Notes: generated by a model not told the origin, from the sequence alone. DNA of 64,000 bases from Allochromatium tepidum (GCF_018409545.1 NZ_AP024563.1:850501-914500), one strand, 5' to 3'. Positions 1-64,000 are shown, counted from the first letter of the stretch. Numbers and translations: made by a program.

Positions 1-1
1 G

Positions 2-925
2 CTCAAGATCCATGACTCGGCGGCGGCACTCTCCAGCCTGCTCAACGACATCCTGGACTATTCCCAGATCGAGGGCGGCGATCTGCATCTGGAGTCCAAG
101 CCGCTGAATCTCGACAACCTCCTGGATCGCACCCGGCAGATCTACGGACCCTGCGCCGAGGAGAAGGGACTCGCCTTTTCCTATGCCAGGGCGGCGGACG
201 TGCCGTCCGTGCTCGCCGGCGATCCGCTGCGTCTCCAGCAGGTGCTCGATCATCTGGTCGACAACGCCATCGAGTTCACCGAGCGCGGCGGCGTCCGGAT
301 TCGGGTCGAGCTGGTCGCCGCTCCCGAGTCGGTCGGCTCGAAGACGGCGGGCGGTAGGCGCGTCGTCCTGTGCTTCTCGGTCGAGGACACCGGCAGCGGC
401 CTGACGCCCGAGCAGTGTCAGGCGCTGTTCGTCCCCTTTCAGCAGGGCGACATGTCGGCCAGTCGCGTCCACGGCGGTACCGGCCTGGGGCTGAGCCTCA
501 GCCGGCGTCTGGTCGAGCTGATGGGCGGTGAGATCGGCGTCGAGAGCCGACTGGGCGAGGGCAGTCGCTTCTGGTTCAGGGTTCCGCTGCGTCTGGTCGA
601 CATCGACGACTATGCCGCCGGCCGTGCCGCTCCGGAACCGGACCCCGCCGGCGCCCCCCCCGAACGCGCACCTGGGCCACGCACGGCGCCCCGGCGACCG
701 GATCTGGACGCCCTCCATCCGAAGCTCCAGACGCTGGTCTGGATGCTCGACAATCGGCAGAGTCGGGCCCGCCGGCTCAGTCACGAGATCGAATCCCTGT
801 TACAGGGTTCCGCGTTACAGACGGACTATGCGCCGATCGCCGCTGCGATCGCCCGGCTCGACTTCGAGCAAGCCCTGGCCGGGGTAAGACGTCTGGTTCG
901 CACACAAGATTGGGACTTGCCATGA
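2..925 (+). CDS. Sensor histidine kinase, C-terminal part (cut by window start)
   Basis: The reading frame is open from base 2, so this is the end of a longer kinase gene. It opens inside the dimerisation helix (LLNDILDYSQIEGG, typical of HisKA kinases), followed by a HATPase_c domain with N box (DHLVDNAIEF), G1 (VEDTGSGL) and G2 (GGTGLGLSLS) motifs. It would autophosphorylate on a histidine lying left of the window. The last 65 or so residues form an extra helical tail ending in LDFEQALAGVRRL, which recurs in three other proteins of this window. The stop overlaps the next start as ATGA, so the two genes are translationally coupled. Residues near the G2 box are almost identical to those of the next gene, suggesting duplication. 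Sensor input is unknown because the N-terminus is missing. Confidence 0.9.
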   Translation, partial: LKIHDSAAALSSLLNDILDYSQIEGGDLHLESKPLNLDNLLDRTRQIYGPCAEEKGLAFSYARAADVPSVLAGDPLRLQQVLDHLVDNAIEFTERGGVRIRVELVAAPESVGSKTAGGRRVVLCFSVEDTGSGLTPEQCQALFVPFQQGDMSASRVHGGTGLGLSLSRRLVELMGGEIGVESRLGEGSRFWFRVPLRLVDIDDYAAGRAAPEPDPAGAPPERAPGPRTAPRRPDLDALHPKLQTLVWMLDNRQSRARRLSHEIESLLQGSALQTDYAPIAAAIARLDFEQALAGVRRLVRTQDWDLP

Positions 926-2406
926 AAGAACACGACCTTCCACGCCTCCTCATCGTCGACGACACGCCGACCAACATCGAGATCCTGCTCGGGATGCTGG
1001 AAGACAGCTATGACACCAGCTTCGCCACCTCCGGGCGACAGGCGCTCGAACTGCTCGCCAAGACCGCCAAGCCGGATCTGATCCTGCTCGACGTCATGAT
1101 GCCCGAGATGGACGGCTATGAGGTCTGCGCGGCGCTCAAGTCCGATCCGGTCACACGCGAGATCCCGGTGATCTTCGTCACCGCGCGCACGGACTCCGAG
1201 AGCGAGGTCCGTGCATTGTCGGCCGGCGGCGTGGACTTCGTGCACAAGCCGGTCAACAAGCCGGTTCTGCGCGCGCGTGTGGCGCTGCATCTGGAGCTGG
1301 AGCGGCGCGCGCGTGATCTGCGCACCGCCAATGCCGAGCTGACGCGCCATCGCGATCACCTGGAGGATCTGGTGCATGAGCGGGTGCGTGAGCTGGCGCT
1401 GGCGCGCGACGAGGCCGAGAGCGCCAATCGCGCCAAGAGCGTCTTTCTGACCAACATCGGCCATGAGCTGCACACCCCCATGCATCAGATCATGGGACTG
1501 GCCTATCTGGCCAAACGCGACAGCCAGGACGAGCGTTTGCGGACACGGATGGATCAGCTCGAACGCGCCTCGCAGCGTCTGCACCAGATCATCACTGATC
1601 TGCTGACGCTCAGTCGCGCCGAGTCCGAGCGGCTGGAACTGGAGATCGCGGATTTCGATCTGGAAGCGCTGTGCGCGCGGGTCATCGGGCGCTTCGAGGC
1701 GTCGGCCGGCTCCAAGGGGCTCGAATTGGTCCGGCGGATCGAGCCGGGCGTTCCGCGCTGTCTGCGGGGCGATGCATCCCATCTGGAACAGATGCTCGAT
1801 GCCTTGCTGAGCAATGCCGTCAAGTTCTCGGAGCGGGGATGTGTGCGGCTCGTCGTCACGGCGATCGAGGCGCGTGAAAAGGCGGTGACCCTGCGTTTCG
1901 CCGTCGAGGATCAGGGGATCGGTCTGTCGCCCGAGGCGCGCGCGAACCTGTTCGAGCCGTTCCGCCAGGGCGACGGCTCCATGACGCGCCGCCATGAGGG
2001 CATGGGACTGGGGCTGGCGCTGGTCAAGCGTCTGGTCGCGCTCATGGGCGGTGAGATCGGCGTCGAGAGCGCGCTGGGTGAGGGCAGTGTGTTCTGGTTC
2101 AGTCTGCGTTTGCCGATCGCCGAGGTTGCGCCGCCGGTCGAAGCGGCTCGGGGGCCGGTCGACGAGGCGATGCTGAACAAGGCCATCGAGGATCTGGTCG
2201 CGCTGCTGGAACAGTGCGACGTGACCGCTCACAGTCTCTATTTCGATGCGCCCAGCCTCTATGAACCGGTGCTGAAGGGGCGCGAGGAGGCGTTTCGCCG
2301 GGCGCTGGCCGGCTACGACTTCGAAGAGGCGCTGGCGGTGTTGCGGGGTGATCGATCGGCCGCCGCTCAGTGCGAACGGCCGAGGTGTTCGAAGCGCGAT
2401 GGATGA
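922..2406 (+). CDS. Receiver-histidine kinase hybrid protein
   Basis: A receiver domain (residues ~8-125: LLIVDDTPTNIE, phospho-acceptor in LILLDVMMPEMDG, conserved FVTAR) is followed by a coiled coil, a HisKA domain with H box GHELHTPMHQIMG, and HATPase_c with N box LLSNAVKF, G1 DQGIGLS and G2 GMGLGLALV. Receiver first and kinase second suggests a kinase whose activity is set by phosphorelay from a partner, probably the kinase encoded just upstream (4 bp overlap). The ATG at 922 is preferred over the in-frame TTG at 910 because it gives the ATGA overlap. The C-terminus carries the shared helical tail (YDFEEALAVLRG). No transmembrane segment is visible, so the protein should be cytoplasmic. 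Confidence 0.9.
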   Translation: MKEHDLPRLLIVDDTPTNIEILLGMLEDSYDTSFATSGRQALELLAKTAKPDLILLDVMMPEMDGYEVCAALKSDPVTREIPVIFVTARTDSESEVRALSAGGVDFVHKPVNKPVLRARVALHLELERRARDLRTANAELTRHRDHLEDLVHERVRELALARDEAESANRAKSVFLTNIGHELHTPMHQIMGLAYLAKRDSQDERLRTRMDQLERASQRLHQIITDLLTLSRAESERLELEIADFDLEALCARVIGRFEASAGSKGLELVRRIEPGVPRCLRGDASHLEQMLDALLSNAVKFSERGCVRLVVTAIEAREKAVTLRFAVEDQGIGLSPEARANLFEPFRQGDGSMTRRHEGMGLGLALVKRLVALMGGEIGVESALGEGSVFWFSLRLPIAEVAPPVEAARGPVDEAMLNKAIEDLVALLEQCDVTAHSLYFDAPSLYEPVLKGREEAFRRALAGYDFEEALAVLRGDRSAAAQCERPRCSKRDG

Positions 2407-2418
2407 GCGCGCCCCGGC

Positions 2419-3510
2419 TCACTTCATCCGCCGCACGGCCTGCCGGAAGTTGGACATGGGCGATTCGGCCACGCCCCACCAGGCGTCGGAGCGTTCCTGG
2501 AAGGCCATCATGGAGTCATAGAGCCGCTTGAAGGTGGGATTCTTCTCGGCTTCCTCGGCATAGACCTGATGCGCGGTCTCATAGGCCTTGAGCAGCACGT
2601 CGTCTGGGAAGCGGCGCAGCTCGGCCCCGCCGGCGATCAGCCGTTGCAGCGCGGGCGGATTCTTGGCGTCGTAGCGGGCGAGCATCTCAAGGTGCGCCTC
2701 ATTGGCGGCGACCTCGAAGGCGGCCCGATAGCTCGGCGGCAGCGCGGCCCATTGATCCTTGTTCACATAGAACACCAGATGGGTGCCGGTCTCCCACCAG
2801 CCGGGGTAGTAGTAATACTTGGCGACCTTGTGGAAACCGAGCTTCTCGTCGTCATAGGGCACGGTCCACTCGGCCGCGTCGATGGCGCCGCGCTCCAGCG
2901 AGGGATAGATCTCGCCGCCGGGCAGTGACTGAGGCACCGCGCCCAGACGCGAGAAGATCTCGGCGCCGAAGCCGGGGATGCGTATCTTGAGTCCCTTGAG
3001 ATCTTCCAGCGACTTGATCTCCTTACGATACCAGCCGCCCATCTGTGCGCCCGTGCTGCCGCCGGGGAAGTTGAGGATGTCGTACTCGGCGAACATCTCG
3101 CGCAGCAGCCCCATGCCCTCGTCGGCCATCACCCAGGAGGTGAGCTGGCGGGTGTTCAGACCGAAGGGCAGGGTGGTCTCGGCGGCCAGCGCCCTGTTCT
3201 TGCCGTAGTAGTAATAGGAGGCGGTGTGGCCGCACTCGACCGTGTTCTGCTGCACGGCGTCGAGCACGCCGAACGCGGGCACCAGCTCGCCGCCGGCGAA
3301 GACGCGGATCTCGAAGCGCCCGTCGGTCAGCTCGGCGACCCGCTTGGACAGGGTCTCGGCGCCGCCGTAGATGGTGTCCAGGCTCTTGGGAAAGCTCGAC
3401 GCCAGGCGCCATTTGATGTTCGGCCCCTCGGCACGGGCCGGGAGCGCGACGCCGGCTCCGGCGGCGAGTGCGCCGACACCGGCGGTCTTCAGGAAATCGC
3501 GTCTTTGCAT
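2419..3510 (-). CDS. TRAP transporter substrate-binding protein, TakP-like
   Basis: This is a periplasmic solute receptor of the DctP family. The start at 3510 follows a GAGGAC ribosome site and gives a twin-arginine signal (MQRRDFLKTAGVGALAAG) cut near PARAEG. The mature part begins KWRLASSFPKSLDTIYGGAE and contains EWTVPYDDEKLGFHKVAKYY and YYPGWWETG, which from memory resemble closely the alpha-keto-acid receptor TakP of Rhodobacter. The expected ligand is therefore a 2-oxo acid or similar carboxylate. No DctQ or DctM membrane partner lies in the window, so it is an orphan or is served from elsewhere. The gene immediately upstream on the same strand is a broken antiporter. Confident on family, moderate on ligand. 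Confidence 0.9.
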   Translation of the reverse strand: MQRRDFLKTAGVGALAAGAGVALPARAEGPNIKWRLASSFPKSLDTIYGGAETLSKRVAELTDGRFEIRVFAGGELVPAFGVLDAVQQNTVECGHTASYYYYGKNRALAAETTLPFGLNTRQLTSWVMADEGMGLLREMFAEYDILNFPGGSTGAQMGGWYRKEIKSLEDLKGLKIRIPGFGAEIFSRLGAVPQSLPGGEIYPSLERGAIDAAEWTVPYDDEKLGFHKVAKYYYYPGWWETGTHLVFYVNKDQWAALPPSYRAAFEVAANEAHLEMLARYDAKNPPALQRLIAGGAELRRFPDDVLLKAYETAHQVYAEEAEKNPTFKRLYDSMMAFQERSDAWWGVAESPMSNFRQAVRRMK

Positions 3511-3587
3511 GGCTGTGTCCTCACCAGATCGTTGTCGTTCGTCAGTTGTGAGAGGATGACTCGGAGTGCCTGGCGACATCCGAGAGT

Positions 3588-4145
3588 TCACGGTCGGCGC
3601 GCCGGCCGATGATCCGCACCAGCGGCCCGAGCGTCGCCGCCGGTGGCCAGGGCCAGGGTGAGCAGGATCTCGACCTGATAGTCGTCGGCGCGGCTCAGCA
3701 TCAGCAGCACCAGACCGCCGCTCAGGATGCCCGGCAGCGCGCCGCCGATGACCTCGTACCCCAGCATCCCGAGCGCGCCGAACGGGCTCGGTTCGCGTTC
3801 GCCGGTGGCGATCCCGATCAGGGTCAGGAACAGCACCACGGCCACGCCGTCGTTGAACAGGGATTCGCCCGTGATCTTGGTGTTGAGCGACTCGGGCGCG
3901 CCGGCGAAGAGCAGGAAGCCGAGCATCCCGTGCAGCACGGTGTCCTCGAAGTCGATGTCTTCAAGCAACTGCTTCAGTGTCGCCTGCCATTCGCTGTCGA
4001 GCGGTGAGATCAGCAATCCGAGCGAGAGCAGGAGCGCGATCAGCATCAGACCGATGGAGGTCGGCAGCCGGATGAAGCGATGGTTGATCCAACTGAAGAC
4101 CGCCGCCAGGCTCAGCAGGATGGCGAGGATGTCGAACAGATGCAT
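3588..4145 (-). pseudogene. CPA1-type Na+/H+ antiporter, internally deleted and truncated
   Basis: The 185 codons begin like a CPA1/NhaP antiporter (MHLFDILAILLSLAAVFSWI, then VLHGMLGFLLFAGA) but jump at residue 81-83 straight to PESLNTKITGESLFNDGVAV. In intact members these blocks are separated by roughly 80-90 residues that include the ion-binding helices. The end is also lost: after LLTLALATGG the frame turns into arginine/alanine-rich nonsense. An intact protein would have over 400 residues. The junction contains GCCGGCGCG (complement at 3897-3905), which could encode both the left 'AGA' and the right 'AGA', so recombination across a short direct repeat is likely. It should not transport ions. 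Confidence 0.8.
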
Positions 4146-4210
4146 CGGCGTCTCCGGGAGCGATCGCCGGTCAGGGCTTCAGGGGTACAGCCTCGACTCA
4201 GAGGCTCGGC

Positions 4211-4693
4211 TCAATAGCGTCCGCCGCTCTTGAGCAGATAGTTGCGCATCTCGGCGCTTTCGAGGTTCATGCGCATCAGGTTGCTGTGGGTGATGCGGAA
4301 GATGGCGCGCATGACCTTGAACACCAGGCGCGGGTGGGTCTCGATCAGGGCGTCGAAGTCCTCCGGCTCCAGGGTCAGGACGGTGACGGGTTCCTCGGCG
4401 CGCAGGGCGGCGCGGCGTGGCTTGCCGTCGACGAAGGCGCGGGTGCCGGCGCATTCGCCGGGGCGCATCCGGTAGACGGTCTCCTCCTTGCCGCCGACGG
4501 ATTTGCAGACGCAGAGCCGACCGCGTACCAGTACGAAGAGCGTGCGTCGATCCTGGTCCTCGTCGACCAGCGTCTCGCCGGCCTGGAGTGAGATGACGCC
4601 CATGCGCTCGGCGAGCGCCCGGCATTCGTCGGCGTCCAGTTCCCCGCCCAGAGTCGAGCCGGCGAGGGCTTGTGTTTTGTCGATGTCGGTCAT
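4211..4693 (-). CDS. Cyclic nucleotide-binding domain protein
   Basis: This 160-residue protein is a single CRP-type beta-roll: LQAGETLVDEDQDRRTLFVL, VRGRLCVCKSVGGKEETVYR and MRPGECAGTRAFVDGKPRRA correspond to the cyclic-nucleotide-binding fold and its phosphate-binding cassette region. There is no helix-turn-helix after the fold, so it is not a DNA-binding CRP/FNR regulator; it may act as a ligand sensor or regulatory subunit of an unidentified partner. The start at 4693 has a GGAG ribosome site 8 bases upstream; a longer in-frame start at 4759 lacks one. It is the gene before the broken antiporter on the same strand, so it could once have belonged to the same transcript. Whether the pocket still binds cAMP or cGMP cannot be judged. 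Confidence 0.8.
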   Translation of the reverse strand: MTDIDKTQALAGSTLGGELDADECRALAERMGVISLQAGETLVDEDQDRRTLFVLVRGRLCVCKSVGGKEETVYRMRPGECAGTRAFVDGKPRRAALRAEEPVTVLTLEPEDFDALIETHPRLVFKVMRAIFRITHSNLMRMNLESAEMRNYLLKSGGRY

Positions 4694-4794
4694 GGGTGTG
4701 GCTCCTGAATCCGTGAATGAATCGGCGAAATGGCGACTATCATACCGGACACGGTTCAATGGTCGATAGGCCCGATGGGCCTTGGAGGCGAACG

Positions 4795-5358
4795 ATGGAG
4801 GCTTTATTGAAATTGCCCAGACATCGCTTCAGCCGCGCGCAGTTCGAGCGCATGGTGGAGGCGGATGTGTTCGGGCCGCTGGATCGTCTGGAACTGCTGG
4901 ATGGGGAGATCATCGACATGGCGCCACAGAAGAGCCGTCATGCCACGGCGGTCACGCTCGTCGGGGATGCGCTGCGGGTCGCTTTGCGCGATCAGGGGGT
5001 GACGGTGCGCATGCAGCTTCCGCTGGTGCTCGACGATCACTCCGAGCCTGAGCCGGATGTGGCCATCGTGCCCGGTGGTGCGCGTGACTATCGTGATGCC
5101 CATCCTTCGCGGGCGCTGCTCGTTTGCGAGGTCTCGGACAGCACGCTGGCCTATGATCGCGGTCGCAAGCTTGCGGCCTATGCGCGGGCGGGTATCCCGG
5201 AGTACTGGGTGCTGGATCTGAATGCGGAGCGGTTGGAGGTCTTTCGCCGGCCGGAGCAGGGCGATTATGCGCTCGGGAGCACGCTGGGCGCTGATGATTG
5301 TGTGTCGCCGCTGGTGTGTCCGAGTGCGTCGATTCGGGTCGGGGAGTTGCTGCCTTGA
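4795..5358 (+). CDS. Uma2 family (DUF820) putative endonuclease
   Basis: The 187-residue protein has the PD-(D/E)XK nuclease layout of the Uma2/DUF820 family: FSRAQFERMVEADVFGPLDR at the N-terminus, the acidic residue in EPEPDVAIVPGG, then LVCEVSDSTLAYDRGRKLAA with the E and K of the catalytic core, and the diagnostic YARAGIPEYWVLDL. The start at 4795 follows GGAGG (4783-4787). The family is abundant in cyanobacteria and several purple bacteria and its true substrate is not established. It stands alone between divergently and convergently oriented genes, with a hairpin just after its stop. Confidence 0.9.
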   Translation: MEALLKLPRHRFSRAQFERMVEADVFGPLDRLELLDGEIIDMAPQKSRHATAVTLVGDALRVALRDQGVTVRMQLPLVLDDHSEPEPDVAIVPGGARDYRDAHPSRALLVCEVSDSTLAYDRGRKLAAYARAGIPEYWVLDLNAERLEVFRRPEQGDYALGSTLGADDCVSPLVCPSASIRVGELLP

Positions 5359-5370
5359 GAGCGAGAAAGG

Positions 5371-5388
5371 CCCGCTCCGAAGAGCGGG
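5371..5388 (-). terminator. Hairpin terminator with UUCG loop
   Basis: CCCGCTC (5371-5377) pairs with GAGCGGG (5382-5388). Read on the minus strand the loop is TTCG, a very stable tetraloop, and the stem is followed by CCTTTCTCGC. It sits 15 bases after the stop of the minus-strand gene at 5404-5778, which it probably terminates, and only 12 bases after the stop of the plus-strand Uma2 gene. The T-rich tail is weak. Confidence 0.55.
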
Positions 5389-5403
5389 ATGTGGCAATTG
5401 ATC

Positions 5404-5778
5404 TCAGGCGGCTTTGCGTGGAGAGAGCATGGAATCCGGGTTGAAATCCTGCATGCCGAAGTCGGCCGGATCGAGATCGAACAGTCCGGCCTGCTCGAAC
5501 GCCACGCTCAGCACGTCGTAATAGGCGGCCTGCAAGCCGCTCGCGAATTGGCCTTGATCGTCCTTTGCCTTCTCAGCCGCACGTCTGGCCGCCCATAGGA
5601 CTTCCTCCAGGACCGCGAGTGCGGCGTCATTTTTGGTCACTGTCTCTCGCTCACGAAGCACCCCCTCGATGATGTTGATTTGCTCGCGCTGGCGCGCAAT
5701 ATCGCTTGGCCATTTATGCGTCCGGTAATAACGCACTTTTTCTGGATCGTGAATTGCCGGCGGTTTGTGCGATCTCAT
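5404..5778 (-). CDS. Hypothetical protein, 124 residues
   Basis: I do not recognise this protein. It is soluble and mostly helical: a basic N-terminus (MRSHKPPAIHDPEKVRYYRT), a charged helix around residues 29-75 (INIIEGVLRERETVTKND, EEVLWAARRAAEKAKDD) and a Phe/Asp-rich C-terminus (DLDPADFGMQDFNPDSM). There is no signal peptide and no known catalytic motif. Its GC content is slightly lower than that of its neighbours, possibly indicating acquisition. It is followed by a hairpin terminator and appears monocistronic. The coding call rests on an uninterrupted frame, acidic/basic balance and position; function unknown. Confidence 0.65.
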   Translation of the reverse strand: MRSHKPPAIHDPEKVRYYRTHKWPSDIARQREQINIIEGVLRERETVTKNDAALAVLEEVLWAARRAAEKAKDDQGQFASGLQAAYYDVLSVAFEQAGLFDLDPADFGMQDFNPDSMLSPRKAA

Positions 5779-5944
5779 ACGCCGATGGCTTTACGTCCTT
5801 CAGCATAGCCGCCTCCCTAGGCGCGCAGGATTCGATCTGCCGCAGGGGTTGAGAGACAGCTTGGTGGTGATGGTAAACCTTCGGTGAGGTCCGCTCCGAA
5901 GTAGGGGCCGGTCCCCACGAACCGACCCGTGACTCAGAGCGCGA

Positions 5945-6979
5945 TCAGCCCTTGGCCGCGCCCGCGTCGTCGTCCTTCTTCTCGGGGAAGAGGAACGAGG
6001 CCACGACACCCAGCGCCAGCACGCCGAGCACCACCATCAGACTGGTTCCGGGCGAGATGTGCAGACCCGTATCCACAATCGCATGGTTCCAGGACTGCAA
6101 CGCCATCTTGCCGGCGATGTAGAACAGCAGCACGATGACCGCCTTCTCCAGATGCACCAGATAGCGCGTCAGGGCCGCGAGCACGAAATAGAGACTGCGC
6201 AGGCCCAGGATGGCGAAGATCATGGCCGCATAGACCAGCAGCGGTTCCTGCGTCACGGCGATGACGGCCGGCACCGAGTCGAACGAGAAGGCCAGGTCCG
6301 AGGTCTCGATCGTCGCCAGACACAGGAAGGCCGGCGTGGCATAGAGCGCGCCCATGCGCGTGACCGACTTCCGGCGATCGGCCTCCTCGCGCCCGACGAA
6401 CAACTCCTCGTGCTTGACGAAGAAGCGGTCCAGATGCAATCGCGTGTAGATCGGCATCATCTTGCCGGTCAGACGCACGCTCCAGTGATTCGAATAATCC
6501 TCGATCTCCTCCCCATCGCCACGGCTCTTGAGCATCTGCACGCCGCTCCAGCCGACCAGGATGGCGAAGAGGAAGCCGACCCAGGGGCTGGCCATGAACA
6601 GACTGGTGCCGATCAGCACGAAGATGGCGCGGAACACCAGCGCCCCGATGATGCCCCAGTAGAGGATGCGGTGTTGCAGCCCCGAGCGGATGCCGAAGGA
6701 GGCGAAGATGGCCATGAAGACCATGAGGTTGTCGACCGAGAGGCTCTTTTCGAGCACATAGCCGGCCAGATAGAGATCGGCCCACTCCTTGCCGAAGCGC
6801 CCCCACAGATAACCGTAGAAGCCGAGCGCGAGCATGATCCAGAACACCGACCACCTGGCGGCATCGGCGACGCTGATCTCATCGGTCTTGCGATGCGCGA
6901 AGAGATCCAGATAGATGGAGACGGCGACCACCGTGATGAAGATCGCGATGGCTTCCATCGGAAAGCCGAAATGGCCCAT
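5945..6979 (-). CDS. TerC/Alx family integral membrane protein
   Basis: A 344-residue membrane protein with about nine hydrophobic segments. Family signatures are ARWSVFWIMLALGFYGYLWG, YVLEKSLSVDNLMVFMAIFA (conserved acidic residue and SVDNL), YATPAFLCLATIETSDLAFS and DSVPAVIAVTQEP. TerC/Alx proteins are linked to manganese export or metal homeostasis and to tellurite resistance. The start at 6979 has a GGAG site 7 bases upstream; the longer frame to 7069 would read through a leader hairpin at 7019-7037. It is transcribed alone, divergently from transaldolase. Exact substrate not shown by the sequence. Confidence 0.92.
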   Translation of the reverse strand: MGHFGFPMEAIAIFITVVAVSIYLDLFAHRKTDEISVADAARWSVFWIMLALGFYGYLWGRFGKEWADLYLAGYVLEKSLSVDNLMVFMAIFASFGIRSGLQHRILYWGIIGALVFRAIFVLIGTSLFMASPWVGFLFAILVGWSGVQMLKSRGDGEEIEDYSNHWSVRLTGKMMPIYTRLHLDRFFVKHEELFVGREEADRRKSVTRMGALYATPAFLCLATIETSDLAFSFDSVPAVIAVTQEPLLVYAAMIFAILGLRSLYFVLAALTRYLVHLEKAVIVLLFYIAGKMALQSWNHAIVDTGLHISPGTSLMVVLGVLALGVVASFLFPEKKDDDAGAAKG

Positions 6980-7295
6980 ACAGACTCCGGGGTTGAGGTT
7001 GATCGATCGAAACGAAAACCGCCGCGAGAGGCGGCGGTCGATACGGGCGCGAGCGGGCTTGGTCTGCACCTGTCCCGTCGAGGACGGCGAGCATAGGCCA
7101 GATCGCGGATTTGCTCCAGTCCCGCGTAGAGGCTCGTTGCTGGGGTGAAGGCCGGTACCGTCAAGCGTTCGACATCTGCGTGATCCATAATCCTGAGGAT
7201 CGAGCTTTTCGCGGCGCTCGTGCGCTACCCTGTATCAAGGGGTCATGTCGACTCACTCCATCTCTTTCGTTTGCCGCACCGGAGGCGTTTCCACC
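6980..7295. other. Divergent intergenic region with a terminator-like hairpin in the terC leader
   Basis: This gene-free region separates terC (minus) from tal (plus). CCGCCGC (7019-7025) pairs with GCGGCGG (7031-7037); on the minus strand the stem is followed by TTTTCGTTT, which is a good intrinsic-terminator shape, only about 40 bases before the terC start. Because no gene ends there, it may be an attenuator in the terC leader. Some alx/terC genes carry a yybP-ykoY manganese riboswitch, but I could not match that consensus here. On the tal side a GGAGG ribosome site is visible at 7281-7285; no convincing promoter hexamers were seen. Confidence 0.5.
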
Positions 7296-8264
7296 ATGAA
7301 CAGACTCGAAGCACTCAAGAGCATGACCACCGTGGTCGCCGACACCGGCGACTTCCAGGCCATCATCGACTATCGGCCCCAGGACGCCACCACCAATCCC
7401 TCGCTGCTCTACAAGGCGGCGCAGATGCCGGCCTATCGCGAGCTGGTCGAGGACGCGGTGCTCCACGGCACCCGGCACGGCGGCGACAGTCAGGCTCAGG
7501 CGCGTCTGACCATGGACAAGCTGGCGGTCAACTTCGGCACCGAAATCCTCAAGGTCGTCCCCGGCCGGGTCTCGACCGAGATCGATGCGCGGCTCTCGTT
7601 CGACACCGAGGGCACGGTGCGCCGCGCCGAGGCGCTGGTCGATCTCTATGCACAGGCCGGGATCGACGCGCGCGAGCGGGTGCTGTTCAAGATCGCCTCG
7701 ACCTGGGAGGGCATCCGCGCCGCCGAGCGGCTGGAGCGTCAGGGGATTCATTGCAATCTGACCCTGCTGTTCGGTTTCGCCCAGGCCGTGGCCTGTGCCG
7801 ATGCCGGCGTCACGCTCATCTCGCCCTTCGTCGGGCGCATCCTCGACTGGTACAAGAAGGCCGAGAACGTCGCCGGCTATCCGGCCGACGAAGATCCGGG
7901 CGTGCGCTCGGTCACGCGCATCTACAACTACTACAAGCGTCACGACTACCCGACCGTGGTCATGGGCGCGAGCTTCCGCAATCTCGACGAGATCCTGGAG
8001 CTGGCCGGCTGCGACTATCTGACCATCTCCCCGGCGCTGCTCGGTGAGCTGGCCTCGACCGAGGGCGAGGTGCCGCGCCGGCTCGATCCGGACCGGGCGC
8101 GGGCGCTCGACATCCCCAGGGTCGGCTATGACGAGATCGGTTTCCGCTGGGAGCTGAACGAGGACGCCATGGCCACCGAGAAGCTCGCCGAGGGCATCCG
8201 GCTCTTCACCGCCGACACGCTCAAGCTCGAACGCTTCGCGCGCGAGATCAACCAGAGCGCCTGA
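7296..8264 (+). CDS. tal: Transaldolase
   Basis: This is the classical TalA/TalB-size enzyme (322 residues). It transfers a dihydroxyacetone unit between sugar phosphates in the non-oxidative pentose phosphate pathway in the cytoplasm. Signatures are the first family motif ([13 protein letters not shown]), the Schiff-base lysine in [19 protein letters not shown], and [20 protein letters not shown] followed by [14 protein letters not shown]. The ATG at 7296 has GGAGG at 7281-7285; an upstream in-frame GTG at 7245 adds only a non-family extension. It ends 4 bases from the stop of the convergent AEC carrier. Intact and confidently assigned. Confidence 0.97.
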
Positions 8265-8268
8265 GCCG

Positions 8269-9216
8269 CTAACCCGGCACGCCGATCCCCCACAGCCAGA
8301 GTCCGAGATTGAGCGTCACGAACGCCGGCAGCGTCGTGATCACCAGCGCCGTGGCCGGGATCTCGCCCTGATCATAGCGCTGGGCGATCAGCGGGTAGAT
8401 CGTCACCATCGGCAGTCCGGCCAGGATCAGCGCCGCCTGACCGAGCGTCGGGTCCAGGGTCGGCACCAGCATCAGCATCCCAAAGGCCACGAGCGGATGG
8501 ACCACCAGTTTGCCGGTGGCGATCGCCGTCGCCGGGCCGAGCGCACCCCGCACCCGCTGTCCGGCCAGACTGCCGCCGATGGCGAACAGCGCGACCACCG
8601 CCGCCGAGCCGGCCAGTAGCTCGATGGTGCGACCGATCGGCGCCGGCAGGCGCCAGCCGAGCGCGGCGAACGCCAGTCCGGCGGCGATCGCCGGCAGGAT
8701 CGGATTGGTGCCGACCGTGCGCAGCACCCGCCCGAGCGTCCGCAGCACACTGCCGCGTCCGCGCTCGCGATGGAACTCGGTCAGGATCAGGGTCAGCGGC
8801 AGGATGATCAGCACCTCGGTCAGGATCGCCATGACCACCGCGATCAGGGCCGGGTCGCCCAGCAACTGCGCCACCAGCGGATAGCCGATATAGCTGCTGT
8901 TGGACATCGACAGCCCCATGCCATAGAAGGCGTTGTCGAGCGGCGAGGTCCGCCGCGCGATGGAGGCGAGCAGCACGCCGATGCCGTAGGTGATCAGCGA
9001 GGCGCTGACATAGACGAGCAGGAAGTCGGGCACCAGGATGCTGTCGAGCGAGCGCTTGGAGAGCGTGTCGAACAGTAGCGCGGGCAGGGCGAACAGCAGG
9101 GCATAGCGGCTCATGGCGACCGCGCCCTCACGCGGCATCCAGGCCCGACGCACGGCGGCGAAACCGAGTGCGATCAACAGGAAGATGGGGGCGGTGACGG
9201 CAAGGATGGCGAGCAA
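8269..9216 (-). CDS. AEC family (auxin efflux carrier-like) transporter
   Basis: A 315-residue membrane protein with about ten hydrophobic segments. It carries the AEC pattern: an N-terminal helix followed by FAAVRRAWMPREGAVAMSRY, the polar break SNSSYIGYPLVAQLLGDPAL in mid-protein, and AGLPMVTIYPLIAQRYDQGE near the C-terminus. Members export or exchange carboxylates and similar solutes; the substrate here is unknown. The start is probably TTG at 9216, preceded by AGGAAG at good spacing. It converges on tal. Just upstream lies the IS982 fragment, so its native promoter may have been altered. Confidence 0.88.
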   Translation of the reverse strand: MLAILAVTAPIFLLIALGFAAVRRAWMPREGAVAMSRYALLFALPALLFDTLSKRSLDSILVPDFLLVYVSASLITYGIGVLLASIARRTSPLDNAFYGMGLSMSNSSYIGYPLVAQLLGDPALIAVVMAILTEVLIILPLTLILTEFHRERGRGSVLRTLGRVLRTVGTNPILPAIAAGLAFAALGWRLPAPIGRTIELLAGSAAVVALFAIGGSLAGQRVRGALGPATAIATGKLVVHPLVAFGMLMLVPTLDPTLGQAALILAGLPMVTIYPLIAQRYDQGEIPATALVITTLPAFVTLNLGLWLWGIGVPG

Positions 9217-9236
9217 GACGGACTTCCTGAATAACG

Positions 9237-9619
9237 TGAGTTCTGGATAAGGGCGGCGGCTCTGGGGGCAAAACCGGCGAAGGTTTCAGGAGACCATCCC
9301 GATGCCCCGGAGAGCCGCCATGATCGATTGTGAAGCCGTGTACTGCGATGTGGATGATTTCTGCCAGGTGTTTCCGCCGGCCTGGCATCGCCGGCTCCTG
9401 ACCGGCGGGGAGCGGCGTCGGCGGCGGGCCGGACGTTTGACGCTCAGCGAGATCCTGACGATCCTGATCGTCTTCCATCAATCCCAGTACCGCACCTTCA
9501 AAGCGTTCTCTCTGTTGTCCCTGAGCCGACACGCCCGGGGCGAATTCCCCAGTCTGGTCGGCTATACGCGATTTGTAGCCTTGATTCCACAGGCGTTCAG
9601 GCCACTGTGCTTCTATCGG
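9237..9619 (+). mobile_element. IS982 family fragment (5' part only)
   Basis: The first ~106 codons of the reading frame at 9302 are the N-terminus of an IS982 transposase: YCDVDDFCQVFPPAW, then LTLSEILTILIVFHQSQYRT and FPSLVGYTRFVALIPQAF. A ribosome site AGGAG lies at 9288-9292. The catalytic DDE region and the right end are missing: the frame passes into an unrelated protein at about 9611-9622. The left boundary is a guess, since I could not identify a terminal inverted repeat or a target duplication. The fragment cannot move by itself. Confidence 0.7.
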
Positions 9620-9994
9620 CTGCCGCCCGGCACGCTGAAACGGGTCGAGGGCGACGAGGTGCCCAAGTTCATGGGCGCCAAAAAGATGAGCCTGCACCAG
9701 ACCGGCTTCCAGGAGGTGCTGGCGCTGGCCGATCTGCTCGGCGACTATCCGCGCCATCTGCTGTTGATCGGCGTGCAGCCGGTCGAGCTGGACGACTTCG
9801 GCGGCAGTCTGCGCCCCGAGGTCAAGGCGCAGATCGAGCCGGCGATCGGGCTGGCGCGCGCGTATCTGGAGTCGTTCGGCATTGACTGGGAGGACTGTGA
9901 GACGTCTGAAGCGGCGGACTATCGTGATCTGCCGCACCCATCTCTGGGGCTGGACGTCTACGAATCCGGCCGCCCACGCATCGAAATGGGGTAG
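9302..9994 (+). pseudogene. In-frame chimera: IS982 transposase N-terminus joined to a HyaD/HupD hydrogenase maturation protease C-terminus
   Basis: After the transposase segment (residues 1-~106) the frame continues as the C-terminal half of a [NiFe]-hydrogenase maturation endopeptidase: PPGTLKRVEGDEVPKF, KKMSLHQTGFQEVLALADLL and LLIGVQPVELDDFGGSL, with the family spacing up to IEPAIGLARAYLESFG. The protease N-terminus, with its GxGN motif and first metal-binding acidic residue, is absent, so the enzyme cannot be functional. No other hydrogenase gene is next to it, which implies a deletion that removed the rest of the transposase and the front of the protease. The frame is open through the join for 230 residues, so a fusion protein could be made. 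The C-terminal 30 residues (AADYRDLPHPSLG) may be a native extension. Confidence 0.8.
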
Positions 9995-10004
9995 CGCGTT
10001 CCCT

Positions 10005-10742
10005 TCAGATCCCGCGAATATCGAGGTGCTCGAAGAGTCGCGGGTCGACCGCTTCGACGAGTTCGCGCGGCATGATCGAGTAGCCGGGCAGATTGGGATC
10101 AAGCGCCCGCTGAGTTGCGCAGACTTGCAGCACATAGCGCCGAACGCCGGTTGCGGCCAGTTTGCGGCTCAGGTTGCGTAAGTAGTCGAGTGTCCAGTCG
10201 GGCATCAGCGTAGTGCGGACTTCCAGATTCACCCCAGCTTCCAGCAGCAAAGCCAAACTCGACCAGGCCCGCTCACCCGAGTCGGGCACGCCGGTGAGGG
10301 TCGCATAGTCTTCGGGCAGCGCCTTGATATCGAGTCCGACCCAATCGATCAGCGGCAGGAGCGGGCGCAGACGTTCGGGATAGGCGCCGCTGGTGTGCAG
10401 ACCGATCTTGTAGCCGATTGCACGGGTTTCACGCATGGCCGCGTTGAGCGCGGATTGCGCAGTCGGCTCGCCGCCGCTGAAGACCACGGCATCGAGCAAT
10501 CCGACCCGCTGACGCAGAAAAACGCGGATGTCTGTCCAGTCGATCAGTGATTCAATGGCGGTCGAGTCCAGTAGATCGCCGTTCTGACAATAGCGACAGC
10601 GCCAGGGACAGCCCTGACAAAAGACCACAGCCGACAGCTCGCCGGGATAGTCGATGGTCGTCAGGCGCGTGAAACCGCCGACCCTAAGCCGCTCGGCGGC
10701 TTGAGGATGGTCGGACGTGGCGAAGGGAGCACTGTCGGGCAT
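10005..10742 (-). CDS. nrdG: Anaerobic ribonucleoside-triphosphate reductase activating protein (radical SAM)
   Basis: The enzyme uses a 4Fe-4S cluster and S-adenosylmethionine to generate the glycyl radical on class III ribonucleotide reductase. The N-terminal part contains GGFTRLTTIDYPGELSAVVF followed by the cluster motif CPWRCRYC (CxxxCxxC) and the SAM-binding SGGEPT. At 245 residues it is longer than the E. coli enzyme and resembles the NrdG of Pseudomonas and Thermotoga type. It lies about 50 bases downstream of the small gene that supplies the glycyl motif and in the same direction as nrdD, so the three probably form one operon. Intact. Confidence 0.93.
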   Translation of the reverse strand: MPDSAPFATSDHPQAAERLRVGGFTRLTTIDYPGELSAVVFCQGCPWRCRYCQNGDLLDSTAIESLIDWTDIRVFLRQRVGLLDAVVFSGGEPTAQSALNAAMRETRAIGYKIGLHTSGAYPERLRPLLPLIDWVGLDIKALPEDYATLTGVPDSGERAWSSLALLLEAGVNLEVRTTLMPDWTLDYLRNLSRKLAATGVRRYVLQVCATQRALDPNLPGYSIMPRELVEAVDPRLFEHLDIRGI

Positions 10743-10792
10743 GGGCTTGAGATCCAGCCGTCACGAGGACGGCCAGTAGATCGAGTACGGAC

Positions 10793-10981
10793 TCAGGCCG
10801 CAACCCGCCGATTCCGACGATTCAGCGAACCGCGAGGCTGCTCTTTGAAATAGCAACGCTCGGCGTGCTCAGCCTGCTTGCCGGCATTGAAGGCCGAGAC
10901 CGGACGGTGATAGCCCATGACGCGGGTCCAGACTTCGCAGGGGGTCCGTTCTTCGGTCTTGAGTTCGAGGGTGTCGTTCAT
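10793..10981 (-). CDS. Small glycyl-radical tail protein of class III ribonucleotide reductase
   Basis: The 62-residue protein equals the C-terminal segment of NrdD proteins: EVWTRVMGYHRPVSAFNAGK followed by QAEHAERCYFKE. RVMGY is the place where class III reductases carry their catalytic glycyl radical. The large NrdD encoded 137 bases upstream stops right after its zinc-cysteine cluster and lacks this segment, so the radical site appears to be a separate polypeptide. It has its own ribosome site (AGGAG, 8 bases before the ATG). It presumably docks into NrdD and is activated by NrdG encoded next. By analogy, the free-standing glycyl subunit GrcA substitutes for the damaged tail of pyruvate formate-lyase. 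Confidence 0.85.
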   Translation of the reverse strand: MNDTLELKTEERTPCEVWTRVMGYHRPVSAFNAGKQAEHAERCYFKEQPRGSLNRRNRRVAA

Positions 10982-11118
10982 TGGCGCATTCTCCTTGACT
11001 TCGATGCGTCGGTGTTATTGCTCGCCGCGCGTGCGACGAGGTCGGGTCCGTGGCCGGCTCGATGCCGCTCGCGCGATGGCGTCTGGGCGATCGAGTCCAG
11101 CCATTCGGGTTTGAGTGT

Positions 11119-14109
11119 TCAGTGAATGGACTGGCAATCCGAGCTTGTGCACTGAGCCTTGTGCTTGCGCGCGATCAGCTCCTGGTCGCAGATCGGGCAG
11201 AATTGGTGCTCGCCGGCGATATAGCCGTGCTTGGGACAGATGGAGAACACCGGCGTGATCGTGATATAGGGCAGACGGAAGTTCTCCAGCGCGCGGCGCA
11301 CCAAACGCTTGCAGGCTTCGGTCGAGGAAATCTGCTCGCTCATGTACAGATGCAGCACCGTGCCGCCGGTGTACTTGCTCTGGAGCGTCTCCTGCATCGC
11401 CAGCGCCTCGAACGGATCGTCGGTATAGCCGACCGGCAACTGCGAGCTGTTGGTGTAATAGGGCGTCTCCCGGGTGCCGGACTGAATGATGTCCGGGAAG
11501 CGCTTCTGGTCCTCACGCGCGAAGCGGTAGGTCGTGCCCTCGGCCGGCGTGGCCTCCAGGTTGTACATGTTGCCCGTCGCTTCCTGGAACTCGACCATGC
11601 GCGCCCGCACGCGGTCGAGCAGCCGACAGGCCAGCTCATGCCCCTTGGGCGTGGTGATGTCCTCGGCATCGTGGGTGAAGTTGCGGATCATCTCGTTGAT
11701 GCCGTTCACACCGATGGTCGAGAAGTGATTGCGCAGCGTGCCGAGATAGCGCTTGGTATAGGGGAAGAGTCCGGCGTCCATGTGACGCTGGATGACCTTG
11801 CGCTTGATCTCCAGACTGTTGCGCGCAATGTCGAGCAGCTCGTCGAGCCGCGCCATCAGGCCGGACTCGTCGCCGCGATGAAGATAGCCGAGCCGCGCGC
11901 AGTTGATCGTGACCACACCCAGCGAGCCGGTCTGTTCCGCCGAGCCGAAGAGCCCGTTGCCGCGCTTCAGCAGCTCGCGCAGATCGAGCTGGAGCCGGCA
12001 GCACATGGAGCGCACCATGTTGGGTGTCAACTCTGAGTTGACGAAATTTTGAAAATAGGGAAGGCCATACTTGGCCGTCATCTCGAACAACTGCTCGGCG
12101 TTCTCGCTCTCCCAGGGGAAATCCGGCGTGATGTTGTAGGTCGGGATCGGGAAGGTGAAGATCCGCCCCTTGGCATCGCCCTCAGTCATGACCTCGATAT
12201 AGGCCCGATTGATCATGTCCATCTCGGTCTGGAGATCGCCATAGGTGAAGGGCTGCTCCACACCGCCGATCACCGGCACCTGCTCGCGCAGATCCTCGGG
12301 ACACACCCAATCGAAGGTGAGATTGGTAAAGGGCGTATTGCCGGTGATGAAAGTCTTGCCGCGACGACGAGCGACGAAGGTGCCGTTGCGGGTGGTCGGA
12401 CACCAGACCTTGCCCTTATAGGGCTTGCGCTCGATGAGCTGGATATAGGTCTCGCGGTTGCGCACGATGTTGAGCACATGCACACCCGAATCCTGGCGCG
12501 TGTGCACCGTGCTGCCGTAGCCGGCGAGCGCGCACAGCTCCTGGAGCGCGTCGAGATTGTCGCGGTCCTTGGTGTAGATGCGCGTGCGGCCATTCTCTTC
12601 GACGTGCCCGTCGCCCTTGACATAGGTGTCGAGGAAGAGCCGGATCTGACGCGCCGACAGTGTGCGGATGACATCCGGGACGCACTTGTGCTCCAGATAG
12701 CCCAGCACGAACTCACTGGCGCCCTTGTTCAGGCGATAGCGATAGACCGGATAGTTGGAGTAGGTTCCAGTGCGCTCCTGACGGTGCCAGCTCAGACCCA
12801 GCTCGTGCAACAGCCATTCGATCTCGGCAGCGTGCTCAGGATGGCCAATGGACTGGAAGAGACCGACACGCGAACGCCCCTCGCTGAAATCGAAATTGCC
12901 CTCGGCCACGATCCACGCCAGCAGCATGACGACCTTATCGTCGATCTCATGCTCGGACGAAGTCTCCCAGGCATTGGGGATGATGACCGGCGACTTGAGT
13001 TCGGCGATCTGCTCGATGTCTTCGAGAATCCAGCGATCCTCGCTGTTGAAGACCTTGCGCAGCACCTTGTGACGCGGCGTGATCCACTGTTCCTGAGTGC
13101 GGTTGCGCAGCACATACATCTCGCCGTCGAAGTCATAGGCGGTGATGGCCAGCGGTTCCAGATATTCCAGCCGGTTGTTGCGCCAGTCGAAGGTCGCGAT
13201 TTTCTCGCCGGGCCGGATCTGGTCGTGACGCTTCCAACCGTGCTCGGTCAGACACTCGGTCTCGGCATCGACACACTGGGTGCCCCAGCGCGACGGCACA
13301 TTGAGGTTGTAGATCAGCTCCTGGATGTACTGCTTGACTTGCTTGTAGGGCAGGCCGTCGACACGCACGAAGGGCGCCATATAGGTATCGAAGCTGGAAA
13401 ACGCCTGCGCCCCCGCCCACTCGTTCTGGAGCGTGCCGAGAAAGTTGACGATCTGCCCGATCGCCGAGGACATATGCTTGGGCGGCGCGGCCTCGACCTT
13501 GCCGGGCACGCCATTGAGTCCCTCATGCAGCAAGGTGCGCAGCGACCAGCCCGCGCAGTAGCCGGAGAGCATGTCCAGGTCATGGATGTGCAGATCGCCC
13601 TCGCGGTGCGCCGCGCCGATCTCGGGCGGATAGACATGATTGAGCCAGTAGTTGGCGATCATCTTGCCCGAGGTGTTGAGGATCAGCCCGCCGAGCGAGT
13701 AGCCCTGATTGGCATTGGCCGCCACGCGCCAGTCGGAGCGGTCCAGATATTCGTTGATCGAGCTGCCGACATCGACCAGGGTGCGGCTGTCGGTGCGCAG
13801 CTTCTTGTGCTGCTCGCGATAGACGATATAGGCGCGCGCGGTCTCGAAGTGGTTGGCGGCGATCAGCGTCTGCTCGACGACATCCTGGATGCCCTCGATG
13901 TCGGGCAAACGGCCATCGCTGAACCTGTACGCTAGCACCTTGATCGCCTGCGCGGTCAACAGACTGGCCTCGGCGGCGCCGAACTCACCGCTGGCCTGAC
14001 CGGCACGCCGGATCGCCGATTCGATCTTGCCGGCATCGAAACGCACCTCCTGCCCATCGCGCTTGATCACGCGGGTCGGGGGAGTGGGGGAGTGCGTCTG
14101 GTTGGCCAT
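11119..14109 (-). CDS. nrdD: Anaerobic ribonucleoside-triphosphate reductase with an intein
   Basis: The 996-residue precursor makes deoxynucleotides anaerobically. Residues ~12-100 are an ATP cone (RVIKRDGQEVRFDAGKIESA); the catalytic barrel follows with HREGDLHIHDLDMLSGYCAG. After NLNVPSRWGTQ (residue 278) an intein of 313 residues intervenes (279-591), and the extein resumes with TPFTNLTFDW. The C-terminus has four zinc cysteines (CPKHGY, CPICDQ, CTSSDC) and then stops: the glycyl-radical motif is absent and is found in the 62-residue gene downstream. Without the intein the protein has 683 residues. A promoter overlapped by two NrdR-like boxes lies ~145-180 bases upstream. Antisense open frames of up to 628 codons over this gene are shadows. 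Confidence 0.95.
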   Translation of the reverse strand: MANQTHSPTPPTRVIKRDGQEVRFDAGKIESAIRRAGQASGEFGAAEASLLTAQAIKVLAYRFSDGRLPDIEGIQDVVEQTLIAANHFETARAYIVYREQHKKLRTDSRTLVDVGSSINEYLDRSDWRVAANANQGYSLGGLILNTSGKMIANYWLNHVYPPEIGAAHREGDLHIHDLDMLSGYCAGWSLRTLLHEGLNGVPGKVEAAPPKHMSSAIGQIVNFLGTLQNEWAGAQAFSSFDTYMAPFVRVDGLPYKQVKQYIQELIYNLNVPSRWGTQCVDAETECLTEHGWKRHDQIRPGEKIATFDWRNNRLEYLEPLAITAYDFDGEMYVLRNRTQEQWITPRHKVLRKVFNSEDRWILEDIEQIAELKSPVIIPNAWETSSEHEIDDKVVMLLAWIVAEGNFDFSEGRSRVGLFQSIGHPEHAAEIEWLLHELGLSWHRQERTGTYSNYPVYRYRLNKGASEFVLGYLEHKCVPDVIRTLSARQIRLFLDTYVKGDGHVEENGRTRIYTKDRDNLDALQELCALAGYGSTVHTRQDSGVHVLNIVRNRETYIQLIERKPYKGKVWCPTTRNGTFVARRRGKTFITGNTPFTNLTFDWVCPEDLREQVPVIGGVEQPFTYGDLQTEMDMINRAYIEVMTEGDAKGRIFTFPIPTYNITPDFPWESENAEQLFEMTAKYGLPYFQNFVNSELTPNMVRSMCCRLQLDLRELLKRGNGLFGSAEQTGSLGVVTINCARLGYLHRGDESGLMARLDELLDIARNSLEIKRKVIQRHMDAGLFPYTKRYLGTLRNHFSTIGVNGINEMIRNFTHDAEDITTPKGHELACRLLDRVRARMVEFQEATGNMYNLEATPAEGTTYRFAREDQKRFPDIIQSGTRETPYYTNSSQLPVGYTDDPFEALAMQETLQSKYTGGTVLHLYMSEQISSTEACKRLVRRALENFRLPYITITPVFSICPKHGYIAGEHQFCPICDQELIARKHKAQCTSSDCQSIH
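12337..13275 (-). other. Intein with LAGLIDADG homing endonuclease inside NrdD
   Basis: This segment encodes residues 279-591 of the NrdD precursor. It starts with cysteine (CVDAETECLTEHGWK, block A), has a block B with TPRH (QEQWITPRHKVL), two LAGLIDADG-like motifs (LLAWIVAEGNFDF and FLDTYVKGDGHVEE), and ends FITGN before threonine. The first residue Cys, last residue Asn and following Thr fit protein splicing. The penultimate residue is glycine instead of the usual histidine, which is found in a minority of active inteins. The insertion point lies in one of the most conserved stretches of NrdD (SRWGxQ/TPFTN), as expected of a homing element. Splicing restores an uninterrupted reductase. Confidence 0.93.
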
Positions 14110-14239
14110 CGTGATCCTCGGTCGGCGGTACGGTTTTGAGCGGAGATGTCGACGCCCGTGCCTGGGTGAAATCGCGCTTTTCGTTCCAAATCAGTACCCT
14201 TGGCGAGCGGCTGGAACGCAAAGCGCCCGCAGGCGCGGG

Positions 14240-14253
14240 CACAATATGTAGTA
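14240..14253. promoter_or_regulatory. NrdR-like box 1 (nrdD promoter)
   Basis: CACAATATGTAGTA matches the NrdR consensus CACWATATATWGTG at 12 of 14 positions. It lies at the expected transcription start of nrdD, just downstream of the TATACT -10 element. NrdR is the ATP/dATP-sensing repressor of ribonucleotide reductase genes and binds pairs of such boxes. Confidence 0.65.
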
Positions 14254-14260
14254 GGCGGCG

Positions 14261-14289
14261 AGTATACCTCTAACCAGATGCTGTGGCTA
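14261..14289 (-). promoter_or_regulatory. Predicted sigma-70 promoter of nrdD
   Basis: On the minus strand TAGCCA (14289-14284) is followed after 17 bases by TATACT (14266-14261). The -10 is strong and the -35 matches at 4 of 6. Transcription would begin near 14254, leaving a leader of about 145 bases. Two NrdR-like boxes flank and overlap it, which supports the assignment. Confidence 0.55.
14272..14285. promoter_or_regulatory. NrdR-like box 2 (nrdD promoter)
   Basis: AACCAGATGCTGTG is a weaker match (about 9 of 14) to the NrdR consensus. It begins exactly 32 bp from box 1, about three helical turns, which is the characteristic spacing of paired NrdR sites. It lies in the spacer and touches the -35 element of the predicted nrdD promoter, a suitable position for repression. 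Confidence 0.5.
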
Positions 14290-14478
14290 GAGACAAATGA
14301 GCTTGACAAGAGCCCTCGCCGGAAGGGACGCGCGGAAGGTGCTGTATGGACGTCAGTTTTTGGCGAACGTCGACGGCAAGAAAATGGTTTCAGCGGAGAT
14401 TCGGTGGCGGAGGCGGGAGGGCATAGGAGCGTGGCGAGGTCGTCGATCGGCCCCGCCACAGGAGAGCGGCGAACGCGG

Positions 14479-15651
14479 TCAGAACTCGACCGCCAGCTGC
14501 GCGGTGAAGGTGTCGCCCGACTTGCCGGTACCGCCGTCGCGCGTGTTGTAGTCACGATCACGCGCCCATTCGAGTCCGAGCGAGGTACGATCGAAAATTT
14601 CGATCGACCAGCCGAGCAGCCAGCGCTCCTTGGGCAGTTCGAGCGCCGGCGCCTCGCGCGTGCCCTGATAGGCCACCGCCGCTACCGATTCGCGCCCCAA
14701 CAGCGTGAAGCTGTAACCGGCCTCGATGTTCCAGGCCGAAGGACGCGCTCCCTCGCCCTTGAACTCCAGGCTGATCGGGTCGAAGTCGTCGGCCGCCGAC
14801 AGATATTCGCCGATGAGACTGAAGGGGCCGAAGCTCGCGGCCGCGTTGAGGGTCCAGCCGGCGGTACGCTCGGTCGGATCGATGCTCAGGCTCGGATCGA
14901 GTTCGGCCGCACCGACCCGGATATCGTTGATGGTTTCATGCAGGCTGTCCGAGTCGCCGAGGTCGTTGATATAACCGGCGCCCACCGACCAGGCCCAGTC
15001 ATCGCTGTCCTGCGCAAAGCCGAGATTGGCTCCCCAGCTCTCGATCCGATCCTTGCCCTTGACCTTGTTGTCGCCATTGAAGACATAGACGCTACCCGAG
15101 AAGCCGCTGTGCTCGAAGCCCAGTTGCAGCGCCGTCTCGCGCGCCTCGCCGATCTCCAGTGTCAGCGGGTCGGAGACCAGATTGGTCTCATAGACGCCGA
15201 AGGGCACATAGACCTGACCGGCGGTCAGGAACAGCGGCGAGACATCGGCATTGGCGAACGTCAGATAGGCGGTGTCGACCTCGAGATCGGTCTCGTCCTG
15301 CTCGTAGAGGAATGAGATCCCAGCCTCGACCCAGTCGTTGACCTGCGAGCGGATGCCCAGCTCAGCCGTGGCCAGCACGATGTCACTCTCGCTGCCGCCC
15401 TCATAGGGCGAGAGATAGCCGGCCTCGACCTCGATCAGGCCGGCGATCTCGATGTTGCGATACCAGGCTGGTGCAGCGTCGTCTTTGGTCTGCGTGTCCT
15501 TGAGAGACCCTTCCAGGCGATCGAGACGCTGTTCAAGGCGTTCGAGGCGCTTGGGTTCGCCCGACGGCTGGGTGTTCGATGAGCCGGTGGCCTGGGCGGC
15601 GCCGGCGGCGAGCATGAGTGCGATAGAGGCGGAGAGTGGTTGGATTCTCAA
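14479..15651 (-). CDS. LbtU family siderophore porin
   Basis: An outer-membrane beta-barrel of 390 residues with a signal peptide (IALMLAAGAAQATG), a short coiled coil (KRLERLEQRLDRLEGSLKD) and about a dozen amphipathic strands ending in the membrane-anchor phenylalanine (TAQLAVEF). The GQVYVPFGVYETNLVSDPLT segment and the coiled-coil-plus-barrel layout are typical of the LbtU family, named for the legiobactin receptor of Legionella, which takes up siderophores without TonB. A Fur-like box lies about 90 bases upstream, in keeping with iron regulation. Alternative: a general phosphate/OprP-like porin. Confidence 0.82.
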   Translation of the reverse strand: MRIQPLSASIALMLAAGAAQATGSSNTQPSGEPKRLERLEQRLDRLEGSLKDTQTKDDAAPAWYRNIEIAGLIEVEAGYLSPYEGGSESDIVLATAELGIRSQVNDWVEAGISFLYEQDETDLEVDTAYLTFANADVSPLFLTAGQVYVPFGVYETNLVSDPLTLEIGEARETALQLGFEHSGFSGSVYVFNGDNKVKGKDRIESWGANLGFAQDSDDWAWSVGAGYINDLGDSDSLHETINDIRVGAAELDPSLSIDPTERTAGWTLNAAASFGPFSLIGEYLSAADDFDPISLEFKGEGARPSAWNIEAGYSFTLLGRESVAAVAYQGTREAPALELPKERWLLGWSIEIFDRTSLGLEWARDRDYNTRDGGTGKSGDTFTAQLAVEF

Positions 15652-15737
15652 GGATCGTTGCTCCTGGTTAAGTCGATTTCAGTCACGCGGGCAAAGCGAT
15701 GCCTTGACGCGCGAAACGCATCGGTCGTCAAAGCATG

Positions 15738-15758
15738 AAAATGCGAATTGTTGTTATT
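15738..15758. promoter_or_regulatory. Putative Fur box upstream of the LbtU porin
   Basis: Read on the minus strand this is AATAACAACAATTCGCATTT, very similar to the Fur-box form AATGATAATAATTCTCATTT found before many iron-uptake genes. It lies in the only AT-rich patch of the region, ~90 bases before the porin start, with TATATAAAT next to it. It predicts repression by Fur when iron is plentiful. Confidence 0.5.
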
Positions 15759-15856
15759 TATATAACGAGCGATCGGGACTGTAAAGTCCGGTCGTCATTG
15801 GAGGGCGTCCGGCGCGTGACGTACCGGACGATCAGTGGCTGGCGCCGCCGGCAGGA

Positions 15857-16342
15857 TCAGGGCAGCTGGCGAATAGCTTCGATGGCCGTTTCGTAGCGTT
15901 GGCGCAGTTCTTCGGGCAGGCTGGAGTCCTTGGCGCCCTGGCAGCCGCCGGCCGCTTGCAGTCGCTCGACGAAGTCGTTTTCGAGTCGCGCCTGGACGCG
16001 GCGGTAGCTGCGCTCGGGGAAGAAATCGTCCTGGACTGTGAGCACGGTCGTGCGTAGCTTGCCGACGATGAGTTTATTGAGGTTCTCGGTTCGTCGACCC
16101 GAGCCGTCGCCCCGGCAGCGGCTGTGATAGGCGTCGAGGTCGGCGGCGGCTGTGACCGCCTCGACCAGCAGCGACTGGGTCTCGGCGTCGAGCGCCGACC
16201 GGGCCATGACCGCCGGCAGGGCGAGCAGGCCGCCGATCAGCAGCAGCCCGATGAGGTGTGTCCCCCAGGGACGTGGCCGATCGGTAGAGGAGAGGGGGCT
16301 GGATGTCTGGGTGTCGGCTTCGCGTCGCACGATGATCCTCAA
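15857..16342 (-). CDS. Hypothetical membrane-anchored or secreted protein
   Basis: I do not recognise this 161-residue protein. After a basic N-terminus it has one hydrophobic segment (HLIGLLLIGGLLALPAVM), then a helical extracytoplasmic domain with paired cysteines (YHSRCRGDG and QAAGGCQGAK) that could form a disulfide in the periplasm. Its TTG start overlaps the stop of the SDR gene as TTGA, indicating translational coupling; a GTG five codons on is an alternative. No catalytic motif is visible. The partnership with the SDR gene is inferred only from the overlap. Confidence 0.7.
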   Translation of the reverse strand: MRIIVRREADTQTSSPLSSTDRPRPWGTHLIGLLLIGGLLALPAVMARSALDAETQSLLVEAVTAAADLDAYHSRCRGDGSGRRTENLNKLIVGKLRTTVLTVQDDFFPERSYRRVQARLENDFVERLQAAGGCQGAKDSSLPEELRQRYETAIEAIRQLP

Positions 16343-17052
16343 CTGCGTCCGTATACGGGAATGGCCGCCCCGGTGATGCCGCGCGACAGATCCGAGGCCA
16401 GAAAGACGATGACGTCGGCCAGGGCGTCGAGTCCGACCCAGTTGGAGTGATCCTGGTCGGGCATGGCCGCGCGGTTCTGGGGCGTGTCCAGTGTGCCTGG
16501 CAGGACGCAGTTTACCCGGATTCCGCTCGATTTGAGTTCATCGGCGAGCGTTTCGGTGAGGGTGACGACGGCGGCCTTGGAGATGCAGTAAGGCCCCATG
16601 TGCCCGACGCCGCGCAGGGCCGCGCGTGCGGCGACGTTGATGATGGCGCCCTGACCGGCCGTCAGGAGCTTCGGCACGACCGCGCGCGCGCAGTGGAAGG
16701 CGGTGCGGGCGTTGAGGTCGAGCATGGCGTCCCACTCGGCCTCGGTCGTGTCCCGGATCGCCGGTCCCATGCTGAAGCCGCCGGCGATGTTGGCCAGTCC
16801 ATGGATGGCGCCGAACCGGCTTGCGACCTGCTCAACCATGACCGTGACCTGCTCCGGGTCGAGCAGGTCGACGCTCAGTGCCAGCGAGTCGGCACCGGCG
16901 GGTAACGCCGTCTGGGTGCGGCGTAGCGCCTCTGGATCGCGCCCGATCAGGGCCAGACGCGCCCCCTGAGCCGCGAAGGCGCACGCCGTGGCGGCCCCCA
17001 GGTTGCCCGAGGCGCCGGTGATGAGAATGGTCTTGTCTTTGAGATCGCGCAT
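16339..17052 (-). CDS. SDR family oxidoreductase
   Basis: A 237-residue Rossmann-fold enzyme with the NAD(P)-binding TGASGNLG, the NVAARAALRG segment and the catalytic Y-x3-K (YCISKAAVV). The position normally held by the catalytic serine is alanine/arginine (INVAARAAL), as in relatives of dihydropteridine reductase, so activity may differ from classical alcohol dehydrogenases. The C-terminal SDLSRGITGAAIPVYG closes the fold. The ATG at 17052 matches the family N-terminus; the open frame reaches further to 17136 without family similarity. Substrate unknown. Confidence 0.88.
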   Translation of the reverse strand: MRDLKDKTILITGASGNLGAATACAFAAQGARLALIGRDPEALRRTQTALPAGADSLALSVDLLDPEQVTVMVEQVASRFGAIHGLANIAGGFSMGPAIRDTTEAEWDAMLDLNARTAFHCARAVVPKLLTAGQGAIINVAARAALRGVGHMGPYCISKAAVVTLTETLADELKSSGIRVNCVLPGTLDTPQNRAAMPDQDHSNWVGLDALADVIVFLASDLSRGITGAAIPVYGRS

Positions 17053-17339
17053 GTCGTCGAATCCTGGCTGTAGGTTGCGTGAAGTTCGCCGAATGGTCGG
17101 TCGATGCTGGCTCGACAGTCGGCACTGGCGCGCCATCGAGCGATTGCCGAGTCATGCGAGTCCGGCCGCTTGTCTGTATGATTGGGGCCTGAGCATGGAT
17201 TGCGCACCGGACCCCAGGTCATCGGCCTGGTCGTGCCCCCAGTCGGGATATCGGGGCTTCTCTTCGCTAGATCCATCCATGGGGGTGAGGCCGTGTCGAA
17301 CTGGAGACCCGCAGGGCAGGTCGTCTCGCGGAGGAGCGG

Positions 17340-18527
17340 ATGATCGAACTGTTCTTTCTGCTCCTGCCCGTAGCGGCGGCCTCGGGGTGGTGGCTGGCGC
17401 GCCGCGATCTGCGCCGCAAGATCGATGTCTTGCCGGCGGCGCATCCGGATTTTCTGCGCGGCCTGAATTATCTGCTCGAAGAACAGCCGGACAAGGCCAT
17501 CGATCTCTTTCTGCGACTCACCGAGGTCGACAGCGAGACGGCCGAGACGCATCTGGCGCTCGGCAGTCTGTTCCGGCGTCGCGGCGAAGTCGATCGCGCC
17601 ATTCGCATCCATCGGAATCTGATCGAGCGGCGGCATCTCGGTCAGGAACTGCGCGGTTTCGCGCTCTTCGAGCTGGGGCAGGACTACATGAGCGCCGGGC
17701 TGCTTGATCGCGCCGAGACGCTGTTCGAGGAACTCGTCGGGCTGGGGCTGCACAGTCAGCGCGCGCTTCAGGCGTTGCGCGAGATCTACCAGCGCGAGCG
17801 CGACTGGAGCCGCTGTCTGGAGGTGGCCGCCCAGCTCGAGGCCCTGACCGGGCAGCGCCTCACGGTCGAGATCGCGCACTATCATTGCGAGCTGGCCGAG
17901 GAGGCGCGGCGGCGACAGGATGCGGCGGGCGCACGCGAGCAGCTGAGCCGGGCACGGGGCATCCAGTCCGACTGTGTTCGCGCGACCATGCTGGAAGGCT
18001 TCATGGCGCTGGAGGAGGGCGATGTCGCGGGGGCGGCCGCGCTCTTCAAGCGCGTCGCCGAGCGTGGAGCGACCTACGTCCCCGAGATCCTGCCGGCCCT
18101 GATCGAGTCCATGGAGCGGCTGGGCGAGGACGTGATCGCGCAACTCGAGACCCTGGCCGCCGGTCGAGCCGGTCCGCACCTGATGCTGGCGCTCGGCGAG
18201 CGCGTGGAGCAGGCACGCGGTTCCGCGGCGGCCCTGGATCTGCTGGCCGACTATCTGGCGTGCTGGGCCGATCTGGCGGTGCTGGAGCGCTTCCTCGATC
18301 TGCGCGCGCGCGAATCGAGTCCGGATGGACGTGCGCACCGCTATGCGCGGGTCGCGCTCGGCGTGGCGCGTCATCTGTTGCAGCGCCAGTCCGTCTATCA
18401 GTGCGAGCAGTGCGGGTTCCAGGCACGTTCGCTGCATTGGCAGTGTCCGAGCTGCCGCAACTGGGGCACGGTCGTCGCCGTGCTGCCCGACCCCATCCAG
18501 GGCGAGGCGACACGTCCGCCGGTCTGA
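17340..18527 (+). CDS. lapB: Lipopolysaccharide assembly protein B (TPR plus rubredoxin-like domain)
   Basis: LapB (YciM) governs LPS synthesis by presenting LpxC to FtsH at the inner membrane. The 395-residue protein starts with a transmembrane helix (MIELFFLLLPVAAASGWWLA), followed by the family block FLRGLNYLLEEQPDKAIDLF, a row of TPR helices, and a C-terminal zinc ribbon (YQCEQCGFQ and WQCPSCRNWGT). The order lapB-pyrF is the same as in E. coli, but the usual lapA is not present upstream. A GAGGAG ribosome site precedes the ATG. Intact and confidently assigned. Confidence 0.95.
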   Translation: MIELFFLLLPVAAASGWWLARRDLRRKIDVLPAAHPDFLRGLNYLLEEQPDKAIDLFLRLTEVDSETAETHLALGSLFRRRGEVDRAIRIHRNLIERRHLGQELRGFALFELGQDYMSAGLLDRAETLFEELVGLGLHSQRALQALREIYQRERDWSRCLEVAAQLEALTGQRLTVEIAHYHCELAEEARRRQDAAGAREQLSRARGIQSDCVRATMLEGFMALEEGDVAGAAALFKRVAERGATYVPEILPALIESMERLGEDVIAQLETLAAGRAGPHLMLALGERVEQARGSAAALDLLADYLACWADLAVLERFLDLRARESSPDGRAHRYARVALGVARHLLQRQSVYQCEQCGFQARSLHWQCPSCRNWGTVVAVLPDPIQGEATRPPV

Positions 18528-18584
18528 ACCTCGGCGGCCGGCTCCCGACCACAACCCATTCACTCTAGAGACCATCGAAGATCC

Positions 18585-19295
18585 GTGACACAGGTCAAAC
18601 CCATCATCGTCGCCCTCGATTTCGCCAGTGAACAGCCGGCCCTGGCGCTGGCCGAGCGGCTCGATCCGGCGCGCTGTCGGCTGAAGGTCGGCAAGGAGCT
18701 CTTCACCCGGCTCGGACCGGCCTTCGTCGAACGGCTCCAGCGTCTGGGCTTCGAGATCTTTCTCGACCTCAAGTTCCACGACATCCCCAACACGGTCGCG
18801 GCCGCCTGCGCGGCCGCGGCGGATCTGGGGGTGTGGATGGTCAATGTCCATGCCTCGGGCGGACGCGCCATGCTGGAGGCGGCGCGCGAACGTCTGAGCC
18901 GGTACGAGCGTCCGCCGCTGCTGATCGGGGTGACGGTGCTGACCAGTCTCGATCGCGCGGATCTGGACGCCATCGGCTGTCCCGGCGAGCCGCGCGAGCG
19001 TGTCCTGGCGCTGGCGAGTCTGGCCCATGAGGCAGGGCTGGACGGCATCGTCTGCTCGCCGCTGGAGGCCACACCGGTGCGCGCGGCGCTGGGCCGGGAC
19101 TTCCGGCTGGTGACTCCGGGCGTGCGTCCGGCGGGCTCAGCGAGCGGCGACCAGAAGCGCGTCATGACCCCCGCCGAGGCCCTGGCCGCCGGCGCCGACT
19201 ATCTGGTGATCGGGCGTCCCATCACACAGGCACCCGACCCGCTATCCGTGATCGACGAGATCGATCGCTCTTGTAAGAACATTCTGGAGAATTGA
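18585..19295 (+). CDS. pyrF: Orotidine 5'-phosphate decarboxylase
   Basis: Last step of UMP synthesis. The 236-residue TIM barrel begins [20 protein letters not shown] and contains the catalytic array [10 protein letters not shown], where aspartate and lysine residues act without cofactor, and the phosphate-binding end VTPGVRPAG with VIGRPI. The start is GTG at 18585, 57 bases after lapB, with only a weak ribosome site, which fits translation from a lapB-pyrF-galU operon. Intact. Confidence 0.97.
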
Positions 19296-19298
19296 CAG

Positions 19299-20180
19299 AT
19301 GGCCAAGGTTCGCAAGGCGGTATTTCCAGTCGCCGGCATGGGCACACGCTTCCTGCCGGCGACCAAGGCCAGTCCCAAGGAAATGCTGCCCATCGTCGAC
19401 AAACCCCTGATCCAGTACGCCGCCGAGGAGGCCGAGGCCGGCGGCGCCGATCAGCTGGTCTTCATCACCGGGCGCAACAAGCGCTCGATCGAGGATCACT
19501 TCGACACCGCCTATGAGCTCGAATCCGAGCTGGAACGCGCCGGCAAGGACAAGCTGCTCGACATCGTGCGCAATGTCCTGCCCGGATCGGCGTCCTGTAT
19601 CTATGTACGTCAGGCCGTCGCGCTCGGGCTGGGTCATGCGGTGCTCTGCGCCAAGCCGGTGGTCGGTGACGAGCCGTTCGCGGTGCTGCTGGCTGACGAC
19701 CTCATCCGCTCCAGCGGCAAGGGCGTGGTCGAACAGATGGCCGAGGTCCACGCCCGCCACGGTTGCAGCGTGCTGAGCGTCCAGGAGGTGCCGCGCGAGG
19801 AGACCAACAAATACGGTATCGTCCAGGTCGAAACGGACGCCGACGGCACCATGCGCGTGGTCTCCATCGTCGAGAAGCCGAATCCGGCCGACGCGCCCTC
19901 CAATCTGGCCGTGGTCGGGCGCTATCTGCTCACGCCGCGCATCTTCGACAAGCTCGAACGCACCGGCAAGGGCGCCGGCGGCGAGATCCAGTTGACCGAC
20001 GGCATCTCGGATCTGCTCCAGGACGAGCCCGTGATCGCCCATCCCTTCGAGGGCAAGCGCTACGACTGCGGCAGCAAGCTCGGCTATCTGGAGGCCACGG
20101 TGGAATACGCCCTGGCGCATCCCGAACTCGGCGCGCGTTTCGCGGCCTATCTGCACGCGCTCAAAGACGAGCCGGCTTAG
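19299..20180 (+). CDS. galU: UTP--glucose-1-phosphate uridylyltransferase
   Basis: It makes UDP-glucose for LPS, exopolysaccharide and glycogen precursors. The nucleotide-binding loop [20 protein letters not shown] is intact, followed by LADDLI (metal/nucleotide aspartates), EKP and the C-terminal [19 protein letters not shown]. The 293-residue length is normal. It begins 4 bases after pyrF, so translation is probably coupled and UMP and UDP-glucose synthesis are co-expressed, together with LPS control by lapB. A long inverted repeat follows the stop. Confidence 0.96.
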
Positions 20181-20199
20181 GCCGTATCGCCTTGACGCT

Positions 20200-20233
20200 C
20201 CTCTCCCCAACCGCTCTCCGGTGTGGGGAGAGG
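20200..20233 (+). terminator. Inverted repeat after galU
   Basis: CCTCTCCCCA (20200-20209) pairs perfectly with TGGGGAGAGG (20224-20233) around a 14-base loop. It is 20 bases past the galU stop and closes the lapB-pyrF-galU operon. There is no U tract, so it may be a dispersed palindromic repeat acting as an RNA end or transcription barrier. Confidence 0.5.
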
Positions 20234-20273
20234 GGCCAAGACGGATCATCGCTGAACAGTATCGGGCACCGCG

Positions 20274-20941
20274 ATGTCGAACGCCTCGCTCTGGTGTATT
20301 CCAGCCGACACCGCCGAACACTATCGGTCCAGCAAGGATATGCCGGCGTTCGCCGTCAGCCGGCGTATCGCCGCGCATCCGCGCCTGAGCGAGTTCCTGG
20401 GCGGCAATCCGCTGCGACTCCTGGACACCAATCATCGCAACCATGCCGCTTTCATGGTCGAGGTCTTCATCGCCAACGACCCCCGTCTGCTGGAGGACGC
20501 GCTGCCCTGGGTCTATTCGGCTTATCACAATCAGGGTATTGCGTTCGACTACTTCGCCGCCGAACTGGAGACCTGGATCGCGGTCATCGGCGAGACGCTG
20601 CCGCCCGAGGACGCGGCGGCCATCCTGCCGGTCTATCGCTGGATGCTCGACGCCCATCCGCGTTCCATCGAGCGCGCGCTTCGGTATCAGGCCCGGCGCC
20701 TGCCGGTGTCCGAGGTCTGGCAGCGCGATTACGACTTCATCCTGGAGCATCTCTTCCAGGGCGACTATCCGGTGGTCATCCGCCATTGTCGCGGCCTGAT
20801 GCAACGCGGGATGTCCTATGCGCAGGTGCTGCGCGAACTCTTCTATCCGGCCATGGTGGAAGTGGGTGCACGCTGGGAGACCGGCGAGTTCTCGGTCGAC
20901 ATGGAGCATCAGACCACGGCCATGGTCTATGGCATCCTGTT
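20274..20941 (+). pseudogene. Cobalamin-binding sensor protein, 5' part (split by IS607 element)
   Basis: The first 222 codons encode a helical cap domain of the B12-binding type; the tell-tale motif is ARWETGEFSVDMEHQTTAM, seen before cobalamin-binding domains of methionine synthase and CarH-like sensors. The frame then enters the transposon and stops at 20954. Joining bases to 20941 with 23016 onward restores an open frame of exactly 365 codons, including CTG-TTG-CTC at the junction. The original protein of 364 residues would have sensed cobalamin, possibly light or redox state through it, and sits in an operon with a diguanylate cyclase. It lacks a DNA-binding domain. Confidence 0.85.
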
Positions 20942-20942
20942 C

Positions 20943-22340
20943 CTAAAAACCTAAACAAAGTTGCTTATGGTGGTTTTTAAGTGATTCGCTCTCCGTTGAT
21001 AGCGCCCTGGTGGGCGAGCAACTGGAGTCCGGGTTGAGCAGTCCCAACCGGAGGCGCTCGGTCCGTGCCTGCAAGATCGCCTTGACCCGCTGGAACGGCG
21101 TGAACCGCTCGATGTCCGGGTCGGACAACCGTGTCAGCACGTTGCGCGCAGCGTTCTGGTCCGCGTCCAACACAACCCCGTCGGAACAGTAAAACCGATC
21201 CCCTTGCCGCTTGCCGTCGAGACAACCGGTTCGGGAATCCATTTGCGATGTGTAAGCCGGATTAACGAGAACGACCGTCGAACCTCGACGGCGTGAAACG
21301 CTGTCAAGCGCTTCGGCAATGACGCCTTTCGTCCAGGCGGCGAGCCTGCGATTGACGTTCTTGCCGAAGGACTTGCCGGACATGGGGGCGGTTAAATCTT
21401 CTGCGGCGATCACCGCTGCTTTGTCCACGATCTTGTGGATCGCCTGAAACACTGTGTCGCGGATGCGCGCCTGGGTCTGGTCCATCTGCCGATCGAGCTT
21501 CCGGCGCCCGAGGTTGAAGTGGCGGATGTGCTCGCGCTTGCGCGGGTTGCGGGTGCGATTGGCGATGGCGCGCAGTTTGGATCGGCGTTGGTACTTGGCT
21601 TTGAGCTTGTCGGAGGCGTCGGTGAGGAGCGCGCCCAATTCCCGGCCATGGTGCTCGCCATCGGAATCGACCAACACCTCGGAGTAGCCCTTGTCGACGC
21701 CAAGGGTGCGCGCGCCACAGTCGTGCTTGACCTCGGCTTCAATCGTGTAGTGGACTTCGAGACCCACGTCCTTGAGGATGATCCGCAGGGTGCCGGTCGG
21801 CTCGGCCGTGGTATTGAGCGGAATGGCGATCCGTTGGCCTTTCTCCAGTCCGGGGATCTTGATCCAGGCGCGCCCACCCAGTTGGAAGGTGGTGTAGTTA
21901 TCGGAACGCACGATGATTTGGTTGTGCGTGTGGTTGTGTCCGCGCTTCCATTCCCGGCGCATGATCCGGCGCAGATAGGGATCGCCGGTCCAGCCCCGGC
22001 CCTTGAGGGCGGCGAACAGGCGTTGTTGTTCGGCCTTATCCTGGGTGTGCCGCCGGATCGAGCGGCGCGCCTTGACCTTAGCCGCTTCCATGTTGGCCGT
22101 GATGTCGCCCTTGGCGTCGCGCAGGGTTTCTTTCCAGGCGTTGGCCGAGACCGGAAAGGCGCGGCCTTCGCTCAACCAGGCATCGCGAATCCGGCGATCC
22201 GACAGGCCCACGCCACTGATCGACCCAAACCGCTGCCAAACCTCGGAGCGCACCTGACCGAGACGGCGCGCCTGTTCGCGCAGGGCCGCGAGCTTGCCTG
22301 GGTTCGGGCGCTTGGCGTGCAGAATGCGCGTGACTTTCAT
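20943..22340 (-). CDS. tnpB: TnpB RNA-guided nuclease of IS607 element
   Basis: A 465-residue TnpB, ancestor type of Cas12. The RuvC residues are visible as TLGVDKGYSEVLVDSDG (Asp), VIAAEDLTAPMSG (Glu) and VLDADQNAARNVLTR (Asp). The zinc ribbon that normally has two CxxC pairs is degenerate: TSQMDSRTGCLDG replaces the first and FYCSDG the second. In known systems the guide RNA comes from the 3' end of the element, so here it would cover the left edge of the element, with its guide taken from the disrupted gene just left of 20942. Its start overlaps the tnpA stop by ATGA. Confidence 0.9.
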   Translation of the reverse strand: MKVTRILHAKRPNPGKLAALREQARRLGQVRSEVWQRFGSISGVGLSDRRIRDAWLSEGRAFPVSANAWKETLRDAKGDITANMEAAKVKARRSIRRHTQDKAEQQRLFAALKGRGWTGDPYLRRIMRREWKRGHNHTHNQIIVRSDNYTTFQLGGRAWIKIPGLEKGQRIAIPLNTTAEPTGTLRIILKDVGLEVHYTIEAEVKHDCGARTLGVDKGYSEVLVDSDGEHHGRELGALLTDASDKLKAKYQRRSKLRAIANRTRNPRKREHIRHFNLGRRKLDRQMDQTQARIRDTVFQAIHKIVDKAAVIAAEDLTAPMSGKSFGKNVNRRLAAWTKGVIAEALDSVSRRRGSTVVLVNPAYTSQMDSRTGCLDGKRQGDRFYCSDGVVLDADQNAARNVLTRLSDPDIERFTPFQRVKAILQARTERLRLGLLNPDSSCSPTRALSTESESLKNHHKQLCLGF

Positions 22341-22966
22341 TCACACAGATCCTTTGGCTGATGGAGCGACAGCCCCGCAAAATCCTCCTTGATGGACTGT
22401 TTATACTTGCGCATCCCGTGCAGCCGACAACTAAAGGTATGGACGATCGCCATCAGGTCTTCGACCATCTCTTGCTCAGGCGAGAGCGATTCCTGGTTGA
22501 CCACGACGATCTCGCAGCCGTTTTCGGCGGCGATGTGGGCGAAGAAATCGAAACCAAAGCGCATTAAGCGGTCTTTATGGGCAATCAGTAGTTGGCGTAC
22601 GTCCCCACGCAGGATGCGATCGACCAGTGCAAGAAAGCGCTTGCGCTTGAAGTTCATCCCGCCGCCGATCTCTTGGATCCATTCATCGACCGCGATCCCC
22701 GCGCCCAGACAGTAAGCCTCCATCGCCCGCACCTGCGAGGCGAGATCGTCTTTTTGCCCGGCACTCGACACGCGGCAGTAGACCACCACGTCGCGCGTCT
22801 TCGGTGCCCCACCCAGCATCAAACGCACGTCGGACTCATCGAAATACCGATGCCCCGACGGCAGCCGCTTGGCTTGCAGCTTCCCTTCAGCTTCCCAGCG
22901 CCGGATCGTCTGTGGCGACCGCCCAAGGCGTTTGGCAAACTCGCCAATGCTGTATTGCTTGCTCAT
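22337..22966 (-). CDS. tnpA: TnpA serine recombinase of IS607 element
   Basis: The 209-residue transposase has the IS607 plan: an N-terminal MerR-like helix-turn-helix (IGEFAKRLGRSPQTIRRWEA, then RYFDESDVRLML) joined to a serine-recombinase domain with the nucleophile in VYCRVSSAGQKDDLASQ and the arginine-rich LIAHKDRLMRFGFDF. It catalyses excision and insertion through covalent serine intermediates. A strong promoter ends so close to the ATG that the transcript would be almost leaderless. It is complete and shows no damage. Confidence 0.93.
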   Translation of the reverse strand: MSKQYSIGEFAKRLGRSPQTIRRWEAEGKLQAKRLPSGHRYFDESDVRLMLGGAPKTRDVVVYCRVSSAGQKDDLASQVRAMEAYCLGAGIAVDEWIQEIGGGMNFKRKRFLALVDRILRGDVRQLLIAHKDRLMRFGFDFFAHIAAENGCEIVVVNQESLSPEQEMVEDLMAIVHTFSCRLHGMRKYKQSIKEDFAGLSLHQPKDLCE

Positions 22967-22974
22967 AGCAAGAA

Positions 22975-23002
22975 ATTATAGATAACTTTGATAACAAATC
23001 AA
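22975..23002 (-). promoter_or_regulatory. Sigma-70 promoter of tnpA inside the right end of the IS
   Basis: On the minus strand TTGATT (23002-22997), 16 bases, then TATAAT (22980-22975). The ATG at 22966 is 8 bases after the -10, so RNA would start at or next to the start codon. The spacer contains the direct repeat GATAAC, likely a recombinase-binding site, so TnpA binding could repress its own promoter. Confidence 0.6.
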
Positions 23003-23015
23003 GGAACTGTTTTTT

Positions 23016-23442
23016 GCTCTCGGCGCTCTATTACGACCAGCCTTTTCCAGCGCTGAACCGGGGACGCGCCCTGGTCGCGCCCGTCTCCAACGAGTTCCAT
23101 GAACTGGGTGCCTGGATGCTGACCACCACGCTCGAACTCGACGGCTGGGAGGTCACACTGCTGGGCTGTGACACTACACCCGAGTCGCTGGTGGCCAGGG
23201 CGCTCGCCGAGCGTCCGAGATTCATCGCGCTGTCGGTGACGCTCGTCAGCAACGTGCAGGAGGCCAGACGCGCCGTGTCGGCCCTGCGCGCAGCCCTGGG
23301 GCCGGAGACGCCGCCGATCCTGGTCGGCGGCCAGGCTTTTATTGCAGCTCCCACGTTGGCGAAGACGGTGGGGGCGGATCTCTTTCTCGACAGCGTCGAG
23401 GCGCTGATCGACTGGGCACGTACACTGGAGATAGGCGGATGA
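23016..23442 (+). pseudogene. Cobalamin-binding sensor protein, 3' part
   Basis: This is the B12-binding domain cut off by the IS607 element. It reads SALYYDQPFPALNRGRALVA, PVSNEFHELGAWML (an ExHxxG version of the DxHxxG motif whose histidine ligates cobalt), ALSVTLVSNVQEARRA and ILVGGQAF. The open frame begins with TTG at 23014 inside the element edge, without ribosome site, so separate translation is doubtful. Its stop overlaps the start of the diguanylate cyclase gene (ATGA, 23439-23442), showing that the two were translationally coupled before the insertion. Confidence 0.85.
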
Positions 23443-24392
23443 CCCTGGTATCCCAAGATCGTTCGTTGCACCCCGATCTGGCGGCGGCCCTGCATGGGTA
23501 TGTCATGGACTCCGGGCGTCTGGTCGTCGTGGAGGTAGACCGGGACGGCGTGATCCTGGACGCCAACGTGGCCTTCCGGTCGCGGTTCGCCGGGTTCGCC
23601 AATGTGCGCGGCGAGCCGCTGGCGCGTTTCCTCGGCAACGGCAGCCGGCAGCCGGACATCGAGCCGGGCCTGCCGCATCGTCAGCCGGTGGCGCGGGTCT
23701 TCAAGACCGTCATGGGCGGTGAGAACTATCTGTTCCATGCCTATCCGCTGGGCGACAACGTGTTACTCATCGGCGAGCGGGCCGGCGCCGACGACAACGA
23801 CGTCATCGCGCGCATGGGCAACTTGACGCTGGAGATGTCGCGTCTGGTGCACGATCTGCGCAAGGCCAATCACGATCTGGAACAGGCCAATCGCCTGAAC
23901 GAGCAACTGGCCCGCACCGACAGCCTGACCCAGTTGCCCAATCGGCGCTATTTCATGGAGCGTCTGACTCAGGGCGTGGCCCAGGCCCAGACGCGCTCGC
24001 ATCCGCTGTCCGTGCTCATGATCGACCTGGATCACTTCAAGCGTGTCAACGACACCTTCGGGCACGCGGCCGGCGACCGGGTACTGATCGCCTTTGCCGA
24101 ACTGATGCGCGCTCAGGTGCGGCTCTCGGATCTGCCCGGTCGTCTGGGCGGCGAGGAGTTCGGGCTCTACATGTTCGATGCCGAACTCGAGGTGGCCATC
24201 TCGGTGGCCGAGCGTCTGCGCGCCAATGCCAATCTGATGCGCCCGCTCGAAACGGATTACCGGCCCAGCGTCAGCATCGGCGTGGCGACCCTGACTCCTG
24301 GCGAGGGGGCCGAGCAGTTGCTCAAGCGAGCCGACGACGGGCTCTATCGCGCCAAGGAGAGCGGACGCAATCGGGTGATGGCGGCGGCTTGA
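23439..24392 (+). CDS. Diguanylate cyclase with PAS-like input domain
   Basis: It synthesises c-di-GMP from two GTP. Residues ~25-125 form a PAS-like domain (GRLVVVEVDRDGVILDANVA), a short coiled coil follows (LVHDLRKANHDLEQANRLNE), and the GGDEF domain spans ~155-317 with DSLTQLPNRRYFMERLTQG, LMIDLDHFKRVNDTFGH and the active-site GGEEF. No product-inhibition RxxD is obvious just before it. It was co-translated with the cobalamin sensor now split by the transposon, so its regulation and perhaps its translation are disturbed. Its 3' end overlaps the convergent gluQ gene by 49 bases. Confidence 0.93.
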   Translation: MTLVSQDRSLHPDLAAALHGYVMDSGRLVVVEVDRDGVILDANVAFRSRFAGFANVRGEPLARFLGNGSRQPDIEPGLPHRQPVARVFKTVMGGENYLFHAYPLGDNVLLIGERAGADDNDVIARMGNLTLEMSRLVHDLRKANHDLEQANRLNEQLARTDSLTQLPNRRYFMERLTQGVAQAQTRSHPLSVLMIDLDHFKRVNDTFGHAAGDRVLIAFAELMRAQVRLSDLPGRLGGEEFGLYMFDAELEVAISVAERLRANANLMRPLETDYRPSVSIGVATLTPGEGAEQLLKRADDGLYRAKESGRNRVMAAA

Positions 24393-25321
24393 GACCCGAT
24401 CTCAGGTTCCGGTCGAAGTGAGACGCTCGAATAGGGCGGAACGCGCTCGATGCGCCAGGCGACCGCCGCACGTCGCCAGAATGCGCGCGGCGAGCCGGCC
24501 TCCTCCAGCGGTTCCTGTCCGAGCAGATGCCAGGCCAGCCGCAGGGCGGGTAGCGGATCATCATCCTCGACGGGCGCGGCGGCCAGCGATTTGCTCAGCT
24601 TGCGTCCTTGGCCATCGAGCACCAGCGGGATATGGGCATGGCTGGGCGTGGGCAGTTCCAGCGCCCGTTGCAGTCCGATCTGGCGCGGTGTCGAGAGCAG
24701 CAGGTCGGCGCCGCGCACCACATGGGTGACGGCCTGCCAGGCGTCGTCGACCACCACGGCGAGCTGATAGGCGTGGAGTCCGTCGGCGCGACGCAACACG
24801 AAATCCCCGATCGATTCGGCGACCGAGTGGCCCTGTCGGCCCCGGATGCGATCCTCGAAGTCGATGGGATCGGTCTCGGTACGCAGACGCAGACTGCGCG
24901 CGCGCCGTCCGGGCGGCAGACCGTCGCGGCAAGTACCGGGGTAGATCGGCCCTTCCAGTCCGCAGCGGGCACGGGCGGCGATCTCGGCGCGGCTGCATCC
25001 GCAACCGTAAACCAATCCCAGCGCGTCCAGGCGCGCGAGTGCCGCGTCATAGGCGTCGAGACGCGCGCTCTGGAAGACCACAGGCTCGTCCCACTCGAAG
25101 CCGAAGGCGCGCAACGTGCGCCGGATGGCGTCGGCGGCTCCTCGAACCTCACGCGGGCGGTCCAGATCCTCGATGCGCAACAGCCAGACGCCGTCGTGGG
25201 CGCGCGCGTCGGCATAGCTCGCGACGGCGGCGAGCAGTGAACCGAAGTGGAGCGGACCGGTCGGGGAGGGGGCGAAGCGCCCCCGGTAGCCGGACGCGAC
25301 CGACGGGGCTTCGCCGTTCAT
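24344..25321 (-). CDS. gluQ: Glutamyl-Q tRNA(Asp) synthetase
   Basis: This truncated glutamyl-tRNA synthetase charges glutamate onto queuosine in the anticodon of tRNA(Asp). It has the HIGH-type motif (RFAPSPTGPLHFGSLLAAV), zinc ligands in VYGCGCSRAEI and IYPGTC, and the KMSKS-type GRKLSKSLA, but no anticodon-binding domain, with 325 residues. It lies 10 bases downstream of dksA, the conserved dksA-gluQ arrangement. The last 49 bases overlap the convergent cyclase gene. Together with queG at 46.5 kb it shows that this organism makes and uses queuosine. Confidence 0.95.
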   Translation of the reverse strand: MNGEAPSVASGYRGRFAPSPTGPLHFGSLLAAVASYADARAHDGVWLLRIEDLDRPREVRGAADAIRRTLRAFGFEWDEPVVFQSARLDAYDAALARLDALGLVYGCGCSRAEIAARARCGLEGPIYPGTCRDGLPPGRRARSLRLRTETDPIDFEDRIRGRQGHSVAESIGDFVLRRADGLHAYQLAVVVDDAWQAVTHVVRGADLLLSTPRQIGLQRALELPTPSHAHIPLVLDGQGRKLSKSLAAAPVEDDDPLPALRLAWHLLGQEPLEEAGSPRAFWRRAAVAWRIERVPPYSSVSLRPEPEIGSQAAAITRLRPLSLAR

Positions 25322-25331
25322 GCGGGAGGAC

Positions 25332-25766
25332 TCAGCCGCGCTGTTTCTCGCGGATCTCGTCGAGCGTCTTGCAGTCGATGCAGAGCGTGGCGGTCGGGCG
25401 GGCTTCCAGACGGCGGATGCCGATCTCCACGCCGCAGGCCTCGCAATAACCGTAATTGTGATTGTCGAGCCGGTCGAGCGCCTCGTCGATCTTCTTGATC
25501 AGCTTACGCTCGCGGTCGCGGGTGCGCAGCTCCAGACTGAACTCGGACTCCTGGGTCGCGCGGTCGTTGGGATCGGGGAAGTTGGTCGCCTCGTCCTGCA
25601 TGTGATGCACGGTGCGATCGACCTCTTCCATCAGCGAGCGCTTCCAGTCGAGCAGGATCGCGCGGAAGTGGGCCTCCTGATCGGGATTCATGTATTCCTC
25701 GTCGCTGCCGGCCTGGTACGGCTCGAAGGAATAGCCCTCGGCGTTGTGTTCGCGTGCTTCGGTCAT
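25332..25766 (-). CDS. dksA: RNA polymerase-binding transcription factor DksA
   Basis: DksA enters the RNA polymerase secondary channel and acts with ppGpp in the stringent response. The 144-residue protein has the coiled coil with the tip motif DPNDRA (DxxDxA) and the C-terminal zinc finger [10 protein letters not shown] ... [11 protein letters not shown] with two CxxC pairs. N-terminal [20 protein letters not shown] is typical. It precedes gluQ as in E. coli. Intact. Confidence 0.97.
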
Positions 25767-26025
25767 TGTGTGCTCCTCCCATGGACCGCCTCGGCTCTCT
25801 GGCCTGGATGCGGCTTGGATTCAGTGGCTCCCGGCGGCTCGAAAGCGACCTCCGCCGGCGGTCCGAGCCGAGAAAGCGTGCTTAAGTACCAGATCGCGCA
25901 CCGGCGGGCAACTGATCTTCGCTGTTTCGCGTGCCGGAAGCGATGCGGGCAAGCGCCGATTTGGGTAATCTTGCGTGTTCGGTTCATTCTGAGCGCTCAC
26001 GACGAGCGGACTGGAGCAGACAGGC

Positions 26026-26805
26026 ATGTATGGGTTCAAGGCACTCATCTTCGACGTGGACGGGACTGTCGCCGATACTGAGCGCGACGGTCATCGCCCC
26101 GCCTTCAATGCCGCGTTCGCGGCGGCCGGTCTGGATTGGCATTGGGATCCCGAACTCTATGGCGAGCTGCTGGCCGTAGCCGGCGGTAAGGAGCGCATCC
26201 GTTATTTCATGCGGCGTGCCGGGATCGAGCCGGAGCCGGGTGTCGATCCGGATGAGTTCGTGGCGCGTCTGCATCGCGACAAGACCGCGCACTATCTGGC
26301 GCTGTTGCGTCAGGGGGCGATTCCGCTGCGGCCGGGAGTGTTGCGTCTGTGGCGCGAGGCACAGGCGGCGGGTGTGCGGCTGGCGATCGCGACCACCACC
26401 ACGCCCGAGAACGTCGTCGAGCTGCTGGAGAATGCCGGTGCGCCGGGTCTGTCGAGCTGGTTCGAGGTCATCGCCGCCGGTGACGTGGTGCCGAACAAGA
26501 AACCGGCGCCGGACATCTTCACCTATGCGCTGGAACGGCTCGACCTGAAGCCCGAGGACTGCGTGGCCGTCGAGGACTCGGACAATGGCGCGCGCGCAGC
26601 GCTCGATGCCGGGATTCGCGCCCTGGTGGTCACGGTCAACGCCTATACGGTCGATCAGGACTTCGGCGCGGCGGCGCTGGTGGTCGATCGGCTCGGCGAG
26701 CCGGATTCGCCGTCTCGGGTGCTGGCCGGTGATCTGGGCGATCGGTCGCTGGTGGATCTGGCCGTGCTCGACCGGCTGCATCGCCGGGTCCACGGAGCCG
26801 GTTGA
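26026..26805 (+). CDS. cbbY: HAD-IA phosphatase, CbbY-like
   Basis: A haloacid-dehalogenase phosphatase of 259 residues: nucleophile motif FDVDGTVADTERDGHR, motif II ATTTTPENV, lysine and motif III in VVPNKKPAPDIFTYALERL and CVAVEDSDNGARAA. The cap residues and the ERDGHR context match CbbY, which dephosphorylates xylulose-1,5-bisphosphate, a Rubisco inhibitor; this is consistent with an autotrophic purple bacterium. No Calvin-cycle genes are adjacent, so the role is inferred from sequence resemblance. A GGAG ribosome site precedes the ATG. Its stop overlaps the next start (TGATG). Confidence 0.85.
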   Translation: MYGFKALIFDVDGTVADTERDGHRPAFNAAFAAAGLDWHWDPELYGELLAVAGGKERIRYFMRRAGIEPEPGVDPDEFVARLHRDKTAHYLALLRQGAIPLRPGVLRLWREAQAAGVRLAIATTTTPENVVELLENAGAPGLSSWFEVIAAGDVVPNKKPAPDIFTYALERLDLKPEDCVAVEDSDNGARAALDAGIRALVVTVNAYTVDQDFGAAALVVDRLGEPDSPSRVLAGDLGDRSLVDLAVLDRLHRRVHGAG

Positions 26806-27686
26806 TGGCGGAGCGTGCAATCGAAGGCCGGCCGATGGTGGAGCATCCGACGAGCCGACTGGCCGAGCGTGCGCATCGGGTCGAGCCCTTCCATGTGATG
26901 CGTCTGCTCGGGCGCGCCCGCGAGCTGGAGGCGGCCGGGCGTTCCATCGTGCATCTGGAGGTCGGTGAACCGGACTTTCCGACGCCTGAGCCGATCCCGG
27001 CCGCCGGTCGGGCGGCGCTCGACGCCGGTCTGACCCACTACACCCCGGCCGCCGGCTTGCCGGCCCTGCGTCAGGCGATCGCAGCGCACTATGCACAGCG
27101 CCATGGGGTCGAGGTCGATCCGGCGCGGGTGCTGGTCACGCCCGGTGCGTCCGGGGCGCTGCAACCGGTGTTCTCGGTGCTCCTGGAACCGGGCGATCGG
27201 GTCATCCTGGGCGATCCGTCCTATCCCTGTTATCGCCAGATGTTCGGACTCATGGGCGCCGAACCGGTCGCGGTGCCGCTCGGCCCGGAGACCGGCTATC
27301 GGCTCACGCCCGAGCGGCTCGAAGCGGCCTGGGTGCCCGGCACGCGCGCGGTGGTGGCCTCGCCGGCCAATCCGACCGGCGCGGTCACGAGCCTGGACGA
27401 ACTGTGCGCGATCCAGGCCATCTGCCGGGCGCGCGGAGCGGCGCTCATCGTCGACGAGATCTATCGCGGTCTGACCTATGGCGTGCCCGACACCACGGCG
27501 CTCGCGCTCGCCGGCGAGGATCTCTATGTCGAGGAGGCCGGAGTCGCCCTGACCCCAGATCAGGACTTCGGCGCGCACGAGTGCAACCGCCATGTCCGTC
27601 TGGCCTATACGCGCGACTTCGAGGTGCTCGACGAGGGCGTGCGGCGGATCGGCGACTTCCTTGCGGGCCTCGGATCGACAACATGA
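26805..27686 (+). pseudogene. Class I/II aminotransferase lacking its PLP-lysine region
   Basis: The protein starts as a normal fold-type I aminotransferase: LEVGEPDFPTPEPI, HYTPAAGLPALRQAI, VTPGASGALQPVF, SPANPTGAV and the cofactor-binding DEIYRGLTYG. After LALAGEDLYV it jumps (about 27519-27535) to EEAGVALTPDQDFGAHECNR, which in intact relatives comes some 90 residues later. The missing part contains the SxSKxxxMTGWRLG lysine that binds PLP. The frame is preserved, giving 293 residues instead of about 385. It cannot be a functional transaminase. It overlaps cbbY upstream and zapE downstream, so the deletion has left the operon readable. Confidence 0.82.
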
Positions 27687-28780
27687 CGCAATCGCTTCGA
27701 TCGACGACCTTTCAACCACGCGACAACGCCCAGCGCGAGGCGAGCGAACGTCTGCTGGCGCTGCATCGGCGACTGCTCCATGACGACAGCGGAACTCGGC
27801 AGGAACCCAGTGGCTGGCTCGGGCGTGTGCGGGCGCGTCTGATCAAACCTGCCCCGGTCGAACCGGTCCGCGGACTCTATCTCTGGGGCGGGGTCGGGCG
27901 CGGCAAGACCTATCTGATGGACTGGTTCGTCGAGGATCTGGAGTTGCCCGGCAAGCGGCGGCTGCATTTCCATCACTTCATGCGCGACATCCATGCCGCG
28001 CTCGCCGTGCTGCCCAAGCAGCCCGATCCGCTGGAAGTGGTCGCCGACCGGCTGTGCGCCGAGACGCGCGTGCTCTGTCTCGACGAGTTTCTGGTCACGG
28101 ACATCACCGACGCCATGATCCTGCACGGGTTGCTGCGGGCGCTGTTCGCGCGCGGCCTGACCCTAGTGACGACCGCCAATACCCAGCCGAGCGAACTCTA
28201 TCGCAACGGACTGCAACGCCAGTCCTTTCTGCCGGCGATCGCGCTCATCGAGCAGCACACGGAGGTCTTCGAACTCGACGGCGGGGTGGACTACCGGTTG
28301 CGGACCCTGACCCAGGGCGGGCTGCTGTTCGAGTCGGGAGCGGCGGGCGAACGTCAGTTGGCGGACTATTTCGCGCGTCTGACCGGCGGACATATCGAGC
28401 CGGCAGCGACGATCACGGTCAATGATCGCTCGATTCCGGTCAAGGGCATCGGCATGGATGTGATCTGGTTCGATTTCGCGAGTCTGTGCGGCACGGCGCG
28501 TTCGGCCGCCGATTACATCGAGATCGCCAAGGAGTATCACACCCTGCTGCTCTCGGACGTGCCGCGGCTCGATGCGAGCCAGGAAGCCGCCGCGCGCCGC
28601 TTCCTGCACCTGATCGATGAACTCTACGATCAGCGGGTGAAGCTGGTGATGTCGACGGCCGCGCCGGTCGAACAGCTCTATGCGGGCGGTCTGACCGAGT
28701 TCGCGCATGAGCGCCTGATCAGCCGCCTGATCGAGATGCAGTCGCGCGACTATCTGGCGACGTCGGCGGATCCGGGCTGA
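27683..28780 (+). CDS. zapE: Cell division protein ZapE (AFG1-like ATPase)
   Basis: A 365-residue AAA-type ATPase. Walker A is LWGGVGRGKTYLMDWF, Walker B VLCLDEFLVTDITDAM, and LTLVTTANTQPSELYRNGLQ plus SFLPAIALIEQHTEV are family signatures. In E. coli ZapE binds FtsZ and modulates the division ring under low oxygen or heat; mitochondrial AFG1/LACE1 are relatives. The ATG at 27683 overlaps the previous stop (ATGA); the open frame extends upstream to 27404 but that part is out-of-frame aminotransferase sequence. Intact. Confidence 0.95.
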   Translation: MTQSLRSTTFQPRDNAQREASERLLALHRRLLHDDSGTRQEPSGWLGRVRARLIKPAPVEPVRGLYLWGGVGRGKTYLMDWFVEDLELPGKRRLHFHHFMRDIHAALAVLPKQPDPLEVVADRLCAETRVLCLDEFLVTDITDAMILHGLLRALFARGLTLVTTANTQPSELYRNGLQRQSFLPAIALIEQHTEVFELDGGVDYRLRTLTQGGLLFESGAAGERQLADYFARLTGGHIEPAATITVNDRSIPVKGIGMDVIWFDFASLCGTARSAADYIEIAKEYHTLLLSDVPRLDASQEAAARRFLHLIDELYDQRVKLVMSTAAPVEQLYAGGLTEFAHERLISRLIEMQSRDYLATSADPG

Positions 28781-28830
28781 GTCGGTCGAAGCGAGTCGTT
28801 TCGGGTGGAACCGGGCGCGCTCGATCGCGA

Positions 28831-29049
28831 TCAGCGCGCGCGGTAGACGATACGGCCCTTGGTCAGATCATAGGGCGTCAGCTCGACCGTGACCTTGTCG
28901 CCGGTGAGGATGCGGATATAGTGCTTGCGCATCTTGCCCGAGATGTGCGCGGTCACGGTGTGACCATTCTCGAGCTGGACACGGAACACTGTGTTCGGCA
29001 GGGTCTCGGTGACCGTGCCTTCCATCTGGATGACATCGTCTTTTGACAT
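28831..29049 (-). CDS. infA: Translation initiation factor IF-1
   Basis: The 72-residue OB-fold protein is nearly invariant among bacteria: [60 protein letters not shown] and [11 protein letters not shown]. It binds the ribosomal A site during initiation. The start at 29049 is chosen by homology; the open frame runs on to 29181. It is transcribed alone, convergent with zapE. Confidence 0.98.
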
Positions 29050-29474
29050 AAGTGGACTTCGTTGGAATGGCAAATGCGATCCTTGATACGGTGATTTTCG
29101 AGAAAGAGTCGCCCCTTTAGTCGCGATCGGCGCGGTTCGCTCCTCACCGCACCCTACGGGGAACTGTTTTCCGGAAATCACCCAAACAGCGGAAGTCTAT
29201 CACATCCGAAACCGGAGCGGCTCCCCTTCGGCTGATGGGGGGCGACCATAACTGATGCGTTGGCTTAGGAGCGTGTCGTTACAATGAGCGTCTTGCATGT
29301 ACACTTCGCCGCATGACGACAGCCACTCCAATTGATTGAAGGCTCGAGCGCCGAGGCCCAAATCCGCCGGATCGCTATCTGGGCTCGCATCTTGTGACGA
29401 CACTATCCGGAAACCGGACTCGCCACGCGACGGGCGGCTTCTCGCCGGGCGTGGCGAACCGATGGTCACTGGAG
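29050..29474. other. Intergenic region upstream of infA
   Basis: This 425-base stretch holds the infA leader and the end of the DUF2934 gene region. A hairpin lies at 29421-29456. An open frame on the minus strand at 29200-29469 shows no family features and is not called. No tRNA, repeat or clear promoter was recognised. Confidence 0.5.
29421..29456 (-). terminator. Stem-loop after the DUF2934 gene
   Basis: CGCCACGC (29421-29428) pairs with GCGTGGCG (29449-29456). It lies 18 bases after the stop of the minus-strand gene at 29475 and has the GC-rich stem of a terminator, but no T tract follows on either strand. A role in ending that transcript is inferred from position. Confidence 0.4.
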
Positions 29475-29921
29475 TCAGTGTCCGGTCATCACCCTGGCGC
29501 GCGCGATGAGCTCGTCGATCTCGCGCTCGGCCGCCGCCCAGTCCTCGGCCTCGTGACCTGGGGCGAAGCGGCGTTTCTCGGCCTTGTAGTAGGCCGCCTC
29601 GCGGATCATGTCCTGCCGCTTGGCCTCGGAGACCGTCGCCAGTTCGCGCAGACTGCCCTGGTGATCCGAGAGCCTGGGGGCGGTCGATGCGCTGGACTTG
29701 CCGCGCTTGGGCGTGGTCGCGGCCGGTGTCGCCGCGGCGGCGGACACCTTCTTGCCCGTCGATTTCGACGTGCTCTTCTTGGCCGGCGCGGACTCGGTCA
29801 TGTCAGTGGGTGCGGCAGGGGAGCGGCTGGACTCGGGAGCCGGACTCTTGAGAGCCGTGGTCTTCTTGGTAACAGCCTTTTTCGCCGCCGTCTTCTTCGT
29901 CACGATCTTGTCGTCAGCCAT
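29475..29921 (-). CDS. DUF2934 protein with lysine/alanine-rich tail
   Basis: The first ~85 of 148 residues form a low-complexity, strongly basic arm (MADDKIVTKKTAAKKAVTKK and later KKSTSKSTGKKVSAAAA), like histone H1-type or HU-tail sequences. The C-terminus is a DUF2934 domain: MIREAAYYKAEKRRFAPGHE followed by EDWAAAEREIDELI. The domain's function is unknown. The basic arm suggests binding to DNA or other polyanions. The start at 29921 was chosen because the upstream frame to 30116 lacks the composition of the family. Followed by a stem-loop. Confidence 0.8.
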   Translation of the reverse strand: MADDKIVTKKTAAKKAVTKKTTALKSPAPESSRSPAAPTDMTESAPAKKSTSKSTGKKVSAAAATPAATTPKRGKSSASTAPRLSDHQGSLRELATVSEAKRQDMIREAAYYKAEKRRFAPGHEAEDWAAAEREIDELIARARVMTGH

Positions 29922-30136
29922 GTCACTCGCTTGCCTCTCGATTCGGGGTGGCACTCGATAGGATACACAACAATCGGCGCTTCGCCGCGGTTTTTGTGTC
30001 GTCCGGGAACCGTCGACCGAGGTACGGGCGCCCGGATCGAGGGTGAACGAGTCATTGGTCATGCGCACGTGATGAATCCCGGCGCCCGGCTTTGCTATCC
30101 TTGGCCCCCATCCCAAGCCGTCATCGGGGAATTCTC

Positions 30137-31453
30137 ATGGCAACCGTTCATCACGCGCTCGTGCTGAATCTCCACCAGCCGCCGGGCAATCTCCAGGATC
30201 TGCTGGAACACCAGAACTGGGAGGCCCGTGAGATTCTGTTCGCCCTCGACCGCATCCCGCGCAGTCTCTGGGGGCGCGAGGAGCTGGCCCGCGTCCATCT
30301 GTCGCTGTCGGGAACCCTGCTGGAGACGCTGTCCGATCCGGTCTTCCAGGAACAGGTCTACGGCATCGTCGACTGCGGCTCGCTGTTGTGGCATTTGCAG
30401 AATCAGGCCCTGTTCGAGGTGGTCGGCACCGGCTACTTCCATCCGGTGTTGCCGCTGATCCCGGAGGCCGACCGGCGCGAGCATCTGGCGCGCTGGCTCG
30501 ACATCGCCCGCCATCTGCTGTGGCGTCCGCGGTTCCAGGGCTTCTGGCCGCCCGAGATGGGGTTCGCGATGGAACTGATCCCGCTGCTGCGGGCCTTCGG
30601 TTATCGCTATGTCTTCGTCGACAGCGAGCACGTCGAGCCGGTCGACGAGATGAGCTGGCAGGAGCTACGCTACCGGCCGCACATCGCCCGCTATGGCGAT
30701 GACGAGATCATCGTCGTGGTGCGCGACCGCGAACTCTCCGATGCCCAGGAATCGGGCATGGACGTCGACTGGTTCCTCAACGAGGTCGCCGAGCGCACCA
30801 AGTGGTGTGACTTCGCGCCCCTGGTCACGACCTGCACCGACGGCGAGAACGGCGGCTGGTTCCGCAACGTCACCGAGGGCGCGAACTTCTGGACCGCCTT
30901 CTATCTGCCGCTGCTGGATCGGGTCGCGGCCGGCGAGGCCGACGTCCGGCCGACCTTCGTCAGCGACTATCTCGACGAGCACGGCGTGCACGGCGAGGTG
31001 CGGGTGCGTACCGGCGCCTGGAACACCGGCTGGCATCACGGACGCGACTTCACCCAATGGATGGGGTCGGAGCGGCAGCGTCAAGCCGTCGCCGACTACG
31101 CCGAGGCCAGTCGCATGATCCATGACGCGCGCTGGTTCGCCGGCGAGCGCGGTGTGACCGAGGGGCCGGAGTCGGACGCGCTCGCCGAGGCGCTGTGGCA
31201 TCTGCTGCGAGCCGAGACCAGCTGCAATCTCTACTGGGGCGAGTCCTGGGTGCCGCGCGCCGAGGCCGATCTCCAGGCCGCGCGTCTGGCACTGGAGCGT
31301 GCGGTGCGTCTGGCCCAGCCGCACCAAGCGCCGCCGAGACCCGAGCCGGAGACCCCGGTTCAGGGGTCCGTTTCTCCAGCCGAACCGGCAGCCGCTGCAT
31401 CCGAACCACTCGCCAGTCAACCTGAAGGAGCCGAACGTGAACGCCATGCCTGA
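30137..31453 (+). CDS. Glycoside hydrolase family 57 protein (first of pair)
   Basis: The 438-residue protein has the GH57 (beta/alpha)7 barrel pattern: HHALVLNLHQPPGN at the N-terminus, GFWPPEMGFAMELIPLLRAF with the presumed nucleophile Glu, and LVTTCTDGENGGWFRN with the Asp/Glu-containing acid-base region. GH57 enzymes cut or rearrange alpha-glucans. The last ~40 residues are a Pro/Ala/Glu-rich linker (QAPPRPEPETPVQGSVSPAE). It overlaps the second GH57 gene by 17 bases, so the pair is co-translated and may act as a heteromer on glycogen. Exact specificity unknown. Confidence 0.9.
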   Translation: MATVHHALVLNLHQPPGNLQDLLEHQNWEAREILFALDRIPRSLWGREELARVHLSLSGTLLETLSDPVFQEQVYGIVDCGSLLWHLQNQALFEVVGTGYFHPVLPLIPEADRREHLARWLDIARHLLWRPRFQGFWPPEMGFAMELIPLLRAFGYRYVFVDSEHVEPVDEMSWQELRYRPHIARYGDDEIIVVVRDRELSDAQESGMDVDWFLNEVAERTKWCDFAPLVTTCTDGENGGWFRNVTEGANFWTAFYLPLLDRVAAGEADVRPTFVSDYLDEHGVHGEVRVRTGAWNTGWHHGRDFTQWMGSERQRQAVADYAEASRMIHDARWFAGERGVTEGPESDALAEALWHLLRAETSCNLYWGESWVPRAEADLQAARLALERAVRLAQPHQAPPRPEPETPVQGSVSPAEPAAAASEPLASQPEGAERERHA

Positions 31454-32909
31454 ATACATCGGAGACGTGCCCAATCTGTCCGGCCAGGAGGCCGAGGTCG
31501 CCCAGGTCGTCGCGCGCGGACGCGAGCGCGAGCTGTTCGCCAAACAGGGCGGGGTCGATTTCGGCGCCATCCGTGCCGCCGCCGCCATCGCGCTGCATCA
31601 GCATCAGCCGCTCATTCCCGCCGGAGGCGCGGATCTGCGCACCGCCGCGCTCATCAGCAATCTCCAGTACATGATGGAGAACCAACACATCGGCGACAAT
31701 CACAACGCGCCGACCTTCGTCTGGTGCTACAAGCGCATCGGCGAATTCGTGCCGCAGCTCATCGGCGAGGGCCATTCGCCGCGCTGTATGCTCGAATATT
31801 CGGGCACATTGCTGCACGGTCTGCGCAAGATGGGCGAGCATCACGTCATCGACGCCCTCAAGACCGTCACCTGCAACCCGGACTACAACTGGGCGGTCGA
31901 ATGGCTCGGGATGCCCTGGGGCCATGCGGTGGCGCCCTCGACGCCGGTGCAGGACTACCGGCTGCATGTGCGCGCCTTCCAGCATCACTTCGCCGCCATC
32001 TTCGGCTGGGAGGCGCTGGAGCGGGTGCGCGGTTTCTCGCCGTCCGAGATGGCGCTGCCCAACCATCCGGATGTCGCCTATGAGTTCGTCAAGACCCTGG
32101 TCGACTGCGGCTATCAATGGGTGCTGGTGCAGGAGCATACAGTGCACCGGGTCGGCACCGAGCAGCATCCCGAGCGTCCGCACATCCCGCACCGTCTGGT
32201 CTGCACCAACTCGCACGGCGAAACGGCGAGCATCATCGCCATCGTCAAGACCCAGGGGTCGGACACCAAGCTCGTGGCCCAGATGCAGCCCTGGTACGAG
32301 GCGCAGGGCCTGAATCGCGTCGATCTGGCCGGACGTTCGATCCCGCCGCTCGTGACCCAGATCGCCGACGGCGAGAACGGCGGGGTCATGATGAACGAGT
32401 TCCCGCCCAAATTCATGGAAGTGGTGCGCGCGGCCAGTCACTCGGCCACGCCGTTGATGAATGCCGGCGAGTATCTGGAACATCTGTTCGCCGCCGGCGT
32501 CGAACTGTCCGATCTGCCCGAGATCCAGCCGCTGTTCCACGATCGCATCTGGGCGCGGATGCAACCGGGCGACGGTCCCGAGAAGCTCAATCAGGTGATC
32601 GAGGATCTCAAGCGCGAGGATGGGCGTTTCCACATGGAAGGCGGGAGCTGGACCAACGATCTGTCCTGGGTCAAGGGCTACGAGAACGTGCTCGGCCCCA
32701 TGGAAGAGGCCAGTTCGCGCTTCAACGAGCGAGTCCTGCGTCCCGGCGTCGCGACCGACCACCCGGCTTACCGCAACGCGCTCTTTCATCTGATGTCGTC
32801 GCAGACGAGCTGCTATCGTTACTGGGGCCAGGGTCTCTGGACCGACTATGGGCGCGAGATCTGCCGCCGCGCCATCGAGATCATCGAGCGGGATTTCGCC
32901 AAATACTAA
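31437..32909 (+). CDS. Glycoside hydrolase family 57 protein (second of pair)
   Basis: A 490-residue GH57 homologue with AAAIALHQHQPLIPAGGADL at the N-terminus, RGFSPSEMALPNHPDVAYEF (nucleophile Glu in SEM) and TQIADGENGGVMMNEFPPKF. A GTG at 31437 is preferred to the ATG at 31446 because AAGGAG (31425-31430) is spaced 6 bases before it. It differs clearly from the first GH57 protein, so they are not a recent duplication. No signal peptide, thus cytoplasmic, in keeping with storage-glucan metabolism. A membrane protein gene follows 18 bases later. Confidence 0.9.
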   Translation: MNAMPEYIGDVPNLSGQEAEVAQVVARGRERELFAKQGGVDFGAIRAAAAIALHQHQPLIPAGGADLRTAALISNLQYMMENQHIGDNHNAPTFVWCYKRIGEFVPQLIGEGHSPRCMLEYSGTLLHGLRKMGEHHVIDALKTVTCNPDYNWAVEWLGMPWGHAVAPSTPVQDYRLHVRAFQHHFAAIFGWEALERVRGFSPSEMALPNHPDVAYEFVKTLVDCGYQWVLVQEHTVHRVGTEQHPERPHIPHRLVCTNSHGETASIIAIVKTQGSDTKLVAQMQPWYEAQGLNRVDLAGRSIPPLVTQIADGENGGVMMNEFPPKFMEVVRAASHSATPLMNAGEYLEHLFAAGVELSDLPEIQPLFHDRIWARMQPGDGPEKLNQVIEDLKREDGRFHMEGGSWTNDLSWVKGYENVLGPMEEASSRFNERVLRPGVATDHPAYRNALFHLMSSQTSCYRYWGQGLWTDYGREICRRAIEIIERDFAKY

Positions 32910-32927
32910 AACGCAATGGAGAATACG

Positions 32928-34004
32928 ATGGATGTCAAAGCATCCTTGAAACACTTAGACGTGGCCAAGAAGCTGTCCGATCAGTTCGCTCGGTTGATGA
33001 AGCTCTACCACCCGAAGGTCTGGCGCGAAAAAGGACTCATGTGGACGAGCGGGCTCTTCGTCGTCACCTATCTGGTGGTGGTCGTGGTATTGGGAATGCT
33101 CTGGTCGCGCTCCCCCGAGACCTTCGACGTGCGTGCCAATGCGCTGGCGATGGTCGAGGGCGACGAGACGCGCCTGGTGACCGGCAGCTACACCGCCGCC
33201 ACCGCCATCCGCATCGGCGAGACGCTGCTCGGCAAGCCGGGCGGCTATCTGAGCAACGACAAGACCCCTCCCGGCGTCTATCTGGACAACATCCCGAATT
33301 GGGAATTCGGCGCCCTGACCGAGCTGCGCGACCTGACCAATTCGCTGCGCAACGAACTCAGTCGTGCGCAGTCGCAGTCGATCGAGGACCGCGACCTCCA
33401 GATTGCCCAGCCTCAATTCAATTACAACTCCGAGTCCTGGATCCTGCCCTCCAGTGAGTCGGAATACCGCAAGGGTTTAGCGGCGCTCGAACGTTACATG
33501 CGGCGTCTGTCCGATCGCGAGGCGCAATTCTTCGCGCGCGCCGACAATCTGGCGGTCTATCTCAAGGTGGTGGAGAAGCGGCTGGGCAATCTGGCCCAGC
33601 GTCTGTCCTACGCGGTCGGTCAGGACGATCTGGACACCGAACTGGCCGGCGATCCCAGCGCACGCCGTGCAGATGGCGCCGCAAGACAGCTGCATAACCA
33701 AACGCCCTGGTCGCAGATCGACGATGTCTTCTTCGAGGCGCGCGGCTATACCTGGGCGCTCATCCATACGCTGCAAGCCATAGAACTGGACTTCGAGAGC
33801 GTGCTCAAGACCCGCAACGCCCAGGTGTCTTTGCAGCAGATCATCAGCAAGCTGCAGAGCACGCAGGATCCGGTCTGGAGCCCGCTCATCCTCAACGGCA
33901 CGGGTTTTGGTCCCATGGCCAATCATTCGCTGGTGATGGCCTCCTACATCTCGCGTGCCAACGCCGCCATCATCGATCTGCGCCGCCTGCTGGAGCAGGG
34001 TTGA
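32928..34004 (+). CDS. DUF2333 family membrane protein
   Basis: A 358-residue protein with one transmembrane helix (GLFVVTYLVVVVVLGMLW) near residues 43-60 and a large domain of DUF2333 type, with helical segments ESEYRKGLAALERYMRRLSD, QFFARADNLAVYLKVVEKRL and IELDFESVLKTRNAQVSLQQ. The ATG at 32928 is preceded by GGAG with 6-base spacing; the ATG at 32916 contains that site. Its function is unknown; it may be an operon partner of the GH57 pair. Confidence 0.85.
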   Translation: MDVKASLKHLDVAKKLSDQFARLMKLYHPKVWREKGLMWTSGLFVVTYLVVVVVLGMLWSRSPETFDVRANALAMVEGDETRLVTGSYTAATAIRIGETLLGKPGGYLSNDKTPPGVYLDNIPNWEFGALTELRDLTNSLRNELSRAQSQSIEDRDLQIAQPQFNYNSESWILPSSESEYRKGLAALERYMRRLSDREAQFFARADNLAVYLKVVEKRLGNLAQRLSYAVGQDDLDTELAGDPSARRADGAARQLHNQTPWSQIDDVFFEARGYTWALIHTLQAIELDFESVLKTRNAQVSLQQIISKLQSTQDPVWSPLILNGTGFGPMANHSLVMASYISRANAAIIDLRRLLEQG

Positions 34005-34308
34005 CATTCCGAGATGCCGGCTGTCCCGTCTTGACCGCCTCCGTGGTCGCGGCTCCCGCTGCGGCCGGGAAATAGGGCGAGGACTTCGACCGTGCCCACG
34101 CCTGGGCACGGTCGAGCCGACTTCCGGCGCAAAAACCTCTCGTGCGATCCGTGATTCGACGGCCCTGGGTACCCAGAGTCTCCAGTAGGGTTTACCGGAT
34201 CAGTTGGCGCTAAAATGCCGAACCACGAGCCGAGGAGCATCCAAGGCTCGTCCGCTTGCCGCCCGGCAAGCGTGAAATCGATCGCATCACGACTCGAGGT
34301 CAATCAGC
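34005..34308. other. Intergenic region between DUF2333 gene and fadL
   Basis: About 300 bases with no gene. It contains the strong palindrome at 34088-34115 and, further right, a GC-rich stretch without recognisable promoter elements before the FadL gene. No RNA gene or repeat element was recognised. Confidence 0.5.
34088..34115 (+). terminator. Perfect 12-bp hairpin downstream of the GH57 operon
   Basis: CGACCGTGCCCA (34088-34099) and TGGGCACGGTCG (34104-34115) are perfectly complementary around a 4-base loop. It is 84 bases past the DUF2333 stop. No U tract follows, so it may be a transcription end, an mRNA-stabilising structure or a dimeric protein-binding site. Confidence 0.5.
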
Positions 34309-35667
34309 ATGAAAGACCGTCTTGTTTCATCCATCGTATGTGCGGGCATCGTATGTGCGGGCGGTTTGGTCGCCCTGGTCACGGGAAGTGCGCACGCCAC
34401 CAATGGCATGGCGCTCTCCGACTACGGGACGATCGCGGCCGGGCTGGGAGGGGCCTCCCAAGCCTATGACAACGGTAACTATGGCGCGATCAACAATGCC
34501 GCCACCCTGGCCCTGATGGAGCCGGGCAGCCGCCTGGATATCGGCGCCACCTTCATGCACATCGACGCCGCGACCTGGACGTCCGGGGTTCCCGAGGTGG
34601 ACTCCGAGGCCGACTGGTTCTTGATGCCCAACCTGAGTTATATCGTCAAGAGCGGCCAATTCTCCTACGGCATCGGCGCCTTCAGTCAGGGCGGCATGGG
34701 GGCGGACTACGGAAAACACAGCTTCCTGTCCATCGATCCCAACTCCGGCCTGCCGACGGGACTGCGCGACGACAGCCAGGTCATGGTCGGGCGCCTGATC
34801 TTGCCGGTGGCCTTTCAGGTGAACGAACGCCTGAGTCTCGGTGCCGGTCTCGATTTCGTCTATGCCCGGATGACCATGCTCCAGGCCATGCCCCAGCAGG
34901 CCCTGATGGACATGATGACGCCCGGTCAGCAAACCCTGGGTGTCGCTGCGGCGGATCCGAACACGGCCATGGGACTCGGCAGCGCCAATTACGCCCATTT
35001 CGACCTCTCGAAACTGGACAACTGGGGCTTCGGCGGACAAGTGGGTCTGACCTTCAAGGCGACCGACACGCTCACCCTGGGGGCCAGCTATCAGTTCGAG
35101 ACCCAGATGGGCGACCTTGAAGGGGATGGAAGTATCAACGCGGGCGTCGGTAGCGTCTACCAAACCATCGAGGGCGACGCCCGGATCCTCGATTTCCAAT
35201 GGCCGGCGACCTTCAAATTCGGTGTCGCCTTCCAGCCGAACGAGTCGCTGCTGCTGGTGGCCGATATCAAGCACTATGACTGGTCGGGCGTCATGGATTC
35301 GCTCAGGATCGAGTTCCGGCCGAACGGCGGCGGCTATGTGGACGTCGACATGTACCAGAAATGGGACGATCAGACGGTCCTCTCGCTCGGCGCCGAATAC
35401 CGGATCAATCCGGCGCTCAGGGTACGCGCCGGATTCAATTACGCCGCCGACCCGGTGCCGGAGCAGTATCTACAGCATCTGGGCGAGGCCATTACCGAGA
35501 CGCACCTCTCGCTGGGCGTCGGTTACGACATCGACGCGCGCAGTCAGTTGAACGCTGCCTATGTCCATGCCTTCGAGAATTCGGAGACCAACACCAGTCC
35601 GCTGGTCGGTCTGAGCAGCTCTCTGGCTCAGGATTCGTTCAGTCTCAGCTATAGTTACCGCTTCTGA
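34309..35667 (+). CDS. FadL/OmpP1 family outer membrane transport protein
   Basis: A 452-residue long-chain-fatty-acid or hydrophobic-compound channel. It has a signal peptide cut near GSAHATNG, the FadL N-terminal hatch ([20 protein letters not shown]) with NNAATLALM corresponding to the conserved NPA region, amphipathic beta strands and a C-terminal aromatic residue (LSYSYRF) for barrel assembly. In sulfur and aromatic degraders homologues take up hydrocarbons; the substrate here is unknown. The signal peptide contains a duplicated IVCAG unit caused by a 15-bp tandem repeat. It converges on the methionine-rich gene. Confidence 0.93.
34333..34362 (+). repeat. 15-bp perfect tandem duplication in the FadL signal peptide
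   Basis: ATCGTATGTGCGGGC occurs twice in direct succession (34333-34347 and 34348-34362), encoding [10 protein letters not shown] in the hydrophobic core of the signal sequence. The copies are identical and 15 bp keeps the frame, so this is a recent slippage or a length-variable site. Confidence 0.9.
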
Positions 35668-35684
35668 GTCCTGACGGCGGCGCG

Positions 35685-35704
35685 CGGCCCGTGACCAAGG
35701 GCCG
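35685..35704. terminator. Hairpin between convergent fadL and methionine-rich gene
   Basis: CGGCCC (35685-35690) pairs with GGGCCG (35699-35704) around an 8-base loop in the 38-base gap between two convergent stops. It could serve both transcripts. Neither side has a strong U tract. Confidence 0.45.
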
Positions 35705-35705
35705 C

Positions 35706-36173
35706 TCAACGCATCATGCTGTTCATGAAGTCCATGGGATTGGTGAAGGAGTTGATGCCACGGTTCATGTCGACGCCCATGTTGTGCATGACCGGCCCCA
35801 TGGTCGCCACGGAGGGTGCCATGAACGAGACCGATTTGGCGAGCGTATCCAGATCCTCGGCCATGAGGCTGTACATCTCCGACATATGTGCATCGATCTC
35901 GGTGATCTCACGCGCGATGATGTCGATATCGGAAATATTCTTGCCCATGACGGCCATGGTCGCGTTCATGGTCCCCATGTCCCCGCGCATCGCCCGCATG
36001 TCCTCCGACATGCCCGCGATGCCGCCACGCATCGCCAGCATGGATTGATTCATCTCCACCATGGCGGTTCGCATGGCGCGCATGGAGAGCATCATGTCGT
36101 ACATGATGCCCATCATCAGGCCTCCACCCAGGAGGCCGGCAAGGATCATCAACGGCTTGGCCAGTCGGTTCAT
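35706..36173 (-). CDS. Methionine-rich membrane-anchored coiled-coil protein
   Basis: I do not recognise a family. The 155 residues include 32 methionines (about 21%). Residues ~8-26 form a membrane anchor ([20 protein letters not shown]); the rest is a long amphipathic helix in which methionine recurs every 3-4 residues ([20 protein letters not shown], then [20 protein letters not shown]). Such a pattern suits a methionine-lined coiled coil, perhaps a scaffold, or a site for soft-metal binding or oxidant scavenging. It converges on fadL and is divergent, by 24 bases, from a decayed ABC export operon. Function unknown. Confidence 0.75.
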
Positions 36174-36197
36174 GTCTCAGGTTCTCTCGGTCCAGGT

Positions 36198-36919
36198 ATG
36201 AAGGATGCCGCGCGGTCTGCGCCTGTGTTCCAGGCGCGTGGACTCACCAAGGTCTATGTCATGGGCGAGATCCGGGTCGAGGCCCTGCGGGGCGTCGATC
36301 TCGATCTCTATCCCGGTGAACTGGTGGTGCTGCTCGGGCCATCGGGCAGCGGCAAGTCTACACTGCTCAACATCCTGGGTGGTCTGGATTCGCCGACCGG
36401 CGGTTAGGTGATCGCGGACGGGCGTGATCTGACCCTGGCCGGCGAGCGGGCACTGACCGCCTTTCGCCGTCAGGTCGTCGGCTTCGTCTTCCAGTTCTAC
36501 AACCTGATCCCCAGTCTCACCGCGCGCGAGAACGTCGCCATCGTCACCGAGATCGCCGAGGATCCGATGACGCCCGAGGCGGCGCTCGATCTGGTGGGCT
36601 CGGCGCGCGTCTCGATCATTTTCCGGCCCGGCTCTCGGGCGGTGAACAGCAGCGGGTGGCCATCGCGCGCGCCATCGCCAAGCGTCCGCGCGTACTGCTG
36701 TGCGATGAGCCGACTGGGGCGCTGGACTCGACGACCGGTGTCATCGTGCTTGAGGTTCTGGAGCGCGTGAATCGCGAACTGGGCGCCGCCACGGCGATCA
36801 TCACCCACAATGCCGCCATCGCGGCCATGGCCGATCGCGTCATTCAGATGGCCGATGGGCGGATTCAGTCGGTGCGCGTCAATGCCGAGCGGGTCGCGCC
36901 GCGCGAGATCCAGTGGTGA
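36198..36919 (+). pseudogene. ABC transporter ATP-binding protein, inactivated
   Basis: Clearly a MacB/LolD-type ATPase: Walker [19 protein letters not shown], signature [16 protein letters not shown] and Walker [13 protein letters not shown] are all readable, but in pieces. A nonsense codon TAG at 36405-36407 stands where the family has glutamate ([14 protein letters not shown]), most simply a GAG to TAG change. A second lesion, loss of one G in the run at 36596-36598, shifts the frame before [12 protein letters not shown]. The remaining frame ends at 36919, overlapping the permease fragment as GTGA. It is part of a decayed exporter operon. Confidence 0.85.
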
Positions 36920-37497
36920 GCACGCTCGACCGCAAGCTCCGGCGCGAACTCTGGAGCCTGCGCGGTCAGGTGCTGGCGATCGCCGTGGTGATCGCGGGCG
37001 GAGTATCGACGCTGCTGATGTCGCTCGCGACGCTCGATTCGCTGACCCTGACGCGCGATGCCTTCTATCGCGACTATGCGCCGGGTGGTGCTCGAACTGG
37101 GCACGCGGCCCGGCGTCGACTGGGCCGAGCCGACCCGTCAGGTCGCGGTGCGTCTGCGTCACGCCAATGCCGAACGCTCACCGAGCGGGCGCGCGATCCG
37201 GCGACACTGCGGGTGCTGGGCTTCAGCCTCGGCGAGATCACGGCGATCCTGTTGGGCGAGCTGGCGCTCCTGACCGCCATCGCCATCCCGGTCGGATTCG
37301 GCATCGGCTGGGGGTTGATCGCGCTCATCGTGCGTGGTGTCGAGTCCGAACTCTATCGCATCCCGCTGATCCTGGAGCCGAGCGTGTTCGCCTTTGCGGC
37401 GAGCGTCATCCTGGTCGCCGCGCTCCTGTCGGGCCTGCTGGTCGCGCGCCGTCTGCGCGAACTGGATCTGGTGGCCGTACTCAAGACTCAAGAATGA
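36916..37497 (+). pseudogene. FtsX-like ABC permease with large internal deletion
   Basis: The first ~50 codons match the N-terminus of a MacB/FtsX-like permease (STLDRKLRRELWSLRGQVLA, VVIAGGVSTLLMSLATLDSL). After FYRDYA the sequence becomes a jumble in mixed frames, then the C-terminal membrane part returns (RARDPATLRVLGFSLGEITA, ILLGELALLTAIAIPVGFGI, ending RRLRELDLVAVLKTQE). Intact two-repeat permeases have about 780 residues; here only 194 codons remain. The central domain is gone, so no transporter can form. Confidence 0.8.
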
Positions 37498-37738
37498 ATG
37501 CCAAAGGGACCGCCATCCGTCGTCGTGTCATCCGGGTGCTGAGCGCTTTGGCGCTGCTCGCGCTCGCGGCCGAGGCGTCGGCGAATCTGGCGCAGAGCAT
37601 CCGTGATCGTCCATCCCGCTCGCGAGCCGGCCGACGGAACGCGCATCGAGACGCGCCTATGAGAAGTGCGAGTCCGCCGTCGAGGCCGACCATGCCTAGC
37701 GTTTGTGCTGCGCTACGTGAGCACATAACAGCGAGGTA
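37494..37738 (+). pseudogene. Remnant of a HlyD-type membrane fusion protein
   Basis: The ATG at 37494 overlaps the permease stop, as expected of the third gene in an ABC-permease-HlyD operon. The start MNAKGTAIRRRVIRVLSALA followed by LLALAAEA looks like the membrane anchor of a HlyD/MacA-like protein, but the following ~50 codons are arginine/serine-rich and show no barrel-sandwich or hairpin domain. I read it as the N-terminus of such a protein joined to unrelated or shifted sequence. Identification relies on operon position. Confidence 0.5.
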
Positions 37739-37762
37739 GCCCATGGAAACGTTGCCCGGCGC

Positions 37763-37894
37763 CGTGGTATCCCCGTGGCGGGCTTGGCGGGAGTGCTGCT
37801 GGCCGCCAAGCGCTCAGGTATGTTGGAATCCGTCGGACCCGTGCTGGCCGATCTGGTCGCGAAGGTCTTGCGTCAGGCCGGCGAGTCACCCTGA
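37763..37894 (+). pseudogene. C-terminal remnant of a DUF3368 (PIN-like) protein
   Basis: The frame from 37763 reads RGIPVAGLAGVLLAAKRSGM, then VGPVLADLVAKVLRQAGESP and a stop at 37892-37894. GIPVxGLxGVLLxAKRxG is the characteristic end of DUF3368 proteins, PIN-domain relatives often found as toxin-like partners of small UPF0175-type antitoxins. The PIN active-site part is absent and no start codon with a ribosome site precedes it, so it is a fragment. Confidence 0.6.
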
Positions 37895-37937
37895 TTCATT
37901 CGCCGCTCCGGCAGAGACGCAGCCGCTTCTCTCGCTT

Positions 37938-38819
37938 TCACCAGCCGCCATTCACGGCCTGCCGGCAGAGCGCTTCCCATTCGCGCTCGCCGATGTCGAG
38001 CATGTGCCCGGCCTGATCGCGATACTCCAGCATCTCGGCCGTCTCGTCGGTGCCGTTGGCCAGTGCGACGAGATAATGCGCCAGCTGCCCGAGCGCGATC
38101 AGGTGCGGGATGCGCCGATCCTCGGCCTCCAGATGGCGCGTGCCGTGATGATGCAGGATCGCCAGCCCGATGAACTCGGGCAGCTTCCAGTTGTTCGCCA
38201 GCAGGAACCCGACCACGGCGTGATCCGTGCCGAGCGTGGCGCGCTCGTGGATCAGCAGCTCGCTCGGCGTGCTGTCGGCGCGAAAACTCCACTCGGCGAT
38301 GTAGTTGTCGGTGACATTGGCGAAGATCAGACTGCCGACGTCATGCATGATGCCGAACAGATAGGCCTCGTCCTCGCCGATGTCCGGCGTCAGCCGCGCC
38401 AAGGCGGTGACGATGCGCGCCGTCCCGAGGATCGACTCCCAGAGCACCCGCACCGGTCCCTGATTGACCTCCAGCAGACGATTGATCGCCTCGGCCGTCA
38501 CCAGATTGGTCAGACGCGCCAGTCCCAGGAGTCCGGCCGCCTGATGAACGCTCGCCACCTGCGCCGGCAGATTGAATGCCGGCGAGTTGACGACGCGCAG
38601 CACCTGCCCCGTCAGCACCGGATCCTGGGCGATGAGGCCCGAGGCTACCTTGAGATCCGGCTCGGCTCGCATCAGCTCGCGACGCAAGGCCATCACCACG
38701 TCCGGGATCTGGGGTACGGGCGCTCGACGCACTACGTTCAGCGCGGCCTCGAACACCGGCTTGGACGGGTAGAGCGAGCGATTCGATGTCTGGTGTTGGG
38801 CAACGGCTTGAGCGGTCAT
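37938..38819 (-). CDS. HDOD domain protein
   Basis: A 293-residue protein with the HDOD fold, a non-catalytic relative of HD phosphohydrolases found in signalling: IPDVVMALRRELMRAEPDLK, LIAQDPVLTGQVLRVVNSPA, AGLLGLARLTNLVTAEAINR and FGIMHDVGSLIFANV (HD remnant), with AILHHHGTRHLE further on. Such proteins often act with c-di-GMP or two-component systems, which fits the neighbourhood. The start at 38819 was chosen because the frame further upstream (to 38927) is low-complexity and lacks similarity. Confidence 0.88.
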   Translation of the reverse strand: MTAQAVAQHQTSNRSLYPSKPVFEAALNVVRRAPVPQIPDVVMALRRELMRAEPDLKVASGLIAQDPVLTGQVLRVVNSPAFNLPAQVASVHQAAGLLGLARLTNLVTAEAINRLLEVNQGPVRVLWESILGTARIVTALARLTPDIGEDEAYLFGIMHDVGSLIFANVTDNYIAEWSFRADSTPSELLIHERATLGTDHAVVGFLLANNWKLPEFIGLAILHHHGTRHLEAEDRRIPHLIALGQLAHYLVALANGTDETAEMLEYRDQAGHMLDIGEREWEALCRQAVNGGW

Positions 38820-38966
38820 GGCGACTCGGCGCGCTCCATGGGGCAAATGAGATTGAATTATACTGGATGGTGCTCTTCTGCGCCCAAACCAAGCGCCGTT
38901 TTGTGATCCCGTTCTCGGTTCGATCACCTCCAGCGCCGGGGCCGCGCGTCACCGTGCGCGGCCACC

Positions 38967-39821
38967 TTAAGGCGAGTGCGCCTGTGCGTACTCGGACTGG
39001 ATGCACTCCACGAGTTCGAGCGCTTCCTCGAACTCGAATCCGAGCAGATGGCGCTCGATGCGCTCGAACGATTCGCCGAGACTCGACCGCAACAGGGTCC
39101 GCTCGTTGCGCAGCAGCGCGATGGCCTGGGTATCGTTCTCGCGCAGCAGATGGAGCAGGGTCGTGAACAGGTGTTCGCGCCGCTCCGCCTGATCCTCGGG
39201 CGGATTCGGCGTGGCTTCGGTCGCGGGCGGGCTGCCCAGTGCCGCCAGGGTCTGATTCAGCGGCGAGAAGGCCGTCGCGATCCGGTCGATCGCCACGCGA
39301 ATCGGCTCGGCCTGGAGGTCGGGATCGGCCTTGAGCATGTTCCATCCGGCGCAGTTCCTGGGTGCGGGCCGCGACGAGCACCTCCAGATGGGCGCGCTGC
39401 CGGAGCTGCCGGCGCCGGCGCAGAACATGGAGCCCGATAGCACTGAAGACGATCGCTAGGAATCCGGCCAGTATGATCCAGATCGAGTGCAGGACGAAGA
39501 CGCTCAGCATCTCCTCGCGATCCATCTTGGCCAGCAGATGCCAGTCGGTTCCGGGAATGGATGTGACGACGCCCATGACCGGTCGCCGACGATCGTCGAA
39601 ACCGCACGCGAGTGTGCCGGGCGTGGCGGTCGCCGACCACATCCAGTCGGCCGGTGAGCCGGGCTCGTCGAGCGGCAGATAGTGGGACACCAGTCCAGGG
39701 CGCAGATGTTCGTGCTGGCCCAGCACCGGCAGCCGGTCGCCATCGCGCCTCAGGAGACGATCAGGAATGGCAACCACTGGAGCCGGTTGGCTGGGGGCTG
39801 GGTTCCTTGGGTATCGACCAT
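38967..39821 (-). pseudogene. Membrane sensor kinase collapsed to three fragments
   Basis: Three pieces of one sensor gene are visible in order on the minus strand. From 39821: MVDTQGTQPPANRLQWLPFL, the first membrane anchor, which then hits a stop. From about 39750: the end of a CACHE-type periplasmic domain (VVTSIPGTDWHLLAKMDREE), a second membrane helix (HSIWIILAGFLAIVFSAIGL) and the linker ARTQELRRME. From about 39350: LQAEPIRVAIDRIATAFSPL and the shared helical tail ending GFEFEEALELVECIQ. The kinase and receiver domains between linker and tail are missing, so at least two deletions occurred. It is divergent from the large hybrid kinase, which has the same tail. Confidence 0.75.
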
Positions 39822-39970
39822 GACTCGCCCGCGAACTCGATGCGAAACTGTGACGGATTGCTCAAAAGGATAGCAATCCTTGGTTCGGCTGGTGCAATAT
39901 CGCCCCTACATGGAAAAGCTCCAACTCGCGGGTGCCTCGACCCGCGCCAACGAATCCCGAATCAACGCGC

Positions 39971-44064
<4,094 letters not shown>

Positions 44065-44068
<4 letters not shown>

Positions 44069-45732
44069 CGGCCGCCACGACGACGCGGCTCTCCGGTCGG
44101 CGCATCGCCCCGAACTCCGGAAGCCTGGGCAGCGAGGCCCTGGATGAGCGCGTCCACGAGATCCTGCGCCTGACCGATCTGAGGCGCCCGCTGTGGGCGC
44201 TGGGACTGGCGTTCGCCGGCATGACGCTGCTGCTCGCCGTGCAGGTCGTCCGGCCCGCGGCGGCCTGGACACACTGGAGTCTGTTCGGGTTGCTGGGGCT
44301 GGGACTGACCGGTATCGTGCTGGTCCGGCGGCGACTGCGCGATCGGCTGTTGCGGCCGCTGGCACGTCTGGAGCACTCGCTGACCCAGGTCTGTCAGGGC
44401 GAGCCGGGGGCCGGCGACAGTCTGACCGAGACCGGGGTGTTGCAGGGCATCGCTCAGGACATCCGCAGTCTCAACGAGGAGCTGACGGGGCTCTACGAGG
44501 ACATGGACGATCGCGTGGCGCGCCAGACGCGGCGTCTGGCCCAGAAGACCGCCTCGCTCAAGATCCTCTACGACGTGGCCGCCGGCATCCATCAGACCGA
44601 GAGCGTGGAGGAACTGCTGTTGCGCTTCCTGCGCGTGCTCAAGGAGATGATCAACGCGCGCGCGGCGACCGTGCGGCTGGTGTTGCCGGACGGCACGCGG
44701 CGGCTGATCGGCTCCATCGGGCTGAACGACGATCTGGTGCGCGAGTCCGAGATGGCGCCGGTCGATCTCTGTCTGTGCGGCAATGTGCTCGCGCCCGGTG
44801 ACATCCTGTGCGACAACGACGCGCGCTACTGCTCGCGCCTCTATGGCCGGCGCATGTTCGCCAGTTCCGAGATCGAGGTGGTCACGGTGCCGCTGGAGCA
44901 TCGCGACGAGCTGCTCGGCGTCTATAGCCTGTTCCTCGACCGCCCCGGCCTGAAGGGGCGCGAGGACATCCTGGATCTGCTGTTCACCGTCGGTCATCAT
45001 CTGGGTATGGCCATCGCCAAGCAGCGTTCGGACGCCGAGGCGCACCGGCTGTCGATCGTCGAGGAGCGCAACGCGCTCGCCCACGAGCTGCACGATTCGC
45101 TGGCGCAGACCCTGGCCAGTCTGCGCTTCCAGTGCCGGATGCTCGACGACTCGCTCGCGGGCTGTCCCATCCCGCCTGAGGCGCGCAACGATCTCACGCG
45201 CATCCGCAATGGTCTGGACGAGGCCCACACCGAGCTGCGCGAGCTGCTGGCGAGCTTTCGCGCGCCGCTCGACCGGTGCGGACTGGTGCCGGCGCTCGAA
45301 AAACTCACCCAGCGGCTCGGGCGCGAGACCGGCGCCCATGTCCTGTTCCAGAACGACAGCCGGCCCTTCGAGTTGTCGGCGACCGAGGAACTGCAATTGC
45401 TGCGCATCGCTCAGGAGACGCTGGCCAACATCCGCAAGCACGCCCAGGCGCATACGGTGCGCGTCCTGCTGACGCGCGAGAGCGGCGGGCGGCATGTGCT
45501 GCTGATCGAGGACGACGGGGTCGGCTTCAGCCCGCCGGACGCGCAATCCCCGCCGGGTGAGCGCATCGGGCTGTCGATCCTGGAGGAACGCGCTCGGCGC
45601 ATCGGTGCCGAGTTGCGCATCGAGAGCGAGCCGGGGGAGGGGACGCGGGTGGAGATCGTCTTCGACGCCGGACGCCGTCCGGGGCGTCATCGGACTCAGG
45701 GCCTGGAGACGGATCGATGCGCGTACTCCTGA
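44065..45732 (+). CDS. NarX-type sensor histidine kinase
   Basis: A 555-residue kinase with two transmembrane helices (LWALGLAFAGMTLLLAVQVV and HWSLFGLLGLGLTGIVLV) and almost no periplasmic loop, so sensing is probably cytoplasmic. A coiled coil leads to a GAF-like domain with a cysteine-rich stretch (VDLCLCGNVLAPGDILCDND), similar to the NarX central module. The HisKA_3 domain has ERNALAHELHDSLAQTLASL and the ATPase ends EDDGVGF and ERIGLSILEERA. The ligand is unknown; the cysteines suggest redox sensing. GTG start; overlaps the response regulator gene by 16 bases. Confidence 0.92.
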
Positions 45733-46433
45733 TCGATGATCATGCCTTGTTTCGCTTTGGGCTTCAGGAGTTGCTGGAGCGGCGCGGTATCGAGGTGGTG
45801 GCGGCCGTGGGCGATTCCAGCACTGGGATCGAGCGGGTGGCCGCGACCCGTCCCGATGTGGTCCTGCTCGACATGCGGATGCCGGGGCTGAACGGGCTGG
45901 AGTTGTTGCGCCGGTTGCGTGCGGCCCATCAGTCGATGCCGATCGCGATGCTGACCACCAGTGCCGAGGAGCGCGATGTGATCGATTCGCTCCAGAGTGG
46001 GGCGCAGGGGTATCTGCTCAAGGATATGGAGCCGGATGCGCTGATCGCGGCCTTGGGTGAGATCGTGCAGGGGCGCACGGTGGTGGCGCCTGAGTTGATG
46101 GGGGTGCTGGCGCGGGCGGTGCGGGGTGAGTCGAAGCCGGTGCCCGTGGCGGGCGGCGGTGCGGCGGATCTGACCCCGCGCGAGCAGGAGATCCTCTGTC
46201 ATCTCGCTGAGGGGCAGAGCAACAAGACCATCGCGCGTGCGTTGGGGATCTCGGAGGGGACGGTCAAGCTGCATGTGAAGGCGATCCTGCGTAAGCTCGA
46301 CGTGCATTCGCGGGTCGAGGCGGCGGTGATCGCGGTCGAGCGGGGGTTGTGTGAGCGGGGCGGCTCGGGTGGTTGCGGTGGTGGTAGTGGTGGCGGTGGC
46401 GACTCGGGCGCCGGCGGTCGGGGGTCGCCGTGA
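45717..46433 (+). CDS. NarL/FixJ family response regulator with glycine-rich tail
   Basis: Receiver domain (LLIDDHALFRFGLQELLERR; phospho-acceptor in VVLLDMRMPGLNG; LLKDMEPDALIAAL) followed by a LuxR/NarL helix-turn-helix (LTPREQEILCHLAEGQSNKT, ISEGTVKLHVKAIL). It is the partner of the overlapping NarX-type kinase. The conserved fold ends at AVIAVERGL; the remaining ~28 residues (CERGGSGGCGGGSGGGGDSG) are glycine-rich and partly encoded by the left arm of a 24-bp inverted repeat, so the tail may be an acquired extension. Confidence 0.95.
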   Translation: MRVLLIDDHALFRFGLQELLERRGIEVVAAVGDSSTGIERVAATRPDVVLLDMRMPGLNGLELLRRLRAAHQSMPIAMLTTSAEERDVIDSLQSGAQGYLLKDMEPDALIAALGEIVQGRTVVAPELMGVLARAVRGESKPVPVAGGGAADLTPREQEILCHLAEGQSNKTIARALGISEGTVKLHVKAILRKLDVHSRVEAAVIAVERGLCERGGSGGCGGGSGGGGDSGAGGRGSP

Positions 46434-46500
46434 ATCCATCCCTGGAGGCTCGACGACGGCATCCATGCCGTCGACGCCCCCGACCGCCGGCGCCCGAGTC
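46401..46500. repeat. 24-bp perfect inverted repeat with nested palindrome
   Basis: The arm 46401-46424 is the exact reverse complement of 46477-46500. The 52-base spacer holds a second palindrome, CGACGGCAT (46454-46462) with ATGCCGTCG (46465-46473). The left arm encodes the end of the response regulator and the stop at 46431 lies in the spacer. It separates convergent narL-type and queG genes, so it could be a bidirectional terminator, but the size and perfect match also suit a small mobile palindromic element. Confidence 0.85.
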
Positions 46501-46530
46501 GCTTGAGCGTCGGTGGTTGCGGCCGGCGCT

Positions 46531-47607
46531 TTATGGGGAGCGTCCGGCAAGCGCCCAGGCTACGTGCTCGCGCACCAGTGGGCTGGGGTGGTCGGCACGG
46601 GCTTGGAGGGCTGTCCGGATTTCCGGCGATGGCGGGGCGTTGCCGAGCGCAACGGCGAGGTTGCGCAGCCAGCGTTCGTGGCCGAGCCGGCGGATCGCTG
46701 AACCCTCGGTACGGGTGAGGAAGGTCGGTTCGTCCCAGGCGAACAGGGCGATCAGGGTCGCGGTGTCCAGGCCGTGACGGGGCAGGAAGTCGGTTTCTTC
46801 GGTGAGGCGGGCGAAGCGGTTCCAGGGACAGACGAGCTGGCAGTCGTCGCAGCCGTGGATGCGGTTGCCGATGAGTGGTCGCAGCGGTTCGGGGATGGCG
46901 CCCTTGAGTTCGATCGTGAGATACGAGATGCAGCGTCGTCCGTCGACCTGATAGGGCGCGACGATGGCGCCTGTGGGGCAGGCGTCGAGACAGGCCCGGC
47001 AGCGCCCGCAGTGATCGGTCATGGGCCGATCGGGCGGCAGCGGCAGGTCGGTGTAGATCTCGCCGAGGAAGAACCAGGAGCCGGCGCGCGGATTGACGAG
47101 GTTGCTGTGTTTGCCGATCCAGCCGAGTCCGGCCTTTTCGGCCAGCGGTTTTTCCATCACGGGCGCCGAGTCGACGAAGACGCGGTGTCCGAAGGGGCCG
47201 ATGTGGGCGGCGAGTCGGTCGGCGAGATGTTGCAGGCGCCGGCGCAGGACTTTGTGATAGTCGCGCCCGAGTGCATAGCGTGAGATGAAGGCGCCGGCCG
47301 GGTCGGCGAGCCGCTCATGCAGGGTGGCGCGGGATTCGGGCTGGTAGTCCATGCGCGCCGAGATGACGCTCAGGGTGCCGGGTACGAGTTCGGCCGGGCG
47401 CGAGCGCTTGGTGCCGTGACGCGCCATGTAGTCCATCTCGCCGTGATGGCCGCGCGCGAGCCAGTCGAGCAGACGCGGCTCGGCGTGCGCGAGATCGGTG
47501 TCGGTGATGCCGATCTGCTGGAAGCCCAGTTCAAGGCCCCAGGCCTTGATGCGCTCGACCAAGGCTTGGGGTGTGTCAGGCGAGGTGAGCGACGTCACGG
47601 GTGTCAT
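46531..47607 (-). CDS. queG: Epoxyqueuosine reductase
   Basis: It reduces epoxyqueuosine to queuosine in tRNA, using cobalamin and two 4Fe-4S clusters. The 358-residue protein shows the cobalamin-proximal FVDSAPVMEKPLAEKAGLGW, then cluster ligands CGRCRACLDACPTGAI and CDDCQLVCPWNRFA, and C-terminal HEAT-like helices (HPSPLVREHVAWAL). Consistent with gluQ at 24.3 kb. Convergent with the response regulator and followed by the palindromic region. Intact. Confidence 0.96.
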   Translation of the reverse strand: MTPVTSLTSPDTPQALVERIKAWGLELGFQQIGITDTDLAHAEPRLLDWLARGHHGEMDYMARHGTKRSRPAELVPGTLSVISARMDYQPESRATLHERLADPAGAFISRYALGRDYHKVLRRRLQHLADRLAAHIGPFGHRVFVDSAPVMEKPLAEKAGLGWIGKHSNLVNPRAGSWFFLGEIYTDLPLPPDRPMTDHCGRCRACLDACPTGAIVAPYQVDGRRCISYLTIELKGAIPEPLRPLIGNRIHGCDDCQLVCPWNRFARLTEETDFLPRHGLDTATLIALFAWDEPTFLTRTEGSAIRRLGHERWLRNLAVALGNAPPSPEIRTALQARADHPSPLVREHVAWALAGRSP

Positions 47608-47649
47608 ACCTCGATTTCCGCCACGCCGCTCTCGGGATCAAAGCGCGCC

Positions 47650-48570
47650 CTAAACCGGCATCCCGAACTTGTAGCCCGAATCTCCGGTCCAGTAACCGTC
47701 GCACAGACCCGAGGGCGCCCAGTCACGCAGGCGCGCCGTGCCCTCGGCCGGGTCGAGATCGCCGGTCAGACAGTCCGCGAAGGTGCGGACCACATCGGCG
47801 GTATGCTTGGACTGCGGACTGATGCGCAGCAGATCCACGCCCAGCGCGCGCACTTCATCGAGGGCCGGCAGCAGGTTGTGGGTGCCGGCCGACTGGGTCT
47901 GGATGCCGTTGAGGCTCAGGAACTCCTGGCCCTCCTGGGTCGTGACCAGCACGCCGTCCGGATAGTCGCCGCAGCAGAACTCGCAGTTGTCCTTGCCCAG
48001 TCCCCGGTTGTAGGCGGTGAAACAGCGCGCCGAATAGGCCAGCGGCAGCCGGCCGAAGGCGAACAGCTCGCACTCCACGCCCTCGGGACGACGCTGGAGC
48101 AGATCGCTGGCCGTCGCCCGGCCCAGCTCGACCGGCATCACCCAGCGCTTGAGTCCGCGCTCGGCCAGGAAGGCGAGCGTGCGATGGTTGTAGAGATTGA
48201 TCGAATGCCCGGCGACGAAGGGCCGGCCTTCCAGGAAATCGAGCGCGGCCAGGTCGCCCGCTTCGATCATGAAACGCTCATCGGCACAGATCCGCTTGAG
48301 GGTCTTCAATTCGCCGTCGGACTCGATCAGGGCCAGGGTCGAGATCACCGCCTGCTTGCCGGCGGCGGTGACGCGCTCGGCCAGCTCCCAATAGTCCTCG
48401 GGCTTGAGCTGACGGCGTTTGGAGCAGATGGTCTCGCCCAGATAGACGACGTCCACCGGGGTTTCGAGCAATTCGGCATAGAAATCGAACACCTGCTCGC
48501 GCGGCCAGAGATAGAGGATGGGGCCGAGCGAGAGACGCGGGCGATGGGCTGAGTTGTTCAAGGCTGACAT
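47650..48570 (-). CDS. ubiV: Oxygen-independent ubiquinone hydroxylation protein UbiV (U32 family)
   Basis: UbiU and UbiV form an iron-sulfur complex that hydroxylates ubiquinone precursors without O2. In this 306-residue protein LSLGPILYLWPREQVFDFYA opens the barrel, and cluster cysteines appear in LGETICSKRR and RCFTAYNRGLGKDNCEFCCG. The pair ubiV-ubiU on one strand is the usual arrangement; the third gene, ubiT, is not in the window. It fits an organism that respires or photosynthesises anaerobically with ubiquinone. Start taken at 48570; 28 bases after ubiU. Confidence 0.93.
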   Translation of the reverse strand: MSALNNSAHRPRLSLGPILYLWPREQVFDFYAELLETPVDVVYLGETICSKRRQLKPEDYWELAERVTAAGKQAVISTLALIESDGELKTLKRICADERFMIEAGDLAALDFLEGRPFVAGHSINLYNHRTLAFLAERGLKRWVMPVELGRATASDLLQRRPEGVECELFAFGRLPLAYSARCFTAYNRGLGKDNCEFCCGDYPDGVLVTTQEGQEFLSLNGIQTQSAGTHNLLPALDEVRALGVDLLRISPQSKHTADVVRTFADCLTGDLDPAEGTARLRDWAPSGLCDGYWTGDSGYKFGMPV

Positions 48571-48598
48571 GGGTGGGTTCGAATCGTTCGCTATCGGA

Positions 48599-49594
48599 TC
48601 AGTGCCAGGTACGCTCGTAAGGACCGATGGTGGTCTGCGTGCCCTCGGAGACCTGCGCCAGGATCTGGTTCCAGCGCTCCTTAGGGCGGAACGCCTGCGG
48701 ATTGCGCTTGCAACTGTCGATCGCCTCGCGCCAGACCTTGGTGACCTGGGTCACATAGTGCGTGCTGCGCTGGCGTCCCTCGATCTTGATGGCGCTCACG
48801 CCGGCGGCCAGGATGTCGGGCAGGATGTCGAGCGTGTTGAGACTGGTCGGTTCCTCGATGGCATGACGCAGCTCGCCGTCGATCCGGTAGCGGCCCTTGC
48901 AGATGGTCGGATAGCCGGCCGCTTCGCCGTGCGAACGCCGCTCCAGCAGCACGCCGCCGAGGCGCGTCTCCTGACCCTGCGGCGTGTCGCGCCACTCGAC
49001 ATGCGAGGCCGGCGAGCAGGCGCCGAAGGTGTTGGGCGACTGGCCGCTGGCATAGGACGAGAGCAGACAGCGTCCCTCGACCATCACGCACAGACTGCCG
49101 AAGCCGAAGATCTCGACCGGAACCGTAGTCTCCCGGATCAGGTGCGCGACCTGTGACAGCGAGAGCACGCGCGGCACCACCACGCGCTTGATGCCGAAAT
49201 GACGCTGCATGAAGCCGATCGCCGCCGGATTGGTCGCCGACCCCTGGACCGACAGATGCAGATTGACGTTCGGATGACGCTCGGCGGCATAGTCGAGCAC
49301 GCCCATGTCGGCCAGGATGATGGCATCGACCCCGAACCCGGCGGCGCGGTCGACGGCCGCCGTCCAGCGTTCCCAGCCCTTGGGTTGGGCATAGGTGTTG
49401 ATGGCGACGAACACCTTGACCCGGCGGTCATGGGCGTATTTGACGCCCTCGGCGATCTGCTTGTCGTTGAAGTTGAGACCGGCGAAGTGGCGCGCGTTGG
49501 TATCGTCGCGAAAACCGATGTAGACGGCATCGGCGCCATTGTCGACGGCCGCCTTGAGCATCGGCAGATTGCCGGCGGGACAGACGAGCTCCAT
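48599..49594 (-). CDS. ubiU: Oxygen-independent ubiquinone hydroxylation protein UbiU (U32 family)
   Basis: Partner of UbiV. The 331-residue protein begins MELVCPAGNLPMLKAAVDNG, the start of the U32 family, and includes ADAVYIGFRDDTNARHFAGL, plus cysteines in LCVMVEGRCLLSSY, FGACSPASH and TICKGRYRID that ligate the 4Fe-4S cluster. The start at 49594 is fixed by the family N-terminus; the frame is open to 49732 through non-coding sequence. The stop is followed directly by ubiV. Confidence 0.95.
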   Translation of the reverse strand: MELVCPAGNLPMLKAAVDNGADAVYIGFRDDTNARHFAGLNFNDKQIAEGVKYAHDRRVKVFVAINTYAQPKGWERWTAAVDRAAGFGVDAIILADMGVLDYAAERHPNVNLHLSVQGSATNPAAIGFMQRHFGIKRVVVPRVLSLSQVAHLIRETTVPVEIFGFGSLCVMVEGRCLLSSYASGQSPNTFGACSPASHVEWRDTPQGQETRLGGVLLERRSHGEAAGYPTICKGRYRIDGELRHAIEEPTSLNTLDILPDILAAGVSAIKIEGRQRSTHYVTQVTKVWREAIDSCKRNPQAFRPKERWNQILAQVSEGTQTTIGPYERTWH

Positions 49595-49614
49595 GGTGTT
49601 TGGACCCCCGAGGA

Positions 49615-50589
49615 TCAAGCGGTGTTGACGAGTCGATGAGTGGAAAGGGTGTCGGCGCGGTCGCCCTGGCGGGTGCCGCGACGGAACAGTTCGGCCTCGA
49701 TGGCGTTGAGCACCGCCCATTTGCGGTTGCACCAGTCGGGCGCGAGCAGGATGTCGCGCGAGGCCGTCCCGGTCAGACGATGATAGACCACGCTGCCCGG
49801 TGTGCGCTCGACCAGATCGGCGCAGATGGCGACATAGTCGTCCATGGCGAGCGGTGTGTAGTCGCCTCGTCGCCAGTCGATGGCCAGCCGGGTGTGACGG
49901 ACCACGTGCAGCGGATGGACCTTGAGCCCCTCGACGCCCAGCTCCAGCACCCGGTCGAGGGTGTCGAGCGCCTCCGCGCGTCCTTCGCCCGGCAGCCCGA
50001 CGATGAGATGGGCGCAGACCGGGATGCCGCGCCGATGCGCCGCCGTCACCGCCGTGCGGTACTCGGCGAAGCCGTGACCGCGATTGACGCGCTCGAGGGT
50101 TTCATCGTTGGCCGACTGCAAGCCCAGCTCCAGCCAGACTTCCTTGCCGCGCGCGCGATAGCCGGCGAGCAGGTCGAGCACGGCGTCCGGCACGCAGTCC
50201 GGGCGGGTGCCGACCGACAGGCCCACGACGTCCGGGTGCATGAGGGCGCTGTCATAGCGTTCGCGCAGCACCGCGATCTCATCATAGGTGTTGGTATAGG
50301 TCTGGAAATAGGCCATGAACCGGCGCGCGCCCGTGCGCTTGGCGAGCACGCCGCGTCCGGCGTCGAGCTGCGGGTCGATCTCGGGCGAGCGCCGGGCGTT
50401 GGGACCGAAGGAGACGTTGTTGCAGAAGGTGCAGCCGCCGTGGCCTTTGGTGCCGTCGCGATTCGGGCAGGTGAAGCCGGCATTGAGGGCGAGCTTGTGC
50501 ACCCGCTGGCCGTAGCGCTTCAGCAGATACTGACCGAAGGTGTTGACGCGCTCGCTGAGCGCGCGATGTGGAGTAGACGGGGAGGGCAT
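49615..50589 (-). CDS. TIGR01212 family radical SAM protein (YhcC-like)
   Basis: A 324-residue radical SAM protein: NAGFTCPNRDGTKGHGGCTF followed by CNN is the characteristic TIGR01212 cluster region, and YFQTYTNTYDE, GLSVGTRPDCVPD, ELGLQSANDETLERVNRGH and HLIVGLPGEGR are the further family blocks. Its reaction is not established. The start at 50589 lies just before the family N-terminus (VNTFGQYLLKRYGQRVHKLA); the open frame to 50907 contains nothing recognisable. It ends 20 bases before ubiU and may be in the same transcript. Confidence 0.93.
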   Translation of the reverse strand: MPSPSTPHRALSERVNTFGQYLLKRYGQRVHKLALNAGFTCPNRDGTKGHGGCTFCNNVSFGPNARRSPEIDPQLDAGRGVLAKRTGARRFMAYFQTYTNTYDEIAVLRERYDSALMHPDVVGLSVGTRPDCVPDAVLDLLAGYRARGKEVWLELGLQSANDETLERVNRGHGFAEYRTAVTAAHRRGIPVCAHLIVGLPGEGRAEALDTLDRVLELGVEGLKVHPLHVVRHTRLAIDWRRGDYTPLAMDDYVAICADLVERTPGSVVYHRLTGTASRDILLAPDWCNRKWAVLNAIEAELFRRGTRQGDRADTLSTHRLVNTA

Positions 50590-51034
50590 GGGTCTGGCAT
50601 CAACCGAGCGGCGGCGATCGGCGTTCGATCCGGACCGGTGAGTATAGTGATCAATCGAGTCTGCTGCAAAACGCGCGTCCCGCCATCTGAGTCCGAATCG
50701 CAATCGCTCGACGTGACTTGCCAAATACCATGACTGGCTGTCCCCCGCGATCAAGCACTTCTCGCCTTCTCGAACGCAGAACACTCGAAGATCGAGTTTA
50801 ACGTTCCCTTCATTATCGACGGCTAAACTTCGGCGCTGCAATTTCCCACGTTCAGCCGCTCGGCCGAACGCATTGCGCCACGTCGTGTTCGGAGCCTTGG
50901 CCCTCAACCGGTTCTCAAAACGCCTGGCGAGACATTGAGAACCTGACGGGCTGGAAACAGCGGACAGCTCCTGTGCGGATTAGGATGACAGGGGACGCGA
51001 CCTCACCTAAAGCCTCTGAACGAGATCGATCTGT
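50590..51034. other. Intergenic region before the chemoreceptor gene
   Basis: About 445 bases between divergent genes. A nested hairpin is present: GGTTCTCA (50910-50917) with TGAGAACC (50936-50943), enclosing CGCC-T-GGCG (50921-50929). The minus-strand open frame that extends the YhcC-like gene through here shows no family similarity. A TAAAG at 51008 was examined as flagellar-type promoter and not accepted. Slightly AT-richer than its surroundings. Confidence 0.45.
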
Positions 51035-53140
51035 ATGCGAACACTCAGCCTGCGCCTGAAATTGCTGCTGGTCACCGGGATGATCCTGGTGCTGACGGCG
51101 GGCACCATCATCCTGCTGGCGACCCTGATCTTCCGCGAATCGATTCAGACCGCCACCGACTCCATGACGCTCAACCTTTCACGGCAGGCCGAGGAGATCA
51201 TGAGCGAGACGGCACTGGGCACCAGTCAGGAGATCCGGCGGCTGCTGGCTTCGGCCATCGCGAGCGCCTCGGTCCTGCAACGGCAGATCACGAGTTCCGC
51301 CCTCGGCGCAGGCGATACGACACCCTATGGTCGGGACCAATTGAAACGAATGGTGCTCGATACCCTGGAGAGCAATCCATTCGTCAGTTCAGCCTACGCC
51401 CAATTCGAACCGAACGGCTATGACGGACGGGACGGCGAATACGCGGGCAATCTCGTCCACAGCTCCAATACCGGCACCATCGAGATCTATTTCACGCGCG
51501 AGGGCGATTCGTTCGTCTTCCATGAAACCGAAGACCCGGGCGTGAAATATCTCGAAACACTCAACGAATACGGACAGCGCGCGGCCGAATGGTATCTCTG
51601 CCCAAAGGAGCGCCTGCAGACCTGTGTCACAGATCCCTATCTCTATGAAATCAGTCCCGGCCACGAAGAGTTGATGACCAGCCTGACCCTGCCGCTTGTC
51701 GTCGATCGGACATTCATCGGCGTGGTCGGCATGGACATCAACCTCTCGGCGCTCCAGACCGCCGCCGAGGCGATCGCCAAACGGCTGTTTCGCGGTCAGG
51801 GCGATCTGATGCTGGTCAGTCAGCATGGGTTGATCGCCGCCTCGACGCGCTTCCCGGATCAGCTCGGCAGGCAGGTGAGCGATGTCGCGCCTGAACTGGC
51901 GACCGCCATGACGACCCCCGGTCAGAGCAAGAGCGGCGATCGCTGGCTGCACATTCTGGCGATCCCCATCGCGAACGCCTCCTGGACGCTGTCCATCTCG
52001 GTGGCCGAGACAGATATCCTGGCCGCGGCCAATGAACTGGAGCGAGACCTGCGCGCCGGCACAGGCACGGCGATCCTCGAGCTGACCGCCGGTGCTGGTG
52101 TCATGACCGTGCTCGGCCTCATCGTCATGGTGGTTCTGATCCAAAGCGTCACCAAGCCGCTGGCGCAGCTCGCCCAGGGCATGCGGGCGCTGGCCTCGTC
52201 GGAGGGGGATCTGACCGCCAAGATCATGGTGCATCATCACATCGAACTGATCGAGTTGAGCAAGAACATCAACCGCTTCATCGACAAGCTGCGTCAGATG
52301 ATCCTGGTCATGAAGGAACAAAGCCAAACCCTGTCGGAGCATTCAGCCGACCTGAGCGACTATGCTCGCCAGGTCGGCCAGGCCAGCGCGACCCAGAATG
52401 CCCAGATCGACAATGTGGCGACCGCCATGACCCAGATGTCGAGCACCGCCGGCGAGGTGGCGAATATCGCACATCAGACGGCGGATGCCTCGCGCGAGGC
52501 GGCGGATCATATCGACCAGACCCAACAGGCGCTCAATGGCACCAAAGACAAGGTGGGACTGCTGTCGCGCTCGGTTGAGGAGGCCTCCAGTCAGATGCAT
52601 CAGGTCGCCGAGCGCAGCCGGGCGATCGACGGGATTCTGGTGACGATTCGCGAAATCGCCGGACGCACCAACCTGCTGGCGCTCAATGCTGCGATCGAGG
52701 CCGCGCGCGCCGGTGAACAGGGACGGGGCTTCGCCGTGGTCGCCGAGGAAGTCCGCCATCTGGCCATGCGCACCCAGGACTCGACCAAGGACGTGGATGA
52801 TCTGATCAAGGGGTTGCAGGGCGACGTGCAGCGCGCGGATCTGCTGCTCCAGGACAGCCGCGGCGAAATGGAACAGACACTGACCTTCACGCATCGCAGC
52901 GCGGAACTGCTCGACCGCGCCGTCCTGGACGTCAAGCGCATCGACAGTCATGCCCAGCAGGTGGCCACGGCCGCCGAGGAACAAAGCCAGGTCAGCGAAG
53001 AGATCAATCGCAGTCTCACCGCCATCAGTGACGCCGCGCGCGATCTGGCGCATCTGGCCCAGGTCTCCGAGGCGGCGGCCCTGGAGACCCATGACGCCAT
53101 CCAGACGCTCGACGATCAGCTCAATCTGCTCAGGGTTTGA
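51035..53140 (+). CDS. Methyl-accepting chemotaxis protein with CACHE sensor domain
   Basis: A 701-residue chemoreceptor. One membrane helix near the N-terminus (LLLVTGMILVLTAGTIILLA), a periplasmic double-CACHE domain (NPFVSSAYAQFEPNGYDGRD, VVDRTFIGVVGMDINLSALQ), a second helix (GVMTVLGLIVMVVLIQ), HAMP, and the signalling helix with the invariant hairpin tip IREIAGRTNLLALNAAIEAA RAGEQGRGFAVVAEEVR. Ligands are likely small organic acids or amino acids as for other CACHE receptors. A TorF porin gene follows 6 bases later, suggesting a common input signal. No C-terminal CheR-binding pentapeptide. Confidence 0.95.
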   Translation: MRTLSLRLKLLLVTGMILVLTAGTIILLATLIFRESIQTATDSMTLNLSRQAEEIMSETALGTSQEIRRLLASAIASASVLQRQITSSALGAGDTTPYGRDQLKRMVLDTLESNPFVSSAYAQFEPNGYDGRDGEYAGNLVHSSNTGTIEIYFTREGDSFVFHETEDPGVKYLETLNEYGQRAAEWYLCPKERLQTCVTDPYLYEISPGHEELMTSLTLPLVVDRTFIGVVGMDINLSALQTAAEAIAKRLFRGQGDLMLVSQHGLIAASTRFPDQLGRQVSDVAPELATAMTTPGQSKSGDRWLHILAIPIANASWTLSISVAETDILAAANELERDLRAGTGTAILELTAGAGVMTVLGLIVMVVLIQSVTKPLAQLAQGMRALASSEGDLTAKIMVHHHIELIELSKNINRFIDKLRQMILVMKEQSQTLSEHSADLSDYARQVGQASATQNAQIDNVATAMTQMSSTAGEVANIAHQTADASREAADHIDQTQQALNGTKDKVGLLSRSVEEASSQMHQVAERSRAIDGILVTIREIAGRTNLLALNAAIEAARAGEQGRGFAVVAEEVRHLAMRTQDSTKDVDDLIKGLQGDVQRADLLLQDSRGEMEQTLTFTHRSAELLDRAVLDVKRIDSHAQQVATAAEEQSQVSEEINRSLTAISDAARDLAHLAQVSEAAALETHDAIQTLDDQLNLLRV

Positions 53141-53146
53141 AAACGC

Positions 53147-53830
53147 ATGAACACACGCACTCTATGCCTGCTGGCCGTGGCCGGATGCGTCGGCACAGCT
53201 CAGGCGGACTGGTCCGCGACACTCACGGGGGCCAGCGATTATCTGTTCAATGGTGTGACGCAAACCGGTCATCAGCCGGCAATCCAGGCCAGTCTGGACT
53301 GGTCCGGGGCGGCGGGAATGTATGCGGGCCTCTGGGCCTCGAACGTCGATTTCGGTGACGACACCGAGGCGGAAGTGGACGGCTATCTGGGATATCGCTT
53401 CGAGTTCCGACCCGGCTACTCGGTCGATGCGGGACTCGCCCTCTATACCTATCATGGCGGCAGCGACAGTTCCGACGCCAATTATCCGGAAGCCTACCTC
53501 AAGCTGGGGATCGCCGGCTTCAACCTGAATGCCTGGTATACCCATGATTATTCCGGTCTGGATGTCGGCCACGTCGTGGTCATGCTGCAAAAGGACTTCG
53601 AGATCAACGATCGCTGGACGATCGCGACCCAACTCAGCCGATCCACCAGTCTCGACACCGACCGCTTTGCCTGGGACGGCGACCGGGATCACTATCTGCA
53701 CTGGCAGATCATGAACCGAACCAGCTACGCCGGTTTCGATCTCGCGCTGGGCCTGAGCGGGACGACGCTGAGCGATGAGTCCGGCGATACCGTCGTATTG
53801 TTCACGATTGGTAGAACCTTTGCTTTTTGA
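53147..53830 (+). CDS. TorF family putative porin
   Basis: A 227-residue outer membrane protein: signal peptide (LCLLAVAGCVGTAQA), start of mature part WSATLTGASDYLFNGVTQTG, and the C-terminal GRTFAF typical of barrel proteins. The NGVTQT block and short barrel define the TIGR02001/TorF family. It lies between a chemoreceptor and a solute-binding sensor kinase with gaps of 6 and 3 bases, so all four genes up to 58754 are probably one transcript. Its transported solute is not known. Confidence 0.9.
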   Translation: MNTRTLCLLAVAGCVGTAQADWSATLTGASDYLFNGVTQTGHQPAIQASLDWSGAAGMYAGLWASNVDFGDDTEAEVDGYLGYRFEFRPGYSVDAGLALYTYHGGSDSSDANYPEAYLKLGIAGFNLNAWYTHDYSGLDVGHVVVMLQKDFEINDRWTIATQLSRSTSLDTDRFAWDGDRDHYLHWQIMNRTSYAGFDLALGLSGTTLSDESGDTVVLFTIGRTFAF

Positions 53831-53833
53831 AGT

Positions 53834-56542
53834 GTGCACCGTCGGGTCCGCCCCGACGCTTCGGTTCCTCGAACGGTGAACCGATCAGAGCCCCGCGTGA
53901 GTCGCCTACTGCCATTGCTGCTGTTTTGGGTTCTGCTGACCGTCTCTGCGGCGGGAGCCGCCGGCGACGCCGGATCCGGCGGTACACTCGCGCTGACTGA
54001 GACCGAGCGCGCCTTTCTTCAGGCTCATCCGGTGATCCGTGTCAGCAACGAACTCGACTGGCCGCCCTACGATTATTTCGAACACGGAAGACCGCAGGGC
54101 TATTCGGTCGATCTGATGAGGCTGCTGGCGGCACGGATCGGCGTCGAATTCGAGTTCGTGCAGGGCGAGAACTGGGACGAGCTGGTCGAACTGCTGTGCA
54201 CGCGCCGGATCGATCTGCTGCAACCCGCCGACAAACCCCGGAAGTTGCTGGACTGCGCGACCTTCTCGGCGCCCATCGTGCGGGGTGCCAACCAGTTCCT
54301 GACCCGCCGCGATCACCCCAGGGTCCGGTCCATCACCGACCTGTTCGGTTCCGTGGCGGCGTCCCCCAAGGGCTGGGAGCAGACCGAGCTGCTGAAAAAA
54401 CGTTTCGGCGACAAATTCAGGATCATCGAGACCGCCAACATCGGTGAGGCCATCGCCGCCGTGAGTCGCGGTCAGGCCGACTTCACCACGGATTTCGCCA
54501 ATGTCCTGAACTACCACATCACCCAATCGGGTTACGTCGACCTGAAAGTCCAGGGGGTGTGGAGCCGGGAAGACAAGGGCGGTGAGTTCTCCGCGCTCTA
54601 TATCGCGACCCGCAAGGACTGGCCGGTCCTGCAGTCGATCCTCGACAAGGCCCTGGCGTCGCTGACACCGGACCAGATTCGGCGCTTACAGGACAAGTGG
54701 TTTAGCGAAGCCGGCGACCAGACCGGGCGCATCGTACTTTCCCCCCAACAGCTCGACTACCTCCAGCGCAAAGGCCCGCTCAGGATGTGCGTCGATCCCG
54801 ACTGGATGCCTGTGGAACGCCTCACTGAAGCGGGCGTCCACGAGGGCATCATCGCCGATGTGATGGCGCGGCTCGCCGAGATGCTCGACACCAGGATCGT
54901 ACCGATACCCACCGCGAGCTGGGAAGAGTCGCTGGCCTTTGCGCGGGAGCGACGCTGCGACTTCCTGTCCGGGGCGATCGCGACGCCCGCCCGGCGCGCC
55001 TTCCTGGATTTCACGACGCCCTATCTCTCCTTCCGCTCGGTGATCGCGACCCAGAGCCATCAGATGTTCATCAACGATATCGAATCCGTTCTGGGCGAGA
55101 CCTTCGGCATCACGCGGGGCCATGCCATGATCGATACCCTGAGGACGCGCTATCCCGGCATCCGGTTGCGGGAGGTCGCCAATATCACGGAAGGACTCGG
55201 ACAGGTCCAGGATGGCCGGCTGTTCGGTTTCATCGATGCGCTACCGACGATCGCCTATCGCATCCAGACCCAGGCCATCCTCGATATGAAGATCGCCGGA
55301 CAACTGGAAGACAGCGAGCAACTCTCATGGAACCTGTCCATTGCCACCCGCCGCGACGAGCCGCTGCTGGGCGAAATCTTTCAGGCCGCGATCGATGCCT
55401 TGCCGCAGGCGCAGCGTCAGGCCATCGTCAATCGCTGGCTTTCGATCCGCTACGAACAGGTGTTCGACTATGTCCTATTATGGAAGATCGTCGCCGGGGT
55501 CATCGGCATTGCCGGCGTCATACTCTGGATGGTGCTGGCCTGGAACCGGCGACTGACGAAGCTCAATCGCGAACTCGAACAGGCACGGGCGCAAATCGCC
55601 GCGCAGAACGTCGGACTTGAGCAGCGCGTGGCCGAACGCACGCGCGATCTGCGTGAGACCCTGGCGCAACTGGAGCGAACGCAGGCCAACTTGGTGCAGT
55701 CGGAAAAGCTGGCGGCGCTGGGGGATCTGGTGGCCGGCATCGCTCATGAACTGAATACGCCGATCGGCAACGCCGTGATGCTGGCTAGCACCCTGTCCGA
55801 CCAGGAGCAGGCTTTTCGGGAGCAGATGGCGGCAGGGCTGAGCCGTTCGGCCTTGCAGCGCTTCGTCGACGTCGTGCGCGACAGCAGCGACATCCTGCTG
55901 CGCAGTCTTCAGCGTGCGGCCGAGCTGATCAGTAGTTTCAAACAGGTCGCCGTGGATCAGGCGAGCTATCAGCGCCGCGTTTTCAGCCTGGACGAGGTGA
56001 CGCGGGAGATCGCCCTGACCCTCCAGCCGCGTCTGCGCCGCTCGCCGGCAAGGCTGGAAGTGGATATCGCACCCGGAATCCGTTTCGACAGCTTCCCTGG
56101 CCCCTTCGGTCAGGTGCTCATCAATCTGGTCCAGAACGCGCTGCTGCATGCCTTCGACGATCGCGAGGCCGGTTGCATCCGCATCGAGAGCCAGCCCGCC
56201 GCGCCCGGCTTCATCATCATCCGGGTCAGTGACGACGGCAACGGCATCCCCCCGGACAACCTGGACCGGATCTTCGACCCGTTCTTCACCACCCGTCTGG
56301 GGCAGGGCGGCAGCGGCCTGGGACTGCATATCGTCTATAACCTAGTGACGGGACTGCTCGGCGGCGCGATCTCCGTGCGCAGTGCTCCCGGCCAGGGCAC
56401 GGTTTTCGATCTGGCACTGCCCCTGATCGCGCCCCGCGCGGTCGCCGGTGACTCCAGCGCGAATGCGTCGGGTCGCGTTCTACGGCATGCGATCGGCCCC
56501 ACCTCGAAAGATCTATCAAGTGGAACAACCTATGATGAGTGA
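53834..56542 (+). CDS. Sensor histidine kinase with two periplasmic solute-binding domains
   Basis: A signal peptide (LLPLLLFWVLLTVSAAGAAG) leads to two family-3 solute-binding domains in tandem (first: VIRVSNELDWPPYDYFEHGR; second: PLRMCVDPDWMPVERLTEAG), an arrangement as in BvgS/EvgS. A membrane helix (IVAGVIGIAGVILWMVLAW) follows near residue 560, then a coiled coil and the kinase: LGDLVAGIAHELNTPIGNAV, DDGNGIPPDN and GGSGLGLHIVYNL. It lacks receiver domains, so phosphate goes to a separate regulator, likely the overlapping REC-EAL protein. The start may be GTG 53834 or GTG 53897, the latter directly before the signal peptide. Confidence 0.93.
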   Translation: MHRRVRPDASVPRTVNRSEPRVSRLLPLLLFWVLLTVSAAGAAGDAGSGGTLALTETERAFLQAHPVIRVSNELDWPPYDYFEHGRPQGYSVDLMRLLAARIGVEFEFVQGENWDELVELLCTRRIDLLQPADKPRKLLDCATFSAPIVRGANQFLTRRDHPRVRSITDLFGSVAASPKGWEQTELLKKRFGDKFRIIETANIGEAIAAVSRGQADFTTDFANVLNYHITQSGYVDLKVQGVWSREDKGGEFSALYIATRKDWPVLQSILDKALASLTPDQIRRLQDKWFSEAGDQTGRIVLSPQQLDYLQRKGPLRMCVDPDWMPVERLTEAGVHEGIIADVMARLAEMLDTRIVPIPTASWEESLAFARERRCDFLSGAIATPARRAFLDFTTPYLSFRSVIATQSHQMFINDIESVLGETFGITRGHAMIDTLRTRYPGIRLREVANITEGLGQVQDGRLFGFIDALPTIAYRIQTQAILDMKIAGQLEDSEQLSWNLSIATRRDEPLLGEIFQAAIDALPQAQRQAIVNRWLSIRYEQVFDYVLLWKIVAGVIGIAGVILWMVLAWNRRLTKLNRELEQARAQIAAQNVGLEQRVAERTRDLRETLAQLERTQANLVQSEKLAALGDLVAGIAHELNTPIGNAVMLASTLSDQEQAFREQMAAGLSRSALQRFVDVVRDSSDILLRSLQRAAELISSFKQVAVDQASYQRRVFSLDEVTREIALTLQPRLRRSPARLEVDIAPGIRFDSFPGPFGQVLINLVQNALLHAFDDREAGCIRIESQPAAPGFIIIRVSDDGNGIPPDNLDRIFDPFFTTRLGQGGSGLGLHIVYNLVTGLLGGAISVRSAPGQGTVFDLALPLIAPRAVAGDSSANASGRVLRHAIGPTSKDLSSGTTYDE

Positions 56543-58754
56543 TGCTCCTTCCCTGGATGACGACGATGTCGTCCGGTTCATCGATGAGCCATCGGATTGG
56601 GCGCCTTCCACCCAGGTCGACCCCTGGCGCATTCTGATCGTCGACGATGAGGCCGATGTCCATGAGGCGACCCTGCTCGCCTTGCGTGACCTGACGATCG
56701 AGGGGCGTCCGCTCGCCTTTCTCCAGGCCTATTCCGCCCGGGAGGCGCGCGCCATCCTCGCTCAGGATCCGTCGGTGGCGGTCGTCCTGCTGGACGTGGT
56801 CATGGAGTCGGAAGACGCCGGGCTGCAACTCGTGCGCTGGATTCGCCGCGAACTCGACAACCCGTCGGTCCGCGTCATTCTGCGCACCGGCCAGCCCGGT
56901 TATGCGCCCGAACTCGAGACCATCCGTTCCTTCGACATCAACGACTATCGCACCAAATCCGAACTGACGCAGGTGCGGCTCTTCACCAGTCTGACCGTGG
57001 CCATCCGCTCCTACGCGCAGATCCGCCAGATCGAGATGAGCCGTCGCGGTCTGGAATTGATCGTCGAGGCCAGCACGGGACTGATCCGGCGGCGTGCCCT
57101 GCAGCAGTTTGCCGAAGGGGTGGTCACTCAGGTCTGCGCCCTGCTGAACATCGCGCCCGAAGGATTGATCTGCGCCTCGTCCTCGGGTCCGTTCGCCCAT
57201 GCCGCGCCGCTGGTCATCGCCGCCGCCGGACGCTATCGGGAGGTGATCCATCGCCCGCTGGCTGAACTGCACGAGACGCCCGTCCGCGAGGCGCTGCGCC
57301 AGTGTCTGCTCGAAAAACGTCACAGATTCGACCAGGGGGTCTGTCTGTATTTCGATGTCAGCGAGACGCAGGGCATGGCCGCCTATCTCGCCATGACCGG
57401 CGAGCCCAGCCGGATGGATCGCCATCTGCTGGAGGTCTTCTGCGCCAACATTTCGGTGGGCTTCGAAAACGTCCTGCTGCACAACCGGCTCTTTCGGCTC
57501 GCTTACTACGATCAACTTACGGATCTGCCCAACCGTAACCGCTTCATCCAGCTCGTCGAGGAGAAGGGCCGCGATCCAAACATGGCGCTGGCGTTGCTGG
57601 ATCTCGACGACTTCGCCGACATCGCCACCACACTCGATCATCATTTCGGCGACGAGGTGCTGCGGGCCGTGGCCGAGCGGCTGGTACAGATCTTTGGGTC
57701 CGGAGTCATTCCGGCGCGGGTCGCGGGTGATGCCTTTGGCCTGCTCGGCCCGCGCGACCTGATCACTCCAGAGCGGATCCAGCAGGTGTTCAGCGAACCG
57801 CTGACGGTGCGTGACGAAACCATCCGCCTCTCGGCCACCAGCAGTCTGATCACATTGAACGGTCAACCGGCCAGGGGTGGCGATCTGCTCAAGGATGCCG
57901 GCATCGCGCTCAAGCAGGGCAAGCGGCTCGGGCGGGGCAAGGCGAACTATTTTTCGGAGGCGCTCGGTCGGGCCGCGCGCGAGCGCATGCGGATGCTCAG
58001 CAGCCTGCGCGCCGCCTTTTCCGCCGAGCAGCTCTCGCTCGTCTTCCAGCCGCAGATCGAGTTGGCCAGTGGGCGGGTGATCGGCGCCGAGGCGCTGTTG
58101 CGCTGGGAGATCGAGCCTGGACGCTGGGCGCCTCCAGATCAATTCATTCCGCTGGCCGAGCAGTCCGGACTGATCGTGCCGCTCGGTGAATGGGTGCTCC
58201 GTACCGCCTGCCGGGATCTGCACCGTCTGACCGAGCGCGGCCATGCCGGGTTTCGGATGGCGATCAATGTCTCACACGCCCAGTTTCGCGAACCCGGCTT
58301 CGTCTCCATGCTGGAGCGCGTGCTCGCCGACAGCCGGGTCGAGGCCACTCGGATCGAACTGGAATTGACCGAGTCGGTCGCGATGGACCACATCGATGAG
58401 ATCAACACCAAGCTGGCCGACATCCGTCGCCTGGGCGTCAGGATCGCCATCGACGATTTCGGCACCGGCTATTCGTCATTGAGCGTGCTCAGACAGCTCC
58501 ATGTCGACCGTCTGAAGATCGACCGCTCCTTCGTCAACGAGCTCGACGGCGCGAATACCAAGACCGGTATCGCGCCACTCATCATCGCCCTGGGGCACCA
58601 GTGCAACCTGACCCTGATCGCCGAGGGCGTGGAGAACGAAGTGCAGCGCCAGTGCCTGCTGGCGATGGGCTGTCAGGAGGCGCAGGGGTTTCTGTTCGCG
58701 CGTCCCATGCCGATCGAGCGACTGGAGGACTGGATGGCGGCGCAGCCTGGCTAG
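56532..58754 (+). CDS. REC-DUF3369-GGDEF-EAL response regulator (c-di-GMP phosphodiesterase)
   Basis: A 740-residue regulator overlapping the kinase gene by 11 bases. Receiver: ILIVDDEADVHEATLLALRD and VVLLDVVMESEDAGLQL. DUF3369 region: LICASSSGPFAHAAPLVIAA. GGDEF domain is degenerate, with AGDAF in place of GG(D/E)EF, so cyclase activity is unlikely. EAL domain is intact: GAEALLRWE, LELTESVAMDHIDEINTK, IDDFGTGYSSLSVL and LKIDRSFVNEL. It should hydrolyse c-di-GMP when phosphorylated or de-repressed by the two-SBP kinase, coupling external solutes to motility. The GGDEF part may still bind GTP. Confidence 0.95.
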   Translation: MMSDAPSLDDDDVVRFIDEPSDWAPSTQVDPWRILIVDDEADVHEATLLALRDLTIEGRPLAFLQAYSAREARAILAQDPSVAVVLLDVVMESEDAGLQLVRWIRRELDNPSVRVILRTGQPGYAPELETIRSFDINDYRTKSELTQVRLFTSLTVAIRSYAQIRQIEMSRRGLELIVEASTGLIRRRALQQFAEGVVTQVCALLNIAPEGLICASSSGPFAHAAPLVIAAAGRYREVIHRPLAELHETPVREALRQCLLEKRHRFDQGVCLYFDVSETQGMAAYLAMTGEPSRMDRHLLEVFCANISVGFENVLLHNRLFRLAYYDQLTDLPNRNRFIQLVEEKGRDPNMALALLDLDDFADIATTLDHHFGDEVLRAVAERLVQIFGSGVIPARVAGDAFGLLGPRDLITPERIQQVFSEPLTVRDETIRLSATSSLITLNGQPARGGDLLKDAGIALKQGKRLGRGKANYFSEALGRAARERMRMLSSLRAAFSAEQLSLVFQPQIELASGRVIGAEALLRWEIEPGRWAPPDQFIPLAEQSGLIVPLGEWVLRTACRDLHRLTERGHAGFRMAINVSHAQFREPGFVSMLERVLADSRVEATRIELELTESVAMDHIDEINTKLADIRRLGVRIAIDDFGTGYSSLSVLRQLHVDRLKIDRSFVNELDGANTKTGIAPLIIALGHQCNLTLIAEGVENEVQRQCLLAMGCQEAQGFLFARPMPIERLEDWMAAQPG

Positions 58755-58758
58755 ACGT

Positions 58759-59148
58759 TCATACCACCAGGATCTCTTTCGTTTGCAGTCTTCGGGCGCG
58801 TTTTGCCAGCTTCTCATCGAAGGTGGCGAACCGCATCGCTTGAGCACTGCCGGCCAGATGGAGTGCGTCGGCGAAATCCATGCCTTGCTCATGCCAATCG
58901 AGCGCCATGACCACCACCCCGATATGTTCGACTTCGGCCTGTGGCAGACCGATCAGCTTTCGCAGCGTCGACACGATGGTTTCACGCGAGAGCTGATAGG
59001 CAAATCGCAGCACCCACTCCGTCTCAAGCAGCACGGTCTTGCTGAGGAAAATGCTGTGTTGCTCGAACAGGGCGATCGCCCTTGGGCTCTGCGCCGGGTC
59101 GTCATTGGTGACGACCCGCACCACGACGTTCGTGTCAACCGCCAGCAT
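58759..59148 (-). CDS. PIN domain ribonuclease, VapC-type toxin
   Basis: A 129-residue PIN nuclease. Conserved acidic residues are seen in MLAVDTNVVVRVV (first Asp), LLETEWVL (Glu), MDFADALHLAGS (Asp) and ATFDEKLAKRA (Asp). VapC toxins cut tRNA or rRNA when freed from their antitoxin. The start at 59148 overlaps the antitoxin gene by 14 bases, as in typical toxin-antitoxin operons; the longer frame to 59409 is antisense to nothing but reads the antitoxin in another frame. It ends 5 bases from the stop of the convergent EAL gene. Confidence 0.9.
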   Translation of the reverse strand: MLAVDTNVVVRVVTNDDPAQSPRAIALFEQHSIFLSKTVLLETEWVLRFAYQLSRETIVSTLRKLIGLPQAEVEHIGVVVMALDWHEQGMDFADALHLAGSAQAMRFATFDEKLAKRARRLQTKEILVV

Positions 59149-59395
59149 GGTATTCCCGTACTCCACGGGCGATGGCCTCTTGCATGTCATCCAGGGACTT
59201 GGCCGGGCCTCGATACCCGGTGCAACCCACGACTTCATCGAGTGACGTCGACGCAAGGGGCTTGCGGGGTCGCAGGACGACACCATCCGGCCGTGTTTCG
59301 ATTTCGAGCTCCGTGCCCGTCGACCAGTGATAGTGGTCGCGAATGGCCTTGGGCAGTATGACCTGACCCTTGCTGGAAAGGCGCGTGGTTTCCAT
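59135..59395 (-). CDS. AbrB/SpoVT (VapB-type) antitoxin
   Basis: An 86-residue protein with a swapped-hairpin DNA-binding domain: TTRLSSKGQVILPKAIRDHY and HWSTGTELEIETRPDGVVLR. The C-terminal segment (AKSLDDMQEAIARGVREYHA) would wrap the VapC toxin. It probably neutralises the toxin and represses its own promoter. The ATG at 59395 matches the family start. Confidence 0.88.
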   Translation of the reverse strand: METTRLSSKGQVILPKAIRDHYHWSTGTELEIETRPDGVVLRPRKPLASTSLDEVVGCTGYRGPAKSLDDMQEAIARGVREYHAGG

Positions 59396-59545
59396 CGCGA
59401 TCGAGACACCTGTTGGGCGAATGCGGTAAGAAACCATCTTACTCGGAGCCGATAGTGCGAGCAAGGTCAGGCATGATGTTGCTCCTTGAGCGACCTGTGT
59501 CGAGCCTGCTTCGGGAATAAAGGGGCAGCCGCCATGGCCCTCGCG

Positions 59546-59908
59546 TTAGTCAAACCCATACCCGCGCTCTACCCAGTAATGCCAGTCGCCAATGGCCTCG
59601 CGTGTCTCTTCATCGGCTGCCATCGCTTCGAGTTGCGCCAACGGAAATCCCATGACACGTCCATGCCAGGTGGCCAGGACGAACATGTCGTGCAAGCATT
59701 CATTCTCCGGCGCGAGGCGCTCGAGGATCAAATCGTCACTGACGTGCAGAGGCGATATGGAGCGCGGCTGAATGCAGCGTGCTCTGAAGGGAAAGTGCAG
59801 CTTGTCCTCGAGGTAGTAGTACCAACCCATGGCTTGTTCTTCCGCGCCATAGGCGTCCACGATGATCTCCATCGCGATCCGCTCTTCATCGAGTTTCGTC
59901 TCTTTCAC
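59546..59908 (-). CDS. CcbP-like calcium-binding domain protein
   Basis: A 120-residue acidic protein: DEERIAMEIIVDAYGAEEQA, MGWYYYLEDKLHFPFRARC, LAPENECLHDMFVLATW and DEETREAIGDWHYWVERGYG. These blocks correspond to the calcium-binding protein CcbP known from heterocyst-forming cyanobacteria. It is cytoplasmic and may buffer or sense Ca2+. It stands alone, with its GC content lower than the surroundings. The assignment is from memory of the family consensus. Confidence 0.8.
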   Translation of the reverse strand: MKETKLDEERIAMEIIVDAYGAEEQAMGWYYYLEDKLHFPFRARCIQPRSISPLHVSDDLILERLAPENECLHDMFVLATWHGRVMGFPLAQLEAMAADEETREAIGDWHYWVERGYGFD

Positions 59909-60050
59909 GCTTTGTCATAGGCTGATACCCTGTGTAATGCCTCGACGCTTATGTTGCTCGGAAAATCCCCAAGTCTGCACCTGTTGAGCACCTTGGTGAA
60001 AACGTTCGTCGTGTTCCCAAAGCCGCACCCGTGTTTGTGTTCAGGCGGAC

Positions 60051-63000
60051 TCACTCGTCTGGAACCGCTGCCAACAGAAGTGTGTTCAGTAAATTCATCT
60101 CGTTCGATGCCATGAAATACCGATCGTCAAAGACGGTATCCAATTTCAAAGGGTTCGCATTGCCCACCGCAGCGGCCCAAGGATACTCGGCATAGCGTGG
60201 GATGGGCGGCATCACGGCGCTGGTCGCGGACAGGCTCTGGGCGAGCGCATCCCGCCAACACTCAGGCTCTTTGACATCGAAGGGAGCGTTGCCCTCGAGT
60301 CGGCGGTCACGGGCCATGAACTGGATGTATCCGGACGGAACGGCAAGCCAGGTATTCGGCGATTTCAGGCCCTTGAGGGTGTTGAATTCGTTAGCGGCGT
60401 TTTCCTTTTCTCGCTGCAGGATACGCAACAGGTTCGCAGCCGGCTGACGCAGGCTCTGCGGAAAGGTCCGCTCCGACTCGATGGCCTGAAGCTGATTGAT
60501 GAGCCGACGCGCCGTGAGGCTGACCTCCGTGGTGTGCCCCTCGAAGCTGAAGATCTCCATCTTGTCGAAGCACTCCCAGTTTTCGAGAAACACGGGTCCG
60601 GAGACGAACAGGTGCTCGGGGATCGAGGTACCTTTGGATGCATACACCAGAAGCGGGCGCAACGCGCCTGATGCCAAGTCCGCCAGTTGCTTCGCTTCCT
60701 CGTACCGCGCCATCGTTCTCTGATCCGCCGCCCAGGAGGTGGCCGCCTTCAGTGTGGTGCGCGAGAACAGCTCAATGAGGTTGGATTGCGCGCTCTTGAT
60801 CAATCGGATCTGCTCGTCGTCCTTGATGCGCCGCCAGGCCACATCGGCCTCTTTGATGAACTGCGTCACGCTCTGCGACATGAGGCTGATGAGTTCTTCC
60901 AGACCGATTCGCCCCACGGGAACCAGCGCCAGTGACTGACGCAGACCGGCGTCACCCGTGATGCGGGTGAAAATGGTCGCCCGCAGCATCACCAACAGGG
61001 TTAGCAGGTCGATGGAATGTCGCAGCCAGTGCAGCGGGGCCGGCGTCTCCTTGGATTCGACCCTGTAGTCATCGATCAACATCACCAACCGACGCGGCAC
61101 CCGGTCGCCGCAAACTTCGGTTCCTTCCGCATCCTGATAGCGACCACGCCCTCGATAGATCAGTTGCGCCATTTCCATCAGTGCCGCCTCGATATTGAAT
61201 CTCGGCACGGCGGCGATGATGCAGTCGGTCTTCGGGAAGGAGACGCCGCGTGCCCCCGAGGAAGTCATCAAGAATACCTTCTTCTCGTCACGGATCGCCG
61301 GTTTGACCAGATGCTGGCGCTGGTGTCCCGGGACGGAAGAGTCCAGGACGGCAACCCTGTCCGGCCCGATTTCATCTTCATCCGCCAGTGCAGCGGCGAG
61401 GTCGCCCAGGAAGTTCTTGTCCTGCGCAAAATAGATGACTTGCGCCGACCCCATTCTCAGCGCCTTCAGGATTTCTTGTTTGGCACCCTCCAGCACGGTC
61501 TCACCCATCACGCGGCGCACCGCCTGACGCACGGTTTCCAGCTCGCCCGTGCTGCGCACTTCCGGCGTCACGGAGGTGAGCCGAACCCGGTATTCCAGGG
61601 TAAGCCTGTCGGCTGGAAAGCTGTTGGTCATGACGTGGAGCGTCGATTTGGGGCCGCCCGTTCCAATGGGCAATTGCGAAATGGCCATGTCGAATGCACG
61701 CCGGCCGGATGATTGCGACACCAGGATCTTATCGGGCGCGTGCGACTGTCCCGCCTGGAGGTAGCGTGAGAGAACGACCTCATTTGCCAGAGAGGCATCC
61801 GATATGACCAGGGTGACGGTAAAGGGGCTGACTTCATCCTCGAAGCAGCCGATGAATTCATCGTGAAGCCATGAGGCGATGGCATGTACGAAGGGCGAGC
61901 CGGCACCGTCACCGGCCAGTTCGTCGACCATCACGACGATATTTGAGAGGCGACCGGCCAATGCACGACGTTCACGGACGCCGGCGGGGTCTCCAGCCTT
62001 GCTCGCGAAGAGGCCGGAGAGCGCGTCCATGGTGGTCTTGCCGTCGGGCTTCTCGCGGAAGCCCTGAAGCGCGGCGGTGATGACGACCCGGTTCAGATCC
62101 GGGTTCAACGCCAGCAACTCGCGTGTGGTTTTGGCCAGACTCGACAGCACGCCCGCCCTGGCACGCTCATCGACGATGTCTTCATGCTCCGAAATGGTGG
62201 TTTTACCGAAACGGGAGCCGGTGTGACCCGCCTCGATGCGCCGTTCATCTTCGGGGCTGATGACCAGAATGGCTCCGTTCGGCTTGACCAGCGCGGGCAC
62301 GCCGTCTGCCACGACCGCACCATCCACGTGTTTCCTGGTGGCGCGACCGGCTTTCACCTCGGCGCGGTGCCAGCCTGGAGCCGAAGCAATGAGCGCGGCA
62401 TTGGTGGTGATGGTCAGGATTCCCGACGGCTCGTCGTTTCGGCGCGCCAGGCTCTGCGTCACCTCGCGATTGATGACGACGCGCGGGCTGACGTAGAGGA
62501 ACAGATAGCCTTCGGACTTGTGTTCGAGGTACTCCCGAACGGCCGTCGTCTTACCGATACCTGGATTGCCCTCCAGGGCAACTACGTTGACGCGCCCCGG
62601 TCTTGAACGGTCCAGGCCGGCCACGATGGCGGCGGCATGGATGTCGCGCAATGTAACCTGACCGTCTTGTGCGCGCGCCTTGAGGAGCGGCCCCAGCGCC
62701 TGCGCGGCGGGCCGACCGAAAAACTGTGTCAGGTCCGGCGAGTCCGGCGCCAGGGTCAATGCTTTGGAGAGTTCGTAGTGGTCCGCCGGGTTGGCGAAGC
62801 TGTCCAGTGTCTCGACGAACTCAAAGCGATAGTTCTCGCCGGGCGCGGGGGCGTGTGTCAGATCCTTCAGGCCATGTTTCAAGCCTGCGGGAAGTCGCTG
62901 CAGCATGTTTCGGAACACGCGGTCGACCTGATCTCGCAGGCCCGCTTCGTCGCCATCCGCCGGCTTGCGAGCTTTTCGATACGCAAGCCCCATCTGCTCC

Positions 63001-63902
63001 ATGAGTCGGCGTCGAGGGTCGCCTGGATTGTCGGCAAGAAACCGGGCGGAGAGGCTTTCCAGTCCATTCGGTGTGATGGCCAGAGCGCGAACGTTGCATG
63101 GATTCGTCAAGACCCCATCGTTTCGCAACCAGGTCGCCGTGTTCGCGGCATACGAACAGCCTTGGCACAGCTTGTAAAACGGCTTGTTACCGCGCATCAG
63201 CGCAACGAGATGCGGCTTGATGTCGTCGGATAGCGCGAACGATTCGCCGTTCACCTCGGCCGTGATCCGGGCAAAGACACTCCGGCTGTCGATGAGCCGA
63301 CGATGGCGCGTCAGTTCCTCCAGATGGGCGTTCTGGTCCGTGAAGTCCGCTACCGTCTGCGGCATATCGAAGGCGTACTCCTGAACCAGCAAGTAGTTTT
63401 CGCGATCGGCCGACAACCACAGCACGAAGTCGGCATTGGCCGGCTGCCCCTTGGCGGATAACTGCGGGTCAAGCACACCCTTGAGCGCGAATTCACGGTG
63501 GAAGGCCTCACGATCCCGGCGTTGACGTTTTTCCAGTTCCTGCGTGTCGCCGGGAAGCAGTAGCGGGCACCACAGCGCTCTTAGCTTCAACCGCTTCCGG
63601 GCCGTTCGAAGATGGCTCAGGTATTCGCGTGTCGCGGTGTAACCTGTGCCATAGCCCGTCAGGGCCAGATGTTCCACGGCGGCCTTGACGCGGTCGCGGA
63701 GGGTTACGTCGATGAGGCCCAGGCAGTGGTTCAGTGCTTTCGTCACGTCGAGCAGCTGATGCCGTTTCCAGGGCGCAAGCTGGGGATGCTCGGCATCGAC
63801 CAGTCCTTGCTCGATCAGACAGGCCAGCACACCGCGCTTGACCAGCACTTCGTAGGTCTGACCCCAGAATTCAGCCTGCTTTTGGAACGGTAGATCACTC
63901 AT
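60051..63902 (-). CDS. Large helicase-like P-loop protein of unknown system
   Basis: A 1283-residue protein without a recognised family name. Residues ~465-490 carry a Walker A (ALEGNPGIGKTTAVREYLE); VVMVDELAGDGAGS is a DExx-type Walker B, and late motifs of superfamily 2 helicases are visible: VIYFAQDKNFLGDLAAALAD (motif IV), FLMTSSGARGVSFPKTDCII (V) and MEMAQLIYRGRGRY (VI). A four-cysteine site (KLCQGCSYAANTA and TNPCNVRALAI) precedes the ATPase. The N-terminal ~450 residues contain no nuclease or methylase motif I can name. The ATG at 63902 overlaps the end of an upstream gene by 8 bases. An antiphage or plasmid-maintenance role is plausible but inferred. Confidence 0.85.
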   Translation of the reverse strand: MSDLPFQKQAEFWGQTYEVLVKRGVLACLIEQGLVDAEHPQLAPWKRHQLLDVTKALNHCLGLIDVTLRDRVKAAVEHLALTGYGTGYTATREYLSHLRTARKRLKLRALWCPLLLPGDTQELEKRQRRDREAFHREFALKGVLDPQLSAKGQPANADFVLWLSADRENYLLVQEYAFDMPQTVADFTDQNAHLEELTRHRRLIDSRSVFARITAEVNGESFALSDDIKPHLVALMRGNKPFYKLCQGCSYAANTATWLRNDGVLTNPCNVRALAITPNGLESLSARFLADNPGDPRRRLMEQMGLAYRKARKPADGDEAGLRDQVDRVFRNMLQRLPAGLKHGLKDLTHAPAPGENYRFEFVETLDSFANPADHYELSKALTLAPDSPDLTQFFGRPAAQALGPLLKARAQDGQVTLRDIHAAAIVAGLDRSRPGRVNVVALEGNPGIGKTTAVREYLEHKSEGYLFLYVSPRVVINREVTQSLARRNDEPSGILTITTNAALIASAPGWHRAEVKAGRATRKHVDGAVVADGVPALVKPNGAILVISPEDERRIEAGHTGSRFGKTTISEHEDIVDERARAGVLSSLAKTTRELLALNPDLNRVVITAALQGFREKPDGKTTMDALSGLFASKAGDPAGVRERRALAGRLSNIVVMVDELAGDGAGSPFVHAIASWLHDEFIGCFEDEVSPFTVTLVISDASLANEVVLSRYLQAGQSHAPDKILVSQSSGRRAFDMAISQLPIGTGGPKSTLHVMTNSFPADRLTLEYRVRLTSVTPEVRSTGELETVRQAVRRVMGETVLEGAKQEILKALRMGSAQVIYFAQDKNFLGDLAAALADEDEIGPDRVAVLDSSVPGHQRQHLVKPAIRDEKKVFLMTSSGARGVSFPKTDCIIAAVPRFNIEAALMEMAQLIYRGRGRYQDAEGTEVCGDRVPRRLVMLIDDYRVESKETPAPLHWLRHSIDLLTLLVMLRATIFTRITGDAGLRQSLALVPVGRIGLEELISLMSQSVTQFIKEADVAWRRIKDDEQIRLIKSAQSNLIELFSRTTLKAATSWAADQRTMARYEEAKQLADLASGALRPLLVYASKGTSIPEHLFVSGPVFLENWECFDKMEIFSFEGHTTEVSLTARRLINQLQAIESERTFPQSLRQPAANLLRILQREKENAANEFNTLKGLKSPNTWLAVPSGYIQFMARDRRLEGNAPFDVKEPECWRDALAQSLSATSAVMPPIPRYAEYPWAAAVGNANPLKLDTVFDDRYFMASNEMNLLNTLLLAAVPDE

Positions 63903-63999
63903 CGTCCAAGTCCTTTTGGTGCAGCACCCGTGTGACATGCGCCAGCAGCGCCGGAATCGACAGCAGGATGCTGCCTCTGCGGCGACGTGACAACACCTC
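63895..63999 (-). CDS. Unidentified protein, C-terminal end only (cut by window end)
   Basis: On the minus strand an open frame enters from beyond 64000 and ends at TGA 63897-63895 with the last residues LAHVTRVLHQKDLDDE, preceded by EVLSRRRRGSILLSIPAL. The stop overlaps the helicase-like gene start (GATGAGTGA), so the two are translationally coupled. Only about 34 residues are visible, which is not enough to identify the protein. It is probably the core partner of the helicase-like gene. Confidence 0.6.
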   Translation of the reverse strand, partial: EVLSRRRRGSILLSIPALLAHVTRVLHQKDLDDE

Positions 64000-64000
64000 C

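Follow-up and report, generated by a model that had tools for sequence, protein, structure and literature searches.

A helicase gene of Allochromatium tepidum, probably the surviving half of a conserved two-gene system with a probable role in defence

Closest described systems

In the anti-plasmid system DdmDE of Vibrio cholerae, the inactive pAgo DdmE binds DNA guides and recruits the SF2 helicase-nuclease DdmD to plasmids. The helicase of DdmD is N-terminal and its PD-(D/E)XK nuclease C-terminal, and no domain was recognised at first in DdmE, for which the link with Argonaute was given by structural modelling (PMC12409362). pPIWI-RE is a three-gene system composed of an REase, a DinG helicase and the pPIWI-RE protein, and is predicted to counter invading DNA (PMC3702460); guided nuclease activity has been reported for one stand-alone pPIWI-RE protein (PMC10991935). 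Inactive long-B pAgos are co-encoded with effectors, the effector gene being located downstream (PMC10620215).

The locus analyzed here lies in a window of 64,000 nucleotides of Allochromatium tepidum, the window being the whole stretch of DNA under analysis (contig 1, 850501-914500 of a 3.38 Mb genome). It carries the gene of a large helicase, which at related loci is directly preceded by a second gene, hereafter the partner. The pair resembles DdmDE in its two genes, its large SF2 helicase, a partner without a domain recognised by sequence, connected with Argonaute by modelling (of low confidence here) and predicted to be catalytically inactive, and a location in genomic islands, but ~430 residues precede the helicase core here and no nuclease family was matched in the helicase. 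Neither the helicase nor the partner gave a match in PADLOC or PDB sequence searches, in libraries whose DdmDE content was unchecked. With pPIWI-RE, the pair shares a divergent PIWI-type protein (of PIWI type by model here) encoded with a helicase, whereas it has two genes instead of three, the PIWI-like gene comes first instead of last, and the partner shows no PF13032 match and no significant profile comparison. Hallmarks of DinG were not seen in the helicase alignment, in which the sole invariant cysteine, C112, is outside the helicase core. As to the long-B pAgos (RsAgo, EcAgo/BPAN), the partner models have RsAgo among their best matches to solved structures, but none of the proteins associated with these pAgos is a helicase (they are nucleases, Sir2 or membrane proteins), and the partner has neither a Piwi Pfam match nor a significant profile match. 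Because none of the membership tests run placed the pair in one of these groups, it was classified as working like DdmDE, pPIWI-RE or pAgo systems and not as a member of them.

The helicase gene and its surroundings

The features located in the window are the following:

58742..64000, no strand: part, inside the window, of an insert of ~8.3 kb (contig 909242-917531) absent from two congeners
58759..59154, minus strand: PIN-domain toxin, VapC-like (match 1.2e-8)
59135..59464, minus strand: AbrB/MazE-fold antitoxin, VapB-like (match 5.9e-11)
59546..59908, minus strand: CcbP-type calcium-binding protein (Pfam 1.3e-37), a passenger of the insert
60051..63902, minus strand: SF2-type helicase-like ATPase of 1283 aa (from ORF, motifs and Pfam)
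61140..61166, minus strand: motif VI, QLIYRGRGR, residues 913-921
61233..61262, minus strand: motif V, SSGARGVSFP, residues 881-890
61908..61937, minus strand: Walker B (motif II), VVMVDELAGD, residues 656-665, DE invariant
62544..62570, minus strand: Walker A (motif I), GNPGIGKTT, residues 445-453
63895..64000, minus strand: 3' end of the partner gene, coding for the end of a C-terminal part modelled as RNase H/PIWI-like; extends past the window

In the helicase, residues 1-430 have no assigned family, the helicase core covers residues ~435-960 and a C-terminal region follows (~960-1283). A longer start, giving 1295 aa, is also available; in the alignment, the relatives start at the 1283-aa position. 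The helicase motifs are kept across Proteobacteria of other classes and Cyanobacteria, motifs V and VI being largely invariant. The Pfam domain Helicase_C was matched in 8/8 members, with 26.4 bits for the window protein (cut-off 23.5). The SF2 features looked for are all present: Walker A, a DE-type motif II, motif V, motif VI with its terminal arginine, and Helicase_C. The ATPase is SF2-like, with a putative ATP-dependent unwinding or translocation activity. Apart from the Helicase_C domain, no family of Pfam, PADLOC, NCBIfam or PHROGs gives a name to the protein. These results agree with the sequence-only reading, which had described a 1283-residue protein with these motifs and no evident family. 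The four-cysteine site that it had also proposed was rejected as a metal site, since C112 is the one cysteine among 11 that does not vary across 8 relatives, and conservation is absent from the C246/C249/C269 cluster.

No family was matched in residues 1-430 by Pfam in 8 members, and no nuclease Pfam family is found among the matches listed for the same number of members. In this part, an ADF...(E/D)-x-(S/A) pattern following D158 resembles PD-(D/E)XK; devoid of the lysine and of profile support, it was rejected as a nuclease and is retained as a lead. The dN/dS of the helicase against A. humboldtianum is 0.13, similar to that of hipA (0.12), a value uninformative about relaxed selection because most of the divergence may predate the deletion in the partner described below. 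Rfam, promoter and terminator scans of the locus gave no signal above chance.

The insert contains, all on the minus strand, a hipB-like HTH gene, hipA, a partner remnant, the helicase, ccbP, vapB and vapC. The genes flanking it are ~165 bp apart in Allochromatium G001 and G007 versus ~8.3 kb in the window genome. By the names given from their sequences, these flanks are an EAL-type regulator and an FAD-linked oxidase. The toxin-antitoxin pair and the lower GC content that had been noted beside the helicase were both recovered, the former being of VapBC type and the latter a small difference (60-62% versus 62-68% across most of the window).

The partner gene and the two-gene family

Extension of the sequence to the right of the window, as the sequence-only reading had advised, revealed the operon partner upstream of the helicase, broken in this genome. 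The end of the partner gene, with its stop, and the start of the helicase gene have 8 bases in common, ATGAGTGA, and A. humboldtianum (L004) and Ramlibacter (L005) show the same overlap. Beyond the window the partner gene runs on (L002:6395-7626), without ~1.9 kb and with a change of frame. The region is ~97% identical to that of A. humboldtianum, in which the partner is intact (1049 aa), and the partner gene of the window genome lacks a clean internal block of ~1.9 kb (about 7088-9006 in L004). The two leftover pieces differ in frame; one is an N-terminal ORF of 116 codons, and the other, C-terminal, is an open frame of ~327 codons which ends on the helicase start. This deletion may be an assembly error. 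As ~1.9 kb of the partner is missing, the pair is probably non-functional in the window genome, where the system would be dead and the helicase orphaned. Of the translationally coupled operon announced from the window, the coupling and the overlap were retained and the intact operon was not; likewise, the neighbouring gene does continue outside, but as a deleted and frame-broken remnant.

A genome of the same genus has the helicase gene at 97% identity, and A. humboldtianum carries a close copy. More distant homologues occur in Ramlibacter, in Cupriavidus and in two further Burkholderiales genomes, G775 and G656. The gene was detected on 11/72,556 plasmid records (Cupriavidus, Acetobacter, Acinetobacter and Cyanobacteria; several of these plasmids are conjugative), in 3/399 genomes of the Burkholderiales sample and in 1/398 genomes of the phylum, the sole match being the window's own genome; chromosomal copies of the pair are located in islands. 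Zero matches were obtained among 50,697 phage records and in three IMG/VR scans, and a viral origin was rejected on these results.

Wherever the helicase is intact, a large partner ORF or its remnant is present directly upstream on the same strand. In most loci the two genes overlap by 4 or 8 bases, in the others they are separated by 5 to 118 bases, and intact partners of the relatives measure 1012-1198 aa. Helicase and partner form a conserved, co-directional and mostly overlapping gene pair. Across the deepest split, the proteobacterial and cyanobacterial partner profiles align over 955 columns (hhalign P 4.5e-13); as judged by this profile comparison, the partners of Proteobacteria and Cyanobacteria are one family, to which no Pfam family and no PADLOC model was matched. 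Partner and helicase diverge in step (Mantel r 0.996, 1 of 5000 permutations), as is expected from co-inheritance as much as from joint function. Damaged copies were observed for both genes: the G775 partner is broken by an in-frame stop, the Acetobacter helicase is split, that of G656 is truncated, and a C-terminal fragment is present in Stanieria; errors of draft assemblies are possible for some of these. Among the open-access papers searched, no paper naming the helicase, the partner or a system of the same make-up was found.

The neighbours of the homologues, given as a plain listing and not as an enrichment over background, include an Mrr type IV enzyme, a DUF2357-PDDEXK_7 protein and HNH endonucleases. 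WYL and methyltransferase genes, Fic, HigBA, a DUF4011 protein and RelE/XRE are found as well. In Trichormus, the neighbours are Sacsin-domain genes, a DEAD helicase, a DNA cytosine methyltransferase and DISARM genes, and in Ramlibacter L005 little is present nearby except an HTH gene and a transposase. The pair is rare, often plasmid-borne and usually beside defence genes, in defence islands or on mobile elements. This list speaks against a housekeeping role, and housekeeping contexts were not seen, in agreement with the defence setting which had been supposed from the window and with the proposal to look for defence genes around the homologues. The pair probably serves in immunity to plasmids or viruses.

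Fold of the partner and proposed mechanism

The partner was modelled in two AF2 runs, on the full length and on residues 602-1049, with three sequences each. Both models are of low quality (mean pLDDT 39.5 and 41.7, respectively) and contain the same RNase H-like core made of three strands, a helix, a strand, helices and a strand; the two runs are not independent because one alignment underlies both. In Foldseek searches of the PDB, RsAgo occupies ranks 1-4 with the full-length model. With the C-terminal model, the top 21 matches are 18 Argonaute/PIWI chains, 2 chains of the SPARTA short-Argonaute complex and 1 NurA chain, and glucokinase, RuvC and RNase H1 rank below them; the best E is 2.8e-3 and TM-scores are low. 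At the level of profiles, hhalign of the partner was not significant against nine pAgos (P 0.61-0.76) or three pPIWI-RE proteins (P 0.23-0.58), in a test which is underpowered because the comparison of pAgo with pPIWI-RE itself fails (P 0.27). The Pfam families Piwi and RNaseH_pPIWI_RE (PF13032) had no match in 11 partner members at E up to 10, a search in which HMMER filters drop most weak matches, and the PF13032 scan of the phylum sample says nothing because it gave zero matches anywhere.

Candidate residues of a MID 5'-phosphate pocket were compared by eye. In a local alignment with pAgo that ranks among the best, Q707, invariant in the partner, pairs with the invariant Q466 of pAgo, and a lysine is found at position 696 in 6/11 members, near the K-x10-Q spacing of pAgo. 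According to the low-confidence model and the alignment, no acidic residue occupies the presumed catalytic positions of beta-1 and beta-4, and therefore the partner is probably not a canonical slicer. Catalytically inactive members of the PIWI/Argonaute group exist, so the missing acids are compatible with membership. D761 and E985 are invariant in the alignment, and D873 nearly so. Taken as a fold, an RNase H/PIWI-like C-terminus is quite likely from the models; that the partner is a PIWI-type sensor acting with this helicase has about an even chance, its PIWI identity and guiding being what we infer from the same models.

The best reading, drawn by analogy, is that the pair would work like DdmDE, with no relation to DdmDE or pPIWI-RE by any sequence test run. 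The partner, ending in a putative PIWI-like RNase H-fold domain without acids at the two usual catalytic positions, would sense nucleic acids instead of cutting them, as the weak structural evidence suggests. Following the DdmDE analogy, it could bind DNA or RNA of foreign origin, possibly together with a small guide, and recruit or license the helicase, which would unwind or strip the invading DNA; the helicase itself, through its uncharacterised N-terminal part, or nucleases of the host might do the cutting. The idea that the helicase is a subunit of such a two-gene system against mobile elements, with the sensor half broken in the window genome, is evenly balanced between true and false.

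An unlikely alternative is a two-gene defence system in which the partner is an RNase H-fold nuclease, NurA-like or RuvC-like, with the helicase as motor and no guide. Helicase-nuclease pairs are frequent in defence, D761, E985 and D873 might make an unusual active site, and NurA is found at Foldseek ranks 7 and 9, with RuvC and RNase H1 after it. HerA-NurA likewise joins an ATPase with a partner of RNase H/PIWI-like fold (modelled here), but the ATPase of the pair is SF2-like and not HerA-like, Argonaute/PIWI chains outrank NurA in both Foldseek searches, and the partner is ~3 times as long as the NurA chain (319 residues).

Somewhat less likely still is a pair devoted to maintenance, replication or repair, which would serve the upkeep of the mobile elements themselves and not defence. 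The many plasmid-borne copies, several on conjugative plasmids, and the toxin-antitoxin genes frequent nearby are consistent with it, whereas the presence on just 11 of the plasmid records, the island copies on chromosomes, the unrelated restriction and DISARM genes which repeatedly adjoin, and the absence of phage matches argue against it. It is improbable, and a little more so, that the pair belongs to DdmDE or to the pPIWI-RE triad, the PIWI-helicase systems already known, and lies beyond the reach of the models used: the logic of the parts is the same, a PIWI-type protein with an SF2 helicase, and the top fold matches are Argonaute-like, but no match to PADLOC, Pfam or PDB sequences of DdmDE or pPIWI-RE was obtained, and the gene order and number (compare PMC3702460) and the position of the helicase core (compare PMC12409362) differ as given above. 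Finally, a STAND-like sensor ATPase instead of a helicase is very improbable, as the weak nSTAND3 and AAA_16 matches which suggest it are limited, in the window protein, to the P-loop region around Walker A, and Helicase_C is matched in 8/8 members, with little variation in motifs V and VI.

The DdmDE-like reading concerns a pair which is real and conserved and probably defensive, and of whose broken copy the window probably holds the half that survives. Tentatively, and with somewhat more doubt than belief, the pair could be a third, separate PIWI-helicase immunity lineage of bacteria and plasmids, in which a degenerate sensor of ~1050-1200 residues with a new N-terminal region is obligately paired with an SF2 helicase bearing a new N-terminal domain. 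The N-terminus of the helicase had been put forward from the window as the part to explore; the partner protein, located outside, is the more informative puzzle. Intact pairs in A. humboldtianum, Ramlibacter, Cupriavidus and Nostocales plasmids offer ready test material, both proteins being unnamed in the libraries searched. The repeated breakage of either gene would suit a costly immune system. If the proposal is true, immunity based on a PIWI-type sensor with a helicase has diversified into more lineages than the two described, and proteins resembling Argonaute are overlooked because they lie below sequence detection.

Insert carrying the pair in Allochromatium

The SF2-type helicase gene and the remnant of its large partner are carried, with VapBC and HipBA genes, on an insert of about 8.3 kb, which was absent from two other Allochromatium genomes in the genome comparison.

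from window 58742 through contig position 917531 (L002:1242-9531 in the extended sequence), the insert, carrying VapBC, CcbP, the helicase and its partner, and HipBA
window 59546-59908, gene for a calcium-binding protein of the CcbP type, located within the insert

The CcbP gene has the helicase on one side and the VapBC-type pair on the other. A tRNA gene search revealed none in the 64-kb window nor in the 40 kb beyond it.

Neighbours of the pair elsewhere

In Cupriavidus P-10 (L009:16695-20510), the pair is adjoined by a 751-aa protein matching the PADLOC candidate PDC-M26A and by a DUF2357-PDDEXK_7 (McrC-like) protein. On the Trichormus plasmid (L013:11534-19051), its neighbours include two large Sacsin-domain proteins, the first of which matches PADLOC TmtA over a short stretch.

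Damaged copies

At several unrelated loci, either the helicase or the partner gene is damaged by a stop codon, a split frame or truncation, or is present as a fragment.

Loci with a damaged gene of the pair
L039:8709-8711
L010:8076-12058
L020
L015:7947-9845
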